Shown piece after piece: positions 1 to 64,000 of a stretch of DNA of 64,000 bases. The stretch is taken from assembly GCF_006385705.1 (NCBI RefSeq), contig NZ_VFRQ01000014.1, positions 1-64,000 of the forward strand, written 5' to 3'. The notes beneath the pieces are model-generated. The model ran no database searches. It worked only from the letters and a program-made list of their open reading frames with translations, and was not told where the DNA came from. The translations under genes were made by a program, and so were the position numbers. This DNA comes from Pontibacter mangrovi (GTDB lineage Bacteria > Bacteroidota > Bacteroidia > Cytophagales > Hymenobacteraceae). Within the stretch, counting starts at the first letter, position 1; each line of letters begins with the position of its first letter.

Positions 1-105
1 CTTTTGCCATTGTTAAATCCGGTATTCCGTATCAGGCTGAGTTCTCTAAAACTTCTCCTCAATTCGCTTGACTTTTAACAGAGTTCATGTTGGCACAATT
101 GTTTT

Positions 106-672
106 TTAAGCGACAGGAGCAAGTATCTTTTCTGGCACCACCCATTTCCCCTTCACTTTTGTTATTCTTAGCGTCCCACCATCAGACGCCATGTCTCCAG
201 ACCACTTTCTGTAGTAAAGTATATCTTCGGTAAATTTTGAATTAAAGAGAACTCTCGATAGCGTGAACCATTTATACATACACTCTTCACCTTCTTGCAG
301 GTCCAAGCGGATGGGCTGCTGTAGCTTCTCTTCTGCCGCAGGGGTAAATCTATACTTGGGGAAATCTTCTAACCTTGTAATATAGTGCGGTCGCTCTTCT
401 AACGCTACTGTGACGAACTCTTCTAAAGGCTCTTCCTCCTTTCCGCTGTTATCTATAGCCTCCAAATTCTTATAAAGAAAGAAGACAGCCTGCTCAGCAT
501 TTTGCTCCCTTAACTTTTTATAGTAGAATGTAGTGTCCGCAATTTCATTAAACACATCATTGTAAGCCCTTAATTCTTCCTGATAATACTTATCAGATTC
601 TACAAGAGATTCTTCTTCTGTACATCCAACCAAAGTTAGCATGACTAAAACTGCTGCAATTATCTGTTTCAT
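106..672 (-). CDS. Cassette 1: putative lipoprotein of unknown function
   Basis: A 188-residue protein with a lipoprotein signal: a hydrophobic stretch from residue 4 to 15, then a lipobox ending in Cys17 (LTLVGC). It is therefore probably anchored in a membrane on the outside of the cytoplasm. The mature part is charged, mostly helical in appearance at the N-terminal half, and I do not recognise a family. The start codon lies 16 bp from the TGCCAAC core and the stop 10 bp from GTTGGCA, so the gene fills one cassette. No promoter of its own is evident, as expected for a cassette gene read from the head of an array. It is the last cassette visible in the window. Confidence 0.75.
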   Translation of the reverse strand: MKQIIAAVLVMLTLVGCTEEESLVESDKYYQEELRAYNDVFNEIADTTFYYKKLREQNAEQAVFFLYKNLEAIDNSGKEEEPLEEFVTVALEERPHYITRLEDFPKYRFTPAAEEKLQQPIRLDLQEGEECMYKWFTLSRVLFNSKFTEDILYYRKWSGDMASDGGTLRITKVKGKWVVPEKILAPVA

Positions 673-688
673 TCATCTATTACATTTT

Positions 689-742
689 TGCCAACGTACT
701 TGGCCATAAGGCGGCGTAGCTGGCTTATGGGTGTGGTTACCT
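689..742 (-). repeat. attC-like site A (54 bp)
   Basis: Outer cores are TGCCAAC (689-695) and GTTACCT (736-742). The inner stem is CCATAAG (704-710) with CTTATGG (724-730), with a 13-nt loop containing GGCGTAGCT. It is closely related to sites B and G, sharing AACGTACT and the same central nine bases. It separates cassettes 1 and 2. Confidence 0.85.
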
Positions 743-752
743 TTTAGTGCTT

Positions 753-1559
753 TTACCTGTGGGTGAATCTTAGTAATTCTTTCACATACATGTCTCCAAA
801 GCTATCTTTGGTCATTGCCATAAAGCCTTCGGTGTGGTTGCCGCTATGTTTCAAAGTTTCTCTGTTACTCCTTTGCTGAGCAATTTTCTCGCTTTCTTCT
901 ACTGTCGTAAACTCGTCTTTCTCACCTGACACAAGGAGCATGTCGCACTTTATTCTTTTCAATTGCGAGGTATAGTTGCCAGCGACTTTTGGCAAGACAA
1001 TATCTCTATCCTTTAACACCTTTATCTTTGCCACATAGGCAGGAGGGTCATAAACATACCCTTCTCCTATCAGGAAGTCCGCTTTCTCATGTTGCAGGGC
1101 AAGGGTAGCAACGATAGTGCCCATAGAGAATGCCAGCACACCAGTTCTGTTTCCCTTGATGTTTTTTTTCGTCCACCCCAACACAGACTGAAGGTCAGTG
1201 GCAAACTCATTGTAGTAGAGGTTAAGCGGGTTAATTTCAAAATCTGAGCTTTTCCCAAAGCCCCTATAGTCGTAGGCAATCACAGTGAAACCATTATCTG
1301 ATAGAGCTTTGATATGGTAGAGCCAATAGGACATGTTGCCGCTGTCAGCATAAGTCAGCACCAAGGTTGTCTTTTTGTCTTTCCCCGCAGCTGGCTTAAT
1401 TACCCAAGTATTGATTAAATACCCATCCGCAGTTTTTATCACCTGCTGTTCATAGTTCATCCCTAAGCTGTCTGGCGTGGCTACATATTCCCTAACTGGT
1501 TTTATTGCATAACAGTCGAGGGAAAACAGCAAGACAAAAACTAAAAGTATGTTTTTCAT
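753..1559 (-). CDS. Cassette 2: secreted alpha/beta-hydrolase
   Basis: A 268-residue protein with a signal peptide (residues 1-18) and an alpha/beta-hydrolase fold. The nucleophile elbow AFSMGT puts the catalytic Ser at 145, the acid is probably Asp215 (SGEKDE) and the His is His242 (SGNH). YDYRGFGKS near residue 97-104 is the usual loop after strand 4 of serine hydrolases in the BAAT/dienelactone-hydrolase-like group. The substrate cannot be read from sequence; an esterase or peptidase acting in the periplasm is likely. Its cassette boundaries match over nine bases (736-744 and 1575-1583). The elbow begins with Ala instead of the first Gly of GxSxG, which is tolerated in this superfamily. 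Confidence 0.85.
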   Translation of the reverse strand: MKNILLVFVLLFSLDCYAIKPVREYVATPDSLGMNYEQQVIKTADGYLINTWVIKPAAGKDKKTTLVLTYADSGNMSYWLYHIKALSDNGFTVIAYDYRGFGKSSDFEINPLNLYYNEFATDLQSVLGWTKKNIKGNRTGVLAFSMGTIVATLALQHEKADFLIGEGYVYDPPAYVAKIKVLKDRDIVLPKVAGNYTSQLKRIKCDMLLVSGEKDEFTTVEESEKIAQQRSNRETLKHSGNHTEGFMAMTKDSFGDMYVKELLRFTHR

Positions 1560-1576
1560 TTTATGGTTGGTATTAA

Positions 1577-1630
1577 AGGTAACGTACTGGCCTAAACTGT
1601 GGCGTAGCTAAAGTTTAGGTGTTGTTCTGT
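1577..1630 (-). repeat. attC-like site B (54 bp)
   Basis: Cores are AGGTAAC (1577-1583) and GTTCTGT (1624-1630). The inner stem CCTAAACT (1591-1598) pairs perfectly with AGTTTAGG (1612-1619) around the 13-nt loop GTGGCGTAGCTAA. The stop codon of cassette 3 lies inside this site. The loop and stem are nearly identical to site G 2.8 kb away although the cores differ. Confidence 0.87.
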
Positions 1631-2072
1631 GAAGTTTTGCTTCATTTACTAACTCAGTTAATTTCTCTAATTCTGTTTTATCTGCTATAGGCCAGTTCTG
1701 CGAAACATATTGATTATCAGCAAATTTTTTAATCGCACGATAAACTGGCGAAATCAGAGATTCGAAACTTCCGTTTGTTTTAAATACTATTTCCCTGTCA
1801 GAGTTTTCTGACTTCGCAAAAGATATGTTCAATGTGTACTCGCCACTAAATTTTTCAAATTCAAAATAGTAACCTTCAGGCTCTAAATGCCACCACACTT
1901 CTGCTTTTATTCCTTGGATTACACTTCTCAAAGATGAAATCAATTGGTCTATCGGATTTGCGGGAACGCCAGAAGCATTAAATTCTAACCTGAAACTATT
2001 GAAAGCTATTTTAACAGGTAGCCAACCATGTTCTGGTATACCAAATTCTATACTTAACTTTTCATTTTTCAT
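1608..2072 (-). CDS. Cassette 3: unknown 154-residue cytoplasmic protein
   Basis: No signal peptide, membrane segment or family motif is recognised. The sequence has amphipathic beta-rich stretches and several Trp residues (EVWWHLEPEGYYFEFEKF around 59-76), followed by a polar tail, which gives the look of a small soluble alpha/beta protein. The start lies 11 bp from the CACAGAAC core. The stop codon is inside site B, so the last residues (about TTPKL) are encoded by the recombination site itself; exchanging the downstream cassette would leave this tail unchanged because the site travels with the gene. Confidence 0.7.
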   Translation of the reverse strand: MKNEKLSIEFGIPEHGWLPVKIAFNSFRLEFNASGVPANPIDQLISSLRSVIQGIKAEVWWHLEPEGYYFEFEKFSGEYTLNISFAKSENSDREIVFKTNGSFESLISPVYRAIKKFADNQYVSQNWPIADKTELEKLTELVNEAKLHRTTPKL

Positions 2073-2084
2073 ACTTCAAATTAC

Positions 2085-2214
2085 ACAGAACGGTTTGCAT
2101 ATGGCTTGTGGCGGTTTCGAAGCACTTTCTAGTCCACCGAAACCAAAGCTTGCTACGGAGCGGAAACCTTGCTGGTAGCCGTCAACCCGCCATAAGCTAT
2201 ATGCTTTGTTGTGG
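2085..2214 (-). repeat. attC-like site C (130 bp, long terminal loop)
   Basis: Cores are ACAGAAC (2085-2091) and GTTGTGG (2208-2214). An 18-bp arm at 2097-2114 pairs with 2187-2204 at 16 of 18 positions. The 72-nt region between holds a further nested stem, GGTTTCG (2113-2119) with CGAAACC (2138-2144). This is the longest site and matches the way attC sites vary mainly in their terminal loop. Confidence 0.85.
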
Positions 2215-2239
2215 GTAGTGTTTTTTATTTTTTCTTCTG

Positions 2240-2677
2240 TCATAAATAGTCGAAATACCGAATTTGCCAAGTAGGTATATCTTCGAATTGTCCGTCATAT
2301 TCCTTGTCAAGATCGTCATAGCTTACATAAATGAAGGTGTGTCGTTCGAGAATCTCCTTGATAGTCGAAATAGTTTCGGCTGAATACTCTTCTTCAAAGT
2401 TAATTGTCGCGAGTCCACCAAAGTTGCTGATTCGAACTGAGTAACCGAGATTAGGCCTAGGTTTCAGAACTAATTCATGAGGAATTCGAATGTCACAATA
2501 GAAACTTGCATCTTGAACTTGGTTGTCGATTTTAAAAGTCAGTCCAAAGTACTGTTCGAGTTCATTTGTCATTTTAGCAACTCGGTTCACTAAGGTTTCA
2601 TAGTCGAATTTTGACGGTGTTTCAAATCGATCTTGCTCGTCAAATTCTAGCAATATGTTTCTTGTCTCGGTTTTCAT
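2240..2677 (-). CDS. Cassette 4: unknown 145-residue acidic protein
   Basis: A small soluble protein rich in Asp, Glu and aromatic residues, with no signal peptide and no membrane segment. The C-terminal third (YVSYDDLDKEYDG, then IPTWQIRYFDYL) is strongly acidic and aromatic. This composition and size resemble immunity-type proteins often found in Bacteroidota accessory DNA, but that is only an impression; no family is recognised. The cassette core is the longest matched pair of the array, TACCCACAAC (2685-2694) with GTTGTGGGTA (2208-2217), and the match extends to 13 of 14 bases. Confidence 0.72.
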   Translation of the reverse strand: MKTETRNILLEFDEQDRFETPSKFDYETLVNRVAKMTNELEQYFGLTFKIDNQVQDASFYCDIRIPHELVLKPRPNLGYSVRISNFGGLATINFEEEYSAETISTIKEILERHTFIYVSYDDLDKEYDGQFEDIPTWQIRYFDYL

Positions 2678-2687
2678 TTTACATTAC

Positions 2688-2737
2688 CCACAACGGTTTT
2701 GCTATGGTGCGTTTATGCACTATAGGTAGTGTTGGGC
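2688..2737 (-). repeat. attC-like site D (50 bp)
   Basis: Cores are CCACAAC (2688-2694) and GTTGGGC (2731-2737). The inner stem CTATGGTGC (2702-2710) pairs with GCACTATAG (2717-2725) with one mismatch and a 6-nt loop. GTTGGGC is the only core here that fully fits the classical integron consensus GTTRRRY. Confidence 0.85.
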
Positions 2738-2747
2738 GCTGATTTGT

Positions 2748-3449
2748 TTAGTATACTTTGGTCGTATCATTGCCAATGAGGAAAATTCCTTGCCTATTGT
2801 ATGCCCATTTCCTTTCTTGTGAGTCAGTCACTACTGTTGTTCTTGAAGGTGGGGTGCTGCTGTTTTCTTTGCCTAGGCTCACAGAATCTATAGGTGTCCA
2901 GCTCAGCGTTGGGTTAACATCTTTTAGTTGAAACACTTTTCCTTCATAATCAACAATGCTTAGTGGCTGTTTTGGCTGTGAGTAAAAGGTCTTAGGGAAA
3001 ACGTTCCTGGTGTCTAATTCAAATTTAGTCCAGCTTTTCCCTAAATTACTTGAGAGGTAAAGAAAGCAAAAGTCAGCTTCATGAATGCCCATCCAGCTCT
3101 TTAGTCCCCATAATTGCCCTGTGTTGTCAAGAGTTAGTTCGTTTATACGTCCAGGAGATTCTATTTCTTTCCATGTCTTTCCAGCATCTGTTGTCAATAC
3201 CAATCCATTGTACTGTGTTGCGGCAATCAGTGTGTCCTCAGCTATTGGAAGCAAATCGTAAGTCGAAGAAGGATACATCTTTTTACCCAACTCCCATATT
3301 CGGTCCTGCTCTTCGATTCTTCTTTGTTTCCTTTCTTCACTGCCATACTCAATAAGCTTAGAACTAATCTTATCATCATCGTTTTTCTTTTCGCTACTAC
3401 AGCTCAAGAAAAGCAAAGAGGCGCAAACAACTAAATAACCTACTTTCAT
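2748..3449 (-). CDS. Cassette 5: lipoprotein with Asp-box (BNR/sialidase-type) repeats
   Basis: Starting at the ATG at 3449 gives a 233-residue lipoprotein with signal MKVGYLVVCASLLFLSC and lipobox Cys. The upstream in-frame ATG at 3467 would lie inside the cassette core, so the downstream one is preferred; it sits 11 bp from the core like the other cassettes. Two Asp-box motifs are visible (TTDAGKTW and SSNLGKSW), the turns typical of beta-propeller blades in sialidases and Ycf48-like proteins. The chain is too short for a full six-bladed propeller. Enzymatic activity cannot be claimed; a membrane-anchored binding protein is plausible. Confidence 0.75.
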   Translation of the reverse strand: MKVGYLVVCASLLFLSCSSEKKNDDDKISSKLIEYGSEERKQRRIEEQDRIWELGKKMYPSSTYDLLPIAEDTLIAATQYNGLVLTTDAGKTWKEIESPGRINELTLDNTGQLWGLKSWMGIHEADFCFLYLSSNLGKSWTKFELDTRNVFPKTFYSQPKQPLSIVDYEGKVFQLKDVNPTLSWTPIDSVSLGKENSSTPPSRTTVVTDSQERKWAYNRQGIFLIGNDTTKVY

Positions 3450-3461
3450 AATTGAATTTAC

Positions 3462-3525
3462 GCCCAACGGCCGCGTGCTTAAGATGCCGAAGCGCTAGCA
3501 AGGTAACTTAAGCATTGTGTTGTAC
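3462..3525 (-). repeat. attC-like site E (64 bp)
   Basis: Cores are GCCCAAC (3462-3468) and GTTGTAC (3519-3525). The inner stem TGCTTAAG (3476-3483) pairs perfectly with CTTAAGCA (3507-3514). The loop contains GCTAGCAAGGT, similar to the loop of site F (GCGAGCAAGGT). Confidence 0.85.
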
Positions 3526-3534
3526 TTCGTAGTT

Positions 3535-3924
3535 TTAATCTATTCCTTCCGTTTTACTGCCCCAGAACTTGTCCAGCTCTCGGCAGAACTCATAAGACTT
3601 CGGCTTTAGTCTGGATGTAAATCTGGTCAAAGTTATTTTCCTGTCTCCACTTCTGTTCGTAATATTTTCCAAGAAGAAGAATTTGATGGCATAATTTACA
3701 TCGTCATTCCCTTCTGTTATCATTTGTTCAGCAAAATTCACGAGTTTTTCAATTTCTTCATCTGTGCCTTTTGCTATAACATCAAGGGCAAAATGGGAAA
3801 ATTCAGCCATGTCCATTCCAAAAGGATTTTCCCTTTTCCAGAATTTAACATGTTCTTCATACTGGCTTTTGAAAGCAGGGAAGAGAGTCAGCATTGAAGT
3901 TATACTTGTTTTCTCATCTACCAT
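3535..3924 (-). CDS. Cassette 6: unknown 129-residue helical protein
   Basis: A soluble, mostly helical protein without signal peptide or membrane segment. Notable pieces are an aromatic N-terminal half (HVKFWKRENPFGMDMAEF), an acidic helix with EEIEKLVNFAEQM, and a basic segment around DRKITLTRFTSRLKPKSYEF. It resembles small helical proteins of unknown function found near polymorphic toxin loci in Bacteroidota, but no named family is recognised. The stop lies 6 bp from the GTTGTACTTC core and the start 19 bp from GAAGTACAAC; this ten-base match at both ends is exact. Confidence 0.72.
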   Translation of the reverse strand: MVDEKTSITSMLTLFPAFKSQYEEHVKFWKRENPFGMDMAEFSHFALDVIAKGTDEEIEKLVNFAEQMITEGNDDVNYAIKFFFLENITNRSGDRKITLTRFTSRLKPKSYEFCRELDKFWGSKTEGID

Positions 3925-3946
3925 ACTTTCTATTAATTTCTATGAA

Positions 3947-4014
3947 GTACAACGGGCCGCGTACATAAAGCGAGCAAGGTGTAACCGCAGATTGGTTTAT
4001 GTGCAGGGTTATGC
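3947..4014 (-). repeat. attC-like site F (68 bp)
   Basis: Cores are GTACAAC (3947-3953) and GTTATGC (4008-4014). The inner stem GTACATAAA (3961-3969) pairs with TTTATGTGC (3996-4004) with one G-T pair. The loop resembles that of site E. Confidence 0.85.
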
Positions 4015-4018
4015 TAAG

Positions 4019-4330
4019 TTATTCTTTTACAATCTTGAATGACTCTGCTTCAATCGATATAGTATCACCACTCTGCATTTCTACTTCAAGTCTGTTCCCC
4101 TTCTTTACAACTTCATTTATTGAGCAACTTCTTCCCCAAGGGCTTTTCATTGGGCATGTGAAGGAACTTACTTGTTCAGCTATAATAGAAATAGCTTCTG
4201 TTTCTGGAAAGTAAAGTTCTGCCGTTGTTATTCTTATTACTACAGATTCTTTTTTCCTGTCAATCAGAATGTCTTTTACTATTGAGTCATGCAGTTGCTC
4301 CTGTTCAATAATCAATTCTGATTCTTCCAT
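4019..4330 (-). CDS. Cassette 7: unknown 103-residue protein
   Basis: A small beta-rich acidic protein. Regular alternation of hydrophobic and charged residues (SVVIRITTAELYF, RLEVEMQSGDTISIEAESFKIV) suggests a compact beta-barrel or sandwich. There are two Cys residues (TCPMKSPWGRSC) separated by ten residues in a loop with a conserved-looking PWGR. No signal peptide and no recognised family. The stop lies one base from the GTTATGCTAA core (4008-4017) and the start 11 bp from TTAGCATAAC, making this the tightest gene-to-site fit of the array. Confidence 0.72.
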   Translation of the reverse strand: MEESELIIEQEQLHDSIVKDILIDRKKESVVIRITTAELYFPETEAISIIAEQVSSFTCPMKSPWGRSCSINEVVKKGNRLEVEMQSGDTISIEAESFKIVKE

Positions 4331-4344
4331 TTATTAAAAATTTA

Positions 4345-4398
4345 GCATAACGTACTTGGCTAAACTGTGGCGTAGCTAAAGTTTAGGTGTGGTTAGTC
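4345..4398 (-). repeat. attC-like site G (54 bp)
   Basis: Cores are GCATAAC (4345-4351) and GTTAGTC (4392-4398). The stem CTAAACT (4360-4366) pairs perfectly with AGTTTAG (4380-4386), loop GTGGCGTAGCTAA. It is nearly identical to site B and close to site A. The stop codon of cassette 8 is inside its core. Confidence 0.87.
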
Positions 4399-5085
4399 TG
4401 ATTTCTTTTTTATGATTTCTTGCCACTTTTTAACAGTACTTGTATACTTGTTAAAGTCAGTCCATTCGTTCCCAGAGCTGTAGTCATAGCTTTGGTAGAA
4501 AGCAGAATCATTTAGTATCCTAATTTCTATTTCTTTATTATGGATCGGTGAATATCGTCCTGAAATAAAACCTTCAATATTCTTTCCATTGACTTTGAAT
4601 TTAAGCTTTATGCCTGTATCGTAAGGGTACTCAATGCGGGCACAGTAACAATGGAAAGTTTCCTTATCGCCAGGTTCTAGTTTAGAGAGTCTAAATGATT
4701 CATTATTCCTAGCTTCAACTTCAAGTTCTGTAACTGGGAGCTCTGAGTAATTTGAAAAAGCAAGTTCTACCTTGTTGGAATGTACTCTGAATGAATAGAA
4801 TATTATCAAATGAAAGATAATGGTAAAGCCAAAGAGTTTAGCTGAGAACGCCCAAACAGAATTCTTCTTTATGCGCTTGACTCTTGCTAACAAAATTATT
4901 GCCCAAACTAGCAGGCTCGGCGCAACAAAAAATACAAGGGAATAAATGTATAGGTAGCCGACCCAAACCCACAAAGCAGAGATTGTTCCTTCATACCAAA
5001 ATGTCTCAACTAAATAAGCAACAAGAAATGCCACGCTAATCAAGACATTCAAAGAAGCGATCGCTATAGATGCATTTCTATTCAT
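4393..5085 (-). CDS. Cassette 8: membrane protein of unknown function
   Basis: A 230-residue protein with three apparent membrane segments in the first half (about 8-28, 38-67 as one long or two short, and 84-101), then a roughly 125-residue soluble domain rich in beta strands and aromatic residues. The soluble part (VELAFSNYSELPVTELEVEARN and onward) has the look of an Ig-like or lipocalin-like domain outside the membrane. The family is not recognised. It is the first cassette after the recombinase, hence the most recently inserted if the array grows at its head as integrons do. The stop codon TAA (4393-4395) overlaps the GTTAGTC core. Confidence 0.75.
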   Translation of the reverse strand: MNRNASIAIASLNVLISVAFLVAYLVETFWYEGTISALWVWVGYLYIYSLVFFVAPSLLVWAIILLARVKRIKKNSVWAFSAKLFGFTIIFHLIIFYSFRVHSNKVELAFSNYSELPVTELEVEARNNESFRLSKLEPGDKETFHCYCARIEYPYDTGIKLKFKVNGKNIEGFISGRYSPIHNKEIEIRILNDSAFYQSYDYSSGNEWTDFNKYTSTVKKWQEIIKKKSD

Positions 5086-5097
5086 AATTTGAATTAA

Positions 5098-5136
5098 GAC
5101 TAACTATAGTGTATAAGGAGTTATTCCGGTTATTGG
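5098..5136 (-). other. Candidate attI-like integration site at the array head
   Basis: The recombinase-proximal boundary of cassette 8 is GACTAAC (5098-5104), but it is followed by T rather than the G found after AAC at all seven complete sites, and no attC-like hairpin follows. Instead there are two direct copies of GTTATT (5120-5125 and 5129-5134) spaced nine bases apart, each with a short flanking CC or GG. Classical attI sites carry direct repeats for integrase binding next to the core. The assignment is inference from position. Confidence 0.4.
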
Positions 5137-5249
5137 CCCTTTAGCTGGAGTGTTCGAAGCATTTTCTTTACTACATCCAGGCATGTTTTGGCAGGGTGTC
5201 GGTTTCGGTTTCATCTTCTATACATTTCAAAGCTAAATATAGAACATTC

Positions 5250-6693
5250 CTATAAATTATCAAGCGGACTGACGATACTTTCCAGTCCGTGGCTGGTGAT
5301 GTGGGTGTAAATCTCGGTGGTCTTGCTGCTCTTGTGCCCCAGCAGCGACTGAATGTAGCGCAGGTTTGTGCCCTGCTCCAGCAAGTGCGTGGCAAAGGAG
5401 TGGCGCAGCGAGTGGGGCGTCACCTTCTTCTGCAGCCCCGCCTTTTGCACACAGCCCTTAAATACGTTGCGGATGCTGTCGGTGGTATACTGCCCGCCGT
5501 ACTGCCCTTCAAACAGCCACACTTTCGGCCTGTACTCCCTGTAGTAGGCCCTCAGGCTCTCGAGCAGTTTCTGCGAGAGCAGCGTGGTGCGGTCCTTCTT
5601 GCCCTTGCCCCCGCGTATGAGCAGCAGGTTTCTCTCTGACTGCACGTCCGTGATCTTTAGGTTGATGACCTCCCCAATCCGCAGCCCACCGGCGTAGAGC
5701 AGCTGCAGCAGGCAGCGGTGCTTTAGGTTGGCGGTAGCGGAGAGAATCCGCTGCACTTCCTGCTTGCTGAGCACGGTGGGCAGCCTGTCGGCCTTCTCGG
5801 GCCGCTCCACCTGGCTCAGGTCCATGGTGTGCCGGCCCAGCGTAAAATTTCACGGCATTAATGCTCTGGTTTACGAAAGAGTAGGAGTACTGCCGGCTCT
5901 GCACCATCTGCCGGTGGTAAGCGTTGATTTCATTCACAGAAAAAGTGTTGATTGTCTCCAGTCCCTGCACGCTGTGTCCGTTAAGAAAGCGCAGCAGAAG
6001 CGAGTGGTAAGTGCGGATCGTGTTTACGGAGTAGTTAAGCAGGTACAGCTTCTCCAGGTAGGGCAGCGGGCAGGTGATATAGCCGGCCGCCTTCCTATAG
6101 GTCTGCTCCCAGAGCCTGCGCAGGATGGTCATGTCATTTACCTTCATTGTGCCCGCGAGCCACACCTGCGCCGTGCCCTGCACATCGTCTAGCAGCTGGT
6201 GCAGGTTCGTAGCATCGGTGCTTAGGGCAAAGCACCTCGGCTCCTGCAGCCACTGGCAACAGGAGCTGCATCGCAGTGTTTTATAAATCAACTCATTATA
6301 AGGGAATGAAATTTGGATGAGTGATTTGCCCTCATGCTCCAGCGGCTGCAGGCGGATGATGGGGAGCTCAGGCAGCTTGGCCAGCGGATCAGACTGCAGG
6401 CTGCCGGATGTGACCACTGCGCCCATTGCTGGGCGAATTCGTTTGGGCCTGTTTAGATAACGCGTGTCCACCATCGCCACCCCCTGAAAGTGCCTGTGCA
6501 GCAGCTCAATTGCCTCCGGCGTTTTGTGCGTCACATAACACTTATACGTCTTGCTATACTTAACCATTTCGGCGCCTTTCAATAGTTTTGTAATGCGGTG
6601 ATCCGGCTTGTACCATAGGCGGATGAACTGCTTCCCCTCATGCTCGAGCGAGTTGAGGTACAGAACGGGAGCGGTATGGTAAGTCTGCTGCAT
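5250..6693 (-). pseudogene. Tyrosine recombinase of the cassette array, frameshifted
   Basis: Two overlapping frames make one protein of about 480 residues. The 5' frame (start 6693) has two copies of a 55-65-residue module beginning LEHEGK (residues 16 and 118) and a SAM-like core-binding domain (about 208-285). It then loses frame at the CTGGGCCGG run near 5834-5841; removing one base there joins it to the 3' frame. That frame, from the ATG at 5825, carries the whole catalytic domain: Arg49, Lys74, His138, Arg141, His164 and Tyr173 (numbering from that ATG). It ends SPLDNL, a tail resembling the SPLD ending of IntI proteins. The roughly 30-residue insert that distinguishes IntI between the Lys and HxxR motifs is absent. 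The gene points in the same direction as the cassettes, unlike most class 1 integrons. The frameshift could be real decay, a phase switch or a read error. Confidence 0.8.
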
Positions 6694-6725
6694 GGGGTCC
6701 GATGGTATTTTTGATCAAATGTAAA

Positions 6726-7118
6726 CCCCGCAGGCAACTCATCCCCCACCAGGGCTGCCACTTTGCTGTTGTGCTCGGAGAAGACCTCCACCAGCGTCCT
6801 GCCCTTCTCCTCTTTCCCCAGAAACTTGTTCTTGATGGCTTCCGCCGTCAGCGGCAGCCCTGCCTCCACTAGCTGGCGGTGTGCCTCGTACACCTTCGCC
6901 TGCAGGTTGTCCAGGTAAGTGTTCAAAGACTTGGCTGCTGCCTTCGTACCCTTTGCTAAACCCGCAGAGGATATCCACCTCTCTGGCTCAACAGACCGGC
7001 TTGTGGTTAATTCTGCGCGCTTGCCAGCCACCGTGACACGCAGGTAGACCGGCACGGGGCCTGTTTGGTAGTTCTTCGGTTTATTTAGGTAGAAGAGAAG
7101 ACTGAAATTGATGCTCAT
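6726..7118 (-). pseudogene. Truncated tyrosine integrase (Arm-DNA-binding N-terminus only)
   Basis: The first 131 codons match the N-terminal arm-binding domain of Bacteroidota mobile-element integrases: MSINFSLLFYLNKPK, then PVYLRVTVAGKRAELTT, a conserved RW (ERW), and NTYLDNLQAKVYEAHRQL. The start of the core-binding domain (LVEVFSEHNSKVAALVG) is present, then similarity stops abruptly at about 6726, just before the recombinase start region at 6693. The central and catalytic domains are missing. It lies 252 bp from the 3' end of tRNA-Ser, a position typical of integrases that use tRNA genes as attachment sites, so it is probably the relic of an older integrative element at this locus. Confidence 0.75.
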
Positions 7119-7312
7119 AACAGTGACTTAAAAAGTTAAATAAATGTAGCCTTGCAGTCAACCGCAGTCAATATACGCAACCTCATTACACATTGGTAAT
7201 CAATAAGTTAAACCTATATTCAGTGAGTCATTGGAGGCGTTTGAGGAACTCACCGGACAACTCACCTAAAATTCCTGAAAAGGTGTAAAATTTAAGAGCC
7301 TGGTAAAAACAA

Positions 7313-7345
7313 AAAAGCCTGCAAATTCTTCATTTGCAGGCTTTT
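7313..7345 (-). terminator. Terminator after tRNA-Ser
   Basis: AAAAGCCTGCAAAT (7313-7326) and ATTTGCAGGCTTTT (7332-7345) form a perfect 14-bp stem with a 5-nt loop and a T run on the minus strand, 24 bp past the tRNA 3' end. Confidence 0.8.
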
Positions 7346-7369
7346 AGCTGATTTTGGTATTCCTACCAG

Positions 7370-7457
7370 CAGAGAGCAAGGGATTCGAACCCTTGATACC
7401 CTTTTGGGGTATACACACTTTCCAGGCGTGCTCCTTCGACCACTCGGACAGCTCTCT
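7370..7457 (-). tRNA. tRNA-Ser(GGA)
   Basis: An 88-nt tRNA on the minus strand. The acceptor stem AGAGAGC (5') pairs with GCTCTCT (3'), discriminator G. The anticodon stem CACGC/GTGTG encloses loop CTGGAAA with anticodon GGA, reading UCC/UCU. A long variable arm (ATACCC...GGGTAT) is characteristic of tRNA-Ser and the T arm has GGTTCGAATCC. CCA is not encoded. The accessory island lies on its 3' side. Confidence 0.96.
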
Positions 7458-7519
7458 GAATAGAGATGCAAATATACGCCAAGAAAAAGCACATCTGCAA
7501 GTATAGTTCCTGTATAGTT

Positions 7520-8590
7520 TTACAAACTGATCTCGCCCCGCAGGTTCTGCTGCAGCAAACTCATCCGCTCCAGATGGCTAAGTTCCTGTTGCGCCAGCAC
7601 ATACATCAGTTTAGAGATAGCCGCTTCAGTTGTAATGTCAACTCCTCCAATAATGCCCATGTTCAGCAGGTGCTTGCTTGTTTCGTAGCGCCCCTGGTCC
7701 ACACGGCCCTCATCGCACTGCGACACATTCAGGATAAGTATGCCACGGCTTACGGCTTCCTGCAGCAGGTCCAGGAACCAGGGCACGGTAGGTGCGTTGC
7801 CCGAACCAAACGTTTCCAGCACCACCCCCTGCAGCCCGGAGGCCTGCAGTATACTTTGCACCACCTGCGGGGTGATGCCCGGAAATAGCCGGAGTATGAC
7901 CACATTATCATTTAAGGCATGATGCACTTTAAAAGGCTGCTGCGGGTGCTGCAGGATATGCTCGTAGCTGTACTCAATGTCGATACCGGTTTCTGCCAGC
8001 GGCGGGTAGTTATCGGATTTAAAGGCATCGAAGTGGCTGCTCTCTACTTTTTTGGAGCGGTTGCCGCGCAGCAGCAGGTTCCGGAAATAAATGCAGACTT
8101 CGGGCACCACGCTTCTCCCGTCCTTTTTAGTGGCAGCTATCTGCAGGGCCGTGATCAGGTTTTCGCGGGCATCGGTGCGGATGCGCCCGATAGGCACCTG
8201 CGCTCCGGTAAAAATGACGGGCTTCTGCAGGTTCTCCAGCAAATAACTTACAGCAGAGGCCGAATAGGCCATGGTATCGGTGCCATGCAGCACCACAAAG
8301 CCGTCATACAGCTCGTAGTTCTCCTCAATCAAACGGGCCAGCATCAGCCAGTCCTTCACCGATACGTTAGACGAGTCGATGGCGGGCTCTATACTTAGCA
8401 CCGTGAGCAGGTAATTGAACTGCCGCAGCTCCGGCACGTGCTCCGTGATCTGGGAGAAATTAAAGGGCACCAGGTGCTGCTCCTTCTCATCAAACACCAT
8501 CCCCACCGTGCCGCCGGTATAGATGATCAGGATAGAGGCCTCCGGGTGGAGCGGCGCGGCGGTGTCTATGTCTACTTTTACTACCTGCAT
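7520..8590 (-). CDS. ansA: Type I L-asparaginase
   Basis: A 356-residue cytoplasmic enzyme hydrolysing L-asparagine to aspartate and ammonia. The two threonine-containing signatures are present: YTGGT at residues 24-28 (nucleophile Thr25) and HGTDTM at 102-107. The absence of a signal peptide and the homology pattern (LENLQKPVIFTGAQVPIG, FGSGNAP) fit the AnsA type. One base separates its start from the stop of the upstream tatD-like gene, so the two are almost certainly cotranscribed. Confidence 0.93.
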   Translation of the reverse strand: MQVVKVDIDTAAPLHPEASILIIYTGGTVGMVFDEKEQHLVPFNFSQITEHVPELRQFNYLLTVLSIEPAIDSSNVSVKDWLMLARLIEENYELYDGFVVLHGTDTMAYSASAVSYLLENLQKPVIFTGAQVPIGRIRTDARENLITALQIAATKKDGRSVVPEVCIYFRNLLLRGNRSKKVESSHFDAFKSDNYPPLAETGIDIEYSYEHILQHPQQPFKVHHALNDNVVILRLFPGITPQVVQSILQASGLQGVVLETFGSGNAPTVPWFLDLLQEAVSRGILILNVSQCDEGRVDQGRYETSKHLLNMGIIGGVDITTEAAISKLMYVLAQQELSHLERMSLLQQNLRGEISL

Positions 8591-8591
8591 A

Positions 8592-9359
8592 CTATAGCTT
8601 GAAAAGGTTCAGGGCGTTAGCCGTGGTTTTCTCCGCCACCTCCTCTAGCGGCTTCTGCAACAGTTCGGCCACGCGCTGCGCGATCAGGGGCAGGTATACC
8701 GGCTCGTTTCGCTTGCCACGGTGCGGGGTTGGGGCCAGGTACGGGCAATCGGTTTCCAGCACCAGGTCCTCCAGTTGCACATGCGGCAGCACCTTATCCA
8801 GGCCGCCGTTCTTAAAAGTAGCCACCCCGCCGATTCCCATCAAGAAGCCCAGTTCCTTCACCTTCTCCGCCTCCTCCACGGTGCCGCTAAAGCAATGGAA
8901 AATGCCTTTCAGGCTGCCGTCCTGGGCAGCGGAAATGATCTCGTATGTTTCGTTGAACGAGTCGCGGGTGTGCAGCACGATGGGCAGTTTATACTTTTTG
9001 GTCAGCTCCACCTGCACCTTAAGGGCTTCCTGCTGCTGTGGCAGGAAGGTTTTGTCCCAGTACAGGTCGATGCCGCACTCGCCTACCGCGGCAAAAGGCC
9101 GCTTGCCCAGCCACTCCTCCACTAGGTATAGCTCCCGCTCAAAATCCTTGTCCACTGAGGTGGGGTGCAGGCCCATCATCGGGATGCATACACCTTTGTA
9201 CTTCTCCTCGGCTTCCAGCATGGGGTCGATGGAGGTATGGTCGATGTTAGGCATGTAGATCTTGCTCACTCCCTCCTGCCCCGACCGCTCCACAGCCCCG
9301 GCCCTGTTAGCATCAAACTTCTCGGAATAAATATGCGCGTGCGAATCAACTAAATTCAT
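8592..9359 (-). CDS. TatD-family metal-dependent hydrolase (DNase-like)
   Basis: With the ATG at 9359 the protein is 255 residues and begins MNLVDSHAHIY, the normal N-terminus of the family; the upstream ATG at 9380 adds seven atypical residues. Metal ligands are visible: HAH at residues 7-9, the conserved GECGIDLYWD, VLHTRDS, and ETDCPYLAP with the catalytic Asp. TatD/YcfH enzymes are 3'-5' DNases or related phosphodiesterases in the cytoplasm. It is first in an operon with the asparaginase gene. Confidence 0.92.
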   Translation of the reverse strand: MNLVDSHAHIYSEKFDANRAGAVERSGQEGVSKIYMPNIDHTSIDPMLEAEEKYKGVCIPMMGLHPTSVDKDFERELYLVEEWLGKRPFAAVGECGIDLYWDKTFLPQQQEALKVQVELTKKYKLPIVLHTRDSFNETYEIISAAQDGSLKGIFHCFSGTVEEAEKVKELGFLMGIGGVATFKNGGLDKVLPHVQLEDLVLETDCPYLAPTPHRGKRNEPVYLPLIAQRVAELLQKPLEEVAEKTTANALNLFKL

Positions 9360-9607
9360 GTATCCGTTATCCGTTAACATTGATCAGCAATCAATGTAAG
9401 TGCTACTTCTGTTTTATACTTGCAAGGTAGGGATTTGAGGCTTGAAAGGCTAAATGGCTGTAATGTTAAATTGTAGGATGGCTGCAGGATTACATTGCTG
9501 GATGGCTGCATTGTTAAATTATTGGGATATTCATCCCTTGCCTCTACAGATTGGGGTTGCTCACTTTTTCTACCTTCTAATTTTTAACTTCTAACCTTCT
9601 AACTAAA
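9360..9607. other. Non-coding spacer with short repeats
   Basis: No gene is seen. The 11-mer GGATGGCTGCA occurs twice (9476-9486 and 9500-9510), and GTTAAATT appears next to variants of it. The rest is a T/C-rich run of short words such as CTTCTAAC. No promoter matching TAnnTTTG is convincing on the minus strand ahead of the tatD-like gene. Confidence 0.5.
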
Positions 9608-9608
9608 A

Positions 9609-9628
9609 AGACGCAACGTATTGCGTCT
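9609..9628 (-). terminator. Terminator after glycosyltransferase gene
   Basis: AGACGCAA (9609-9616) and TTGCGTCT (9621-9628) form a hairpin followed on the minus strand by TTTTTAG. It lies about 40 bp past the glycosyltransferase stop. Confidence 0.6.
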
Positions 9629-9669
9629 CAACAACTCCCAAACTCTTTAACTCTCTAACTCCTAAACTC

Positions 9670-10761
9670 CTAATACTTTCTCCCTTTCCATCGGATCTTG
9701 AGCGGCAGGAAGAAATAGACGATGAGGATAACGGACGAGATAACCAGGTATAGCTCAAAGAAAAAGTACATGTACCAGCGGGCGCTGCGGCCGAGGCGAC
9801 GGAGGCAGAGGTGCAGGTACAGGCTCTGCAGCAGCAGCTTAAAAGCGAAGATAGCCACCGCCACGCTCACCGAAGTATAGGCGAAGAATGGCAGCAGCAC
9901 CGGGTAGTAAGCCGAGTGCAGTATAAAAATAACGGCCATGTAGAGCGGCAGGTGCATGGAGCCGCGCATCCAGCGGCGGCGCTGCTGCAGGTAGTCGTAA
10001 AACGTGGGGGCCGGTGTGGAGAGCGCCAGCACATGCGGATTGTAGATGTTCCGGAAACCCCAGCCGCGCTTCAGTACCTCGTTAAAAATGGCGATATCCT
10101 CCGTGATCGAGAAGTTTATACTTTCGTAGCCGCCCACCTCCTCGTACGCCTGCCGCCGCAGCAGCATGTTGTTGCCCATGGTGGTTACCCGCAGCCCCAG
10201 GTCCGAGACCACCTGCATCAGCCCCAGCGCATACAGCCAGTCCATGCTTTGCAGACGGGCAAAAAAGCTGTTCCCTTCTGTCGTGGTAATGCCCGTCACC
10301 ACGCCCACGCCTTCCGTCATCTCCGAAAGCATGGCCTGCGCCCACTCCTTCGGTACTTCGATATCGGCATCGGTATAGAAATAGTAATCGGAGGTGGCCA
10401 ACTTAGCCAAATGTGCCAGCACGTTGGCTTTGCCTCTGGCCTTGCCTAAGGTATGGGCGATGGGGATGCAAGTATAATTGGGCTTGTCACCTATGAACTC
10501 GTCTATCACCGCGCGGGTATTGTCGGTGGAGGCATCGTCACCGATGAGCACCTCGATCTTAGCTTTGGGGTAATCCAGCGCCTCAATGGCGCGCAGGCAG
10601 CGCAGGATGGTGTGCTCCTCGTTTCGGGCGGCAATAAGGATGCTGATACGGGGCTGCTCCTGCAGTTTTAAGGTATAGCGCCTGCGGTTAAACACCTGCA
10701 GCGCCAGCAGGACCAGAAATAGGGAGAAGTAAAGTATAAAATAGGCTATCGATACGATCAT
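9670..10761 (-). CDS. Membrane-bound family 2 glycosyltransferase
   Basis: A 363-residue inner-membrane enzyme. Starting at ATG 10761 gives an N-terminal membrane anchor (MIVSIAYFILYFSLFLVLLA) and an ATGA overlap with the deacetylase gene upstream; the longer open frame to 10953 is unlikely. The GT-A domain shows ISILIAARNE, GDDASTDNT, YTDADIEVP (DxD-type metal site) and QQRRRWMRG, the Q-x-x-R-W motif of processive enzymes. Several C-terminal membrane helices follow. The acceptor is unknown; pairing with a polysaccharide deacetylase suggests synthesis or modification of a surface polysaccharide. Confidence 0.88.
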   Translation of the reverse strand: MIVSIAYFILYFSLFLVLLALQVFNRRRYTLKLQEQPRISILIAARNEEHTILRCLRAIEALDYPKAKIEVLIGDDASTDNTRAVIDEFIGDKPNYTCIPIAHTLGKARGKANVLAHLAKLATSDYYFYTDADIEVPKEWAQAMLSEMTEGVGVVTGITTTEGNSFFARLQSMDWLYALGLMQVVSDLGLRVTTMGNNMLLRRQAYEEVGGYESINFSITEDIAIFNEVLKRGWGFRNIYNPHVLALSTPAPTFYDYLQQRRRWMRGSMHLPLYMAVIFILHSAYYPVLLPFFAYTSVSVAVAIFAFKLLLQSLYLHLCLRRLGRSARWYMYFFFELYLVISSVILIVYFFLPLKIRWKGRKY

Positions 10762-11387
10762 AAAGTGTCGAAGGTATAGCCCAGGCTGGTTAAATGCGCT
10801 ACATAACGCGGCAGGGCGTACATCAGGTTCTGTTTGGCCTTCAGGCTGTCGTGGAATACGATGATGCTGCCACTTTGGGTACTTTTTATACTTTGGCGCA
10901 GGCACGCTTCCGGCGAAAGGTTTTGGTCGTAGTCGTTGGTGAGCACATCCCACATCACCAGTTCATACTCCTCGCGCAGCTTCTGCGCCTGTTTGCCGGT
11001 TATGCGCCCGTAGGGTGGCCGAAACAGCTTAGGGGCATGAGGCTGCAGCTTCTCCACCTCCTGCTGGCACATTTTGGTGTTTTCCAGGTACTGCTGCAGC
11101 GGCGTTTGCCAGCCTTTGAGGTGGTTGTAGGTATGGTTTGCCAGCCGGTGCCCCTGGGCCAGCACCTGCCGCGCCACCTCCGGGTGTTTGGCCACGTTAT
11201 CGCCCACACAAAAAAAAGTAGCCTTGGCGTTATACTTCTCCAGCACCTCCAGCACCCAGGGCGTCACCTCCGGAATCGGGCCGTCGTCAAAGGTCAGGTA
11301 CAGTACCTTGCCCTGCACCTCGCGGTGCCAGGTATAACCAGGCATCAGCTTCTTCAGCAACCAGGGCGTTTTGTAGAGGCGGAGCAA
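10758..11387 (-). CDS. Polysaccharide deacetylase (NodB fold)
   Basis: A 209-residue NodB-domain protein. LTFDDGP near residue 31 supplies the catalytic Asp and first metal ligand, HTYNH the HxxxH metal pair, and RPPYG the third motif; MWDVLTNDYD and IIVFHDS complete the fold. Family members remove N- or O-acetyl groups from chitin-like or peptidoglycan sugars. No clear signal peptide is seen. Its stop overlaps the start of the glycosyltransferase gene by four bases (translational coupling). Confidence 0.92.
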   Translation of the reverse strand: MLRLYKTPWLLKKLMPGYTWHREVQGKVLYLTFDDGPIPEVTPWVLEVLEKYNAKATFFCVGDNVAKHPEVARQVLAQGHRLANHTYNHLKGWQTPLQQYLENTKMCQQEVEKLQPHAPKLFRPPYGRITGKQAQKLREEYELVMWDVLTNDYDQNLSPEACLRQSIKSTQSGSIIVFHDSLKAKQNLMYALPRYVAHLTSLGYTFDTL

Positions 11388-11493
11388 TTTAATTGTTGAA
11401 GGTTAAATTGTTTAATTGTTGAATGTGAGAACCCAAGTATACTCTGCGCATGACATCCAACAATTTAGCAATACAGCAATTTAACAATTTTCA

Positions 11494-12717
11494 CTACTTA
11501 AACCGGCAGGAAAGCAGGGTGATGTCGTCGTTAAAATTGGCTTCCTCGTTGTAGAGGTTAATCTCGCGGAGCAGCTGCAGGTGCAGCATCTTTGAGCTCA
11601 GGTAGCGGTTCCGCTGCAGGAAGTCGATCGTGCCCTCAATGCCAAACTCTGCCTCATCTTCGTCAAAAACCTCGGTTAAACCGTCGGTGTAGGCCAGCAC
11701 GATGGATTTCTCCGGCACATATACTTTGCCCACGTTCATAAACGGCAGCACGTCAAACACGCCCAGCATGGTGCAGCCGTCGTTCAGGAGCGTGTGCGTG
11801 TTATCCTCATATAGCAAAATAGGCGCATTGTGGCCGGCATTTACATAGCTCAGCTCACGGGTGCTCCTGTTATAGATGGCCACAAAGGTGGTAATGAACT
11901 TCTCGGCGATGGCGTTGCGGTAGATCAGGTTGTTGAGCTCCGACACCACCGTATTCAGGTCGGCGTTCTGGCGCAACATGGTACGCAGGCCCGCCTGAAA
12001 GTTAGACATCAGCAACGAAGCCGGCACGCCCTTACCCGACACATCGGCCACGCAAAACAGGAAATTGTCTGCATCAATTTCTATGAAATCGTAGTAGTCG
12101 CCGCCGATGGAAGAGTGCGGAATGTAGCTGGCATGTATGGTTACATCCTTATCGTTGGGCAGGCTCTTCGGGAAGAGCATCGACTGTACCTCGCGGGCAA
12201 TCTCTATCTCTCTTCTGATCGATTCCTGTGCCAGTCGCTGCCTGGCCATGCGGTGGTTCTCGATGGCCACAAGCATGATATTACTGATCGTCTGCAGGAA
12301 GTTCAGGGCATCGAGGTTGCTGGAGTACTTGTCTATTTTACCGACAAGTATAAAGGCCAGCACCTTGCCATTGTGCAAAATCGGGATCACGATATCGAAG
12401 CAGCGCCACTTCTTCTCCACGCTCAACTTCGACATTTTAGTAATCTCCTTCACCTCCAGTATCTCATCCGGCAGCGGCACTTTGGTAAAGTCCTGGTCGG
12501 TGCCGGCGCATACTTTGCACTGCCATTCCTCGTCATGCACGTAAAGGGTCAGGCGGGCAATTTTCAGCTGGGCAAGCAGGGTAAATCTGTAGATCTTGTA
12601 CAGTGCTGACTCCGGCAGGTTAGCGTTGATTGCCTGCGTAATTTCCAGCAATGCCGCTAGCTCCAGCTTCTTCAGGTTAAGCTCCTGCTGTTGGTTCTGT
12701 ACAGATATTTCGGACAT
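11494..12717 (-). CDS. GAF-domain PP2C-type phosphatase (RsbU/SpoIIE-like)
   Basis: A 407-residue cytoplasmic regulator. An N-terminal coiled segment (QQQELNLKKLELAALLEITQAIN) leads into a GAF-like sensory domain (about 25-160), a second coiled coil (RLAQESIRREIEIAREVQ), then a SpoIIE phosphatase domain. The metal-binding motifs GGDYYD, VADVSGKG, NAGHNAP and AYTDGL are all intact. Such proteins dephosphorylate anti-sigma-antagonist type partners. No anti-sigma factor or STAS partner is encoded nearby. A divergent or partner promoter is not evident. Confidence 0.9.
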   Translation of the reverse strand: MSEISVQNQQQELNLKKLELAALLEITQAINANLPESALYKIYRFTLLAQLKIARLTLYVHDEEWQCKVCAGTDQDFTKVPLPDEILEVKEITKMSKLSVEKKWRCFDIVIPILHNGKVLAFILVGKIDKYSSNLDALNFLQTISNIMLVAIENHRMARQRLAQESIRREIEIAREVQSMLFPKSLPNDKDVTIHASYIPHSSIGGDYYDFIEIDADNFLFCVADVSGKGVPASLLMSNFQAGLRTMLRQNADLNTVVSELNNLIYRNAIAEKFITTFVAIYNRSTRELSYVNAGHNAPILLYEDNTHTLLNDGCTMLGVFDVLPFMNVGKVYVPEKSIVLAYTDGLTEVFDEDEAEFGIEGTIDFLQRNRYLSSKMLHLQLLREINLYNEEANFNDDITLLSCRFK

Positions 12718-13237
12718 TAAAATTCGATGTTAAGGTATCGGGTAATTTGTAACCGATCATTTTTAGGCGGACTCGGTGCTCCCGCTTTTCTCAGCTCGGG
12801 ACTTTGTAGACAAAAGTATAAAAAAATGCCTTTCCATAGCAGCGAAAGGCTTAAAACCTTCACCCGCCATGTTTAAAAAGCACCTTTTGGCAATCGCCGT
12901 TGCCGAGCCTTATACAGCCGGTTACAGCACAGGCAATATTGCCCTTTACGTGCTCCAGACGCGCCTCGTTTGAGAGCCTTGCAAGTTTTAAGTGTACTTA
13001 TCCGCCATATTTAATTTACCTACAGAAAACGGCGTTTCCATCCATTAAATTAAGCAAATACATACTTTATAATCAAGTCTATAGGTATATACTTACTAAC
13101 TTATTATTAAACAATACACCCCTAACCATCTCATCAAAATAGCTTTATCACAAAATATGTTTCACGCTTATAAAATCCTGCGCTTTCGTAAATGCCCGGC
13201 AGGTGCGTCGAAAAAGAAGCTATTTGCTTCAAAATGC
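12718..13237. other. Gene-poor spacer with possible CinA-like fragment
   Basis: It contains a hairpin (GCCTTTC 12828-12834 with GAAAGGC 12844-12850) and an open frame of 34 codons on the plus strand (12869-12973) whose product includes LLAIAVAEPYTAG. This resembles the start of the CinA C-terminal deamidase domain, which normally reads AIAESCTGG. The rest of that domain is absent. Otherwise the stretch is AT-rich and shows nothing recognisable. Confidence 0.3.
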
Positions 13238-13495
13238 TCAAATAGAGTTATGCACCACCAAACCCGCCTTGGTAGCCAGGAAGAAATACTGCTGGCAGTG
13301 CTGGCCAAAGGTGTCCTCGTTGTAAGGGTGCTCCGTATCCGGGTCAGGATAAAGGATTTTAATATAACCTTTTCTTATAAGAAACTGTAAGGCAGCGCAA
13401 AGCTCCTCATCACTTAAAGAAAGAGTACTTCGCAGGTCAGGGTACGAGGTGACGAAGTATAGCTCGTCCAGGATGTCAAATTCGTTGTCGCTCAT
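13238..13495 (-). CDS. Small unknown protein, possible winged-helix fold
   Basis: An 85-residue acidic protein. The pattern DEELCAALQFLIRKGYIKIL followed by a beta hairpin-like stretch resembles a small winged-helix domain (helix, then wing), but no DNA-binding motif is definite. Its start lies inside the 3' end of the upstream glycosyltransferase gene (20-bp overlap), so it is cotranscribed with that gene and the flippase-like gene. Confidence 0.7.
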   Translation of the reverse strand: MSDNEFDILDELYFVTSYPDLRSTLSLSDEELCAALQFLIRKGYIKILYPDPDTEHPYNEDTFGQHCQQYFFLATKAGLVVHNSI

Positions 13496-14624
13496 AGGTT
13501 TTAATTGTTCGGCCCTTCCAGCTGTAGCGCCCCCACAGGCCTAAAAACGCAGTAAGAACCACGTAAGGGATGTATACGAACTGCAGCGGGAGTATGTACC
13601 ACAGGTATTTCTGCGCCCGCAAAAAGCCGGTTATTTCCTTTAAAAATAGATAATCTACTGCAAATTTGGTAGTGTATGCGGTCAAAAACACCCACCACGG
13701 CAAGGCTCCGGCCAGCAGCATGAACAGCGCCGCGAAAAGAAGCAGGTTCACCAGGAAAACACACAGCGCCACCAGCTGCACCTGTACGCTTTGGTAGGAT
13801 TTCCACTTGCTGGCCCACCTCACCCGCTGCATTACAAATTGAATCAGCGACTTAGACGCATCCGTATAAACCACTGCTTCAGTATTTTTTAAAAATCTTA
13901 CCCGCCCCGGAAAGGCTTTATCCACCTTATGGAGCAGGAACTCATCGTCGCCGCTGGCTATGTGCTCGTTGCCGGAAAAGCCTTGCATCTGCTCAAAAAC
14001 ATACTTGGTATACGCCAGGTTGGCGCCATTGCACATATTCGGCTGCCCCAAGGCAATTGAAGCTCCCCCGATACCGATCAGGCTGGCAAACTCCAGCAAT
14101 TGCATCCGCTCAAAATGCGATGGGCTATGGTGGAACGAGACAGGCCCACTGATGAAGTAGGGCGCCTCAGTTTCGTAGAGGTGGGCGTAGCTGCGGAGCC
14201 ACTCAGGTCCTACCCTGCAGTCGCCATCGGTAAAGACCAGCAGCTCTCCTGCCGCCTGCTCTACCCCCACTTGCACGGCTGCTTTCTTGCCACTCTTTTT
14301 AACATAATTACTCAACTGAAGGCATCTTATCTCTAACCTGGAGGAGTTCTGGAATCGCTCTGCCAAAGCAGCAGTATTGTCATCGGAATGGTCGTCCACT
14401 ACCAGCACCTCCAGCAGCTCGGCTGGGTAGTCCTGCCGCTCCAGGTCCTGCAGCAGGTGCAGGATATTAGCCGCCTCATTGCGCACAGGTATGATCACGG
14501 AGATCCTGGTTCGGGGTACAAAAGCAGCGGGCAAGGCTGCATGCGGCATCCGCCGCCAGGCCAGCCACCTCCTTAAAATAATCCAACTATACCAGAGAAG
14601 CGAAAGGAAGAGCATCCACCTCAT
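13476..14624 (-). CDS. Membrane-bound family 2 glycosyltransferase
   Basis: A 382-residue enzyme with one N-terminal and three or more C-terminal membrane helices. The GT-A motifs are ISVIIPVRNE, VVDDHSDDNT, FTDGDCRVG (DxD) and QRVRWASKW. It is a second, distinct member from the one at 9670. The start overlaps the stop of the upstream gene by four bases, indicating translational coupling with the flippase-like protein, a common pairing in surface lipid or glycan assembly. Confidence 0.9.
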   Translation of the reverse strand: MRWMLFLSLLWYSWIILRRWLAWRRMPHAALPAAFVPRTRISVIIPVRNEAANILHLLQDLERQDYPAELLEVLVVDDHSDDNTAALAERFQNSSRLEIRCLQLSNYVKKSGKKAAVQVGVEQAAGELLVFTDGDCRVGPEWLRSYAHLYETEAPYFISGPVSFHHSPSHFERMQLLEFASLIGIGGASIALGQPNMCNGANLAYTKYVFEQMQGFSGNEHIASGDDEFLLHKVDKAFPGRVRFLKNTEAVVYTDASKSLIQFVMQRVRWASKWKSYQSVQVQLVALCVFLVNLLLFAALFMLLAGALPWWVFLTAYTTKFAVDYLFLKEITGFLRAQKYLWYILPLQFVYIPYVVLTAFLGLWGRYSWKGRTIKTYERQRI

Positions 14625-15610
14625 GCCACCACTCCTTTCCTAGCCAACCGCAGGCGCAGCACAAAGTATAAACCCACTACGCTGGGTGCTGCGATGTTGA
14701 GCAGCCAAAGGCTGAGGCTGGCACTGAGCACCTGCAGCCTCGCCTGCCCCAGCAACCCGAACAGGTACATGGCCGACAGTTCCCGCACCCCCAGGTCCGA
14801 CAGCAGGCTTACCGACGGCACCACCGACTTAAGGAAGAAAGTGCCAGACACGCCGCTTACGTATTGCAGCGGACTGAGGCGCACCCCGTAAAGTATGAGC
14901 AGAAATATGAATTGCATCAGGAACACGGCATAACGGGCCAGTGAGAGCCACAGCAGCCGCGACATCTCAGGGGAAGTATAAGTTCCCATGATGGACAGGT
15001 AAGGCACGAAGTGGCGCAGCGGCTTTATGGCAGCCACCGCCACCACCATGGCTTTTGCGTTGTAGAGCAACAGCAGCATGGCCGTGCATAGCGCCAGCAG
15101 CAGTATAAACAGGCTCAGCGACACGCCCGGGTAGCGCTGCCAGCCGAAAGCAAGTATAAAGTATAGCAAACCCGCCGAACCTACCAGCACCGTGGCCACC
15201 AGTTGGCAGAACCGGCCGATGAAGATCGCCCCGATCGCCTCCAGCCGCTGCCGGCTCTTGAGCTCCAGCACCCGTCCGGCATAATCGCCGAGGCGGTTGG
15301 GGGTGATAAAGCCGAGCGAAAGCCCGACCATCACGGCGCGGTAAGCCTGCCAGAACGACATCGGCTCCAGCTTCTGTCCCAGCAGTTGCCACTTTTTGGC
15401 TTCGAAGCCCCAGTTTACGGGTATGAGTATGGCTGTAAGCAGAAGCAGGTACCGGAGCGGACTTTGCCCCGCCTGCCTCAGAATTCCGCCCCAGCTCAGG
15501 AAGGTATCGGGTGCCGTGAAGACGGCCTGGTAAAACAGGAACAGTGTCAGGCCCACGACCAGCAGTTTTGCCAGCGCCAAAAGGATTTTTTTATGCCGCT
15601 TGATGTTCAA
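14621..15610 (-). CDS. Flippase-like integral membrane protein (LPG synthase TM-type, YbhN/AglD family)
   Basis: A 329-residue protein with about eight membrane segments. The conserved family features [19 protein letters not shown] and [18 protein letters not shown] are present (the latter is the typical GxRE-type motif). Family members lack the soluble aminoacyl transferase domain and are associated with lipid or lipid-linked glycan processing; transport is inferred rather than proven. It is first in a three-gene operon with the glycosyltransferase and the small protein, and divergent from ruvC with only 24 bp between start codons. Confidence 0.85.
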
Positions 15611-15628
15611 GATATTGTCTTAATTTTG
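15600..15628 (+). promoter_or_regulatory. ruvC promoter (Bacteroidota -33/-7)
   Basis: TTG at 15600-15602 and TAATTTTG at 15621-15628 are separated by 18 bp, matching the Bacteroidota consensus TTG-N19-TAnnTTTG. The ruvC ATG at 15635 is six bases past the -7 element, so the transcript should be leaderless or nearly so. The -33 element lies inside the divergent flippase-like coding region. Confidence 0.65.
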
Positions 15629-15634
15629 CACCCT

Positions 15635-16207
15635 ATGGCTTACTCTACTGCACTCCCACCCAACAAACTCATTCTTGGCATCGACCCCGGCACGCAAGTG
15701 ATGGGCTATGGCCTGATTGAAGTTACTGGCTCGAAGGTGCAGGTATTGCAGTTTGGTGTTATCCACCTAAAGAGCTACAGCAACCACGCCATCAAGTTAA
15801 AGAAAATCTTTGACAGGATGATACAGCTCATTGATGAGTACCTTCCCGACGAGCTGGCCATCGAGTCTCCTTTCTACGGCACCAACGTGCAAAGTATGCT
15901 CAAACTGGGTCGTGCGCAGGGTGTGGCCATCGCCGCCGCCCTCTCCCGCGACATACCATACGTAGAGTATGCCCCTAAGAAGATAAAGCAGTCCATTACC
16001 GGCAACGGAAACGCCTCCAAAGAGCAGGTAGCGGCCATGCTGATGCAGATCCTGAAGATCCAGGAAGTACCCAAGCTGCTGGATGCCACCGACGCGCTGG
16101 GCGTGGCGCTCTGCCACCACTACCAAAAAGGAAACAACGCCAAGCAGGGCGGTAAGTCGTGGAAGAGCTTTCTGGCGGATAACCCGGACAGGTTGGCGGG
16201 GAAGTAG
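15635..16207 (+). CDS. ruvC: Crossover junction endodeoxyribonuclease RuvC
   Basis: A 190-residue Holliday junction resolvase. The acidic catalytic residues are visible: Asp in LGIDPGT, Glu in AIESPFYG, and the [13 protein letters not shown] cluster at the C-terminal end. [17 protein letters not shown] is the characteristic DNA-binding/catalytic loop. The start is the ATG at 15635; the open frame continues upstream but would run antisense through the divergent gene. It works with RuvAB, which are not in the window. Confidence 0.95.
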
Positions 16208-16712
16208 GAGTTAACTCTTTTTATAAGTTCTTTCTTGTGCAAGCGGGTGCCTGTGCATTTGCCTCTCACCTGGCGCAAGCATCCGCTTGTGCCCTACCAT
16301 GGTATCGAGTTGGTAACTAGACTGGCTCGCGGAGCCATACTTATACTTTGGCTATACTTGTATACTTCTCTGACGCCCCGAAGGCTTTCGGGGTGCCTCT
16401 ATACCTTAGCCACGGCTTTCAGTAATTTGAAACAAGCTATTCTTTCTAGCTGCCGTTCATCCTGAGTCTTACATGCCTAAAGTTGCATTTCATACTTTGG
16501 TGCGCTCCAAGCCCGCGAGGGCTCGTCCTGGGGGTAGGGGCCCTCGATAAGGGCATCGCGCTGTGTTCCCTCCTGCCGGGGGTAGGGGTGGGTTAATCGT
16601 CTTCAGAAATCCCCTCCCAAGCTAAATCACAGATCCCGAACCTGTTTCGGAAAAGCGGTAGGGGTGGTCAGACCCGGTACAGCTATATCACCGCCAGAAC
16701 CAGCAAAAACAA
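16208..16712. other. Non-coding spacer with dispersed-repeat fragments
   Basis: No credible gene. It contains a hairpin around GCCCCGAAGG / CTTTCGGGGT (near 16374-16398), three AAGTATA-type words within 45 bp (16338-16368), and G/C-rich sequence GGGTAGGGGTGGG (16573-16585) with CCCCTCCC (16613-16620) that resembles the dispersed element at 32723 and 58328. Confidence 0.5.
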
Positions 16713-16742
16713 AAGAGCCGATACTGCTATAGTACCGGCTCT
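16713..16742 (-). terminator. Terminator after HIT gene
   Basis: AAGAGCCG (16713-16720) and CGGCTCTT (16735-16742) form a hairpin with extra pairing inside (TACT...AGTA), followed by TTTTG on the minus strand, 25 bp past the HIT stop. Confidence 0.75.
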
Positions 16743-16767
16743 TATAAATTTCTTTCTCCAGATGTTG

Positions 16768-17169
16768 CTATGAAGCGTTATAGGCGCTTCTTATTTTTTC
16801 GGCTACTTCTTCGAACACTTCTTTGCTAAACTGCTTTTTGTTTGCAAAGTTCATATCCTGCATGCTGTTGAGCGGTATAAGGTGCACATGGGCGTGCGGC
16901 ACCTCCAGACCAACCACGGCAACCCCGACGCGTTTGCATGAAACAGCTTTCTCTACGGCTGCGGCCACTTTTTTGGCGAATGCCATCAGGCCCAGGTACA
17001 GTTCATCGTCCAGGTCAAAGATATAGTCGATCTGTTGCTTCGGTATTACCAGCGTATGGCCCTTGGCTGTCGGGAACACGTCCAGAAAGGCTAGAAAACG
17101 ATCATCTTCCGCCACTTTGTAGGCAGGTATATCTCCGTTTACGATCTTGGTGAATATCGAAGCTTCCAT
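16768..17169 (-). CDS. HIT-family nucleotide hydrolase
   Basis: A 133-residue histidine-triad protein. HAHVHLIPL at the C-terminal end is the triad (HxHxHxx) with the nucleophilic middle His; IFTKIVNGDIPAYKVAEDD and AKGHTLVIPK are the usual N-terminal landmarks. Such enzymes hydrolyse purine nucleoside phosphoramidates or dinucleotides. It lies 3 bp after greA and is probably cotranscribed. Confidence 0.93.
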   Translation of the reverse strand: MEASIFTKIVNGDIPAYKVAEDDRFLAFLDVFPTAKGHTLVIPKQQIDYIFDLDDELYLGLMAFAKKVAAAVEKAVSCKRVGVAVVGLEVPHAHVHLIPLNSMQDMNFANKKQFSKEVFEEVAEKIRSAYNAS

Positions 17170-17172
17170 ACT

Positions 17173-17646
17173 TTATCGGCTAATTTCTAAAATCTCGAAC
17201 TCTATTTTACCGGCAGGCACCGTGATCTCGGCCTTATCACCTACAGATTTGCCCAGCAGGCCTTTGCCTATCGGCGACTTCACGGAGATCTTGCCTGAAG
17301 CCAGGTCTGCCTCTTCCTCAGCCACCAGAGTATAGTCAACGACCATGTTGTTCTTCAGGTTCTTGATCTTCACTTTAGACAGGATCAGCGCCTTGCTTGT
17401 GTCCAGGTTAGACTCGTCGATGAGGCGGGCGTTCCCTACAACTTCCTCTAGCTTGGCTATTTTTAGCTCCAGGTGTCCCTGTGCGTCCTTTGCGGCGTCA
17501 TACTCGGCGTTCTCGCTCAGGTCACCTTTATCGCGAGCCTCAGCCAACTGCCGCGCCACCTCAGCACGGCCCTTCGTCTTGAGCTCCGCCAGCTCATCCT
17601 TCAGCTTTTGCAGCCCTTCAGCGGTGTAATAATTAATCTTGCTCAT
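17173..17646 (-). CDS. greA: Transcription elongation factor GreA
   Basis: A 157-residue protein of normal GreA length. The N-terminal coiled coil (YTAEGLQKLKDELAELKTKGRAEVARQL), the acidic tip DLSENAEYDAAKD that stimulates RNA polymerase cleavage activity, and the C-terminal FKBP-like domain (ISVKSPIGKGLLGKSVGDKAEI) are present. It rescues backtracked RNA polymerase. It forms an operon with the HIT gene. Confidence 0.97.
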   Translation of the reverse strand: MSKINYYTAEGLQKLKDELAELKTKGRAEVARQLAEARDKGDLSENAEYDAAKDAQGHLELKIAKLEEVVGNARLIDESNLDTSKALILSKVKIKNLKNNMVVDYTLVAEEEADLASGKISVKSPIGKGLLGKSVGDKAEITVPAGKIEFEILEISR

Positions 17647-17680
17647 AGTTAGGTTTTCACGTTTTAAAACACAAAAACAA

Positions 17681-17713
17681 AAAGAACGGTTATGGCCTGC
17701 ATAACCGTTCTTT
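17681..17713 (-). terminator. Hairpin terminator between the dehydrogenase and greA
   Basis: AAAGAACGGTTAT (17681-17693) and ATAACCGTTCTTT (17701-17713) form a perfect 13-bp stem with A and T runs on both sides. It lies upstream of greA and downstream of the dehydrogenase gene, so it probably ends transcription from the latter. Confidence 0.7.
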
Positions 17714-17949
17714 TTGCCAAATATGTTAATTTATTTTATTCTATTGAAGTAGGGCTGCTTTATACTTTAAGCTGCCACTACGTTTAGCATAAGCCTGAAT
17801 GTTGCTTTTCTATGCATGCAGGGGCTCCTCCCCGGATGCGTGTCTATGGCAAAGATAAAAATATAAATGACAATTTGCCCAATTTATTTTCAGGCCTATT
17901 TTACTACGAATTTGGCGGTAAAAGGGATAAAGCCAAAGCCACCGAAGTG

Positions 17950-18900
17950 CTAGCTAGCAGTCAGCAAACGTTCGATTTTCTGCACCAGCACCTCGTTAAT
18001 TTTCACGTATGATTCGTGTGTCCAGCCGGCAATGTGCGGGGTCAGGATAACGTTGGGAGCTGAAGCCAGATACTCGAACTCCTGCTGCTGTTGCGCTGTG
18101 AGGATACTCAGCTTCTCGTTCTCCAGCACATCCAGGGCAGCGCCCTTTATACTTCCCGCTTTGATGTGACGCACCAGCGCCTGCTGGTCCACCACTTCGC
18201 CGCGCGAGGTGTTCAGGAACCAGAAAGGCTTGCGGAAGCTACTGAAAAAAGTATCGTCAGCAAATGAAAGGTTTTCAGGTATAAACGGAATGTGCAGGCT
18301 CACGATGTCGGCCTCGGCCTGTAACTGCTCCAGCGGCACCCGCTCCACAGGCAGGTGAATCTTTTCTGGGGCAAAGCGGTCGTAGGCCAGCAAGCGGCAG
18401 CCAAAACCTGTAAGCGTGCGCGCCAGGCTTTGGCCCATGTTTCCGAAGCCGATGATCCCCACCGTTTTGCCGCTGATTTCCTCGCCCCGGTTCTCTTCGC
18501 GCAGCCATACTTTCTGTTGCACCTGGCTGTGGCAGCGCGAGATGTTGCGCAGCAGCGATAGCATCAGGCCAACAGTAAACTCGCCTACTGCCTGCGCATT
18601 GCCCTCGTTCGCAGCAATAAGCACGACACCCTGCTCCCGCAGCGCCTCCTGGTCAATATTATCCACGCCGGCCCCTGCCCTGGCCACGAATTTTAGCTTG
18701 TGGGCCAGCTCCAGCGTTTCGGCCGTAATGCGCATCTTGCTGCGCACGATCAGCCCGTCAAACTCCTGCAGCGCCTCCCGCACCTCTTCTGGTTTTATAC
18801 CTGGCCGATAATCTGCCTCTACGCCTATACGCTCCAGCATCGGGAAAATGCTCGGGTGGATCTCGTCGATGATCAGAACTTTTGTAACAGGAGTTGGCAT
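17950..18900 (-). CDS. D-isomer-specific 2-hydroxyacid dehydrogenase (phosphoglycerate dehydrogenase-like)
   Basis: A 316-residue NAD-dependent dehydrogenase. The Rossmann motif GIIGFGNMGQSLA, the catalytic Arg in NTSRGEVVD, Glu in DVLENE and His in LTPHIAGWTHES are present. RAGAGVDNID and the short C-terminus without an ACT domain resemble 3-phosphoglycerate dehydrogenases of Bacteroidota, but glyoxylate or other 2-keto acid reduction is possible. The ATG at 18900 (MPTPVTKVLIID) is preferred to one 24 codons upstream, because the intervening residues are not typical of the family and overlap the neighbouring gene. Confidence 0.88.
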   Translation of the reverse strand: MPTPVTKVLIIDEIHPSIFPMLERIGVEADYRPGIKPEEVREALQEFDGLIVRSKMRITAETLELAHKLKFVARAGAGVDNIDQEALREQGVVLIAANEGNAQAVGEFTVGLMLSLLRNISRCHSQVQQKVWLREENRGEEISGKTVGIIGFGNMGQSLARTLTGFGCRLLAYDRFAPEKIHLPVERVPLEQLQAEADIVSLHIPFIPENLSFADDTFFSSFRKPFWFLNTSRGEVVDQQALVRHIKAGSIKGAALDVLENEKLSILTAQQQQEFEYLASAPNVILTPHIAGWTHESYVKINEVLVQKIERLLTAS

Positions 18901-18913
18901 GGTTGTGAGCTTG

Positions 18914-19444
18914 TTAGAAAATAGTTGACCGCTTGTTTTTAAAGTATGTTTCCATGCTGATGCCCGAGACAACTAAAGCATCCAGCACTGCCCTTAACTG
19001 TTTTTGATGCTCGGCAGATTTCAGATAAAAAGAAAACTTATAAGTTTCGTTCTGATAGGTAAAAGCTATAAAGTTGTCCACTCCCCTTTCTTCTGACACA
19101 GCATAGGTAGATACTTTTTTCATGCCGTCGTAGTCTTTCACATTCACTACAAGCCCTTCTATCTCACCGAAGCTATACAGCTTGCCTCTGGCCCTTATAC
19201 CTTCCTTCTCGAGGTTCAGAAACCGGCCAAGCGATCCGTAGCGCTTCTGCTTTCCGCTATCGAGGTAGTACCGCTGGAATATACTTAGTGCGGCAGCCGG
19301 GAGCATAAGTATAAGCGCGTACCAATCCTCGGGCCACAGCTGCTGCAAAATCAAACCGCAAAGTAGAAGTATGATGAAATACGGTGTCAGATCAGGCTTC
19401 TCGCCGCGTTTTATAAACTCCCGCGTCTGAAATAAAGCTTCCAT
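18914..19444 (-). CDS. Unknown membrane protein with two N-terminal helices
   Basis: A 176-residue protein. Two close membrane segments (about 21-38 and 42-58) are followed by a soluble beta-rich domain (FGEIEGLVVNVKDYDGMKK, FIAFTYQNETYKFSFYL) reminiscent of PH-like domains of membrane proteins. No specific family is recognised. It ends just before the dehydrogenase start. Confidence 0.75.
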   Translation of the reverse strand: MEALFQTREFIKRGEKPDLTPYFIILLLCGLILQQLWPEDWYALILMLPAAALSIFQRYYLDSGKQKRYGSLGRFLNLEKEGIRARGKLYSFGEIEGLVVNVKDYDGMKKVSTYAVSEERGVDNFIAFTYQNETYKFSFYLKSAEHQKQLRAVLDALVVSGISMETYFKNKRSTIF

Positions 19445-19507
19445 GTTTTCTACCGGAATGGTGCAGGCTTTGGCAAGGCGTCAGTTGAAGCTTAAGGCTG
19501 CATTGGG

Positions 19508-20062
19508 TTATGGCATTTGATCATTATACTCTTTGTAGAGTTTTACTCCTTCAGGCTTTCCCTGCCAGACTTCTATCCTGTAGTAATCGTCACCTTCATC
19601 TTCGCTATCTACACTGTCTAAGTTTATCGAATATACTCGAACTCTGTAATTACCTGGTTTAACTATTTTCTCAAATTTAACGGCACCCGTAGGACAGTCT
19701 ATAATCTGAAGTACGCCTGACCTTACTTCAAGGTCTCCTTCAACTACATGATCATACTTAGCAAAGTCGTTAACATTTGGTGAGATGTTAAGAAATTCTA
19801 TTTCTCCTTCTACAGGTCCATAGCACTCGGTGCCTACACCCAATACTCCATCTTCAACAGCCAGCCTTCTGTTAGAGGCTGCATCAGTCCAAAAGTTTTC
19901 GCTATCTGTTGAGCCTGATGGATTCCTATCAATAATGTAAAACTGTCTATATGGAGTATAGAAATCGAGCTTGGTGATACCAAAATTATTATTCTGCTTC
20001 ATCCCTACAGAAGGTTTACATGAAATCAAAACCAGGCACAGCAGAACGTTTTTCAAATTCAT
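19508..20062 (-). CDS. Putative lipoprotein of unknown function
   Basis: From the ATG at 20062 the protein is 184 residues with a lipoprotein signal (MNLKNVLLCLVLISC, lipobox Cys15). The upstream in-frame ATG at 20080 adds MAVGGV, which weakens the signal. The mature domain is beta-rich with acidic stretches (NLDSVDSEDEGDDYYRIEVWQG), similar in style to small Bacteroidota proteins that resemble immunity or competence-associated beta proteins; no firm family. It follows mgtE by 18 bp. Confidence 0.72.
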   Translation of the reverse strand: MNLKNVLLCLVLISCKPSVGMKQNNNFGITKLDFYTPYRQFYIIDRNPSGSTDSENFWTDAASNRRLAVEDGVLGVGTECYGPVEGEIEFLNISPNVNDFAKYDHVVEGDLEVRSGVLQIIDCPTGAVKFEKIVKPGNYRVRVYSINLDSVDSEDEGDDYYRIEVWQGKPEGVKLYKEYNDQMP

Positions 20063-20080
20063 AACTCCACCTACTGCCAA

Positions 20081-21433
20081 CTACAAGCTATACAGCATGT
20101 GCGCAATACCAAAGTAAATGGTAAGGCCCAGGAGGTCGTTGGCGGTGGTAATAAACGGTCCGGCTGCCACGGCAGGGTTGATGCCGAACTTATCCAGGAT
20201 CATCGGGGTGATAGTGCCCATCAGAGAGGCCAGCATAACCACCGAGAACAGCGCCGCCGACACCACCATCGACAACGTGAGCTCCCTTTTAAAGAGATAG
20301 GTAAAGGAGAACACCAGCACCGAAATGATCAGGGCATTGAGCAGCGCCACCAGCAGCACTTTTACCAGTCGTTGCAGAATATTGTCGAACATCACCTCGT
20401 TGGAGGATAGCGTCTGGATGATGATAGAGGAAGACTGTATGCCCACGTTGCCGCCCGTTGCCGTAATGAGCGGCACGAACAGCGCGATAGCCGGCAGCAA
20501 AGCAATGTCGTTTTCGTAAAAGCCCATGAACTGCGCCGCCAGCAGCCCTCCCACCATGCCGATGATCAGCCAGGGCAGACGGGCGCGGGAGATGCGCAGC
20601 ACGCTGTCGTCTTCTTCCACATTCTCAGAAATACCGGTCATGAGCTGGCGGCTCAGTTCAGCCTGCTCCTGCATCACGTCCACCACGTCGTCGATGGTGA
20701 TGCGGCCCAGCAACCGCCCCTGAATGTTTACCACCGGGATTGCTTCCAGGTCGTAACGCTGCATCACGCTCACCACCTCGCCCTCGTCCTTGTAAGACTC
20801 TATAGAGATGACGTCCTCGCTGTAAATATCCTTTACCTGCGTGTCGTCTTTGGAGAGCAGCAGGCGCTTCACGCTCACGCGGCCTAGCAGCTTGTCGCGG
20901 TCATCTACTACATACACAGTATAAATGCGCGCCACCCGCTCTGCTTGCCGCCTCACCTCTTCTATACACTGCCTCACGCGCCAGTTCAGGTTCACCTTTA
21001 TCAGCTCCTTTGCCATTAAACCGCCGGCGCAGTCCTCTTCATAATGCAGCAGGTCCAGAATGGCGGCGGCCTGTTCTTCATTATCGATGTGGGCAATTAC
21101 CTCCTCCCGCGTCTGCACCGACTGATCGTTGAGTATGTCCACCGCGTCGTCGGAGTGCATCAGGCTCAGGTAGCGGGCAATCTCCTCACTGGTGAACTTA
21201 TCCAGAAACTCGTTGCGAATGTCTTCGTCCAGGTCGCTCAGGATCTCGGCGCCCACCTCGGCGGGCAGCTGATCCAGCACGTAGCGCGATTCGTTCGCAT
21301 CCAGCTCGTAAAGCACTGTGATAATATCAGCGGGGTGCATCTCCTCCATGGTACTCAGGATAAACTCCCGGTCCCGGCGTTCAACGGCTTCCTCTACCTG
21401 CTCAATATACTCACGTGTGATCTCTACCTGCAT
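20081..21433 (-). CDS. mgtE: Magnesium transporter MgtE
   Basis: A 450-residue inner-membrane Mg2+ channel of standard MgtE layout: an N-terminal superhelical MgtE domain with LDANESRYVLDQLPAEVGAEIL-type repeats (about 30-130), two CBS domains (about 135-255) that sense Mg2+, a connecting helix, and five membrane helices. The pore motifs GGNVGIQSSS and NPAVAAGPFITTANDLLG, with its ion-binding Asp, are intact. The start lies one base from the rsmA stop, indicating cotranscription. Confidence 0.96.
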   Translation of the reverse strand: MQVEITREYIEQVEEAVERRDREFILSTMEEMHPADIITVLYELDANESRYVLDQLPAEVGAEILSDLDEDIRNEFLDKFTSEEIARYLSLMHSDDAVDILNDQSVQTREEVIAHIDNEEQAAAILDLLHYEEDCAGGLMAKELIKVNLNWRVRQCIEEVRRQAERVARIYTVYVVDDRDKLLGRVSVKRLLLSKDDTQVKDIYSEDVISIESYKDEGEVVSVMQRYDLEAIPVVNIQGRLLGRITIDDVVDVMQEQAELSRQLMTGISENVEEDDSVLRISRARLPWLIIGMVGGLLAAQFMGFYENDIALLPAIALFVPLITATGGNVGIQSSSIIIQTLSSNEVMFDNILQRLVKVLLVALLNALIISVLVFSFTYLFKRELTLSMVVSAALFSVVMLASLMGTITPMILDKFGINPAVAAGPFITTANDLLGLTIYFGIAHMLYSL

Positions 21434-21434
21434 A

Positions 21435-22250
21435 CTATTCCTTTAAGTTCTGCTCTATCAGTTGGGTCAACTCTACAAAATCCTGCACCGACAGCTGCTC
21501 GGCGCGCTTATCAAAAACAGGCAGTGCCTGCACTTCGGGCGGCAAGTTATAACTCCGCAGGGAGTTACGCAGCGTCTTGCGGCGGGTTCCGAAACTTAAT
21601 TTCACTACCTTCTGGAAAAGCTTCTCGTCGCAAGCCAGCCGCTCCACGTTGTTGCGCACCAGGCTTATCACCGCCGACTTTACTTTGGGCGGCGGGTTAA
21701 ACACCTTTTCGCCTACCGTGAACTTGTAATCTATCGTATAAAATGCCTGCAGCAGCACGCTAAGGATGCCATAAGCCTTAGAGCCCGGTGGCGAGGCCAG
21801 CCGCTCGGCCACTTCCTTCTGTATCATGCAAACCACCTCCGGCACCACATCGCGGTGCTCCAGCACTTTAAAAAATATCTGGCTCGATATATTATAAGGA
21901 AAATTGCCGATGACAGCAAATTTGCCAGGAAACAGCGTGCTCAGGTCTGTTTTCAGGAAATCGGCGGAAATGATGCGGTCGCCGAGCTGCGGAAAGTGCG
22001 CCTGCAGGTAGGCTATAGACTCGCGGTCTATGTCCACGACCGTGGTGCGGTACTCCTTGTGCTGCAACAGGTACTGCGTAAGCACGCCCATGCCCGGGCC
22101 GATTTCCAGCACGTCCTGCACGCCGCCCGGCAGCGTGAGTTGCTCCACTATCTTCATCGCAATGTTCTGGTCTACCAGGAAGTGCTGGCCCAGATGCTTC
22201 TTGGGTCTTACGTTGCTCACGTTGTGTTGCTTATGGTTTTGCGGGCGCAA
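21435..22250 (-). CDS. rsmA: 16S rRNA dimethyladenosine transferase RsmA (KsgA)
   Basis: A 271-residue S-adenosylmethionine-dependent enzyme that dimethylates two adjacent adenines near the 3' end of 16S rRNA. KKHLGQHFLVDQN is the family N-terminus, LEIGPGMGVLT the SAM-binding loop and GNFPYNISSQI the NLPY-type catalytic motif (Phe replaces the usual Leu). The first in-frame ATG adds 16 basic residues before KKHLGQ; a shorter start is possible. Confidence 0.96.
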   Translation of the reverse strand: MRPQNHKQHNVSNVRPKKHLGQHFLVDQNIAMKIVEQLTLPGGVQDVLEIGPGMGVLTQYLLQHKEYRTTVVDIDRESIAYLQAHFPQLGDRIISADFLKTDLSTLFPGKFAVIGNFPYNISSQIFFKVLEHRDVVPEVVCMIQKEVAERLASPPGSKAYGILSVLLQAFYTIDYKFTVGEKVFNPPPKVKSAVISLVRNNVERLACDEKLFQKVVKLSFGTRRKTLRNSLRSYNLPPEVQALPVFDKRAEQLSVQDFVELTQLIEQNLKE

Positions 22251-22379
22251 AGTATACTTTTCTGCCCAAAACCGTTATACTTTACTAGTACGCGATTTTA
22301 GGGCACTGTTGCGGCAGCGCCTGTTTTTCGCATTCCGTTTTATACTTGCTATATTGCAGCCCAAAGATACGAACCAGAG

Positions 22380-23813
22380 ATGCCAACACAACTTAAATAC
22401 GACACAAGCTTAACGAAAAACACCAATCTGGCCCTGATTGCAGAGGCCGGCAAGGTGGCGCAGCTAACTGAGCTGCAGCCCGAGGAGCAAGAGTATGCGC
22501 AGCAACAGGCAGAGCAGGAGGCTAAACTCATCTCCCTGAACCGCTACACGCACCGCGTATACGTGGTGGTGGCACCCGAAGCCAAAACAGAAGCGCTGCG
22601 CAACGAAGCTATCCGCCAGGCCGGCTTTACCTTGCTAAAGCAGCTGAAGACGGACAAAGTGGAGCACATCTCCATACTTGATAAGACAGAAAGCGGCGCC
22701 AGCTTATACTTAGCCGAGGGCATTTTCCTGAGCAACTATACGTTCCTCAAGCATAAAACCAAGGATGCCAAAGCAAGCCCGCTGCAAAGTATAACTGTGG
22801 CCGATGCCCAGGTAACGGAGCAGCAGGTGCAGGAGCTGGCCAATGTGCTGGAGGCCGTAACCCAAACGCGAGACCTGGTAAATGAGCCGCATAGCCATCA
22901 GTCGGCCACGCAGTTTAGCATGCACCTGGAGGAACTGGGCCAGGAGGCTGGTTTTAAAACCGAGGTGCTGGACGAACTGCAGATTCAGTCGCTGAAGATG
23001 GGCGGCCTGCTGGCCGTGAACCAGGGCAGCGAGGAGCCGGCCACCTTTACTATTATGGAGTGGAAGCCGGAGAACGCCAAGAACAGCAAACCCTATGTGC
23101 TGGTAGGCAAGGGCGTGGTATACGACACCGGCGGACTGAGCCTGAAGCCAACGCCCAACTCGATGGATCTGATGAAATCGGATATGGCAGGCGCTGCTGC
23201 CGTGGCAGGTATACTGTATGCGGTGGCCAAAAACAAGCTGCCCCTGCACGTGATCGGTTTGGTGCCCGCAACCGACAACCGCCCCGGCGGACAGGCCGTG
23301 GCCCCCGGCGACGTGATCACGATGTTTAACGGCACGACGGTGGAGGTGATGAACACTGACGCCGAAGGCCGGCTCATACTGGCCGACGCGCTCAGCTTTG
23401 CCAAAAAGTATAACCCCGAGCTGGTGCTCGACTTTGCCACCCTTACCGGCGCCGCCATGCGCGCCATCGGCAAAGAGGCCTCGGTGGCCATGGGCACGGC
23501 CGGCGATGCGATCATGAACAACCTGAAAAAAGCCGGTGAAGCGGTGCACGAGCGCATGGTGGAGTTCCCGCTGTGGGATGAGTATAAAAAGCAGCTGGAC
23601 TCTGACGTGGCCGACATGAAGAACATAGGCGGCGCTGACGCCGGAGCCATTACGGCTGGCAAGTTCCTGGAGGCGTTCACCAGCTACCCGTGGGTGCACT
23701 TCGATATTGCCGGCACCGCCTTTTTGCAGGGCGAAGACGCCTACCGCGGCAAAAACGCCACCGGCACCGGTGTGCGCCTTGTTTACAACTTCCTTAGCGC
23801 TTTGGCACGATAA
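22380..23813 (+). CDS. pepA: Leucyl aminopeptidase, M17 family
   Basis: A 477-residue cytosolic dizinc aminopeptidase. The C-terminal catalytic domain has VGKGVVYDTGGLSLKP (metal-binding Lys and Asp), MKSDMAGAAAV and the M17 signature NTDAEGRL. ATLTGA and the GTAFLQGEDAYRGKNATGTG tail are normal for the family. The N-terminal domain is divergent, as is usual. It lies 6 bp upstream of pdxA on the same strand. Confidence 0.94.
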   Translation: MPTQLKYDTSLTKNTNLALIAEAGKVAQLTELQPEEQEYAQQQAEQEAKLISLNRYTHRVYVVVAPEAKTEALRNEAIRQAGFTLLKQLKTDKVEHISILDKTESGASLYLAEGIFLSNYTFLKHKTKDAKASPLQSITVADAQVTEQQVQELANVLEAVTQTRDLVNEPHSHQSATQFSMHLEELGQEAGFKTEVLDELQIQSLKMGGLLAVNQGSEEPATFTIMEWKPENAKNSKPYVLVGKGVVYDTGGLSLKPTPNSMDLMKSDMAGAAAVAGILYAVAKNKLPLHVIGLVPATDNRPGGQAVAPGDVITMFNGTTVEVMNTDAEGRLILADALSFAKKYNPELVLDFATLTGAAMRAIGKEASVAMGTAGDAIMNNLKKAGEAVHERMVEFPLWDEYKKQLDSDVADMKNIGGADAGAITAGKFLEAFTSYPWVHFDIAGTAFLQGEDAYRGKNATGTGVRLVYNFLSALAR

Positions 23814-23819
23814 CCCAAA

Positions 23820-24842
23820 ATGGACAACAAGTATAAAATAAAACTCGGCATCAGCATCGGCGACACCAACGGCATTGGCCCGGAGGTAATCGTGAAAACG
23901 CTGTCTGATAACCGCATCCTCAACTACTGCACACCGGTCATCTACGGCTCGGCGGGAATACTTAATAAAGTGCGCAAGGCGCTGCACGCGGAACATTTTA
24001 ATTACCAGCAGGCAGATTCGGCGCAGGCGCTGGCTCCGCGAAAGGTAAACCTGGTCTCCTGCTGGGAACAGGACCCGGAATATCAGCCCGGCATTCCCAC
24101 TCCGGAATCAGGCAAGGCTTCGCTGGACTCGCTGCTGGCTGCTTCCCGCGATTTAAAGGCCGGCTTTTTGGACGGGCTGGTTACCGCCCCAATCAATAAA
24201 GACAACATACAGGGCGAGGAGTTTAAATTCCCGGGCCACACCGAGTTCCTGACCTCCTACTTTGACGCCCCGGAGAGCCTGATGCTGCTGGTGAGCGGCG
24301 ACCTGCGCGTGGCGACCGTAACCGGTCACCTGCCCCTGAAGGATGTTCCGGGCAAGCTTACCGAACAGCTGCTTATCCGCAAGCTCACTATCCTGCAGCA
24401 GTCCCTGCGCAACGACTTTGGCATACTGAAGCCGCGCATTGCCGTGCTGGGGCTTAACCCGCATGCCGGCGAACAGGGCCTACTGGGCACTGAGGAAGCT
24501 GAGATCATCCGCCCCACCATTATGCAGATGAAAGAGCGCGGCCACCTGGTGTTCGGCCCCTACCCTGCCGATGGCTTTTTTGGCATGCAGCAGTACCGCC
24601 ATGTAGACGCCGTTTTGGCTATGTACCACGACCAGGGCCTTATTCCGTTTAAAACGCTGGCTTTTGAGAGCGGCGTGAACTATACCGCCGGCCTGTCCAT
24701 CGTGCGCACATCGCCCGACCATGGCACAGCCTATGACATTGCAGCCCAACATGTTGCCAATGAAACCTCTTTTAGAGAGGCGCTGTTTCTGGCCTGTGAC
24801 ATTGTACGCAAGCGACAGCTGGAGACAAAGCATGCTGTTTAA
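23820..24842 (+). CDS. pdxA: 4-hydroxythreonine-4-phosphate dehydrogenase PdxA
   Basis: A 340-residue NAD-dependent enzyme of vitamin B6 synthesis that oxidises 4-phosphohydroxy-L-threonine. LGISIGDTNGIGPEV, APINKDNIQGEEFKFPGHTEFL, GLNPHAGE and the metal-binding AMYHDQGLIPFK and SPDHGTAYDIA motifs are intact. Dimeric and cytoplasmic in known members. It shares a transcript with the aminopeptidase gene, judging by spacing. Confidence 0.96.
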   Translation: MDNKYKIKLGISIGDTNGIGPEVIVKTLSDNRILNYCTPVIYGSAGILNKVRKALHAEHFNYQQADSAQALAPRKVNLVSCWEQDPEYQPGIPTPESGKASLDSLLAASRDLKAGFLDGLVTAPINKDNIQGEEFKFPGHTEFLTSYFDAPESLMLLVSGDLRVATVTGHLPLKDVPGKLTEQLLIRKLTILQQSLRNDFGILKPRIAVLGLNPHAGEQGLLGTEEAEIIRPTIMQMKERGHLVFGPYPADGFFGMQQYRHVDAVLAMYHDQGLIPFKTLAFESGVNYTAGLSIVRTSPDHGTAYDIAAQHVANETSFREALFLACDIVRKRQLETKHAV

Positions 24843-24878
24843 TTAAGGCGGGGTATTTTATTTATCAGAATTATATTC

Positions 24879-24886
24879 TAATTTTG
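24879..24886 (+). promoter_or_regulatory. -7 promoter element of the yceD-rpmF-plsX-fabH operon
   Basis: TAATTTTG matches the Bacteroidota -7 consensus TAnnTTTG, 28 bp before the GTG at 24914. No good TTG is seen at the -33 distance, so the assignment is moderate. Its position argues against the in-frame TTG at 24884, which overlaps it. Confidence 0.5.
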
Positions 24887-24913
24887 CAACCTTGCAATAA
24901 AGAGTCGATTGGT

Positions 24914-25456
24914 GTGAAGAAGCTTAGAGATTACGAAATCGGCATTGCCAAGCTCAGCAACAGAACGCATAAGTATGAATTTGAGCTGAACGACGCCTTT
25001 TTTGAGGAGTTCGGAAAGGATATTATACTTGGCGGCAAGCTGAAAGCCGACGTGGAGCTGGATAAGACAGAGTCGCTGCTTACCTTCCACTTCGACATTA
25101 AAGGACACGTTCGCCTTACCTGCGACAGAAGCCTGGAGGAGTTTGACTACCCGGTGGACCTGCAGGAGACGTTCCGCATCAAGTATGGAGATGAGAACGC
25201 CGAGCTGGACGATGACCTGTGGCAGATAACGCCGAACACGCAGTCGATCAACATTGCGCAGCACCTGTACGATTATATCGGGCTGTCGCTGCCGATGAAG
25301 AAGCTGCACCCACGTTTTGTGGAGGAAGAAGAGGACGAGGACGATGAGCGGGACATCCTGATCTACAGCTCCCGCGATGACTCCGACACGGACGAGGATG
25401 AGGACGACGAGGATGACACGGACCCGCGCTGGGACGCCCTCCGAAGCCTGAACTAA
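24914..25456 (+). CDS. yceD: DUF177/YceD family protein
   Basis: A protein of 180 residues if read from the GTG at 24914 (VKKLRDYEIGIAKL). The open frame extends to a TTG at 24884, but that overlaps the promoter -7 box. YceD/DUF177 proteins sit immediately upstream of rpmF in most bacteria and are linked to 23S rRNA accumulation or ribosome assembly. The conserved centre LTCDRSLEEFDYPVD (normally with CxRC-type pattern) is present; the C-terminal third is extremely acidic (EEEDEDDERD and DTDEDEDDEDD). It begins the lipid/ribosome operon. Confidence 0.88.
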   Translation: MKKLRDYEIGIAKLSNRTHKYEFELNDAFFEEFGKDIILGGKLKADVELDKTESLLTFHFDIKGHVRLTCDRSLEEFDYPVDLQETFRIKYGDENAELDDDLWQITPNTQSINIAQHLYDYIGLSLPMKKLHPRFVEEEEDEDDERDILIYSSRDDSDTDEDEDDEDDTDPRWDALRSLN

Positions 25457-25506
25457 CAGAATTTCAGAAGTATAAAATAAAAACGCAAGTAAATCATTAA
25501 CTAAAA

Positions 25507-25704
25507 ATGGCACATCCTAAACGTAAGATTTCGAAGACCAGAAGAGATAAGAGAAGAACTCATCAGGGCCTCTCTGAGAAAGCCATTGCAATTTGCCCTA
25601 ACACGGACACGCCGCACCTGTACCACCACGCTTACGTGGTAGACGGCGACCTGTACCACAAAGGCAAACTGGCTATCAAAAATTATACAACGAACGCCCA
25701 GTAA
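25507..25704 (+). CDS. rpmF: 50S ribosomal protein L32
   Basis: A 65-residue basic protein beginning MAHPKRKISKTRRDKRRTH, the standard L32 N-terminus. The zinc-binding Cys pair of many L32 proteins is reduced to a single Cys (AICPNTDTPHLYHH), consistent with Cys-poor forms. It is placed between yceD and plsX, the classical arrangement. Confidence 0.96.
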   Translation: MAHPKRKISKTRRDKRRTHQGLSEKAIAICPNTDTPHLYHHAYVVDGDLYHKGKLAIKNYTTNAQ

Positions 25705-25755
25705 GCACTAGCCTGCTTTAGTTTTAGTTCTGTATAATTTTAACACCCCCTTTAG

Positions 25756-26697
25756 ATGAGAATCGCTTTAGACGCCATGGGCGGTGATTTTGCACCCGAC
25801 GCAATTGTGAAAGGTGCTATTATGGCTGCCCGGGAGATAGACGAGGCTACATCGCTTTTGCTCATCGGCAAAGAAGATGTGGTCAACAGTCTGCTCAAGG
25901 AATATGGTTACACAGGCAACAAAATTGCCGTTGTAAACGCCACGCAGGTAATTGAGATGGGTGAGCACCCCACCAAAGCCCTGACCCATAAAACTGACTC
26001 CAGCATTGCCATTGGCTTTGGGCTACTGAAAATGCAGCAAGCTGATGCCTTCTGCAGCGCCGGCAACACCGGAGCCATGTTGGTTGGAGCCATGTTCAGC
26101 GTAAAAGCAATCGAGGGTATCCTGCGTCCGTCTATCGCCAACTTCGTTCCGAAGTTGAAAGGTGGATATGGTGTTATACTGGACGTAGGCGCTAATGCCG
26201 AGTGCAAACCGGAGGTACTGGAACAGTTTGGCGAACTGGGCTCTATCTATGCCAAGTATGTGCTGGGCATAGACAACCCAAAGGTTGGCCTGATGAACCT
26301 GGGCGAGGAAGAAGGCAAAGGCACTGTAGTGGTGCAGGCCGCCTACCAACGCCTGAAGGCCAACGGCAACATCAATTTCATCGGAAACATTGAGGGGCGC
26401 GACCTCTTCAACGACAAGGCCGACGTAATTGTGTGTGACGGCTATACCGGCAACATCATCCTGAAGATGGCAGAGTCGCTCTACGACGTGCTGCACGAGA
26501 AAGGCATCAGCGATCCCTTCTTCGATAAGTTTAACTACGAGGCAGAGGGCGGAAGCCCGATCCTGGGGGTAAACGGAAACGTAGTGATAGGGCATGGCGT
26601 GTCTAGCCCTACTGCGGTTAAGAACATGGTGCTGCAGGCTCAGAAGATGGTCTCCTCCAAAATTTGGGAACGCTTCAAGAAGAACTATAACGAATAG
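25756..26697 (+). CDS. plsX: Phosphate acyltransferase PlsX
   Basis: A 313-residue peripheral membrane enzyme converting acyl-ACP to acyl-phosphate for phospholipid synthesis. The N-terminus [15 protein letters not shown] and the motifs [33 protein letters not shown] and IGHGVS are all present at normal spacing. Coupled with fabH downstream. Confidence 0.97.
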
Positions 26698-26838
26698 CAC
26701 TGCGGCCGTTTACGGCAAACGTACTTTAAACTTGGCATCCCCTGTTTAAGATTCTTTTTAAAGAAACTGACAGGTTATGCCAAGTTTTTTTTATTAAATT
26801 GCCTTCCTTAATCTTTATCACCTTAACAGAATTAACAA

Positions 26839-27837
26839 ATGAGTAAGATTACTGCCGCCATTACAGGAGTTAGTGGCTATGTACCAGAATACGTGCTCAC
26901 CAACAAAGAGCTTGAGACCATGGTGGAGACCAACGATGAGTGGATCACTTCGCGGACAGGCATCAAAGAGAGGCGTATTCTGAAAGGTGAAGGCAAGGGA
27001 ACCTCCCACATTGCTGTGCCGGCAGTGCGTGATCTTCTCAAAAAGACGAACACCAAACCCGAGGACGTAGACCTGCTGATCTGCGCCACCACCACCCCAG
27101 ACATGGTTTTCCCGGCAACGGCTAACTTGATTACAGCTGAGGTGGGCGCTGTGAATGCCTTTGGCTACGACCTGCAGGCGGCCTGCTCGGGCTTCCTGTT
27201 CGCGCTGGCCACTGGAGCTAAGTTTGTGGAGTCAGGCCAGTATAAGAAAGTGATCGTGGTGGGTGCCGACAAGATGTCTTCCATCGTCGATTATACCGAC
27301 CGCGCTACCTGCATCATCTTCGGCGACGGCGGCGGTGCCGTAATGCTGGAGCCAAATACAGAAGGTCTAGGCATACAGGACGCTATCCTGAAGTCTGACG
27401 GCACCGGGGCTCCGTTCCTGCACATGAAGGCCGGTGGCAGCCGCAAACCCGCCACTATCGAGACAGTACAGGCGCGTGAGCACTATGCTTACCAAGAGGG
27501 CCAGCAGGTCTTTAAATTCGCTGTTAAGGGCATGGCTGATGTATCGGCAGAGATTATGGAGCGCAACCACCTGACCGGCGACGACGTGGCCTGGCTGGTG
27601 CCACACCAGGCAAACAAGCGTATCATAGAGGCTACGGCCAACCGCATGGGCCTCAGCAACGAGAAGGTGATGCTGAACATCCACAAGTATGGCAACACCA
27701 CCAGCGGCACCATTCCGCTGTGCCTGTGGGAGTATGAAAAGCAACTAAAGAAAGGCGACAACGTGATTCTGGCAGCCTTCGGCGGCGGCTTTACCTGGGG
27801 CGCTATTTACCTGAAGTGGGCTTACGATTCGAAGTAA
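26839..27837 (+). CDS. fabH: 3-oxoacyl-ACP synthase III FabH
   Basis: A 332-residue initiating condensing enzyme of fatty acid synthesis. The Cys-His-Asn triad is visible: Cys in [10 protein letters not shown], His in VPHQANKRI, Asn in [23 protein letters not shown] and the [14 protein letters not shown]-terminus are typical. The 141-bp space after plsX contains an A/T-rich imperfect hairpin (CTTGGCAT...ATGCCAAG, 26730-26783), which might attenuate or separate the two units. Confidence 0.97.
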
Positions 27838-27857
27838 CACCCGCACAAGTATAAATA

Positions 27858-27891
27858 ACAGGGGCGGCTTCTTTAAAGGAGCCGCCCCTGT
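27858..27891 (+). terminator. Terminator after fabH
   Basis: ACAGGGGCGGCT and GGAGCCGCCCCTGT form a strong GC-rich hairpin followed by CTGTTTTAA. It ends the yceD-rpmF-plsX-fabH operon 20 bp after the fabH stop. Confidence 0.85.
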
Positions 27892-27970
27892 CTGTTTTAA
27901 GTAAGTATGGCAATATAGGTTAATACGTCCGTCACAGCCAATTACAGTTCATCGATAGGCAACTATAAGC

Positions 27971-28008
27971 AAAAGCGGCGAGCCGGATTTCTCCAGATCG
28001 CCGCTTTT
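27971..28008 (-). terminator. Terminator after LysM gene
   Basis: AAAAGCGGCGA (27971-27981) and TCGCCGCTTTT (27998-28008) form an 11-bp stem with A/T runs on both sides. It lies 41 bp past the stop of the minus-strand LysM gene. Confidence 0.75.
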
Positions 28009-28048
28009 TGTTTTTATACTACTGTAGCTTATAGGCTGCAGTTAGAGC

Positions 28049-29002
28049 TTATGGCATGTAAGACAGCTCCACACGGAAGCGGGAATCCACGGCACCCAGT
28101 TTCTGGTAAGCCTTTTTAGATAGGCGAACGACAATTTTGTCGTTCTCACCCGTTTCCGGCAGCTTCCCGATCACGCGCACGTAAACTACCTCGCCGTTCA
28201 TGGCGTTCTTCACCTGCATAATGGTGCCTACTGGGGCAGTTCTGTGCAGCGCCAGGTATTTGTTTGTATCGTTTGTCTTTGGGTCGATCATTTCGGCCAG
28301 GCCAGCCTCGATCCTCTTTTTCACCACGTCGCCGGTATTTTCTTCCTCCAGCACCACTTCTGCCCGCTCGTTAATGGTTGTGGAAACAGGTGTGGGTGTG
28401 ATAGGCGTTGGCTCGGCAGGTGCTGCAGAAGCCACGGCGTTGTCGCCGGATGCTTTGGCCATTTCATCGTCTGGTTCCGGCACGTATACCGGTTTCTGAG
28501 TCGGGGCAGGCTCTCCGGTGCCCACAATCAGCTGCTGCCCTATCTCAATGGTGTTCCCCTGCAGCTTGTTCCAGAATTTCAGGTTCTCCACCGACACATT
28601 GTACATCCGCGACACGGAGTAAAGCGTTTGCTGCGGCGCCACAGTGTGCATTTTGTTGCCGATGCTGTTTACAGTATAGGTGCGGTTGCTGGCTGCCGGC
28701 GCAGCGTTAGAGACAGCAGTGGCAGCTGTAGACACGTAGCCGCGCGGTATCAGAACAATTTCACCAATTTTTATAGTTGTTTGCACGCTTGGGTTTGCTT
28801 CCACAATTTTTGCGACAGGCACGCCATACTTTCGGGAGAGAGCGTACAGCGTCTCTTTCGGTTCTACCTTGTGCTGCACGAACAGCTTTCCGCTCTTTCG
28901 CGTTACGCCAACCGAATCGGGCATGGCGGAAAAATCTAAAGCATTAGCCGAAAAAGAAAGTACAGGCACGGCCACAAGAGATAGTAGTAAGGATCGTAAC
29001 AT
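28049..29002 (-). CDS. Secreted LysM protein with RlpA-like C-terminal domain
   Basis: A 317-residue exported protein. After a signal peptide (MLRSLLLSLVAVPVLSFSANA) come two LysM repeats: HKVEPKETLYALSRKYGVP (about 43-90) and HTVAPQQTLYSVSRMYNVS (about 117-163). Then a Pro/Ala/Thr-rich linker and a C-terminal domain (about 240-317) whose GTIMQVKNAMNGEVVYVRVIGKLP and IVVRLSKKAYQKLG resemble the double-psi barrel of RlpA-like proteins. It should bind peptidoglycan; enzymatic activity is not certain because the usual catalytic Asp is not clearly placed. Confidence 0.88.
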   Translation of the reverse strand: MLRSLLLSLVAVPVLSFSANALDFSAMPDSVGVTRKSGKLFVQHKVEPKETLYALSRKYGVPVAKIVEANPSVQTTIKIGEIVLIPRGYVSTAATAVSNAAPAASNRTYTVNSIGNKMHTVAPQQTLYSVSRMYNVSVENLKFWNKLQGNTIEIGQQLIVGTGEPAPTQKPVYVPEPDDEMAKASGDNAVASAAPAEPTPITPTPVSTTINERAEVVLEEENTGDVVKKRIEAGLAEMIDPKTNDTNKYLALHRTAPVGTIMQVKNAMNGEVVYVRVIGKLPETGENDKIVVRLSKKAYQKLGAVDSRFRVELSYMP

Positions 29003-29008
29003 AATTGG

Positions 29009-29785
29009 CTAGGCTAAAAGTCGAAAAACCTGTAAGGTATCTTTATTCAGGATGAAATATAAATTGTGCTTAAAGATAAAAAAAGTATCTGAACCAATAG
29101 CACTAAGCTGGCTACCAATTTTAACATTTTGGTGCAATTTTCCGCTCAGGCTAAAAACAGCAAGCACGTTATCCAGCTTGCCGTCTGGCTGTGGCAGGTA
29201 ATAACTGATAACAAGGCATGTCTCGGTTTCGGCATACTCCACCGCCTGCACAGGCTGCACTTGCAGCTGTTCCTGCAAAAAAGCCTTTACCTGGTTAAAA
29301 TAAAGCGTTCCTTCGTGGTAGAGCATGGGGTACAGACAATCCCGGAACCGCACTTGGTTGTAGCGTGCCGCAGCCTCCGCAGCCTCCTGCTGGCTTAGCA
29401 GTTCCCCTGTGGCCCTGCCCGTGGCAGGCTCCAAAACCTGGAAAGGCGCTTCGGGCTGTTCAGGATCATAGGCCAGCAGCCCAGGTTGGGCCATACCGTA
29501 AAATGCCAATTTGGGCACTTCCCATACCTTACCCGCGCCTGTACCAGAAAATGCAAAAATACCCTTGTGCTGGCCCAGTTGCCGGTTTCCGTAGCCATGC
29601 AAATACACCAGCCCCTGCCCGGCATCCTCCAGCCCCTGCCACCAGGCCTTCGCCTCCGGCAGCGCCAGTTGCTGCACCGTGCCGCTTAGCGTGTTGATCG
29701 TATAAAATCGCGCCAGCAAAAGGTCGGGGTCGCGTACTTCTACGGCCAGGCAGCCTGTGTTGCTGTCCAGGCGCAGGCGCCACAC
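29009..29785 (-). CDS. DUF4905-like protein, 5' end uncertain
   Basis: A 258-residue protein from a GTG at 29785, with beta-propeller-like composition (LWRL..., LAVEVRDPDLLLARFYTINTLSG, LLAYDPEQP). It fits my recollection of DUF4905 of Bacteroidota. The frame remains open 63 bases upstream to a stop at 29846-29848 and there encodes a plausible native N-terminus ending SFTYDFKAPVW, but that extension has no ATG, GTG or TTG. Either the GTG is the true start or initiation uses a rare codon. It lies 6 bp before the LysM gene and is likely cotranscribed with it. Confidence 0.65.
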   Translation of the reverse strand: MWRLRLDSNTGCLAVEVRDPDLLLARFYTINTLSGTVQQLALPEAKAWWQGLEDAGQGLVYLHGYGNRQLGQHKGIFAFSGTGAGKVWEVPKLAFYGMAQPGLLAYDPEQPEAPFQVLEPATGRATGELLSQQEAAEAAARYNQVRFRDCLYPMLYHEGTLYFNQVKAFLQEQLQVQPVQAVEYAETETCLVISYYLPQPDGKLDNVLAVFSLSGKLHQNVKIGSQLSAIGSDTFFIFKHNLYFILNKDTLQVFRLLA

Positions 29786-29882
29786 TGGGGCCTTAAAATC
29801 GTATGTAAAGGATGGAGGTATGATATGCGTAGAGTTTTTACTATATTATCTGCTGAACCAGGCTAAAACCCAATACAAATCT

Positions 29883-31241
29883 ATGGAAATCCGTTTAAAG
29901 CTCCGGCATTTGCCCCTGCCCTTTCTGCTGCTTTGCCTGCTGCCTCTGCTGGCTGTGGCGCAAAAGCGCCAGGACAAAGTACTGTTGATGGAGGTAAAAT
30001 CGGAAATTGACCCGCGCACGAACCGGTATGTGGAGCTGGCGCTGCAAGAGGCTACTGCGCAAGAGGCCGACCACGTGCTGCTGGTGCTGGATACCTTTGG
30101 AGGGGCCCTGAACGATGCCGATGAGATCCGGACGCGCCTGCTGGAGTACCCCAAGCCGGTGTATGTGTTCATCAACAAGAACGCCGCCTCGGCAGGTGCC
30201 CTTATCTCGCTTGCCTGCGACAGCATTTACATGGCTCCGGGCGCCAACATCGGGGCCGCCACGGTGGTAGGCGCAGACGGGCAGGCCGCTCCCGGCAAAT
30301 ACCAGAGCTACATGCGCTCCATCATGCGCTCCACGGCAGAGGCCAACGGCCGCAACCCGCATTTGGCAGAGGCCATGGTGGAGGCAAGCGTAGACAGCAC
30401 CCTTTCTGCCGGACAAGTGCTGACCCTCACCACATCAGAGGCTATAAAGTATGGCTTTTGCGAAGGCGCGGCAACAAACGTGGACGAGGTGCTGGAGAAG
30501 CTGCAGCTACAGGACGCCCAGATCGTCCGTTACCAACTCAGCTCTGCCGACCGCATCATTTCCTTTTTCCTGAACCCTTTTATCAGCGGCATCCTGTTAC
30601 TCGTGATTGTCGGTGGCTTATACTTTGAGCTGCAGACGCCGGGCGTTGGTTTTCCGCTTTTGGCCGCTATTGTGGCCGGGGTGCTGTACCTGGTGCCATA
30701 CTACCTAAATGGGCTGGCCGAGAACTGGGAGATCCTGATGTTTGTGGCCGGTATCATACTTATTCTGCTGGAACTGTTTGTGGTGCCGGGCTTCGGCATT
30801 ACGGGCATTAGCGGCATTGTGCTGACGGTGGTTTCGCTGGTGCTGGTGATGGTGAACAACCAGCTGTTCGATTTTACCTTTGTGCCCTCTGAAAACCTGA
30901 TGAAAAGTATGATAGCAGTGGTGGCAGGCATGGCAGGGGCTGCCGTGGTGATCGCCATTACCTGGAACCGGCTGCTGCACAGCCGCTCTATGCAGCGCGT
31001 GGTGCTGCAGAACACGTTCCATAGCCGTGAGGGTTACCGCTCTGCCAACAGTGCCGAGCATTTGGTAGGGAAAACCGGCACAGCCCACACCCGCATGGCC
31101 CCTTCCGGCCGCGTGCTGATCGACGATACCCTCTACGATGCCCAGGCCCGCGACGGCTTCATCGAAAAAGGCGATACGGTGCAGGTGATAGACCAGAGTA
31201 CCTTTGCCCTGCGGGTGAAGAAGATTGAGCCAAACGTATGA
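29883..31241 (+). CDS. NfeD-family membrane serine protease
   Basis: A 452-residue protein in three parts: a signal peptide (MEIRLKLRHLPLPFLLLCLLPLLAVA), a ClpP-class protease domain (about 28-220) and four to five membrane helices with a C-terminal NfeD OB-fold domain (about 385-452, LVGKTGTAHTRMAPSGRV...GFIEKGDTVQVI). LDTFGGALNDADEIRTRL and KNAASAGALISLACDSIYMAPG carry the expected catalytic Ser-Lys dyad region. Homologues cleave membrane proteins such as stomatin partners. The ATG at 29883 gives a good signal peptide; the longer open frame runs antisense over the neighbour. Confidence 0.9.
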   Translation: MEIRLKLRHLPLPFLLLCLLPLLAVAQKRQDKVLLMEVKSEIDPRTNRYVELALQEATAQEADHVLLVLDTFGGALNDADEIRTRLLEYPKPVYVFINKNAASAGALISLACDSIYMAPGANIGAATVVGADGQAAPGKYQSYMRSIMRSTAEANGRNPHLAEAMVEASVDSTLSAGQVLTLTTSEAIKYGFCEGAATNVDEVLEKLQLQDAQIVRYQLSSADRIISFFLNPFISGILLLVIVGGLYFELQTPGVGFPLLAAIVAGVLYLVPYYLNGLAENWEILMFVAGIILILLELFVVPGFGITGISGIVLTVVSLVLVMVNNQLFDFTFVPSENLMKSMIAVVAGMAGAAVVIAITWNRLLHSRSMQRVVLQNTFHSREGYRSANSAEHLVGKTGTAHTRMAPSGRVLIDDTLYDAQARDGFIEKGDTVQVIDQSTFALRVKKIEPNV

Positions 31242-31357
31242 GCCGACTATACTTTACACTTGCAGCAGGAACGGCTTTCGCTTTAAATTACTCCCACTCG
31301 CCCACCTATGCAACCTTTGACGTTCCGTAAGGCTCTTCTCCATAAAGAAGAAACCGT

Positions 31358-31687
31358 ATGAGGCATTTATTCCTACCGCTACTGGCAAGCATCGTATTTC
31401 TATGCGCCGGCTGTAAAAAAGAGGCATCGGATAACCCTAACATCGAAACCGTGGATGCTACGCTGCATTGGACGGGCGAATTTGCTGTGGATGGCTGCGG
31501 CTTTACATTAGAGATCGGCAACACCACCCATAAAGTGATCAACGATGACTTTATCCCTGATTCCTTCAAAGACAACACGCCTGTTGAGGTAGAAGCCAAG
31601 ATCGTAAACTATCATACCCTTGGCAGGTACTGCAGGTCAGCCTTAGACATAAATAAAGTAAAAGTACTGGAGCTCAGAAAGCGATAA
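31358..31687 (+). CDS. Small lipoprotein of unknown function
   Basis: A 109-residue lipoprotein (signal MRHLFLPLLASIVFLCAGC, lipobox Cys19, followed by KKE). The mature part is an approximately 90-residue beta-rich domain with two further Cys residues (DGCGF and GRYCRSA) that could form a disulphide. It is a common style of Bacteroidota surface protein, without a named function. Confidence 0.8.
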   Translation: MRHLFLPLLASIVFLCAGCKKEASDNPNIETVDATLHWTGEFAVDGCGFTLEIGNTTHKVINDDFIPDSFKDNTPVEVEAKIVNYHTLGRYCRSALDINKVKVLELRKR

Positions 31688-31935
31688 TTCCCTGGGGTCT
31701 GCAACCATTTAGCGCAAAGCTGGCTCTGTAAAGTAGAGCCCTATGCCGTTCCTATGCGAAAGTACCTCTACCTCAGCCTGACCATACTTCAGAACCTGGT
31801 GCAGATCACCTCCAGAAGCCGAAAAGACCTGGAATAGGCGCCACCTGGCTTAAGCCGATAAGTTAAGCCGCTTAGCCGCTGGATTAGTGCCCGCACTTGC
31901 TTAACTTTGGTACTCACTCCAAACCCTGTTTTGAT

Positions 31936-32670
31936 ATGGAAGTACTCGGCATTATACCGGCGCGCTACGCCAGCACCCGTTTCCCCGGCAAACCCCTTAC
32001 CGACATCAAAGGCAAAAGTATGATTCAGCGGGTATACGAGCAGGCCAGCCAGTCTGGGTTGGCAGAAGTGCTCGTGGCCACCGACGACAACCGTATACTG
32101 GAGCACGTGCAGGCTTTCGGGGGCAAGGCTGTTTTAACGGGCAGCGAGCACCAAAGCGGCACCGACCGCTGCTTCGAGGCGTACAAACTGCACAACCAGC
32201 CCTACGAGTACATCATCAACATACAGGGCGACGAGCCATTTATTCATCCGGAGCAGATCGAGCTGGTGGCAAAGTGTTTCGAAAAGCCGCAGACGCAGCT
32301 GGCCACCCTGGTAAAGAAAGTGGAGACAGCCGAGGAGCTGTTTAACGTGAACTCACCTAAAGTGGTGCTGAGCACTTCAGGCGAGGCCCTATACTTTAGC
32401 CGGCAGCCTATACCCTACTGCCGCAACGTGCCCAACGACATCTGGCACAAACAGCATACCTACTACAAGCACATCGGCATTTACGGGTATCGGGCGGATA
32501 TTCTGGAGCAGATCACGCAACTGCCGCCTTCGACGCTGGAGCTGGCGGAGTCGCTGGAGCAATTGCGCTGGCTGGAGAACGGCTTCCGCATCACCACGGC
32601 CCTTACCCACCACGAAACCATCGGCATCGATACCCCGGAAGACCTGGAGCGGGCAGTGAATAATTGTTGA
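31936..32670 (+). CDS. kdsB: 3-deoxy-manno-octulosonate cytidylyltransferase
   Basis: A 244-residue cytoplasmic enzyme activating Kdo with CTP for lipopolysaccharide assembly. The start at 31936 gives MEVLGIIPARYASTRFPGKPL, the invariant N-terminus; the longer open frame adds 13 untypical residues. NIQGDEPFI, VATDDNRI and the C-terminal GIDTPEDLERA are all as expected. A TAACTTTG -7-like element lies at 31902-31909, 26 bp before the start. Confidence 0.97.
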   Translation: MEVLGIIPARYASTRFPGKPLTDIKGKSMIQRVYEQASQSGLAEVLVATDDNRILEHVQAFGGKAVLTGSEHQSGTDRCFEAYKLHNQPYEYIINIQGDEPFIHPEQIELVAKCFEKPQTQLATLVKKVETAEELFNVNSPKVVLSTSGEALYFSRQPIPYCRNVPNDIWHKQHTYYKHIGIYGYRADILEQITQLPPSTLELAESLEQLRWLENGFRITTALTHHETIGIDTPEDLERAVNNC

Positions 32671-32722
32671 TGAGGAGTGATTAATTAACCTCAGTAGCGA
32701 TTTACTAATACAGTGCAGGTGT

Positions 32723-32800
32723 GAACCCACCCCTAACCCCTCCATGGAGGGGAATTTCTCAGAAGAGTAGGTAATCCCCCTACTTGGAGGAGTTAGGAAG
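32723..32800. repeat. Dispersed GC-rich element
   Basis: ACCCACCCCTAACCCCTCC followed by ATGGAGGGGAATTTCTCAG and, further on, an inverted-looking TCCCCCTACTTGGAGGAG. The same words occur at 58328-58366, and scrambled at 16573-16620. It is non-coding and resembles a short interspersed repeat of this genome. Confidence 0.5.
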
Positions 32801-32903
32801 TGGCTTGAGTCAATTAAAGACAAACCTATCATTTGTACAGTTATAGCACTGGCTCAAAGCAACTTAATCATTGATTACTCCCCCTTAGCCTTTACCAATT
32901 AAA

Positions 32904-33314
32904 ATGCGGAACTATACGTTGCTTCGCTTCGTGCGGCTTAATTTATACTTTTTTGTGATGTACTGTCTCTTAACGGCAGCCTGGTATGGCTTAAATGGGC
33001 GTTTTGCAGAGGAGGGCTCAGCACAGCTGCTGCAGGAGATCGCTTTCAACGCAGCTTTGTTTTCGCTCCTGTTTAGTATCACCATGCTGGTGTTGTACCG
33101 CCGCATAGAAGTGCGGGTGCCCCTGCAGAAGTATACTTCCAAGCAGCTGCAGCAGCGATTGGAGGAAATCGGGTTCACTAAAGCCCAGGACCAGGTATAC
33201 AAGCCCGTTCCTCCTAAAGCCTCGGCCATGGCCGGAAAAGTATTTGTACAAAAGACAACGAACTTCTGGATACTTGAAGGCCCGAAGAAATACCTGGAGA
33301 AGTTAGCGGGCTAA
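32904..33314 (+). CDS. Small membrane protein of unknown function
   Basis: A 136-residue protein with two membrane segments (about 12-29 and 45-62) and a basic C-terminal cytoplasmic domain (QLQQRLEEIGFTKAQDQVYKPV...). The C-terminal part looks like a small alpha/beta PH-like fold found in Bacteroidota membrane proteins. No family is named. Confidence 0.75.
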   Translation: MRNYTLLRFVRLNLYFFVMYCLLTAAWYGLNGRFAEEGSAQLLQEIAFNAALFSLLFSITMLVLYRRIEVRVPLQKYTSKQLQQRLEEIGFTKAQDQVYKPVPPKASAMAGKVFVQKTTNFWILEGPKKYLEKLAG

Positions 33315-33600
33315 TGAGTTTTGGAGTTGAGGAGTTAGAGATAGTAAGTAAGTTAAAGCCTTTATACTGCCGCAATTTTGTGGAGCGTATAACTTATGGC
33401 TTCCCATCTAGTAAGTTTTCAACTTGCTTTCTGCGGTGCAGAAAAGTATACCTGAAAGCCTTGTGGGCAAGCCCTAAAGATTGGCCTCTCCGAGTCCGGT
33501 TGAGTTGCAAACTCAATATCAAGTTAGTCCACCAATTGCAAACCCGCGGCAGAAGAGAGGCAGCACAGAATCTTCAAACTCTCTCACTCCCCAACTCAAA

Positions 33601-33948
33601 TCACCCTCCCGCTTTCTTGGCTTTGTAGCCGGCGGCCTGCAGCACCTGCACCGCTTTGTCGCGGAAGTCGCCCTGGATCAGGATCTCGCCGTCTTTGGCG
33701 GAGCCGCCTACGCCGCACTTGCTCTTCAGCATTTTACCCAGTTCCTTCAGGTCCTCATCCGTTCCCACAAAGCCAGTGACCAGCGTTACCTGCTTGCCGC
33801 CACGGGCTTTCTTGTCGAGCATTACTTTCAGGTTCTGCTGCTGTGGCGGCAGCGTTTCCTGGTCCTGCTCCTGCTCATAGTCGTAATTGAAATTCTGGTT
33901 AGTAGAATACACTACCCCCTGCCGGCCTTTCTTATTCTTATCTCCCAT
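33601..33948 (-). CDS. yciH: SUI1/eIF1-like translation initiation factor (YciH)
   Basis: A 115-residue protein. The C-terminal SUI1 domain (about 38-112) shows [43 protein letters not shown] and [17 protein letters not shown], the standard sequence. The N-terminal 38 residues are polar and Gln/Glu-rich. Bacterial YciH is an accessory factor that can influence start-codon fidelity. Confidence 0.93.
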
Positions 33949-34050
33949 CGTTTTTTAATTAATGATCGTTGATGCGTAAGGGCTGATTGAAAATCCTGTT
34001 ATTATAATGTGCATTTATCCCTAACTCATCATAACTCGTTCGTAATGATA

Positions 34051-34935
34051 CTAAGGCACCAGCACCCTCAGCGACAGCGGCCGCATGCGTACTTCAAACT
34101 TGCGCGCTTTGCCCATGTAGTCACCGTCTACATGAAACATCATCTCCTCCTCTGTCTCAACCGTTACCTGCTCCGCCGTTTTAAAGTACTCTGCACTACT
34201 GGCATTGGCCAATTGCTTCGTGAGCATGCAGTAGCTAATATCCAGCGCCTTAACTAGGTCCATCCGGCGCACCAGGCACACATCCAACAAGCCATCCCGG
34301 ATATCGGCCAAGGGCGCTATGTAAGCATTGTTGCCATACTGCGCCGCGTTGGCAAAAGCCATGACGTAACAGTCGGTTTCCAGGGAGTTGCCGTTTATAC
34401 TTGCTTTTACGGGCAAATGGGTATAGTTGCGCACCTCCTTCATCACCAACTCTACATAGGTCTGCAGGCCGCGCTTTTGGTTACCGGCAAACACCGAGCT
34501 GATGTAGGCGTCGAAACCGATACCGGCAGTGGTAAAGAAGGGAAGCCCGTTTATCTCGCCGCTGTCTATGGTCGTGATGTTCTCTTGGTTGAGCACCCGC
34601 AGCGCCCCGTCTATGTTCATGGGTACCTTGAGGTGGCGCGCCAGCCCGTTGCCCGAGCCTTTGGGAAGTATGGCCAGCGCCGTGTCCGTGTTTAACAGCC
34701 CGCGGGCTACTTCGTTCACGGTTCCGTCACCACCGACGGCCACCACCACCTCCACGCCGGCATTGGCTGCCTCGCGGGCCAGTTTTGGTGCATGGCCGGC
34801 ATACTCCGTATACACCAGCTCATACTCAAACTTCTGGTGGTTCAGGTGCTGTTGTATGCGGGCAGTCACATCCACGCGGCTCTTGGGTCCGGATGTTGGG
34901 TTGATGATAAACCTGACTTTCGTGCGCTTGCTCAT
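34051..34935 (-). CDS. Diacylglycerol kinase-family lipid kinase (YegS-like)
   Basis: A 294-residue lipid kinase. FIINPTSGPKSR and VVAVGGDGTVNEVARGLL form the nucleotide-binding loop of the DAGK catalytic domain; LPKGSGNGLARHLKVP and FTTAGIGFDAYIS follow at normal spacing. The C-terminal beta sandwich ends with VDGDYMG. The likely substrate is a membrane diacylglycerol or ceramide-type lipid; Bacteroidota sphingolipid use makes the latter possible but unproven. Confidence 0.9.
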   Translation of the reverse strand: MSKRTKVRFIINPTSGPKSRVDVTARIQQHLNHQKFEYELVYTEYAGHAPKLAREAANAGVEVVVAVGGDGTVNEVARGLLNTDTALAILPKGSGNGLARHLKVPMNIDGALRVLNQENITTIDSGEINGLPFFTTAGIGFDAYISSVFAGNQKRGLQTYVELVMKEVRNYTHLPVKASINGNSLETDCYVMAFANAAQYGNNAYIAPLADIRDGLLDVCLVRRMDLVKALDISYCMLTKQLANASSAEYFKTAEQVTVETEEEMMFHVDGDYMGKARKFEVRMRPLSLRVLVP

Positions 34936-34989
34936 ATCTTCGGCGTTGCCTGTAGCACAAAAATACCTTTTTTCGGGCGTTAATAAAAA

Positions 34990-35019
34990 AAGCCTGACGC
35001 TTGTACAGGCATCAGGCTT
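34990..35019 (-). terminator. Terminator after universal stress gene
   Basis: AAGCCTGA (34990-34997) and TCAGGCTT (35012-35019) with a run of T on the minus strand, 22 bp past the stop of the stress protein gene. Confidence 0.75.
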
Positions 35020-35040
35020 GAAGTTATTTATTTGATTAGG

Positions 35041-35892
35041 CTATTTCAGGTGAACCGTGAGCACCGGCACGCGGGTATGGTTTACCAGGTCTTCGGCGAT
35101 GCTTCCGCTCAGCAGGTGCGACAGGCCGGTTCTGCCGTGGGTCGCCATCATGATCAGGTCAGCGCGTATGTCGTTGGCAAAGTGCAGGATGCCGTCTTCT
35201 TCCAACACATCGTTGTACACGTTTATAGTATAATTCTGCAGGCCATACTTGTCGGCGGTGTGCTGCAGCTTCTGGCGCAGGTTAGAACTCGACTCAAAAG
35301 CGCCGGGCGTGTTGATGTAAACCAGGTGCAGGCGGGCATCGAACAGCTGCTGAAACTTCTTAAACTCGTTCATGGCAGTGCTGATCTCGCGCTTGAAGTC
35401 TGAGGCCAGCACAATCTCCTGCACGTCAAAATCCGGGTTGCGGTGCTTTACGGTAAGCACCGGGCAATCAGCAGAGCGCACCACTTTCTCGGTGTTAGAG
35501 CCTATTAAAAACTCGTCCAGGCCGCTGGAGCCCTTGGAGCCCATCACCACCAGGTCCACATGGTCCTCTTTTATCGTTCTTTTGATTTTGTTGATCGGCC
35601 TGTCTACATCCACCTCCTGCACGACATCCACGCCGTCGTGCGGCACGGTACGCAACAGCTCGTTCATCTGGTTTTTAGTTGTTTCCAATAGCTGCACCAT
35701 AAACAGCTGCTCCATACTATCAGAGCCAACCATGGTGTCGCCGGTGGCGCTGAAGTTAGAGGAGTAATAAGGCGCCTCCACTACGTGCAGCAGCTTTATG
35801 GCAGCCCCCGTGCGGCGGGCAATCGAGATGGCTACTTCGTAGGCATTGCGCGCCTCTTCCGAAAAATCAGTGGGTACTAAAATCCTTCTCAT
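35041..35892 (-). CDS. Tandem universal stress protein (UspA)
   Basis: A 283-residue protein with two UspA domains (about 1-150 and 152-283). Both have the ATP-binding pattern G-x2-G-x9-G-S/T: GSKGSSGLDEFLIGSNTEKVV in the first and THGRTGLSHLLSGSIAEDLV in the second. Each domain ends PVLTV, usual for these proteins. The role under stress is not specified by sequence. Confidence 0.93.
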   Translation of the reverse strand: MRRILVPTDFSEEARNAYEVAISIARRTGAAIKLLHVVEAPYYSSNFSATGDTMVGSDSMEQLFMVQLLETTKNQMNELLRTVPHDGVDVVQEVDVDRPINKIKRTIKEDHVDLVVMGSKGSSGLDEFLIGSNTEKVVRSADCPVLTVKHRNPDFDVQEIVLASDFKREISTAMNEFKKFQQLFDARLHLVYINTPGAFESSSNLRQKLQHTADKYGLQNYTINVYNDVLEEDGILHFANDIRADLIMMATHGRTGLSHLLSGSIAEDLVNHTRVPVLTVHLK

Positions 35893-36082
35893 GTTTTGTG
35901 CGGTTTAGATGGATGTATGTTTCCTGTTGTGATACGCAGCTGAAAGTATAACCGGCAAATCCATAGCGCATACTTCAGTGCTATAAGTTACGCAAAAGTA
36001 TAGTCCTTTTATAATATACACGATGATCTACGTCATTTTATACTATTATAAGAAAGGACTTGTTTGCATAGGCCGCAAAAAC

Positions 36083-36112
36083 AACGGGCCAACCCCTGGA
36101 GGCCGGCCCGTT
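36083..36112 (-). terminator. Terminator after gapA
   Basis: AACGGGCC (36083-36090) and GGCCCGTT (36105-36112) bracket a GC-rich hairpin; an A run precedes on the plus strand, giving T residues on the minus strand. It lies 24 bp past the gapA stop. Confidence 0.8.
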
Positions 36113-36136
36113 ATACTTCCATAAGAAACTGTTTAA

Positions 36137-37138
<1,002 letters not shown>

Positions 37139-37258
37139 TTATTGAGAGTTTTTTAATGTTGCTAAGTTACGATTTAGCATAGTGTAAAGCCAATATTTTT
37201 TTATCACCTCATCTTGAAAGGCTTACGTATAAAACCAAAAAATATTTTCGCAGAGATA

Positions 37259-37288
37259 TTGTATATCTGGAAACACAAGCTATATTTG
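37259..37288 (+). promoter_or_regulatory. Promoter of tRNA-Glu copy 1
   Basis: TTG at 37259-37261, 19 bp spacer, then TATATTTG at 37281-37288, an excellent match to the Bacteroidota promoter. The tRNA begins 42 bp downstream. The same arrangement precedes the second tRNA-Glu. Confidence 0.75.
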
Positions 37289-37329
37289 CACCGTCAATCA
37301 ACAAGAACGACACGTTATAGTAAACATTC

Positions 37330-37401
37330 GGCCCGTTCGTCTAGGGGTTAGGACGCCAGATTTTCATTCTGGTAACAGGGGTTCGATTCCCCTACGGGCT
37401 A
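37330..37401 (+). tRNA. tRNA-Glu(TTC), copy 1
   Basis: A 72-nt tRNA with acceptor GGCCCGT/ACGGGCT (G1-U72), anticodon stem CCAGA/TCTGG and loop TTTTCAT giving anticodon TTC, and T arm AGGGGTTCGATTCCCCT. CCA is not encoded. An identical gene lies at 54974-55045. Confidence 0.97.
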
Positions 37402-37405
37402 CTGA

Positions 37406-37437
37406 AAGCCGCTTCAGGTAAAACTGGAGCGGCTTTT
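37406..37437 (+). terminator. Terminator after tRNA-Glu copy 1
   Basis: AAAGCCGCT and AGCGGCTTTT close a hairpin around TCAGGTAAAACTGG, ending in a T run. The same loop sequence follows the second tRNA-Glu and recurs in degenerate form after the LytTR gene. Confidence 0.85.
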
Positions 37438-37845
37438 TTGATGTACTTCAGCATCACAAATCGTAGAAGTAGACTCCCCCTAGAGCTGAGCGCCAGACCA
37501 TTGCAATACGTTACACTTGCAAACAGGCCATAGGCGAATGCGGCACCTCTTTCTCCCTAATACTACTGTACCTGTTACGGCAACAGAAAACCGAGCTATA
37601 GTTTAGTTAGCTTTTGTCTATATGATAAACCGCTGTCTGTGAAGCTATAAGTAGGCTCTAGACGCGCCCTGCAACAGCTTTGGTCTTACCGCTCGCACAC
37701 TGCTAGCAAGTCACAGCTTACATATCTCTATGCGGCACAAGAATTTAAAAAACTTTGCTGCCTGCGAGCGGTTTATCTCCAAGCTCAGACTGAGATCACG
37801 CTGCTAGCCACCTATTAATTTCAGAAAAGTACGACTACGGATACC
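37438..37845. other. Non-coding spacer
   Basis: About 400 bp without a credible gene. I see no strong hairpin or TAnnTTTG element that clearly serves the Crp-type regulator at 37846. Confidence 0.5.
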
Positions 37846-38415
37846 ATGTATAGCCTTTTGAAAGCTTTTATAAAAAGCAGAACAAGTATAGATGACGCCT
37901 CCCTGGATTCAATCTGCTCTCACTTTGCGCTGGTAAAAGCTAAACGAAACGAGCTTTTGCTCAACTACAGCGATACATGCCAGCACTATTATTTTGTGAA
38001 CAAAGGGAGCATTCGGCTTTACACCATTAACAAGGAGGGAATTGAAACAACGCGGTTCTTCGCCTTTGAAGGAGGGTTTGGGACAGCCCTGCCCAGCCTG
38101 ATTGATCAGACGCCCGCACGCGAATACATGCAGACCATAGAAAAATCAGAGCTGCTCAGAATCTCCAGAACTGACTTCTATCGCTTAGTTGACACCGTGC
38201 CTCAGTTCGCATTCATCTACAGGCAGATTCTGGAACTGGGTTTTATCACTGCCCAAAAGCGTATCTACGGTTTTCAGGGGTTTGATGCAATGGAAAAAGT
38301 AAAATGGCTTGTCCAGCACCAGCCAAACCTATTGACTCGCGTCTCCAATAAAATGGCCGCCTCTTACCTGGGCCTCTCCCCTTCTACCCTAAGCAGGATA
38401 AAAGCCAGGCTTTGA
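37846..38415 (+). CDS. Crp/Fnr-family transcriptional regulator
   Basis: A 189-residue regulator. Residues about 15-115 are a cyclic-nucleotide-binding-like domain (KRNELLLNYSDTCQHYYFVNKGSIRLYTI, RFFAFEGGFGTALPSL). The C-terminal helix-turn-helix is short: NKMAASYLGLSPSTLSRIKARL. The residues that bind cAMP are not conserved, as in many Bacteroidota members of this group. The downstream secreted GlcG-like and hydroxyisourate hydrolase genes are candidates for its targets by position only. Confidence 0.87.
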   Translation: MYSLLKAFIKSRTSIDDASLDSICSHFALVKAKRNELLLNYSDTCQHYYFVNKGSIRLYTINKEGIETTRFFAFEGGFGTALPSLIDQTPAREYMQTIEKSELLRISRTDFYRLVDTVPQFAFIYRQILELGFITAQKRIYGFQGFDAMEKVKWLVQHQPNLLTRVSNKMAASYLGLSPSTLSRIKARL

Positions 38416-38478
38416 AAACGTTGACCTAGGGCAATGCTTTTCACAAGAAGCGCGGGTAATTTTGTAAAAAATTGATAT

Positions 38479-39012
38479 ATTACTCATTTACTAAAGTTAC
38501 TGTTACTCCTGCTCATCCCGGTGGTATCGCTGGCACAGACCAGTACTCATCAGGGGCAAACTGAAAAGCAGGCAAAGACAAAATACACAGCCGACGCGCA
38601 CCAACTCACCCTGGAGGCAGCCTCGGAGCTGACAAACCGTGCCCGGGCTGCGGCCAAATCGTTGAACAAGGATGTGAGCATTGCCATTGTGGATGCCTCG
38701 GGGCAGGTGATCATGCTCACGCGGGGCAATGGTGTGGGCCCACACAATACCGAAGCGGCCAGAAGAAAAGCCTATACCTCGCTCTCCACCAAAACGCCTA
38801 CCCTGCAGCTGGCACGCAACGCCAAAGCCAACGCCGATACCGAAAACCTGGCTAACCTTCCGGAGCTGCTACTGCTGGGCGGCGGTTGCCCCATCTGGTA
38901 CAACGGACAAATTATCGGAGGAATTGGCGTAGCCGGAGGCGGCGGTCCTGAAAATGATCACAACATTGCCAAAGCTGCGGCTATAGAAGAGGCAGCCATA
39001 CTTATACATTAA
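38479..39012 (+). CDS. Secreted GlcG/HbpS-like heme-binding-type protein
   Basis: The conserved domain (about residues 38-175) matches the GlcG/HbpS family (DUF336): LTLEAASELTNRARAAAKS, VSIAIVDASGQVIM, RKAYTSLSTKTPT, LLLGGGCPIWYNGQIIGGIGVAGGG. A short model starting at the GTG at 38521 would truncate an evident signal peptide: upstream in frame is HLLKLLLLLLIPVVSLAQT, open to a TGA at 38473-38475, with no ATG, GTG or TTG. I therefore place the start at ATT (38479) with moderate confidence. The family includes extracellular heme-binding sensors and glycolate-utilisation accessory proteins. Confidence 0.75.
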   Translation: MTHLLKLLLLLLIPVVSLAQTSTHQGQTEKQAKTKYTADAHQLTLEAASELTNRARAAAKSLNKDVSIAIVDASGQVIMLTRGNGVGPHNTEAARRKAYTSLSTKTPTLQLARNAKANADTENLANLPELLLLGGGCPIWYNGQIIGGIGVAGGGGPENDHNIAKAAAIEEAAILIH

Positions 39013-39028
39013 ACTTTATACTTTCACT

Positions 39029-39436
39029 ATGAGAAAATTAATTTTATGCCTGGTATTTGCGCTGGCAGCAAGCGTTGCCTTTGCACAGACCAATACCTAC
39101 CAGTTATCCAGTCATATTCTGGATGTGTCTACCGGCACCCCTGCCCCAGGCGTACCGGTCAGGTTAGAGAAGCTGGATGAGAAGACCCAGTCGTGGAATC
39201 AGATTGATGAGAAGATAACGGATAAGGACGGACGCATTAAGGAGTTTCTGCCCTCTAAAAAAGATAATAAAGGCATTTACAGACTCCGTTTTATAATCGC
39301 TGACTATTTCAAAAGCCAAAAAACGGAAAGCTTCTACCCTTTTATTGAGGTAGTGTTCCAAATCAAGGACAACAACCACTACCACGTTCCCATCACGCTG
39401 TCTCCTTACGGTTACGCCACCTACAGAGGTAACTAA
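39029..39436 (+). CDS. Secreted 5-hydroxyisourate hydrolase (transthyretin-related)
   Basis: A 135-residue protein with a signal peptide (MRKLILCLVFALAASVAFA) and the HIUase fold, which opens 5-hydroxyisourate in purine catabolism. Catalytic positions are visible: His in SSHILD, Arg in DGRI, His in HYHVPITLSPYGYATYRG. The C-terminal signature is YRGN rather than the usual YRGS, a conservative but notable change. The signal peptide places it in the periplasm. It is 16 bp after the GlcG-like gene, so the two are probably cotranscribed. Other urate-pathway genes are not in the window. Confidence 0.9.
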   Translation: MRKLILCLVFALAASVAFAQTNTYQLSSHILDVSTGTPAPGVPVRLEKLDEKTQSWNQIDEKITDKDGRIKEFLPSKKDNKGIYRLRFIIADYFKSQKTESFYPFIEVVFQIKDNNHYHVPITLSPYGYATYRGN

Positions 39437-39526
39437 CACCATTTTCTGGAGAGTATCCCAACCGGATGCTTCTAAAACACGGCCATACGTTGGTTACCTC
39501 CCCTTACTATTTTATGCATAACAAAC

Positions 39527-39554
39527 TGCCCCACTTCCTTCACGGAGTGGGGCA
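39527..39554. terminator. Hairpin terminator between HIUase and receptor genes
   Basis: TGCCCCACTTCC (39527-39538) and GGAGTGGGGCA (39544-39554) form a hairpin followed by TACTTTT on the plus strand. It serves the converging end of the hydroxyisourate hydrolase transcript; the remaining 39555-39811 shows nothing else. Confidence 0.65.
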
Positions 39555-39811
39555 TACTTTTGATCTACACAGGTTAAACTTACGGGGAACAGTCTCACAC
39601 TCTAGGAAAGATATTATCCAGTTTTATACTTTCTGCTAGAAATGCAAACGCTTCCTTCTCGTTCCTGCTATTGCCCTAGATTTTGATGACATTAGATTCG
39701 CATCTCTATGACACACAGCGTATTGACACATAACCTCATACCTTATTGCTCTATGAATATGATGCGCCAACCTACCAACTTGAAACCAGCCTAAAACTTA
39801 ATGGTTAAGGT

Positions 39812-42238
39812 TTAATTTCCACCTGCTCTGTTCACTTCGTCCAGGTTGACATTGCGCTTCTTCATGTTTACTTTCTCGCCTTTGTTAAAGCGGTAACGCA
39901 AATTAAAGCGGAAGCTCTGGGTGCCCTGGTACTGCTCTGCGCTGATGGCGTAACCTTCTACCTGTGTCACTCCCTCCAACATTTTGCTGCGGAAAATGTC
40001 TGTCACGTTCAGGCTCAGGTCCAGCTTGTCGTTCAGGAAGGAGCGCTTCAGGCCGGCATCTACCCACCAGTTCCCATGAAGCTCGTATAGGCCATAGGCC
40101 ATTGGGCCGCGGTAACCGGCGTTAACTTCCAGGCGCACGCTTGCCGGCAGTTGCACGTTGTGGTTCGACTGGGCCATAAACGTTACCTGCTTGTTCTCCA
40201 GCACCTGGTCGCCCCTCCTTTGGGCAAAGTTCTGGTAAAGCAAGGTGGCGCTGTTGTTCATTTCCCACTTGGCAGATACCCGCATCGGGGCCACCAAGGT
40301 AGCACTCGCGCTCTGCATGTCATCCACGTTCTGCTGCTGAAATAAGGTTACCTCGTCTGATGATGTTTTGGCAGGAACCTCTACGATAAAATCCTTGGTA
40401 ACCGCGTAGTCCAACACCAGGTTGTAGCGCTGCTGCAGCGTTTGGGTAACGGAGAACGAATGCGTGTACTGTGGCTTCAGGTCAGGATTTCCAAGCACCA
40501 CAGAGTATGGATCCAGGTAAAACACGAACGGGTTCAGCGCACTATACCTTGGCCTACTGATGCGGCGACTGTAGTTGTAGCTGATCTGGTAGTTCTCACT
40601 CACATTTTGCTGCAGGAACAGGCTTGGGAACAGGTCCAGGTAAGACTTTTTGGTGCGCTCGTTCAGCGTTACTGATTTCCCGTTTGTGAAGGTTTGCTCG
40701 GCGCGCAGGCCTCCTTGCAGATTCCATTTTTCACCCAGGCTCGCAGAATAGTTTGCATAAGCAGCGTAGATGTTCTCTTTGTAGATAAAGTGGTTGCTTC
40801 TGCTGCTATCGAGTACGTTCTTACCGTCTGCTGTTTGGTAAAACCTGAGTTCGTTGTCAGACACCACGCGGCTTGCCTTGGCGCCTAGTTCCAGTTTGCG
40901 GCCTTTCCCGAGCGGCTTGGCAAAGTCGGCTCTGGCGGCGTAGATATCATAGTTGCTCGGATTCTCGGAGGTAAGCAAGTCCGTCAAAACAGGTGAGTTA
41001 TTACCCAGGCTGTCATACTTGTTCAGAAAACGCGACTCATCTTCGCTCGTTAGTCTCACGTAATCCAGGTCGGCTGAAAGTGACGTGCCGAGCGAGTCCA
41101 GTTTGCCCAGGTAGTGCAGGTTAAGGGTAGTGTTGCCATAGTCAGTCTTTGAGTGGTTGTCTGCCTTTATATACAGGTCGTTCTCCGGCTGGCTGTCGCG
41201 CAGGTAGGCGTTTGTGTTGACCCTGTCTTCTGTGTTGTAAAAAGAAGCGTTTGCCAGAAACCCGACGCTTTGCTTGCTGTTCAAAGTATAGTCTGCGCCT
41301 AAGCGCAAGGCAGGTATAAAGCGGGTGCCTTTCTCCACTACATTCTGATTGAGTGTTAGCCCCTGCTTCTCCAGGTAAATACGCTGCATGTCATTGGTGC
41401 GGTAGTTGGTACGTTCGGCCAGATCCAGGTTCACAAACGAGCTCCACTTGCCCTGCTTATAGTTCAAATCCGTACCGGCGGTGTAGCCATGAAGTTCGCA
41501 GTACTGATACCCGGCATACACACTCCCGTTCATGCCGCCGGTTGTGTTCTTTTTCAGGTTGATGTTGATGATACCGGAAGCACCCTCTGCCTCATACTTT
41601 GCGGAAGGGTTGGTGACAATCTCCAGGTCCTTGATGTTGTCGGAAGACATACTCTGCAGCAGGTTCTGCAGTTCTTTACCGGAAAGGTACGCTCGTCTGC
41701 CATCGATCATGATCTGCACGCCGGCTTTGCCGTTCAGCTGGATATTGCCGTCCTGGTCCACCCACACACCCGGCGACTTGGTAAGCACCTCAAAGGCTGT
41801 CGCACCTGCAGCCATGGCCGTTCCCTCCACGTTCACCACTGTTTTATCGGCATGCGTTACTACGGTCGGGCGCATGGCCTGTACGGTTACCTCGCGCAGC
41901 AGCTGGGCATCCTCCTTTAGAGTTATCGCCCCAAAATCTTTGCTGAAATCGCTGCCCGTCACTTCGAACGGGGCAGTCTCCGTGGAAGTATAGCCCACCA
42001 TACTTAGCTTCAGTTTATACTTTCCGGCGGCAGGCGTCACGATCTGGAATCCGCCTTCCATGTCGGCAATCGTACCGGTCACCACCGCTTCGTCTGTTGC
42101 CTTCAGCACCGCGACATTCACAAAGCCGAGCGGCTGGCCCTGTCCATCCTGCACAGTACCAGAAAGTATACCTTGTGCGATGGCCTCTGAACCGATTACG
42201 GAGAGGGCCAGGAAAATCAGGAATAGATAACGTTTCAT
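39812..42238 (-). CDS. Outer-membrane beta-barrel receptor (TonB-dependent-like, OMP_b-brl_3 type)
   Basis: An 808-residue outer-membrane protein. Signal peptide (about 1-21), a carboxypeptidase-regulatory-like domain (about 22-110, GILSGTVQDGQGQPLGFVNVAVLK), a plug-like domain (about 115-230, VVNVEGTAMAAGATAFEVLTKSPGV...MIDGRRAYLSGKELQNLLQSM...YEAEGASGIININLKK), then a long beta barrel ending in a barrel strand. No TonB box is certain. Members of this group often sit next to LytS/LytTR pairs; here the pair is divergent and a 21-bp repeat array lies between them. Confidence 0.9.
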   Translation of the reverse strand: MKRYLFLIFLALSVIGSEAIAQGILSGTVQDGQGQPLGFVNVAVLKATDEAVVTGTIADMEGGFQIVTPAAGKYKLKLSMVGYTSTETAPFEVTGSDFSKDFGAITLKEDAQLLREVTVQAMRPTVVTHADKTVVNVEGTAMAAGATAFEVLTKSPGVWVDQDGNIQLNGKAGVQIMIDGRRAYLSGKELQNLLQSMSSDNIKDLEIVTNPSAKYEAEGASGIININLKKNTTGGMNGSVYAGYQYCELHGYTAGTDLNYKQGKWSSFVNLDLAERTNYRTNDMQRIYLEKQGLTLNQNVVEKGTRFIPALRLGADYTLNSKQSVGFLANASFYNTEDRVNTNAYLRDSQPENDLYIKADNHSKTDYGNTTLNLHYLGKLDSLGTSLSADLDYVRLTSEDESRFLNKYDSLGNNSPVLTDLLTSENPSNYDIYAARADFAKPLGKGRKLELGAKASRVVSDNELRFYQTADGKNVLDSSRSNHFIYKENIYAAYANYSASLGEKWNLQGGLRAEQTFTNGKSVTLNERTKKSYLDLFPSLFLQQNVSENYQISYNYSRRISRPRYSALNPFVFYLDPYSVVLGNPDLKPQYTHSFSVTQTLQQRYNLVLDYAVTKDFIVEVPAKTSSDEVTLFQQQNVDDMQSASATLVAPMRVSAKWEMNNSATLLYQNFAQRRGDQVLENKQVTFMAQSNHNVQLPASVRLEVNAGYRGPMAYGLYELHGNWWVDAGLKRSFLNDKLDLSLNVTDIFRSKMLEGVTQVEGYAISAEQYQGTQSFRFNLRYRFNKGEKVNMKKRNVNLDEVNRAGGN

Positions 42239-42554
42239 AGTTTTATTTTTTAAGTTTTACATCCGTTTTTCCTTCAGCTCTGTTGCTGAGGTATGACAAA
42301 GATGTTAAGCCCTAAGAGCCTAAGAAATCTGATGCTGATGAACCGGGATCTGAGGGGAATGAACCCGGATTTGGGTGAGATGAATTGGAATGCCTTCCGG
42401 ATGAAAAAGCCGTTTAAGGTAATGAAGCGGTCACCATAGTATAAGTTCACCGCCAAACCTCCTGTTTGCTTTTGACTTGCAAATAGATTTAATTCGATCC
42501 GAAGATGAGCCGTAACCTAATCCCCTCCCGATAGCATGTTTTTGACCTTTTGTA
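42239..42554. promoter_or_regulatory. Divergent regulatory region with a 21-bp-period repeat array
   Basis: The word ATGAA recurs at exact 21-bp intervals at 42338, 42359, 42380, 42401 and 42422. The first two units are clearly related (ATGAACCGGGATCTGAGGG and ATGAACCCGGATTTGGGTG), the third partly, and the last two mainly in ATGAA. LytTR regulators bind direct repeats spaced by about two helical turns, so this is a candidate operator for the adjacent response regulator. Confidence 0.55.
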
Positions 42555-43631
42555 ATGTGTAAGATGCGCGTGAAGTATAAACCCTTCCTGAAACAGGTTG
42601 CTACCGCCGCGCTCACGACGGTACTTTTATACTATGCCTTGGTGTTTGTACACCAAGGCACCATCTGGCTCTTTAACACGGGCATACTGGTGGAGTTGGT
42701 AATTGCCTTTTTCTTCCTGCTGGCTATCTTCGTGTCGAACAGCTTTATTTCCAAAGCCTATACATCAGGATATTTCAGCCGCCTTTCAGGTAGCTGGAAA
42801 GCAGTTTTAGAAGGCATTACGGTGGTCATCAGTAGTGTTATACTTTGTTTCGTGCTTTACTATGTTCCCTACAGGGTCATCTATTACCTGGCAGATACAG
42901 AAGTAGAACTGTTGCCCGAACGGGTACGGTTGGCCTATGTCATCAGCAGTGTGGCGTCGCTTTTCTTCTACTACTTCGTGGAGCGCCAGCGCAACATAAA
43001 ACAGCTTCAGGCCGAGCACCTGCGTGCCGAGCAGCTGCAGAAAGAGAACTTTCGGGCGCAGCTGGAGTCGCTGAAAAACCAGGTGAACCCACACTTCCTG
43101 TTCAACAGCCTGAACGTGCTCAACTCGCTGATCTATGTAGATCCGGACAAAGCCGCCACCTTCCTGAGCCAATTGGCTGAAGTATACCGCGCGCTGCTCG
43201 ACAGCGGCGACAAGCAACTGGTACCGCTTGAGGAGGAGCTGCACCTGGCAAACGCCTACATCTACCTCATGCAAACGCGCTTTGGCGACAATGTGCAGTT
43301 CCAGGTGGATGTTCCGCCCGCTTGCCTACACCTGCAACTCCCCCCTACTTCGTTGCAGATGCTGCTGGAAAACGCCATCAAACACAATGGATCCACGGCA
43401 AACAAGCCGCTGCAGATCAGAATTTATACTTCTGAGGATAAGCTGGTGGTGGAAAATAACCTGCAGCCCCGGCTGGAGGGGGTAACCTCCACCAAGGTTG
43501 GGCTGCAGAACATCAGCAGCAGGTATAATTATTTTACCCATGAGAAAGTGGAGGTCGCGCAAAATGAGCAGACTTTTACCGTAGCTTTACCTTTACTTGA
43601 TGTAACCCGATATGAAAGTAGTTATAGTTGA
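42555..43631 (+). CDS. LytS-type sensor histidine kinase
   Basis: A 358-residue membrane kinase. Four membrane segments occupy roughly residues 10-135, then a coiled coil (QLQAEHLRAEQLQKENFRAQLESLKNQ). The His_kinase domain has the invariant NPHFLFNSLNVL with the phosphoryl-accepting His, and an ATP-binding region with LQMLLENAIKHN. The C-terminus overlaps the LytTR response regulator gene by 20 bp. The start may be ATG 42555 or the ATG at 42564. Confidence 0.92.
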   Translation: MCKMRVKYKPFLKQVATAALTTVLLYYALVFVHQGTIWLFNTGILVELVIAFFFLLAIFVSNSFISKAYTSGYFSRLSGSWKAVLEGITVVISSVILCFVLYYVPYRVIYYLADTEVELLPERVRLAYVISSVASLFFYYFVERQRNIKQLQAEHLRAEQLQKENFRAQLESLKNQVNPHFLFNSLNVLNSLIYVDPDKAATFLSQLAEVYRALLDSGDKQLVPLEEELHLANAYIYLMQTRFGDNVQFQVDVPPACLHLQLPPTSLQMLLENAIKHNGSTANKPLQIRIYTSEDKLVVENNLQPRLEGVTSTKVGLQNISSRYNYFTHEKVEVAQNEQTFTVALPLLDVTRYESSYS

Positions 43632-44367
43632 GGATGAGCAACTGGCGGCCGATGCCTTGGCTGCGATCGTGAAAAGGCTTCGGCCGCAGACAGAAATTCT
43701 ATCCAAGATCGGATCGGTGGAAGAGGCTGTGCAGTGGTTTAACCTGCACCAGGCACCAGATCTCGTCTTCTGCGACATCCACCTTTCTGATGGTAGCAGT
43801 TTTGAGATCTTCAGGCAGGTAGCCATTAGCTGCCCGGTCATCTTCACGACTGCTTATAACCAGTATGCACTAGAGGCTTTTAAAGTAAACAGTATAGATT
43901 ACATACTTAAGCCTATCAAGGCAGAAGATGTTGCCCATGCCCTGAAAAAGTATGAAAGCCAACAGCGTCCCTTACCGCAGGATTTGAGCCAGCTGCAACA
44001 TCTCTTGCAGTCACAACAGCTAAAGCAAGCAAAATCAAGGTTCCTGGTAAAGCTGGGCCAGGCCATTAAAACCATTCCCGTGGAAGAAGTATCCTACTTC
44101 TGGGCAGAAGAAGGGGTCGTGTTTCTTGTGACAAAGCAAAACAAACGCTTTATCATTAACTATACCCTGGACCAGCTAGAAGAGCAACTCGACCGCGCTA
44201 TCTTCTTTCGGGCAAACAGGCAGCTTATTTTGCATATCGATGCTGTGCAGGAAGTACGACCCTACTTTAAAGGCAGACTCTCCGTGCTGTTACACCCTGC
44301 CACTGAAAAAGACATTATCATTAGCAGCAGCAAAGCTCCGGATTTTAAGGATTGGCTGAATATGTAG
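43612..44367 (+). CDS. LytTR-family response regulator
   Basis: A 251-residue regulator. The receiver domain has acidic pocket residues EDEQ, phosphoacceptor Asp in LVFCDIHLSDG and Lys in YILKPIKAEDV. The LytTR DNA-binding domain (about 145-250) shows FLVKLGQAIKTIPVEEVSYFWAEEG, HFRANRQ-like RANRQLILHIDAV and PYFKGRLSVLL. Likely target: the 21-bp repeat array upstream of the divergent outer-membrane receptor gene. Confidence 0.94.
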   Translation: MKVVIVEDEQLAADALAAIVKRLRPQTEILSKIGSVEEAVQWFNLHQAPDLVFCDIHLSDGSSFEIFRQVAISCPVIFTTAYNQYALEAFKVNSIDYILKPIKAEDVAHALKKYESQQRPLPQDLSQLQHLLQSQQLKQAKSRFLVKLGQAIKTIPVEEVSYFWAEEGVVFLVTKQNKRFIINYTLDQLEEQLDRAIFFRANRQLILHIDAVQEVRPYFKGRLSVLLHPATEKDIIISSSKAPDFKDWLNM

Positions 44368-44383
44368 CAGGTAAGACACTATA

Positions 44384-44417
44384 AAAATCTGTTTCAGGTA
44401 AAACTAGAGCTGATTTC
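44384..44417 (+). terminator. Possible terminator after the LytTR gene, related to tRNA-Glu terminators
   Basis: AAAATC...GATTT bracket TTTCAGGTAAAACTAGAG, matching most of the loop found after both tRNA-Glu genes (TTCAGGTAAAACTGGAG). The stem is weak, so this may be an evolutionary remnant rather than an efficient terminator. Confidence 0.35.
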
Positions 44418-44505
44418 TACAACATCTCGGCTAATACAGCCGGTTCAGTTTATACTCTCTCACTGATTTATTTAAGATCAGTATTCTAAAGTATAACCAT
44501 GGCTC

Positions 44506-45621
44506 CTACTCCTGCCGCTGCCGCCATTTGCTGCTCAGGTACCTCCTGACAGGGATATCATACCCCACCATTACGAGATAGGCAAAACCTATCAATATAG
44601 CCGTCCCTACCGACACGACAAGGTACAGCTCGGTTGTGCCGGGCTTGCTGCTCAGGAAATAGTTGCCAAACATCCAGATAGCGGCGTAATGGGTCATGTA
44701 CAGGGGGTATGAGATCTTTCCGGAGAACACGCACAGTTTTTTCAGCTTTGGTGAGAGGCTGGAACCGGCTCCCAAGGCAACAAGCAAAGGAAAATAAAAC
44801 AGCACCACCAGGGCCTCTGCCACCCAATTCCATTCAAAATGGGGCATCACAAAAGCCAGCGACAGCAAAGCGGCCAGGCCAACGAACCCGAGCCTGTTTT
44901 TAATTATCCAGTTGGAGCGATAGATCAACAGTCCGGCGGAGAAGGAGTAGGCGATACGGGCACCGCCATCCCAGAAGTTCTCCCCTGCCCAGCCCCCCAA
45001 CAGGTTCCCGGCGCGATAACTGACAAAGCAAAGAGTAGCGGCTGCCAACACGGTCAGCACGATTAAATAGCGGCGGGAGAGTTTGCAGAGCACAAGGGCG
45101 TAAACAATGTTAGCGACGTATTCCCAAAACAAGGACCACGAAGGGGCATTGAGGCCGAACAGGTTAAAACCACGGTCTTCCATCACCGGAAAAGGTATGA
45201 GCAGAGCGGAGCACACAAACAGCAGGATTAGCTTGCCCGTGCCGTATTGCCCGGCGTAGGGGGCAAACGGATCAAAGAGCAAGGCCAACAAGCCCAGCAC
45301 CGAGCCAAGCATAACCAAGGGGTGCAGCCTGATCAGCCTGGCCTTAAAGAACCCCATGATTCCCATTTTACCCAAGCGGTCGTCATAGGCGTACCCGATA
45401 ACAAACCCGGACAGGCAGAAAAAGAAGTCCACGGCCAGGAAGCCGTGCCCGATGAAATTCTTCCCGGAATCTGGGGCGTAAATCCACTCCATGAAATGAA
45501 AGACCACAACGGCCAAAGCCGCTACGCCCCTTAACCCATCGAGGATAACAAAGTGCTGTTTCGTGTGTTGGATAACCGGGCTTTTTTCTAGGTTCCCAGT
45601 GTTTTCTTTAAGCTTATTCAT
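44506..45621 (-). CDS. Acyltransferase family 3 membrane protein
   Basis: A 371-residue protein with about ten membrane segments. The N-terminal FVILDGLRGVAALAVVVFHF contains the catalytic His motif of the OafA/NodX family; FAVDFFFCLSGFVIGYAY and the HPL motif (ARLIRLHPLVMLG) follow. Family members transfer acetyl or other acyl groups to exopolysaccharide, LPS or peptidoglycan sugars. The acceptor is unknown. No operon partner is evident. Confidence 0.92.
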   Translation of the reverse strand: MNKLKENTGNLEKSPVIQHTKQHFVILDGLRGVAALAVVVFHFMEWIYAPDSGKNFIGHGFLAVDFFFCLSGFVIGYAYDDRLGKMGIMGFFKARLIRLHPLVMLGSVLGLLALLFDPFAPYAGQYGTGKLILLFVCSALLIPFPVMEDRGFNLFGLNAPSWSLFWEYVANIVYALVLCKLSRRYLIVLTVLAAATLCFVSYRAGNLLGGWAGENFWDGGARIAYSFSAGLLIYRSNWIIKNRLGFVGLAALLSLAFVMPHFEWNWVAEALVVLFYFPLLVALGAGSSLSPKLKKLCVFSGKISYPLYMTHYAAIWMFGNYFLSSKPGTTELYLVVSVGTAILIGFAYLVMVGYDIPVRRYLSSKWRQRQE

Positions 45622-45880
45622 TGCTTTTGTGAGGGTAAAATGCTTTCTGCCGCGCTCCGTTGGCAGGGTCTTTCCGCAGTAGCAACTGACGGATAAAGCC
45701 TCAATATATCAAGATTATCGCATCTTAGTGTAGAAAAATTGCCGGAAAAAATAAAAGCATAGAGGAAATATTATACTTAACTTAGCAAAACGTATAAATC
45801 ACAATGCAGCCCTGTGGCCGTACACGCTTCACCGTCGGCCAAACTAGCGCCGAAAACATACTTCGATTAGAACAACCTGT

Positions 45881-47995
45881 ATGCTTGACAATAAAATAGA
45901 AGACTCTACGAACAGTTCTTACGACTTCCTTCGAGGAGGAGGAGAAATGGGGCAGTTGATGAGGTCTTTCGACTGGGAAAACCATCCGCTTGGCAGCCCT
46001 CAGAAATGGCCTGAAAGCCTGAAAACAAATATCCGCCTGCTGCTCAACTCCAGTTTTCCGATGTTTATCTGGTGGACAAACGACCTGTACATGTTCCACA
46101 ATGATGCTTACTTGCCAGCCTTGGGTAACAAACACCCCAAAGCCCTGGGCGCGAGCGCACGCGAAATGTGGCGTGAGATCTGGGGTGACCTGGGCAAGGT
46201 GGTAGACGGTATACTGGAAGGCGGCACCCCTTTTTATGCGGAGGCGCTGATGCTGATGCTGGAGCGAAAAGGGTTTGCAGAAGAAACCTACTGGACATTT
46301 TCCTATAGCCCTGCCTTCGACAGCAACGGAGCCGTGAACGGTATTTTCTGCGCTTGTCACGAAGTAACTTCCACTGTCTTGAGCGAGCGGCGGCTAAAAA
46401 CGCTGAAGGAAATATCCGAAGTATATACCCAAATCCATACCATGAAGCAGGCAAGCCAGTTTTCCTGCGATATTTTGCTTAGGAACAGCAAGGACCTCCC
46501 TTTCAGCCTGGTATACCTCCTGAACAATACCGCCACCAGCGCTACACGAATAGGTATGGCAGGATGCATTACGGAAGCGTATGCCCCTCAAACGCTATCG
46601 CTAACCAAACCCGGTGCACCCTGGCCCCTGGCAGAAGCATTGAGCTCTAAAACCATGCAACTGGTAGACTGTGCGCCGTTACACCTGCTGGCAACACAGG
46701 AAGGCAATTCTGAAAAGCTGATACAGGCAGCGGTTCTCCCGATCATTCGGCCCGGCCAGAATCAGGTAATTGGTTTTTTAGTGGCGGGCATAAGCCCGTG
46801 GCTGGAGTTTGACAACAAGTATAAAGGTTTCCTGACGTTAATTGCCAACCACATCGGAACCACGGTTACAAGCGTGCAGGCCCGGGAAGAGCTGGCGCGG
46901 CAGCAGGCCTACCTCCAGGAAGTATTTTTACAAGCTCCGGTGGGTATATGCATTCTGCGTGGCCCGCAGCACATCATAGACCTGGCAAACCCCGGCGTGT
47001 GCGAGATCTGGGGCCGCAAACCGGTAGAAGTTCTGCACAAACCTGTGATAGAAGCCTTGCCGGAGGTAGCCGAACAGGGCATTATTGAGCTGCTGGACAA
47101 GGTAGTAAACACAGGGGAACCCTTTGTAGCCACAGAACTGCCTTTGCAACTGGAGCGCAATGGAAAAATGGAAAAGGTATACCTCAACTTTCTGTACCAC
47201 CCCATGTATGACCCGCAGGGCTTTATCGCCGGCGTCATTGCCGTAGCCATAGACATAAGCGAGCAGGTGAAGTACAGGCAGTCGGTGGAGGAGCTAAATA
47301 ATGAGTTGATGGCCACCAATGCCGACCTCGATAACTTTGTATACTCTGCCTCTCACGACCTGAAAGCCCCAATCTCTAACATTGAGGGGTTGATGGAGGC
47401 TCTGCTTGAATACCTTCCGGAAGAAACCCTTAATTCTGCCCCTGTAAAGCGAATAACGGATTATATTCTGAACTCCTTGAACAGGTTTAAACGCGCTGTG
47501 ACCGACCTGACCGATGTAACCCGTATTCAGCGACAAGCCGGCGATGACGTAGGCAGTATCAGGCTGAGCGAGGTAGTAAACGAGGTGCTCCTTGATTTTG
47601 ACATGCAGCTGCAGGAAACAAACGCCACTGTGGAAAAGAATTTGGACGATACGCTTACCGTGCATTTCTCCGGCAAGAACATTCGCAGCGTGGTGTACAA
47701 CCTCATCAGTAACGCCATAAAGTATAGGTCTCCGGACCGGCAGCTACACCTGCGCATTACCACTATAAAAACGCCGCAGCACACGGTCTTCTCGGTGCAG
47801 GATAACGGCCTCGGCCTTAACATGCAGAAGGAAAACAAGATCTTCTCCATGTTCAAGCGCCTGCACGACCATGTGGAGGGCTCCGGTGTAGGGCTTTACA
47901 TTGTGAAGCGGATAGTGGAGAACGCGGGCGGCTCCATTAAAGTGGAGAGCGAGGAAGGCGTTGGCTCCACATTCAGCGTATACTTCCGGCAGTAA
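45881..47995 (+). CDS. PAS-domain hybrid-type sensor histidine kinase
   Basis: A 704-residue protein without membrane segments. A first PAS-like domain (about 20-165, with HPLGSPQKWPESLKTNIRLLLNSSFPMFIWW), a GAF-like domain (about 175-335), a second PAS domain (about 345-470), a HisKA domain with phosphoacceptor SASHDLKAPISNIEGL (His about 495) and an HATPase_c domain with NLISNAIKYRSPDR and DNGLGL, ending in GVGLYIVKRIVENAGG. It is closely paralogous, in the kinase core, to the protein at 59025. No response regulator is adjacent, so the partner is elsewhere. Confidence 0.9.
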   Translation: MLDNKIEDSTNSSYDFLRGGGEMGQLMRSFDWENHPLGSPQKWPESLKTNIRLLLNSSFPMFIWWTNDLYMFHNDAYLPALGNKHPKALGASAREMWREIWGDLGKVVDGILEGGTPFYAEALMLMLERKGFAEETYWTFSYSPAFDSNGAVNGIFCACHEVTSTVLSERRLKTLKEISEVYTQIHTMKQASQFSCDILLRNSKDLPFSLVYLLNNTATSATRIGMAGCITEAYAPQTLSLTKPGAPWPLAEALSSKTMQLVDCAPLHLLATQEGNSEKLIQAAVLPIIRPGQNQVIGFLVAGISPWLEFDNKYKGFLTLIANHIGTTVTSVQAREELARQQAYLQEVFLQAPVGICILRGPQHIIDLANPGVCEIWGRKPVEVLHKPVIEALPEVAEQGIIELLDKVVNTGEPFVATELPLQLERNGKMEKVYLNFLYHPMYDPQGFIAGVIAVAIDISEQVKYRQSVEELNNELMATNADLDNFVYSASHDLKAPISNIEGLMEALLEYLPEETLNSAPVKRITDYILNSLNRFKRAVTDLTDVTRIQRQAGDDVGSIRLSEVVNEVLLDFDMQLQETNATVEKNLDDTLTVHFSGKNIRSVVYNLISNAIKYRSPDRQLHLRITTIKTPQHTVFSVQDNGLGLNMQKENKIFSMFKRLHDHVEGSGVGLYIVKRIVENAGGSIKVESEEGVGSTFSVYFRQ

Positions 47996-48074
47996 GGCTG
48001 CAGCCACTCCTACGTTACCCCTCGCAGGTCAAATTTTAACTGCAGCAAACGAAAGTTTAGTTGCCAAGGGATAA

Positions 48075-50330
<2,256 letters not shown>

Positions 50331-50350
50331 AAGCTTACAGGCAAGTATAA

Positions 50351-50382
50351 AGAAAGGCGGTGCAGTAATGCATCGCCTTTCT
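50351..50382 (+). terminator. Terminator after GH97 gene
   Basis: AGAAAGGCG (50351-50359) and CGCCTTTCT (50374-50382) form a hairpin followed by TGTTTT. Confidence 0.8.
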
Positions 50383-50424
50383 TGTTTTATAACCGCCCAG
50401 TCGGGCTGAGCTTAAATTTATACT

Positions 50425-51021
50425 TTACTCGCGGGGCGGGTTGATCATGATATGGGCGCCGTGTGTGCCGGGGTACATGATCCAGGGCATAGCGGGCCCT
50501 TCCGGCTTCAGAGGCAAACCCGTGCTTTCGGCAGTGGCGTACGGGATGTACACCACATAGCGCAGGTAACCGTCCTTCACCTCGCCGGTGTTGGCATTAA
50601 AGCCTTCTGCGGGGGCTGTGTACACGAAGAGCGTGGTGGGCTGCTTTGGCATTTTCAGTTTGCCGCTCTTGGCCTCCTCTTCACGGGTTTCAAATATCGC
50701 CTTGTGGTCTTTGCCGGCTTTGCGCAGCTCGCGCCCACGGGCCATAAACGGCTCCAGGTCTTTGTGGTAGCAGGCCGCCGAGAACCCCTCCTGTGCCGGG
50801 TCGTCTGCCAGGCAAATCAGCTCGTTGCTGCCTTTCCGCAGCGTTACCAGTTCTCCGGCTTTGTTGTACCCATACACTGTGGCGCCCTCTCGTTTATCGG
50901 CTGGGGCAGCCAGCACAGCGGCTTTAATCTGAGCCTCTGCGGCAGGAACCGGGGCTTTCTGCTGTGCTTCCGCACGCCAAGCTAAAAGCGCCATAAAAGC
51001 AAGTGCAAGCGTCTTTTTCAT
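50425..51021 (-). CDS. Secreted protein of unknown function
   Basis: A 198-residue protein with signal peptide MKKTLALAFMALLAWRAEA. The mature domain contains regular motifs (EGATVYGYNKAGELVTLRKGSNELICLAD, SAACYHKDLEPFMARGREL, GYLRYVVYIPYATAEST, PWIMYPGTHGAHIMI) and two Cys residues that may pair. I recognise no named family; the pattern looks like a conserved secreted protein of soil and marine bacteria. Confidence 0.78.
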   Translation of the reverse strand: MKKTLALAFMALLAWRAEAQQKAPVPAAEAQIKAAVLAAPADKREGATVYGYNKAGELVTLRKGSNELICLADDPAQEGFSAACYHKDLEPFMARGRELRKAGKDHKAIFETREEEAKSGKLKMPKQPTTLFVYTAPAEGFNANTGEVKDGYLRYVVYIPYATAESTGLPLKPEGPAMPWIMYPGTHGAHIMINPPRE

Positions 51022-51144
51022 ATTGTTCTGATTAAGTATGTTGTTGAGGTGATGTAAAAGCTATCCTTAAAAAGTGACCCAAGGCCTACCTCCGTAACGA
51101 AAGAATTTCTATAAAGATATTGCTTTTTTATTAGACAGTCGGCT

Positions 51145-51981
51145 CTACAGCGCTATTACCTCCTCAAAAAGGCTCATCTGCTGGCCAACTGACTTGGCCA
51201 CGCCTGGTTGGTGATGCTGGCTAATGGCGAAGACCGGCGTCTCTTCAAAGCGCGAGGCCACCACCACTTCTGTGCCCTCTGCGTGCAGCGAGAAGATATC
51301 CTGCACCAGCTTTGGGGAGTTATTGTCCTTGGAGAGGTGGGCCAGCAGCAGGTGGCTCATAAATTCGGGCTTGTAGGCCGTAAAGAGCGCCAGCGCCTGC
51401 CGGTTAGATAAATGCCCACTACCGCCCCGGATGCGGTTTTTGAGGTAGTATGGATAGCGGCCCTGCTCCAGCATGCCCTCGTCATAGTTCGCCTCCAGAA
51501 AGGCTGCGTGGCATTTCTGGAAGTATGAAATAACGTTTTGGCAGGGAGCGCCGATATCGGTAAACACGCCCACCGTTACCTCCTGCCCGGACACTATAAA
51601 GCTGTGCGGGTCGCGGGCATCATGGTATTTGGGAAAAGCCGTTACTGCGAGTCGCCCTACCTGCACCGGCTCATGCGCCTGAAAAGCTAGCAGCTGCAAC
51701 CCCGAGAAGTCGAGGCGGGCGTTATGCAAGGTGCCCGGCGTGATATAAACCGGCAGGTTATACTTGCGCGCCAGCACCGGAATACCTTTTATATGGTCGC
51801 TGTGCTCATGCGAGACAAAGATGGCCTTCACCCTGCTCATCTGTAACCCCAGCCGCTTCATGCGCCTTTCCACTTCACGGCACGAAATGCCCACATCCAC
51901 CAGCACGGCTTCGCGCTCGTTTCCGATGTAGTAGCAGTTACCGTTGCTTCCGGAATTTAGGGATGTGATAGAGAGTGGCAT
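51145..51981 (-). CDS. MBL-fold metallohydrolase (YycJ-like exonuclease type)
   Basis: A 278-residue enzyme. From ATG 51981 it begins MPLSITSLNSGSNGNCYYI, the standard N-terminus of the YycJ/WalJ subgroup; the upstream open frame of 34 codons is not family-like. HEHSDHIKG is the dinuclear metal motif, followed by FPKYHDARDPHSFIV and GHLSNRQAL with LLAHLSKDNNSP. YycJ-type enzymes have 5'-3' DNA exonuclease activity and act in mismatch repair in some bacteria. Confidence 0.9.
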   Translation of the reverse strand: MPLSITSLNSGSNGNCYYIGNEREAVLVDVGISCREVERRMKRLGLQMSRVKAIFVSHEHSDHIKGIPVLARKYNLPVYITPGTLHNARLDFSGLQLLAFQAHEPVQVGRLAVTAFPKYHDARDPHSFIVSGQEVTVGVFTDIGAPCQNVISYFQKCHAAFLEANYDEGMLEQGRYPYYLKNRIRGGSGHLSNRQALALFTAYKPEFMSHLLLAHLSKDNNSPKLVQDIFSLHAEGTEVVVASRFEETPVFAISQHHQPGVAKSVGQQMSLFEEVIAL

Positions 51982-52138
51982 CGCACAGCAAAAGTAGTAC
52001 TTTTCCGGCTGCCATTCAACCCAAGTTTTGAAGGTAAAAAGGCAGAGAAGTAGAAAGGTAGAAGAACGATAGGCGATTAACAAATAATCGACAACGAATA
52101 ACTAAACTTAGCTTGTGTATCTTTGCACTTCAGTAACT

Positions 52139-53146
52139 ATGCTAGATATGATAGACCTTACTTTATATGACCCGTTCGAGAAAATGCAGTTTACCGATAC
52201 CAACTGCTTCTTGTGCGGCACTATTATTACCAAAGAGCACCGTGCCCCTGTGTTTGCCGAGTGGCTGCAGCACAAGTATAACCTGCAGCACAAGGAGCTG
52301 CTGATGCTGGATAAAAGCGTCACCACCTTCAGCCAACTGACGATCCCCTGCTGCGACCGCTGCCACACACACCACCTGATGCCGCTGGAGCACGAAGTAG
52401 CACAGGCCGCCGAAAAAGGCATGGAGGGTTTGCGTGCTTTGCCGCCGCAGCGCCTGTTCCAGTGGATCGGGAAAATGTACTATGGCACCCTCGTAACCGA
52501 GCTTATCAAAGAAACTGACCCGCTGGTGATGCCGCAGTATGCCGTAAGCGAAGACCCTAAAATGCTGGGCAAGTTCCGATCCTTCTTCCAGGTGCTGCAG
52601 TCGCTGCGGGTGCCCATGCAGTTCGCCGATTTTCTACCTTGCTCCCTTTTCCTGCTGGAGGTAAGCCCAACCGAGGACACACTCCCGTTTGAGTACCAGG
52701 ATGAGCTGACCACCATGGCCTTTAGTATAAAATTGGGTTCGGTGGCCATCGTCTGCACGTTGCTGGATAACGGCATCATCAAAAAGGCGCTGGGGAGGCT
52801 GTACCAGGTAACAGAAGGCCAACAGCTGCACCCCATCCAACTGGCGGAGTTTAAGGCGCGGATATTTTACGCCGCCTACATTTTCAGCGTGGTGCCCGAG
52901 TATTTTATCCGCCCTGTGAAGCCTGAAGATGACCACCTGGTGCTGGACACGCTAATTGACGATGTGACGAACGAGATCTTCAACCCTTGGGAAATGACGG
53001 CCTATGCCCACATGCTGGAGGAGATGCTGAAGCCCTGGGACATAAGGGAGCAGCAAATTCTGCAGAACCCGCACCAGCCACTTAGCTTCCTGCTGGACGA
53101 GCACAACAAGTATAAACCGATGGAGCATTTTGTAAAGCCGGCCTAA
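52139..53146 (+). CDS. Unknown protein with N-terminal zinc-ribbon/HNH-like motif
   Basis: A 335-residue cytoplasmic protein. The first 90 residues contain NCFLCG and CCDRCHTHHLMPLE (paired CxxC motifs) with EHRAPVFAEWL between, an arrangement like HNH/zinc-ribbon endonucleases, although the catalytic His-Asn pair is not certain. The remaining 240 residues are helical with no recognised family. A -7-like TATCTTTG lies at 52118-52125, so initiation is at the ATG 52139 rather than the in-frame GTG at 52115. Confidence 0.75.
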   Translation: MLDMIDLTLYDPFEKMQFTDTNCFLCGTIITKEHRAPVFAEWLQHKYNLQHKELLMLDKSVTTFSQLTIPCCDRCHTHHLMPLEHEVAQAAEKGMEGLRALPPQRLFQWIGKMYYGTLVTELIKETDPLVMPQYAVSEDPKMLGKFRSFFQVLQSLRVPMQFADFLPCSLFLLEVSPTEDTLPFEYQDELTTMAFSIKLGSVAIVCTLLDNGIIKKALGRLYQVTEGQQLHPIQLAEFKARIFYAAYIFSVVPEYFIRPVKPEDDHLVLDTLIDDVTNEIFNPWEMTAYAHMLEEMLKPWDIREQQILQNPHQPLSFLLDEHNKYKPMEHFVKPA

Positions 53147-53160
53147 CTCCCCCAAGGTAT

Positions 53161-53209
53161 AAAACAGAAGCGGCGGCACCCATAACTTGGATGCCGCCGC
53201 TTCTGTTTT
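53161..53209. terminator. Bidirectional terminator between converging genes
   Basis: AAAACAGAAGCGGCGGCA (53161-53178) and TGCCGCCGCTTCTGTTTT (53192-53209) form an 18-bp perfect stem, with T runs on both strands. It separates the zinc-motif gene from the SIMPL gene on the other strand. Confidence 0.88.
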
Positions 53210-53221
53210 ATACTTCTGAGG

Positions 53222-53938
53222 TTATTCAATTACAAAACTCACGTCCACGGTAGAGGTTATCACCAGCTCTCCTCCGGCTATGGTAGGTCCGCCGGCGCTG
53301 TCATAGGCAGCCGACTCCATCATCGCCATTTTATACATAGGTCTGGGGCCTCCCCCGTTGCTGCTGCCCTCGTTAATGGCATACACCCGGCCAAGCTTGG
53401 CGCCTAACTCTGATGTTAACATAGAGGCTTTATCTTTGGCGTTGGCCACGGCTTTTTTGCGGGCTTCCGCTTTATACTTCTCTACATCCGATACCTGAAA
53501 CTGCACCCCGTCTACGCGGTTGGCGCCTGCCTCATACAAGCCCGACAGCAGCTCGTCGAATTTGTCCATCTTCTTTACCACCACTGTCATGCTCTTCTGA
53601 GCCATGTAGAACTCCGGATTCGTGCGGCCATACTCTCCGCCAGGGTAAACGGGGTTGAGCGTAACATAAGATGTCTGGATATGACGGTCATCCACGCCTT
53701 TCTTTTTCAAGTAACTGATAATGGCTGCGGCTTTCTTGTCGGTTTCCTTTCGTGCCTCATCCAGCGTTTTACCGCGGGTCTCCACGCCAAGGTTCACGAC
53801 CACCTCGTTTGGCTGCACCCGCACCTCCCCGGTGCCCGACACACTCACCAAGGGCGGCAGCGACTGCCCCTGCTGCGCCTGCACGGCAAAGGCAGACAGG
53901 AAAAACATACACAGGAGCACTAGATTCATCTTCTTCAT
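53222..53938 (-). CDS. SIMPL-domain (DUF541) periplasmic protein
   Basis: A 238-residue protein from ATG 53938. It has a signal peptide (MKKMNLVLLCMFFLSAFAVQA) and a SIMPL domain: VSVSGTGEVRVQPNEVVVNLGVETRGKTLDEAR, YVTLNPVYPGG, and AVANAKDKASMLTSELGAKLGRV. Other open ATGs upstream give untypical residues. SIMPL proteins (BP26/OMP28 group) form ring-like assemblies in the periplasm; the biological role is poorly defined. Confidence 0.9.
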   Translation of the reverse strand: MKKMNLVLLCMFFLSAFAVQAQQGQSLPPLVSVSGTGEVRVQPNEVVVNLGVETRGKTLDEARKETDKKAAAIISYLKKKGVDDRHIQTSYVTLNPVYPGGEYGRTNPEFYMAQKSMTVVVKKMDKFDELLSGLYEAGANRVDGVQFQVSDVEKYKAEARKKAVANAKDKASMLTSELGAKLGRVYAINEGSSNGGGPRPMYKMAMMESAAYDSAGGPTIAGGELVITSTVDVSFVIE

Positions 53939-54037
53939 AGTAGTAGGATTAGAAATTTTAAGATTAACGTAAATATAGCGTATTACTATATACAGGCAGC
54001 CTAAACAAACCCCGTGCCACAAGTATAAATACATGCA

Positions 54038-54069
54038 AAAGCCCTTTGCCGGGCATGGCAAAGGGCTTT
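54038..54069 (-). terminator. Terminator after the small membrane gene
   Basis: AAAGCCCTTTGCC (54038-54050) and GGCAAAGGGCTTT (54057-54069) form a 13-bp perfect stem. It lies 23 bp past the stop of the minus-strand gene at 54093. Confidence 0.75.
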
Positions 54070-54092
54070 CTTTATTTTGCAGGAAGCCTGTT

Positions 54093-54428
54093 TTAGGCCT
54101 CTTCATAGTCATACTCCTCATCATCAGAAGAACTGTAGCGCGAGATCAGGATGGCGCCCACCGTAAGCGCGCCGGCAGCCAGAATAAGCTGTGTCGTGGT
54201 AAATCGTCGGCTGGCCTTCAGGATGATGTGGCCCATGTCCTGCATCAGATCCGGCAGTTTGTCGTGCCTCCCCTGAAAAACGTGCATGGCCGACTCTACC
54301 GTTTTAGACATATCGTGCGGCTGCAGCATCTGCAGGACATTCCCTTCCTGGCCCTTCTGGCTTTTGTTTTGTTGGTTATTCTTATTTGTATTATTGTTAT
54401 TCTGATTTTGCGAGGTATTATTTTCCAT
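54093..54428 (-). CDS. Small membrane-anchored protein of unknown function
   Basis: A 111-residue protein in three parts: an Asn/Gln-rich N-terminal tail (MENNTSQNQNNNNTNKNNQQNKSQ), a helical central part with LQMLQPHDMSKTVESAMHVF and LPDLMQDMGHIILKASRRF, one membrane helix (about 76-97) and an acidic end (SSDDEEYDYEEA). The family is not recognised. It resembles small membrane stress proteins of Bacteroidota. Confidence 0.72.
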   Translation of the reverse strand: MENNTSQNQNNNNTNKNNQQNKSQKGQEGNVLQMLQPHDMSKTVESAMHVFQGRHDKLPDLMQDMGHIILKASRRFTTTQLILAAGALTVGAILISRYSSSDDEEYDYEEA

Positions 54429-54497
54429 AGTTTTACAAGGTTTTAATTTTTTGATTACTGAAGTATACGTCCCCGGCCTAAAAAGTGTATAGCCTGC

Positions 54498-54773
54498 TTA
54501 GTGAAGCGCTTTACCGCCATGCTGCACTAGCAACTCGTCCAGGCGCGTCTGCAGGGTGTCTTCGCTTACCATCATACTTGCCGGGAACCCCACTTTTAGG
54601 TCTTCCAGCCGCAGCTGCTCTGTGGCCGCGTCGTAGTTATAGCGCCCTGACACGCCCTTTTCGCTGAAGCTCCCGTTGTTTGCCTGCAGGCTGATACCAT
54701 AGGTCTGCAACTTAGTTTTTAGCTGCTCAAAGGCTTCAGGTTTTACTCCTTCGTACTGTAGGTTTTTTGCCAT
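54498..54773 (-). CDS. Small unknown protein (91 residues)
   Basis: A soluble alpha/beta protein starting MAKNLQYEGVKPEAFEQLKTKLQTYGISL. The pattern GVSGRYNYDAATEQLRLEDLKVGFPASMM is repeated in many Bacteroidota short proteins of unknown role that I cannot name. It is 69 bp upstream of the previous small membrane gene on the same strand, so both could share a transcript. Confidence 0.72.
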   Translation of the reverse strand: MAKNLQYEGVKPEAFEQLKTKLQTYGISLQANNGSFSEKGVSGRYNYDAATEQLRLEDLKVGFPASMMVSEDTLQTRLDELLVQHGGKALH

Positions 54774-54924
54774 ACTTCCTGTTCGTTTGGTAGTGGTAAA
54801 TGGGTTTATACTAACGCAAGAAGCTTTTATTTGTTAACATTTGCCAATGCTGGCCTCCGCAAATTTTTTCCCTCTGATTGTCAACGGTATTGCTTTAACC
54901 AATCAAAAAGTTTTACCGATGCTA

Positions 54925-54954
54925 TTGCAGTTAAAAAAACACCCGCTATATTTG
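54925..54954 (+). promoter_or_regulatory. Promoter of tRNA-Glu copy 2
   Basis: TTG at 54925-54927, a 19-bp spacer and TATATTTG at 54947-54954. Spacer length and both elements equal those of the first tRNA-Glu promoter. Confidence 0.75.
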
Positions 54955-54973
54955 CACCACAATCAGACAGAAC

Positions 54974-55045
54974 GGCCCGTTCGTCTAGGGGTTAGGACGC
55001 CAGATTTTCATTCTGGTAACAGGGGTTCGATTCCCCTACGGGCTA
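54974..55045 (+). tRNA. tRNA-Glu(TTC), copy 2
   Basis: A 72-nt tRNA identical to the copy at 37330-37401, with the same anticodon loop TTTTCAT. CCA is not encoded. Confidence 0.97.
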
Positions 55046-55047
55046 CA

Positions 55048-55079
55048 AAAGCCGCTTCAGGTAAAACTGGAGTGGCTTT
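55048..55079 (+). terminator. Terminator after tRNA-Glu copy 2
   Basis: AAAGCCGCT (55048-55056) and AGTGGCTTT (55071-55079) pair with one G-T, around the same TTCAGGTAAAACTGG loop as copy 1, followed by a long T run. Confidence 0.85.
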
Positions 55080-55849
55080 TTTTTTGCGCTTCGGTCGCTG
55101 CAGAAACATACCCCCCTCTTCTTCAGCCTAAAACTTGGCCCTAATAGGGCTATACAACTTTATGTTTAACGCCCTAGCACTTGCAGCAGTTTGCCTTTTA
55201 TAAAGTGTTATTAAGCAGGGAGGAATCAATGTCCTCTAAGGCTGCTTCCCCTATGGGAAGTATGATTTTAAAGTCTTTCTAAAGTAGATTAAAAAATTCG
55301 AAGGATAAAGGAAGCTGTTACTTCCAGCTCGCATACTTGTTTTCTGGCTAAGGTTAAAATCAGGAGTGGCTAATGCTCTCAAAACAGTACAAAGAGAAAA
55401 ACAAATTCATTTAGACTACGAAAGTCTTAACATACATCGTCACCTTGTTATAAGTTACTCTTAACTGGGAATAAACAACTGTTCACCCACTATGACTAGC
55501 CATTCACCCACAATATTGCACCTCTATCTAAGAAAACCACAAAGCTACCTACCTTAAATTAATCTAACTTCGTAAGGAGGTATTGTAATATTAAAGTACA
55601 ATAATTTACTGTATACAGAATTCCAGTAGTACAACTCCAAATTCTATGATCAACATAAACTTAATATAAGCCTATGCAAAAATTTACTTAACCCACACTG
55701 GCATGATGCACACGTTTCTCCCCAGATTCAAAAGCATCAGCTAAAATCAATATTTTCAAAAGTTTATTATCTGAAAGCGATGAAGCCATAGATTCATCTG
55801 CATGGCCACGCTTTGTCTTGATTAATTTAAATTTATTATATAACATGCT
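55080..55849. other. AT-rich gene-free spacer
   Basis: About 770 bp with no credible gene on either strand. It is markedly AT-rich and precedes the exported repeat protein. No hairpin of note was found. A 69-codon minus-strand frame (55688-55897) overlaps the start of the repeat protein gene and is not believed. Confidence 0.5.
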
Positions 55850-58108
55850 ATGAAAAAACATTACGCTTACACAAATGATGTAAATCAAAATTATCATACC
55901 TCCTCCCGGCTGTGGTATCTTTTTGCCTTTAGCCTTTTGTGCTTTCTTCTAAATCCTGTGCTAAGCATTCATGCTAGTGCCCAAACAGGTACCGGTGAAC
56001 TAGCAGAAGACGAGGCGATTATCTGGCTGACTACGCCAGGGTCAGGGTCTATTTTGGATTGTTATACCAACGAAATAACAATCGTATCTACTGTTCATAA
56101 AGGCGGTGTAAACCTTGATGAGGGAGCGACCTACCAATGGACTGGGCCGGATGGCTTTAGCTCCGATAAAAAAGATATAGTTGTTACAAAGCCAGGCATC
56201 TATAAATTAATTGCAAAAACCACCAATGGCTTAACTGGCCAAAACTCTATCGAGATACTAGGGTACAATTACCCTAAGAGGTTTGCCGGACCCGATTTAA
56301 ATGTTCATCCTTCTACTAAAACAGTTAAACTACAGGGTTACTCACATGGCTTTTACGATATCTCCTGGGAGGCTAGCAACGGGGGCAACATTGTTTCAGG
56401 AGGGAACACCCTCAACCCGATAGTAGACGCACCCGGCACATATACTATCACCTTAACCGGAAGGCGAAATGGGTGTACCATGCAAGACACCATGGTAGTC
56501 ACCGAAGCGGAAGATGTTTTTATAGCACGGATAACCAATGGAATACCCGAAATTGATTGTGATGGAGAACCCATTTTGCTAGATTCATACGTGACACTAA
56601 ATGGCAATGAGGTGAAGGAGGGTATCACGTACAGATGGACTGGCCCAAATGATTACACGTCGGATGCACCAAATGCTGAAGTTAATGAGCCGGGCATGTA
56701 TACGCTTGAGGTTAAGCATAATGCTACAGGATTAACTTCATCCGCGACAAAAGGTGTAACGCAAATGCGCTTTCCGGAAGGTAGTGCAGGCCCCGATAAA
56801 ACACTCACGTGCGCTAATCCTACCGTAACGCTGGAAGGATCCATCACAAATGATTTCGGCGAACCTATATGGCTTGCCAGTGATGGTGGCCATTTCGTTT
56901 CTGGTTATAGAACACTAAATCCGGTCGTTGACGCAACTGGCACTTATACTTTAAGGCTCCAGCACCCAAAAGGATGCCCAGTGGAATACACTGTAAAAGT
57001 AACCCGCGAGGAGGGGCCGTCTATTAGCGCTACCGGCGGCAAACTGGATTGCCTAAGCGGTTCCATACAGCTTACAGGCTCATCTGATACTGAAGGAGTA
57101 AGCTACTCCTGGACCGGTCCGGACGGCTATACATCCAGCGAGCAAAATCCTATAGTTAAGATGGCCGGCGATTATACGTTTACTGTGACAGACCCGCAGA
57201 GCGGCTGCAGCGCCTCCACCATGGTTGCCGTGACACCAGCCTCTTCGGAGCTTACAGCTAAAGAATACCTTATCGACTTCAACAGCGCGAAAAAAGGCCT
57301 GATCTCAAGTATAGAGACTGAGGCGGGCACGGTAAGTATAATGGGCAGAAAGCGCAACCCGGGGAGCACAGAGACCTTTGCGCCAGAGAACCACGCAGCC
57401 ATATTCGACTCTCAGGCACCTACCGGAGATGACGCTGACCTCTACACAACGGACTGGGGCCAGGTGCTGATAATCAACACAAACCTATCCGATGTGCCGG
57501 ACGATAACCAGTGGGGCGGAGAATTGATCCTGGATTTCTCAGCTATTGGCCCAGTAACCTTGGAATCTATAGGCGTGCTAGACATGGACCTTTACGAGGA
57601 CATGTCGTGGGTATACTTGTATGACGAGGCAGGAAACGAGCTACATAAAGTACACCTGAAAACATTGGGTAACAATAGCAGGCAGACAGTTGACCTGGGC
57701 AATACAAGAGGCGTCACAAAAATGAAGGTGGTACTGGATGGCAGGGACGGCTCAGGCTACTTTGCCGGCTCCAGTGCAATAGATGACGTCAAGTTTAGGG
57801 TGGAGAAAGAGGTAGCCATCCCATGCCAAAATGCGCAGCAGCAAGAGGCGCTCCAGGCGCTAGCTTATCCTACTACCTTCAGCGACAAAGCAACAATTCA
57901 GTTCACGCTGCAGGACGCCGGAGAGTATACGGTCAATCTATATGATACCCAGGGCATCCTTGTAAAGCAGCTTAGCACAGGCACGGCTATGGCCAATGAG
58001 CAGGTGACCATTGAGGTTGCTGCAGGTAACATGAAGGAAGGTATGTACCTTGCCCGCATCGTTAGCCCTGCCGGCAGCAAAACCCTCAAACTGATACTAA
58101 AGCGTTAG
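55850..58108 (+). CDS. T9SS-exported repeat protein
   Basis: A 752-residue secreted protein. A signal peptide (ending about residue 45, FLLNPVLSIHASAQ) precedes Ig/PKD-like repeats that alternate between two types: type A carrying YxWTGPDGxxS and a PGxYxL strand (about 85, 250 and 425) and type B carrying GPD...LEG..., ASxGGxxVSGxxTLNPxVDAxGTYT (about 150 and 325). A jelly-roll-like domain follows (about 475-650), then a C-terminal sorting domain (about 670-752, YPTTFSDKATIQFTLQDAGEYTVNLYD...VKQLS, ending KTLKLILKR), the type A signal of the type IX secretion system. It is likely surface adhesive. Confidence 0.9.
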   Translation: MKKHYAYTNDVNQNYHTSSRLWYLFAFSLLCFLLNPVLSIHASAQTGTGELAEDEAIIWLTTPGSGSILDCYTNEITIVSTVHKGGVNLDEGATYQWTGPDGFSSDKKDIVVTKPGIYKLIAKTTNGLTGQNSIEILGYNYPKRFAGPDLNVHPSTKTVKLQGYSHGFYDISWEASNGGNIVSGGNTLNPIVDAPGTYTITLTGRRNGCTMQDTMVVTEAEDVFIARITNGIPEIDCDGEPILLDSYVTLNGNEVKEGITYRWTGPNDYTSDAPNAEVNEPGMYTLEVKHNATGLTSSATKGVTQMRFPEGSAGPDKTLTCANPTVTLEGSITNDFGEPIWLASDGGHFVSGYRTLNPVVDATGTYTLRLQHPKGCPVEYTVKVTREEGPSISATGGKLDCLSGSIQLTGSSDTEGVSYSWTGPDGYTSSEQNPIVKMAGDYTFTVTDPQSGCSASTMVAVTPASSELTAKEYLIDFNSAKKGLISSIETEAGTVSIMGRKRNPGSTETFAPENHAAIFDSQAPTGDDADLYTTDWGQVLIINTNLSDVPDDNQWGGELILDFSAIGPVTLESIGVLDMDLYEDMSWVYLYDEAGNELHKVHLKTLGNNSRQTVDLGNTRGVTKMKVVLDGRDGSGYFAGSSAIDDVKFRVEKEVAIPCQNAQQQEALQALAYPTTFSDKATIQFTLQDAGEYTVNLYDTQGILVKQLSTGTAMANEQVTIEVAAGNMKEGMYLARIVSPAGSKTLKLILKR

Positions 58109-58170
58109 CCAAAGCTACTGCCACGGGCGTTATTCACCGTGCGCGAACTGATTTATTCCAGTTTAATTTA

Positions 58171-58215
58171 AAAACCGAAAGCCTGCAAAGCGAACTTTTG
58201 CAGGCTTTCGGTTTT
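58171..58215 (+). terminator. Terminator after T9SS repeat protein
   Basis: AAAACCGAAAGCCTGCAAA (58171-58189) and TTTGCAGGCTTTCGGTTTT (58197-58215) give a perfect 19-bp stem with A and T ends. Confidence 0.9.
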
Positions 58216-58606
58216 AATATTGGTTCGGTGCAGAGGTAGGTAATGCTCTGCTACAGATAAGGCGAAATAGTGAATAATACCATTATTAAATGAAGAGTGC
58301 GCACTGGTTTATTATTAAATTTACCTCTAGCCTAAACCCACCCCTACCCCCTCCAAGGAGGGGAATTTGCCTGCAGATTTAAAAATTTTAAAGCGCATGG
58401 ATCAACTGATATTGGCATAAGTAACTACCTCACGAAGCTGCAGGACAATATCAAAAAAATTTACCCTACACTCTGTAGTTAATTCACCCAAAACAGCATA
58501 CAGCATACGTTACGCGCAACAGATGGATGCCCGCTTGTTACACTGACAGTATGCAGTCATTCCTTCGTTTCATTCCTGCAGTGGTGAAAACGAGACGGCA
58601 CCTACC
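58216..58606. repeat. Spacer with dispersed GC-rich element
   Basis: AACCCACCCCTACCCCCTCC then AAGGAGGGGAATTTGCCTG (58336-58372) is a second copy of the element at 32723. No gene is seen in the remainder. Confidence 0.5.
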
Positions 58607-59008
58607 TCACGACGGAAAGTGCTGCTCCAGCAGACTGGTTATTTTCTGCGTTGTCAGGGGTTTGTTTAGAAAGCCGGCAACTGGCAAGTCGGCAAAGCAT
58701 TGGAGGTCGCGTGGATGGTTGGACGTTGTCAGGATAACGACCTTTATAGATTCCTTTTGCTCCAGCTCAAGTTCCTGAAAAGCTGTCATAAACTCCACCC
58801 CTCCCATTACCGGCATGTTGATGTCCAGCAGGATAAGATCTGGGATGGCGTCGGATTGGGATTGCTGCTCCAAAAGCTGAAGGGCGATTTTGCCGTTGTT
58901 GGCGATTTGCACTTTCTCAACGGCATCTATCTTCTCCAACAGCTTTCTGTTTACAAAGTTGGTAACCGCGTCGTCGTCTATCAACAGGATACTGGCGTTT
59001 TTTCTCAA
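58607..59008 (-). CDS. Single-domain response regulator
   Basis: A 133-residue CheY-like receiver without an output domain. ILLIDDDAVTN provides the acidic pocket, LILLDINMPVMGG the phosphoacceptor Asp, TTSNHPRD the Thr region, and FLNKPL the Lys. The start lies 16 bp after the end of the kinase gene, and the two form a two-component pair. Output is likely through phosphotransfer or protein contacts rather than DNA binding. Confidence 0.93.
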   Translation of the reverse strand: MRKNASILLIDDDAVTNFVNRKLLEKIDAVEKVQIANNGKIALQLLEQQSQSDAIPDLILLDINMPVMGGVEFMTAFQELELEQKESIKVVILTTSNHPRDLQCFADLPVAGFLNKPLTTQKITSLLEQHFPS

Positions 59009-59024
59009 TGTAAGTGCTTTTAAT

Positions 59025-61328
59025 TTACTCTGATGCTTTGTCGTTCTTTCTTATAAAGACCATGAATTCGCTCCCACGCCCCTCTTTACTAGACAAGGTG
59101 ATGTAGCCTCCGGCCCCCTCCACTATTTTTTTCACCATGTACAGCCCGATACCTGTCCCCTCCACATGATCATGAAACCGCTTGAACATGGTGAACAACT
59201 GTTCCTGGTTTTTAGGAGACAACCCTAATCCATTGTCCTTAACAGTTAAAACGTGATAGTCTGGCTGCTCTTGGCAGCTAATACTGATAACCGGAGCCCG
59301 TTCCTCGGAAGCATACTTCAGCGCATTAGAGACAAGGTTCAGCACCACACTCCGCAGGTTTTTCTCTGAAAAATAAATTGATGTACAATCGTCAACCTCT
59401 ATCTCAATCCTGGCGGCCGATGCTTTCAGGTGAGGCTCCAGGTCTAACAGGATCTCGCCGATCAGCTCGCGCAGGTTCACTCGGTTAGCCGGGCCGGCAT
59501 TTTCCTGCTGCAGCTTCACCAGATCAGTAAGGCTAGTGATGGTGCGCTTGAATCGCTCCACGGAGCGCTCCATCATACCGATAATATGCCTGACGTCAGC
59601 TTCCTGAAACTCCCCTTCCGCTAGTTCCTCAGACAAAAGCCCGATAAGTCCTTCAATATTGGAGATGGGTGCTTTTAAATCATGTGATGCTGTGTAGATA
59701 AAGTTATCCAGGTCATTGTTGATTCGAACCAGTTCCGTGTTCTTGGCCTCCAGGGAAGCCTCTGCCTTCTTCTGGTTATCAATATTGGTATTGGTTCCGA
59801 CCCAGCGACGGACGTTGCCCTTTTCGTCCTTTACCGCGTAAGCCCGGGTCAGAAACCATCGGTATTCCCCGTCTGCCCCTCTTAGCGGGAAAGTCAGCTC
59901 CCAGGTCTCCCCTGCCTGCCAGGCGCGCTGCACAAAGGCCACCACACGCTCCACGTGATCCGGATGATGCACTTTCTCCCAGCCCCACCCAAGCATCTCA
60001 TCCTCCGTGGCACCGGTATACTTAAACCAGCGCTCGTTGTACCAGTAAATATTACCCTCAGGATTAGCCATCCAGGCTAGGTTTTCTATGTTATTGGCAA
60101 AGATCCGAAACTGCTCCTCGCTTTCCCGAAGGGCGGCCTCGGATTCTTTGCGCCTGGTAATGTCGCGTGTAACGGCCAGGTGCGATCCGCCGCCTTGCCC
60201 TGGAAGCGGTACAGCGTGGGTTTCCATCCTGCGGCGCGTGCCTTTTAGCCCGATGATATCAAACTCCCAGCTCAGGCTGTTTCCTGCGCAGACGGAAAGG
60301 TGATGCTTTTTCCAGGCTGTGCGGTACTCCGGGGCTATCACGTCTAACACGCTAGCTTTACCAAGCAACTCTTCATCGCCCTCTATCATAGTTAGGCCGC
60401 ACGGGTTCATGTACTCCAGCCTGCCACCCGGCGACACGATTTTGATGCACTCCGGTGTCGCCTCGATAATGGCCTGCAGCCGGGCCTCGCTCTCCTCCAC
60501 ACGCTTTTTCGCCAGAACCTGTGCGGTTACGTCTTGGGCGATGCTGAACACCCCGCACGGCTCACTGTCATCAGTTTCCTTGTAGTAGGGCTGGCAAACA
60601 ATGTTATAGTAGTAAACCGACTCATTCCCTTCAACCGTCAGCTTCGTGGGATGCTCCAACACGGAAAGAGTCTGACCGGTTTTGCGTACCTGGTCCAGCA
60701 TATCGGCGAACCCCTGGTCCTTGGCCTCCGGTATCGCCTCAAAAAGAGGCTGCCCGATAATGTCCTTTGACTTACTGTAGAACCGGAGCATGTCATCGTT
60801 AATCAGCTCGATAAGATTCTCGGGGCCGGTCATGATGCACACTGCCAAAGGGGCCTGCAAAAAAAGGCTGTATTTCTCCTCTATCGCCCTAAGATCGGTC
60901 TCCCTTTTATCTGCCAAGATTTTCTCGGTGATATCGTCCGTGGTGTGCAGAATGTAGTGCAACTCGCCGCGACCGTCTGCCACAGGCCTGCTATTTGCAG
61001 ACCAGTAGCGCACCTCAAACCCTCCGGCTGGTGTCGGCACGTCGTAACGCACCGTGGGCATCTGGTCCGGCACCTTGTTCTCCACAACGTTCTGCAGGGA
61101 TGTTCTTAGGCTGGCGGGGCCGGTGGCCGTGATGGCCTTTGGGTTCTCAGGATACACCTCAAACACGCCTCTGCCCATCACATCCGCTCTTTGCTTTCCG
61201 GTACTCTGCAGGAGTTCGTCACTGATGGCTAGAATCGTGTACAGGGGTGGATTCGGCTTTAAAACTAGAAAACTCCCCGGTATGGTATTAAAAAGCAGTT
61301 CAAAGTTCAATGGTAGTTCCTCGTTCAT
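59025..61328 (-). CDS. Multi-PAS sensor histidine kinase
   Basis: A protein of 767 residues from ATG 61328 (MNEELPLNFELLFN). Four PAS/PAC domains in tandem (about 5-135, 140-270, 275-400 and 400-530) are followed by a coiled coil, HisKA with ASHDLKAPISNIEGLIG as phosphoacceptor, and HATPase_c with LVSNALKYASEE and DNGLGLSPKN. No membrane segment is seen, so signals are cytosolic or via bound ligands. WANPEGNIYWYNERWFKYTG is the typical PAS_3 core. The kinase core is closely paralogous to the one at 45881. Confidence 0.92.
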   Translation of the reverse strand: MNEELPLNFELLFNTIPGSFLVLKPNPPLYTILAISDELLQSTGKQRADVMGRGVFEVYPENPKAITATGPASLRTSLQNVVENKVPDQMPTVRYDVPTPAGGFEVRYWSANSRPVADGRGELHYILHTTDDITEKILADKRETDLRAIEEKYSLFLQAPLAVCIMTGPENLIELINDDMLRFYSKSKDIIGQPLFEAIPEAKDQGFADMLDQVRKTGQTLSVLEHPTKLTVEGNESVYYYNIVCQPYYKETDDSEPCGVFSIAQDVTAQVLAKKRVEESEARLQAIIEATPECIKIVSPGGRLEYMNPCGLTMIEGDEELLGKASVLDVIAPEYRTAWKKHHLSVCAGNSLSWEFDIIGLKGTRRRMETHAVPLPGQGGGSHLAVTRDITRRKESEAALRESEEQFRIFANNIENLAWMANPEGNIYWYNERWFKYTGATEDEMLGWGWEKVHHPDHVERVVAFVQRAWQAGETWELTFPLRGADGEYRWFLTRAYAVKDEKGNVRRWVGTNTNIDNQKKAEASLEAKNTELVRINNDLDNFIYTASHDLKAPISNIEGLIGLLSEELAEGEFQEADVRHIIGMMERSVERFKRTITSLTDLVKLQQENAGPANRVNLRELIGEILLDLEPHLKASAARIEIEVDDCTSIYFSEKNLRSVVLNLVSNALKYASEERAPVISISCQEQPDYHVLTVKDNGLGLSPKNQEQLFTMFKRFHDHVEGTGIGLYMVKKIVEGAGGYITLSSKEGRGSEFMVFIRKNDKASE

Positions 61329-61822
61329 GGTGTAAGGCCTTAGGGGTAACCAGAGGTAACGGACTTCTCTGGTTGGGTAAATATACAATTGAACTTCGAT
61401 TAAGTTTTACCATCCTGGAAATAGGCGGATATCTTAACCTATAATACTTAAAAACCGGGCAAATCATATGCTGTTGCCTTTCGCACTGGAGGCACAACCC
61501 ATTAGCTACCTATACAGGTTGTGTTATGCAGCCATACATGAAACAGAATTTTCCGCATCTGCCTAATAAAGACTATAGCCTCAAGAGCATGTTCAATTTT
61601 ATTTTTCTGTGCCGAGCTAATATGGGTTAGTACTACCTGCCGGCTCTGGCGAAAGCCCCAGCTTAAGTCAGTATCAGGTGTTTTCTCATGGCCTTTGTCG
61701 AGTTCTCTAAAGAAGTTGAACATACTCTCAGACGATAGAACGGACCAGCTTAATTCAAAGCGGTTGGTTTCAGTCTTTGTTATACTTTATACTTACTCAA
61801 CTTATACCTACTCAACTTATAC
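61329..61822. other. Non-coding spacer with a tandem repeat
   Basis: No credible gene; a 73-codon minus-strand frame (61502-61723) has no recognisable features. Next to the alpha-2-macroglobulin gene end, the 15-mer TTATACTTACTCAAC is repeated at 61787, 61802 (one change) and 61817. Confidence 0.5.
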
Positions 61823-61831
61823 TTACTCAAC
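61787..61831. repeat. Tandem 15-bp repeat, three copies
   Basis: TTATACTTACTCAAC (61787-61801), TTATACCTACTCAAC (61802-61816) and TTATACTTACTCAAC (61817-61831), with a fourth degenerate unit after it. The stop codon of the adjacent gene lies in the third unit and each unit on the minus strand carries a stop in that frame. Each intact unit contains the word TATACTT. Confidence 0.8.
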
Positions 61832-64000
61832 TTTTACTTGCTTCAGCCCCGTTCTGCCAAAGAAGGTCGGGAAGTACATGAGCGCTGCCTTGGCCGGGTT
61901 TATAGTATAAACTCCGCTGTAGCGCGGCAGCAGTTTGATAGTGTAGGTATACTTGCCTTTGGGCAACTTATCACAGAAGATGCTTACTTTGTTTCTTCGG
62001 TACTCCCGGTGCACCTCGTAGGCGCCTCTTCCTGTTTTCTCGCCATAAGAACAGCTGGCAGGTATGGGCACCTCCACCATCACATACTCCGCATCGGCCC
62101 TTACTTCCACCTCTACCAGCATTTCCACCGGCACACCGGCTTTCAGCGGCGCGCTTTCCTTTATGCCTTTTAGGGATGTCCTTACTACAAAATCCTTGGC
62201 TACGGCCTTTGGTTCGCTGTTCCAGGTGGTTTGGTAGGCTGTGAAGAATACAGGCAGCTTCCCTTGCTTTTCTACGGCCAGTGGCGCAGAGGCTACAAAG
62301 GTGGTATCTGTGCGGTGACTCTTTGCCTCAAATGAAACGGCTCCGGAGAAACTGAGCTTATTTGCCGCAAGGGCTGGCTCCTCAGCGGAGGCCTGCAGCA
62401 AGTCGGGCAGCAGGGTTTCAAGCACACGCGCCGACTCATAGGTGTTGCGCCAATGGCCACTGCCGCGCTCGCTTAGCAAGTATGCCCTGATTTGCGCCAG
62501 CTCGCGCTCGTGGTTGCCCTGGTTGCGCAGGATCTTGTAAGCCAGCAGCGTATTGGAGATGTTGTTGTTAAAAAGGCTCCGCTTTTTATCACCCCAGTAT
62601 AAGCCGCCTAGCATGGTTCGCTGTTTATACTTTTGCAGCGTGTCCAGTTGCACTGGCAGGTGGTGCTGTTGCTGCAGCAAGATCAGGCGTAGCCTTTCTT
62701 CCAGGCTCAGGCGCTTCTGTTTGCTCAGCTCGTTAAGGTAGCGCGGGTAATCTACTTCGGCTTTAAGCTGATGCAGCGTTTCCAGGGCCGTCAGTTTCTC
62801 AAACGTATGATTTCCTTCCAGTACGTACACCAGGTAGTCTTTCAGTTGTTCCTCTTTATACTTTGGTTCGAATCCTTCTTGCCTGGCCATCAACAGCGCC
62901 TGGCTGGCATGGCTCGTGATCCAGGTATAAGCCGGGCCTTGCTCCCACCAGGTCCAGGCGCCGTTGTGGAGCTGCGTTTTCTCCAGATGCCGCACCAGTT
63001 TCTTCACCATGCGCCCGTGCTCAAACTCCTGCCCCAGCTGCTTACGGATGCGCTGCTCCAGCAACAGGGCCATCAGCTTAGAGGCGGCCTGCTCGCTGCA
63101 CCAATATTCATACTTGTGCAGGTGGTCAATTTCGTCCAGCATCACCTCCAGCAAGTCGCTTTGGGTGCGCAGGGTTACCGGCCCCAACGCAGGGTCGAAG
63201 TTCAGAGTAAAAGCTGTGTCGGCGTAAAGTGGCAGGAACTGTCCGACGGTTTCTTCCACGCCCTTCGGAAAGATGCTGACATAGCGCCGTTCGCCGTCGG
63301 CCATACCGCCTTGCTGCTGCAGGCTGTACAGCACCTCCACAGAGTCCGGCGCCAACGCAGGGGCTGTTATCATTAAGGTATCTGTCAAGCTTCTTGTCAA
63401 GGTTCCTGTCGCTTCTTTCGCTTTATTGCCTCCTATCTCAAACCTCGTGGTCACGGTGGCTGAGTCCGGGAGGTAGTTGAGCGCCTTGCCCACCACATAG
63501 GCCTTATCGCCCTCCACCAAAAAGCGCGGCAAGTGTAGCGTGGCCATCATCGCCTTAAACGATTTGATGTTGGTAGAGTAGATGCCGCTGTTTCTGCGGT
63601 GATCCATGGCCAGCACATAGGTGTTCCAGCTGGTGATGTCATCCGGGAATTTGGCCGTAAAGGAAACCTCGCCCTGCTTGTTTGTTACCAGGCGGGGCTG
63701 CCAGATGGCATAGTCGGAGAAGTTGTTTCGGATGGCGTTGGCTTGTGTTGGTTGGTCCAGGTTGGCATCCAGGGGCGCGTCTGCGGTTAAGTTGCCTTTG
63801 GCGGTGGTGATGATAATGACGCCGGCTCTGGCAACCGCTCCATACAGGGCAGTCGCCTCCTCCCCTTTCAATACTTTTGTGCTCGTGATGCCTGCAATAT
63901 CCCCCTGAGAACCGCTGTATGGCACCCCGTCCACAATAATCAGCGGCTTGGCATCCTCCGCTTTCATACTTATACTTGAAACACCACGAATCTGCACACC
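61823..64000 (-). CDS. Alpha-2-macroglobulin-like protein with fused TonB plug domain (partial at right edge)
   Basis: The visible 724 or more residues lack the N-terminus, which lies beyond the window. The beginning (PLIIVDGVPYSGSQGDIAGI...VLKGEEATALYGAVARAGVIIITT) is a TonB-dependent-receptor plug-like domain. It is followed by an A2M domain (SDYAIWQPRLVTNKQGEVSFTAKFPDDITSWNTYVLAMD) and a thioester-type domain whose CSEQAASKLM corresponds to the CxEQ of bacterial A2M homologues. The C-terminal portion is beta-rich. Bacterial A2M proteins trap proteases in the periplasm; the plug fusion is known in Bacteroidota A2M-like proteins but rarely explained. Confidence 0.85.
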   Translation of the reverse strand, partial: GVQIRGVSSISMKAEDAKPLIIVDGVPYSGSQGDIAGITSTKVLKGEEATALYGAVARAGVIIITTAKGNLTADAPLDANLDQPTQANAIRNNFSDYAIWQPRLVTNKQGEVSFTAKFPDDITSWNTYVLAMDHRRNSGIYSTNIKSFKAMMATLHLPRFLVEGDKAYVVGKALNYLPDSATVTTRFEIGGNKAKEATGTLTRSLTDTLMITAPALAPDSVEVLYSLQQQGGMADGERRYVSIFPKGVEETVGQFLPLYADTAFTLNFDPALGPVTLRTQSDLLEVMLDEIDHLHKYEYWCSEQAASKLMALLLEQRIRKQLGQEFEHGRMVKKLVRHLEKTQLHNGAWTWWEQGPAYTWITSHASQALLMARQEGFEPKYKEEQLKDYLVYVLEGNHTFEKLTALETLHQLKAEVDYPRYLNELSKQKRLSLEERLRLILLQQQHHLPVQLDTLQKYKQRTMLGGLYWGDKKRSLFNNNISNTLLAYKILRNQGNHERELAQIRAYLLSERGSGHWRNTYESARVLETLLPDLLQASAEEPALAANKLSFSGAVSFEAKSHRTDTTFVASAPLAVEKQGKLPVFFTAYQTTWNSEPKAVAKDFVVRTSLKGIKESAPLKAGVPVEMLVEVEVRADAEYVMVEVPIPASCSYGEKTGRGAYEVHREYRRNKVSIFCDKLPKGKYTYTIKLLPRYSGVYTINPAKAALMYFPTFFGRTGLKQVKVE

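Follow-up and report, generated by a model that had tools for sequence, protein, structure and literature searches.

The window (the whole stretch of DNA analysed, 64,000 nucleotides, contig bases 1–64000) starts with a gene array on the minus strand at 89–5104, next to a tyrosine recombinase gene. The features of the locus are as follows, in the direction of reading.

5250..6693, minus strand: integrase-like tyrosine recombinase (about 480 aa) with a frameshift caused by an 11-bp deletion near 5840
5104..5249, minus strand: attI, from the recombinase 3' end to the insertion point ..CTATAG|TTAG
4392..5104, minus strand: cassette 1, gene 4393–5085, membrane protein of no family; ends match 8 bp
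4344..4399, minus strand: attC 1, covariance model R1 50.3 bits
4008..4351, minus strand: cassette 2, gene 4019–4330; ends match 10 bp
3946..4015, minus strand: attC 2, covariance model R1 49.9 bits
3519..3953, minus strand: cassette 3, gene 3535–3924, DUF7674; ends match 10 bp
3461..3526, minus strand: attC 3, covariance model R1 45.3 bits
2731..3468, minus strand: cassette 4, gene 2748–3467; ends match 8 bp
2687..2738, minus strand: attC 4, covariance model R1 36.1 bits
2208..2694, minus strand: cassette 5, gene 2240–2677; ends match 10 bp
2084..2215, minus strand: attC 5, long type with a 116-nt spacer, a length class shared with long sites elsewhere
1624..2091, minus strand: cassette 6, gene 1608–2072; ends match 8 bp
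1576..1631, minus strand: attC 6, covariance model R1 46.7 bits
736..1583, minus strand: cassette 7, gene 753–1559, alpha/beta hydrolase; ends match 9 bp
688..743, minus strand: attC 7, covariance model R1 50.4 bits
89..695, minus strand: cassette 8, gene 106–672; ends match 7 bp

Each of the eight open reading frames has GTT plus 4–7 specific bases at its start and the reverse complement (...AAC) at its end (start/end pairs 5104/4392, 4351/4008, 3953/3519, 3468/2731, 2694/2208, 2091/1624, 1583/736 and 695/89). The ends of cassettes 1–8 are complementary within their own pair over 8, 10, 10, 8, 10, 8, 9 and 7 bp, whereas all 56 wrong pairings gave only 3–5 bp. A run of seven consecutive cassettes has end matches of at least 8 bp; the maxima in shuffled sequence were 1–4 (40 shuffles, 20 kb). 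Seven palindromic attC-type segments separate the cassettes. Six were recovered by the covariance model with E values from 1.8e-6 to 7.8e-10, these six being themselves part of its training set, and the seventh (about 2084–2215) was identified by eye. No attC was found behind cassette 8 within the 88 bases left before the contig start, and an Rfam gathering search of window bases 1–9000 gave no match. An earlier note on the window had described eight minus-strand genes with gene-specific inverted ends of 7–10 bp and seven intervening sites, and this description held. It did not report the missing attC after cassette 8, the pseudogene status of the recombinase or an unrelated integrase fragment nearby.

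The open reading frames 5250–5825 and 5509–6693 belong to a single recombinase gene interrupted by a frameshift. An additional T in a homopolymer was rejected as the cause, as comparison with a 94% identical intact homologue (genome G058) shows that 11 bp are missing in the window. The read-through protein consists of two N-terminal beta-beta-alpha repeats followed by the core-binding and catalytic domains. The second recombinase copy in the window's own genome is truncated. Since the recombinase is broken by the 11-bp deletion, the window array is probably idle or frozen, barring another recombinase copy acting in trans. The earlier note had assigned the array to the adjacent 480-residue recombinase; the association held, with the correction that the window copy is a pseudogene. 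The segment 6579–7118 represents only part of an integrase (Arm-DNA-bind_5) that is unrelated and lies outside the system.

The region after the recombinase stop was aligned for 41 loci. Conserved blocks continue up to ..TATA..c..TAG|TT, with unrelated sequence beyond. This comparison shows that the conserved stretch between recombinase and array is attI, with insertion at G|TT. The distance from recombinase to array start is 146 bp in the window, and in most Hymenobacteraceae loci showing a first cassette it begins about 134–156 bp past the stop. In 465 kb downstream and 235 kb upstream of the recombinase in 41 loci, window included, 273 sites were detected: 267 downstream on the recombinase strand, six downstream on the opposite strand and none upstream. 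What appeared to be an ‘empty attI’ in three genomes is an IS110-family insertion at attI. Several recombinases lie less than 1 kb from a contig end on the array side, as would be expected if arrays break assemblies.

Two genera yielded no recombinase, and no site was detected in their ten genomes. Three other genera, represented by 22 genomes, had 14–71 sites per genome, some of these genomes being without a detected recombinase (CALIN-like). The window's own genome contains 52 sites at E ≤ 1, which are clustered, and it too has clusters lacking a recombinase. Such clusters are common in these genomes and the local recombinase is broken; both facts would suit the explanation that the array is a CALIN moved in trans by a classical IntI, with the neighbouring recombinase there by coincidence. 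However, no match to the IntI model was found at E ≤ 1e-60 in the own genome or in sampled family members, and only one match is listed from the same class, while across the phylum 70 of 247 genomes have a classical IntI above the cut-off. Together with the strict adjacency, strand and spacing to the recombinase in dozens of loci, this makes the CALIN explanation very unlikely.

A MAFFT alignment of the seven window sites alone was poor, and sites from relatives were therefore added, giving an attC alignment of 62 sites. Its R-box consensus resembles RYYYAAC/GTTRRRY. RNAalifold predicted a stem with compensatory changes in seven of seven pairs. In the 9-bp inner stem, 175 double-sided changes stand against a single one-sided change; for inner stem and R box together, 188 cells are changed on both sides, and the covariation of 0.527 drops to 0.10 or less on sliding by one to three columns. 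G-U pairs are nearly absent from the stems, which points to a DNA rather than an RNA fold. In 129 of 135 sites the bottom strand has the higher stability (mean −11.9 versus −9.0 kcal/mol), as in classical attC sites. Because the sites were selected by their ends, the ends are not independent evidence in the aligned set; stem covariation and strand asymmetry are. The definition of an integron attC (folded palindromes with RYYYAAC and GTTRRRY ends) is met.

Profile-found sites, a minority of which had been in the training set, delimit 251 intervals. The ends match over at least 8 bp in 180 of these, compared with 1.8% upon random re-pairing. The 28% without such a match are likely to be a mixture, some holding an undetected long site and others being decayed. 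Of 194 cassettes, 192 have the main open reading frame on the array strand, with a median cover of 92%. The contents are mostly unknown; HigA/HigB, MazF/PemK, MerTP, thioredoxin and Imm33 occur as singletons, and a defence-system scan of 111 cassette proteins gave weak single matches only.

A cassette of the own genome (C30 cluster, locus L212) is 97% identical to one in an array (locus L054) of genome G054, which we take to be Rufibacter sp. SYSU D00344 and which belongs to another genus of Hymenobacteraceae. The homology begins at G|TT and takes in the attC that follows, up to its end; the neighbours differ. Two arrays carry non-adjacent cassette copies with 100% identical interiors, and at locus L066 the identity of the duplicates runs exactly from edge to edge. 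These comparisons show that the cassettes are mobile and carry single genes.

The sites are short palindromes 3' of genes on one strand, and could thus be seen as REP elements or terminators between ordinary immobile genes. The end pairing, the attI, the cassettes common to different genera with edges at G|TT and the variation of gene order at cassette edges all but exclude this explanation. The earlier note had named three outcomes that would refute its integron-type reading, and all three were checked. Sites are not spread over genomes irrespective of the recombinase, although recombinase-less clusters exist; end pairs do match in other genomes; and gene order is not constant, as one and the same cassette turns up in different arrays and in different genera, and the homology stops at its edges. 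The reading is supported overall. Of its proposal that the genes move as single-gene circles captured by the recombinase, the single-gene movement is borne out by sequence, while circles and capture remain inferred.

The N-terminal/core part of the recombinase is present at E ≤ 1e-10 in 64 of 150 Hymenobacteraceae genomes. A profile built from 26 homologues matches 49 of 395 class genomes at E ≤ 1e-90, a threshold that captures relatives of the recombinase rather than arrays. Named loci include those of Rufibacter, Sabulibacter, Adhaeribacter, Arcicella, Arundinibacter, Marinilabilia, Tenacibaculum and Fulvivirga. At about 18 loci outside Hymenobacteraceae (Marinilabiliaceae, Tenacibaculum, Fulvivirga and others), a first cassette follows 16–180 bp behind the recombinase, with ends mostly matching over 9–10 bp. 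Many attC sites outside Hymenobacteraceae are of the long type (about 115–120 nt). The recombinase clade spans Bacteroidia, and the system recurs across Bacteroidota.

The read-through protein scores 191.5 bits with the integron-integrase model TIGR02249, below the cut-off of 265. The match falls into two stretches, profile positions 178–241 being skipped, and residues 208–247 of the IntI4 structure (2a3v) have no counterpart in the recombinase. The IntI4 residues K209, Y210, W219, P232, H240 and H241, which are reported to contact the extrahelical bases G20'' and T12'' (PMC3053210), all lie within these 40 residues. In a tree from 256 shared columns, with the IntI insert left out, 37 family recombinases form one clade (SH-aLRT 93), which is sister to 13 IntIs (SH-aLRT 94), with XerA and XerC/D outside the pair; a position inside the IntI clade was not obtained. 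As this is a quick tree with few outgroups on long branches, a sister lineage of IntI is the likely placement, not a proven one. The absence of the IntI-specific insert, claimed in the earlier note, is confirmed by profile gap, structure comparison and tree. Its term ‘parallel’ cassette system is corrected to ‘sister lineage’, on the grounds that both recombinase and attC seem akin to their classical counterparts.

The AlphaFold model of the recombinase has a mean pLDDT of 84, and in the PDB it is matched best by XerA, an archaeal Xer and IntI4. XerA (NF040815; PDB 5hxy, 4a8e) is the top single NCBIfam and Foldseek match to the catalytic part, but the score with NF040815 (204.3 bits) misses the cut-off of 220 and XerA is placed outside the group of recombinase family and IntI. 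The resemblance of the catalytic domain to XerA, XerC and XerD would favour modules of the Xer/dif type, that is, genes flanked by XerCD sites as in the pdif modules of Acinetobacter. Against this, the boundaries are gene-specific inverted pairs of 7–10 bp at G|TT with no shared short site, dif-like conserved 28-bp sites were not seen at the boundaries, the hairpins covary and have spacers of 36–120 nt, and the XerC/D-like proteins of the own genome sit in a separate clade. We regard Xer/dif modules as very unlikely.

By every available sequence test the system is an integron whose integrase fails the IntI tests. We consider it very likely (probability about 0.93) that attI, attC sites, single-gene cassettes and adjacent recombinase form an integron with an enzyme family that is sister to IntI and lacks the IntI domain; recombination is inferred from sequence, without an assay. 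Single-stranded attC, most likely the bottom strand, would fold into a hairpin, and the recombinase would cleave at G|TT, excise cassettes as circles and insert them at the attI behind its own gene. The boundary point and the movement are shown by sequence, while the enzymatic steps, including catalysis of attI x attC and attC x attC recombination, are inferred.

As the extrahelical-base contacts of IntI lie mostly in the missing insert, the enzyme must read the hairpin differently. The N-terminal repeats are a possible hairpin reader, an inference that is weak. A Foldseek search with the repeats gave no match below E 0.02; they weakly match the HARP domain of SMARCAL1 (4o66, probability 0.72, E 0.14) and the N-terminal half of XPB (DRD; 2fz4; Z 6.2, 56 residues). 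SMARCAL1 HARP and XPB DRD are structure-specific DNA-binding modules.

Antibiotic resistance genes of clinical importance, tet(X) among them, were also found as cassettes. In G595, a genome of Bacteroidia, a tet(X) gene whose protein is 86% identical forms a complete cassette with ends matching 10/10 and a 119-nt attC. It belongs to ten consecutive cassettes with ends of 9–10 bp. Other products of this array are CatB, AadS, Erm(F), a pump of the Tet(A) family and a Qac-like SMR transporter; for AadS, Erm(F) and the pump, the scan used truncated sequences. The tet(X), aadS, catB and erm(F) cassettes have attC sites of the type described here. None of the recombinase copies found in this genome lies next to the array. 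From edge to edge, tet(X2) on plasmids of Sphingobacterium faecium and Bacteroides fragilis matches the G595 cassette (99.7–99.9%), and blaOXA-347 on the Sphingobacterium plasmid also has cassette ends of 10 bp. More distant tet(X)-like homologues (44–64% identity) showed no cassette ends.

On Acinetobacter plasmids, tet(X3) is preceded, at a distance of 189 bp, by a truncated member of the recombinase family (‘TnpF’, 53% identical over its length). Over 50 nt, the sequence between the two is 80% identical to an attI-like stretch of a Cyclobacteriaceae MAG, homology with the G595 cassette starts exactly at G|TT, and a partial long attC lies behind tet(X3). The tet(X3) ends on the Acinetobacter plasmid have no match of at least 8 bp (GTTATGTGCC / GGCTACTAAC). 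The ‘xerD/tpnF’ of the ISCR2-xerD-tet(X3) unit (PMC8635130) is a truncated family member, but the unit is presented there only as an ISCR2 transposition unit; the system accounts for the unexplained ‘xerD’ beside mobile tet(X3). It also supplies a cassette origin for the Bacteroidota units that carry tet(X), aadS, catB, erm(F) or blaOXA-347. A bolder reading, for which the odds appear to us slightly unfavourable, is that IntI and the present family share an ancestor which recombined folded attC, the patch being one of two solutions and HARP/XPB-DRD-like repeats reading the hairpin here, and that the Bacteroidota integron was the platform which assembled tet(X), erm(F), aadS, catB and blaOXA-347 before transposons took them.

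We found no description of this recombinase-attI-attC system in the literature searched; preprints and most subscription papers were outside its scope, and priority is unsettled. Current integron tools use the IntI patch as their search criterion, and integron recombination is considered to require it. Lacking the patch, a class-wide integron lineage escapes tools that demand the patch. IntegronFinder 2.0 reported one complete integron in Bacteroidetes proper, in Salinibacter (PMC9024848). With a patch-less lineage, the requirements for recombining a folded attC become directly testable. For Riemerella, a 2026 paper described how aph(3')-IVb, together with 27 bp upstream and 140 bp downstream, integrates without homology; the authors noted an attC-like fold and left the mechanism unknown (PMC13148043). 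The present system is a candidate explanation for this gene uptake, although no recombinase, attI or array was identified there.

Archaeal integrons likewise lie outside the classical hosts, but their IntIs, which were located with a patch-domain profile, retain the IntI-specific domain (PMC9668308). With the sedentary chromosomal IntI integrons of the Vibrio cholerae type, the system shares an attI beside the integrase and attC hairpins whose ends resemble RYYYAAC/GTTRRRY and whose bottom strand is the more stable. Single-gene cassettes on one strand, toxin–antitoxin cassettes and integrase-less clusters are further common features. It differs in a recombinase which has N-terminal repeats, lacks the IntI insert and falls outside the IntI clade, and in its layout: the cassettes are read in the direction of the recombinase gene, whose 3' end faces attI.

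The recombinase family also has members on plasmid 1 of Rufibacter tibetensis (NZ_CP012644.1), where a cassette array lies behind the gene, and on a plasmid of Pontibacter kalidii (NZ_CP111080.1). The P. mangrovi genome contains a second copy:

G000:C5:99589-100116, recombinase gene, 5'-truncated

A search with the model over 40 kb surrounding this copy (loci L191 and L192) yielded no attC sites. Three further features were located in the window:

6579-7118, fragment of an Arm-DNA-bind_5 integrase
7369-7457, tRNA-Ser (GGA) gene
19447-19514, minus strand, single weak attC-like match (25 bits)

The integrase fragment adjoins the tRNA gene and is probably the leftover of an integrated element. 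No cassette partner was found for the attC-like match.

The attI site is interrupted in three genomes (loci L051, L056 and L070) by an element bearing an IS110-type transposase gene. As the insertion point is identical in all three (TAGT|G), the element seems to target attI. A shared stretch containing GTGATTGGGATTATTTTCAGATT is located directly behind attI at five loci (L041, L059, L066, L067 and L077); L066 and L077 are similar over about 300 bp.

Resistance genes are carried as cassettes in a Bacteroidia genome (G595):

L242 (G595:C2:34000-53900), ten consecutive cassettes, all with matching ends of 9-10 bp

The cargo comprises tet(X), catB, aadS, an SMR efflux gene, erm(F) and a Tet(A)-family pump, and most attCs are of the long type. 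The mobile tet(X3) of an Acinetobacter plasmid has these surroundings:

L231 6052-8200 (NZ_CP041297.1), truncated recombinase of the family and attI-like site, then tet(X3), then partial attC

Because tet(X3) is preceded by the truncated recombinase and an attI-like site and followed by a partial attC, it apparently represents a cassette taken away by an ISCR2-type element.
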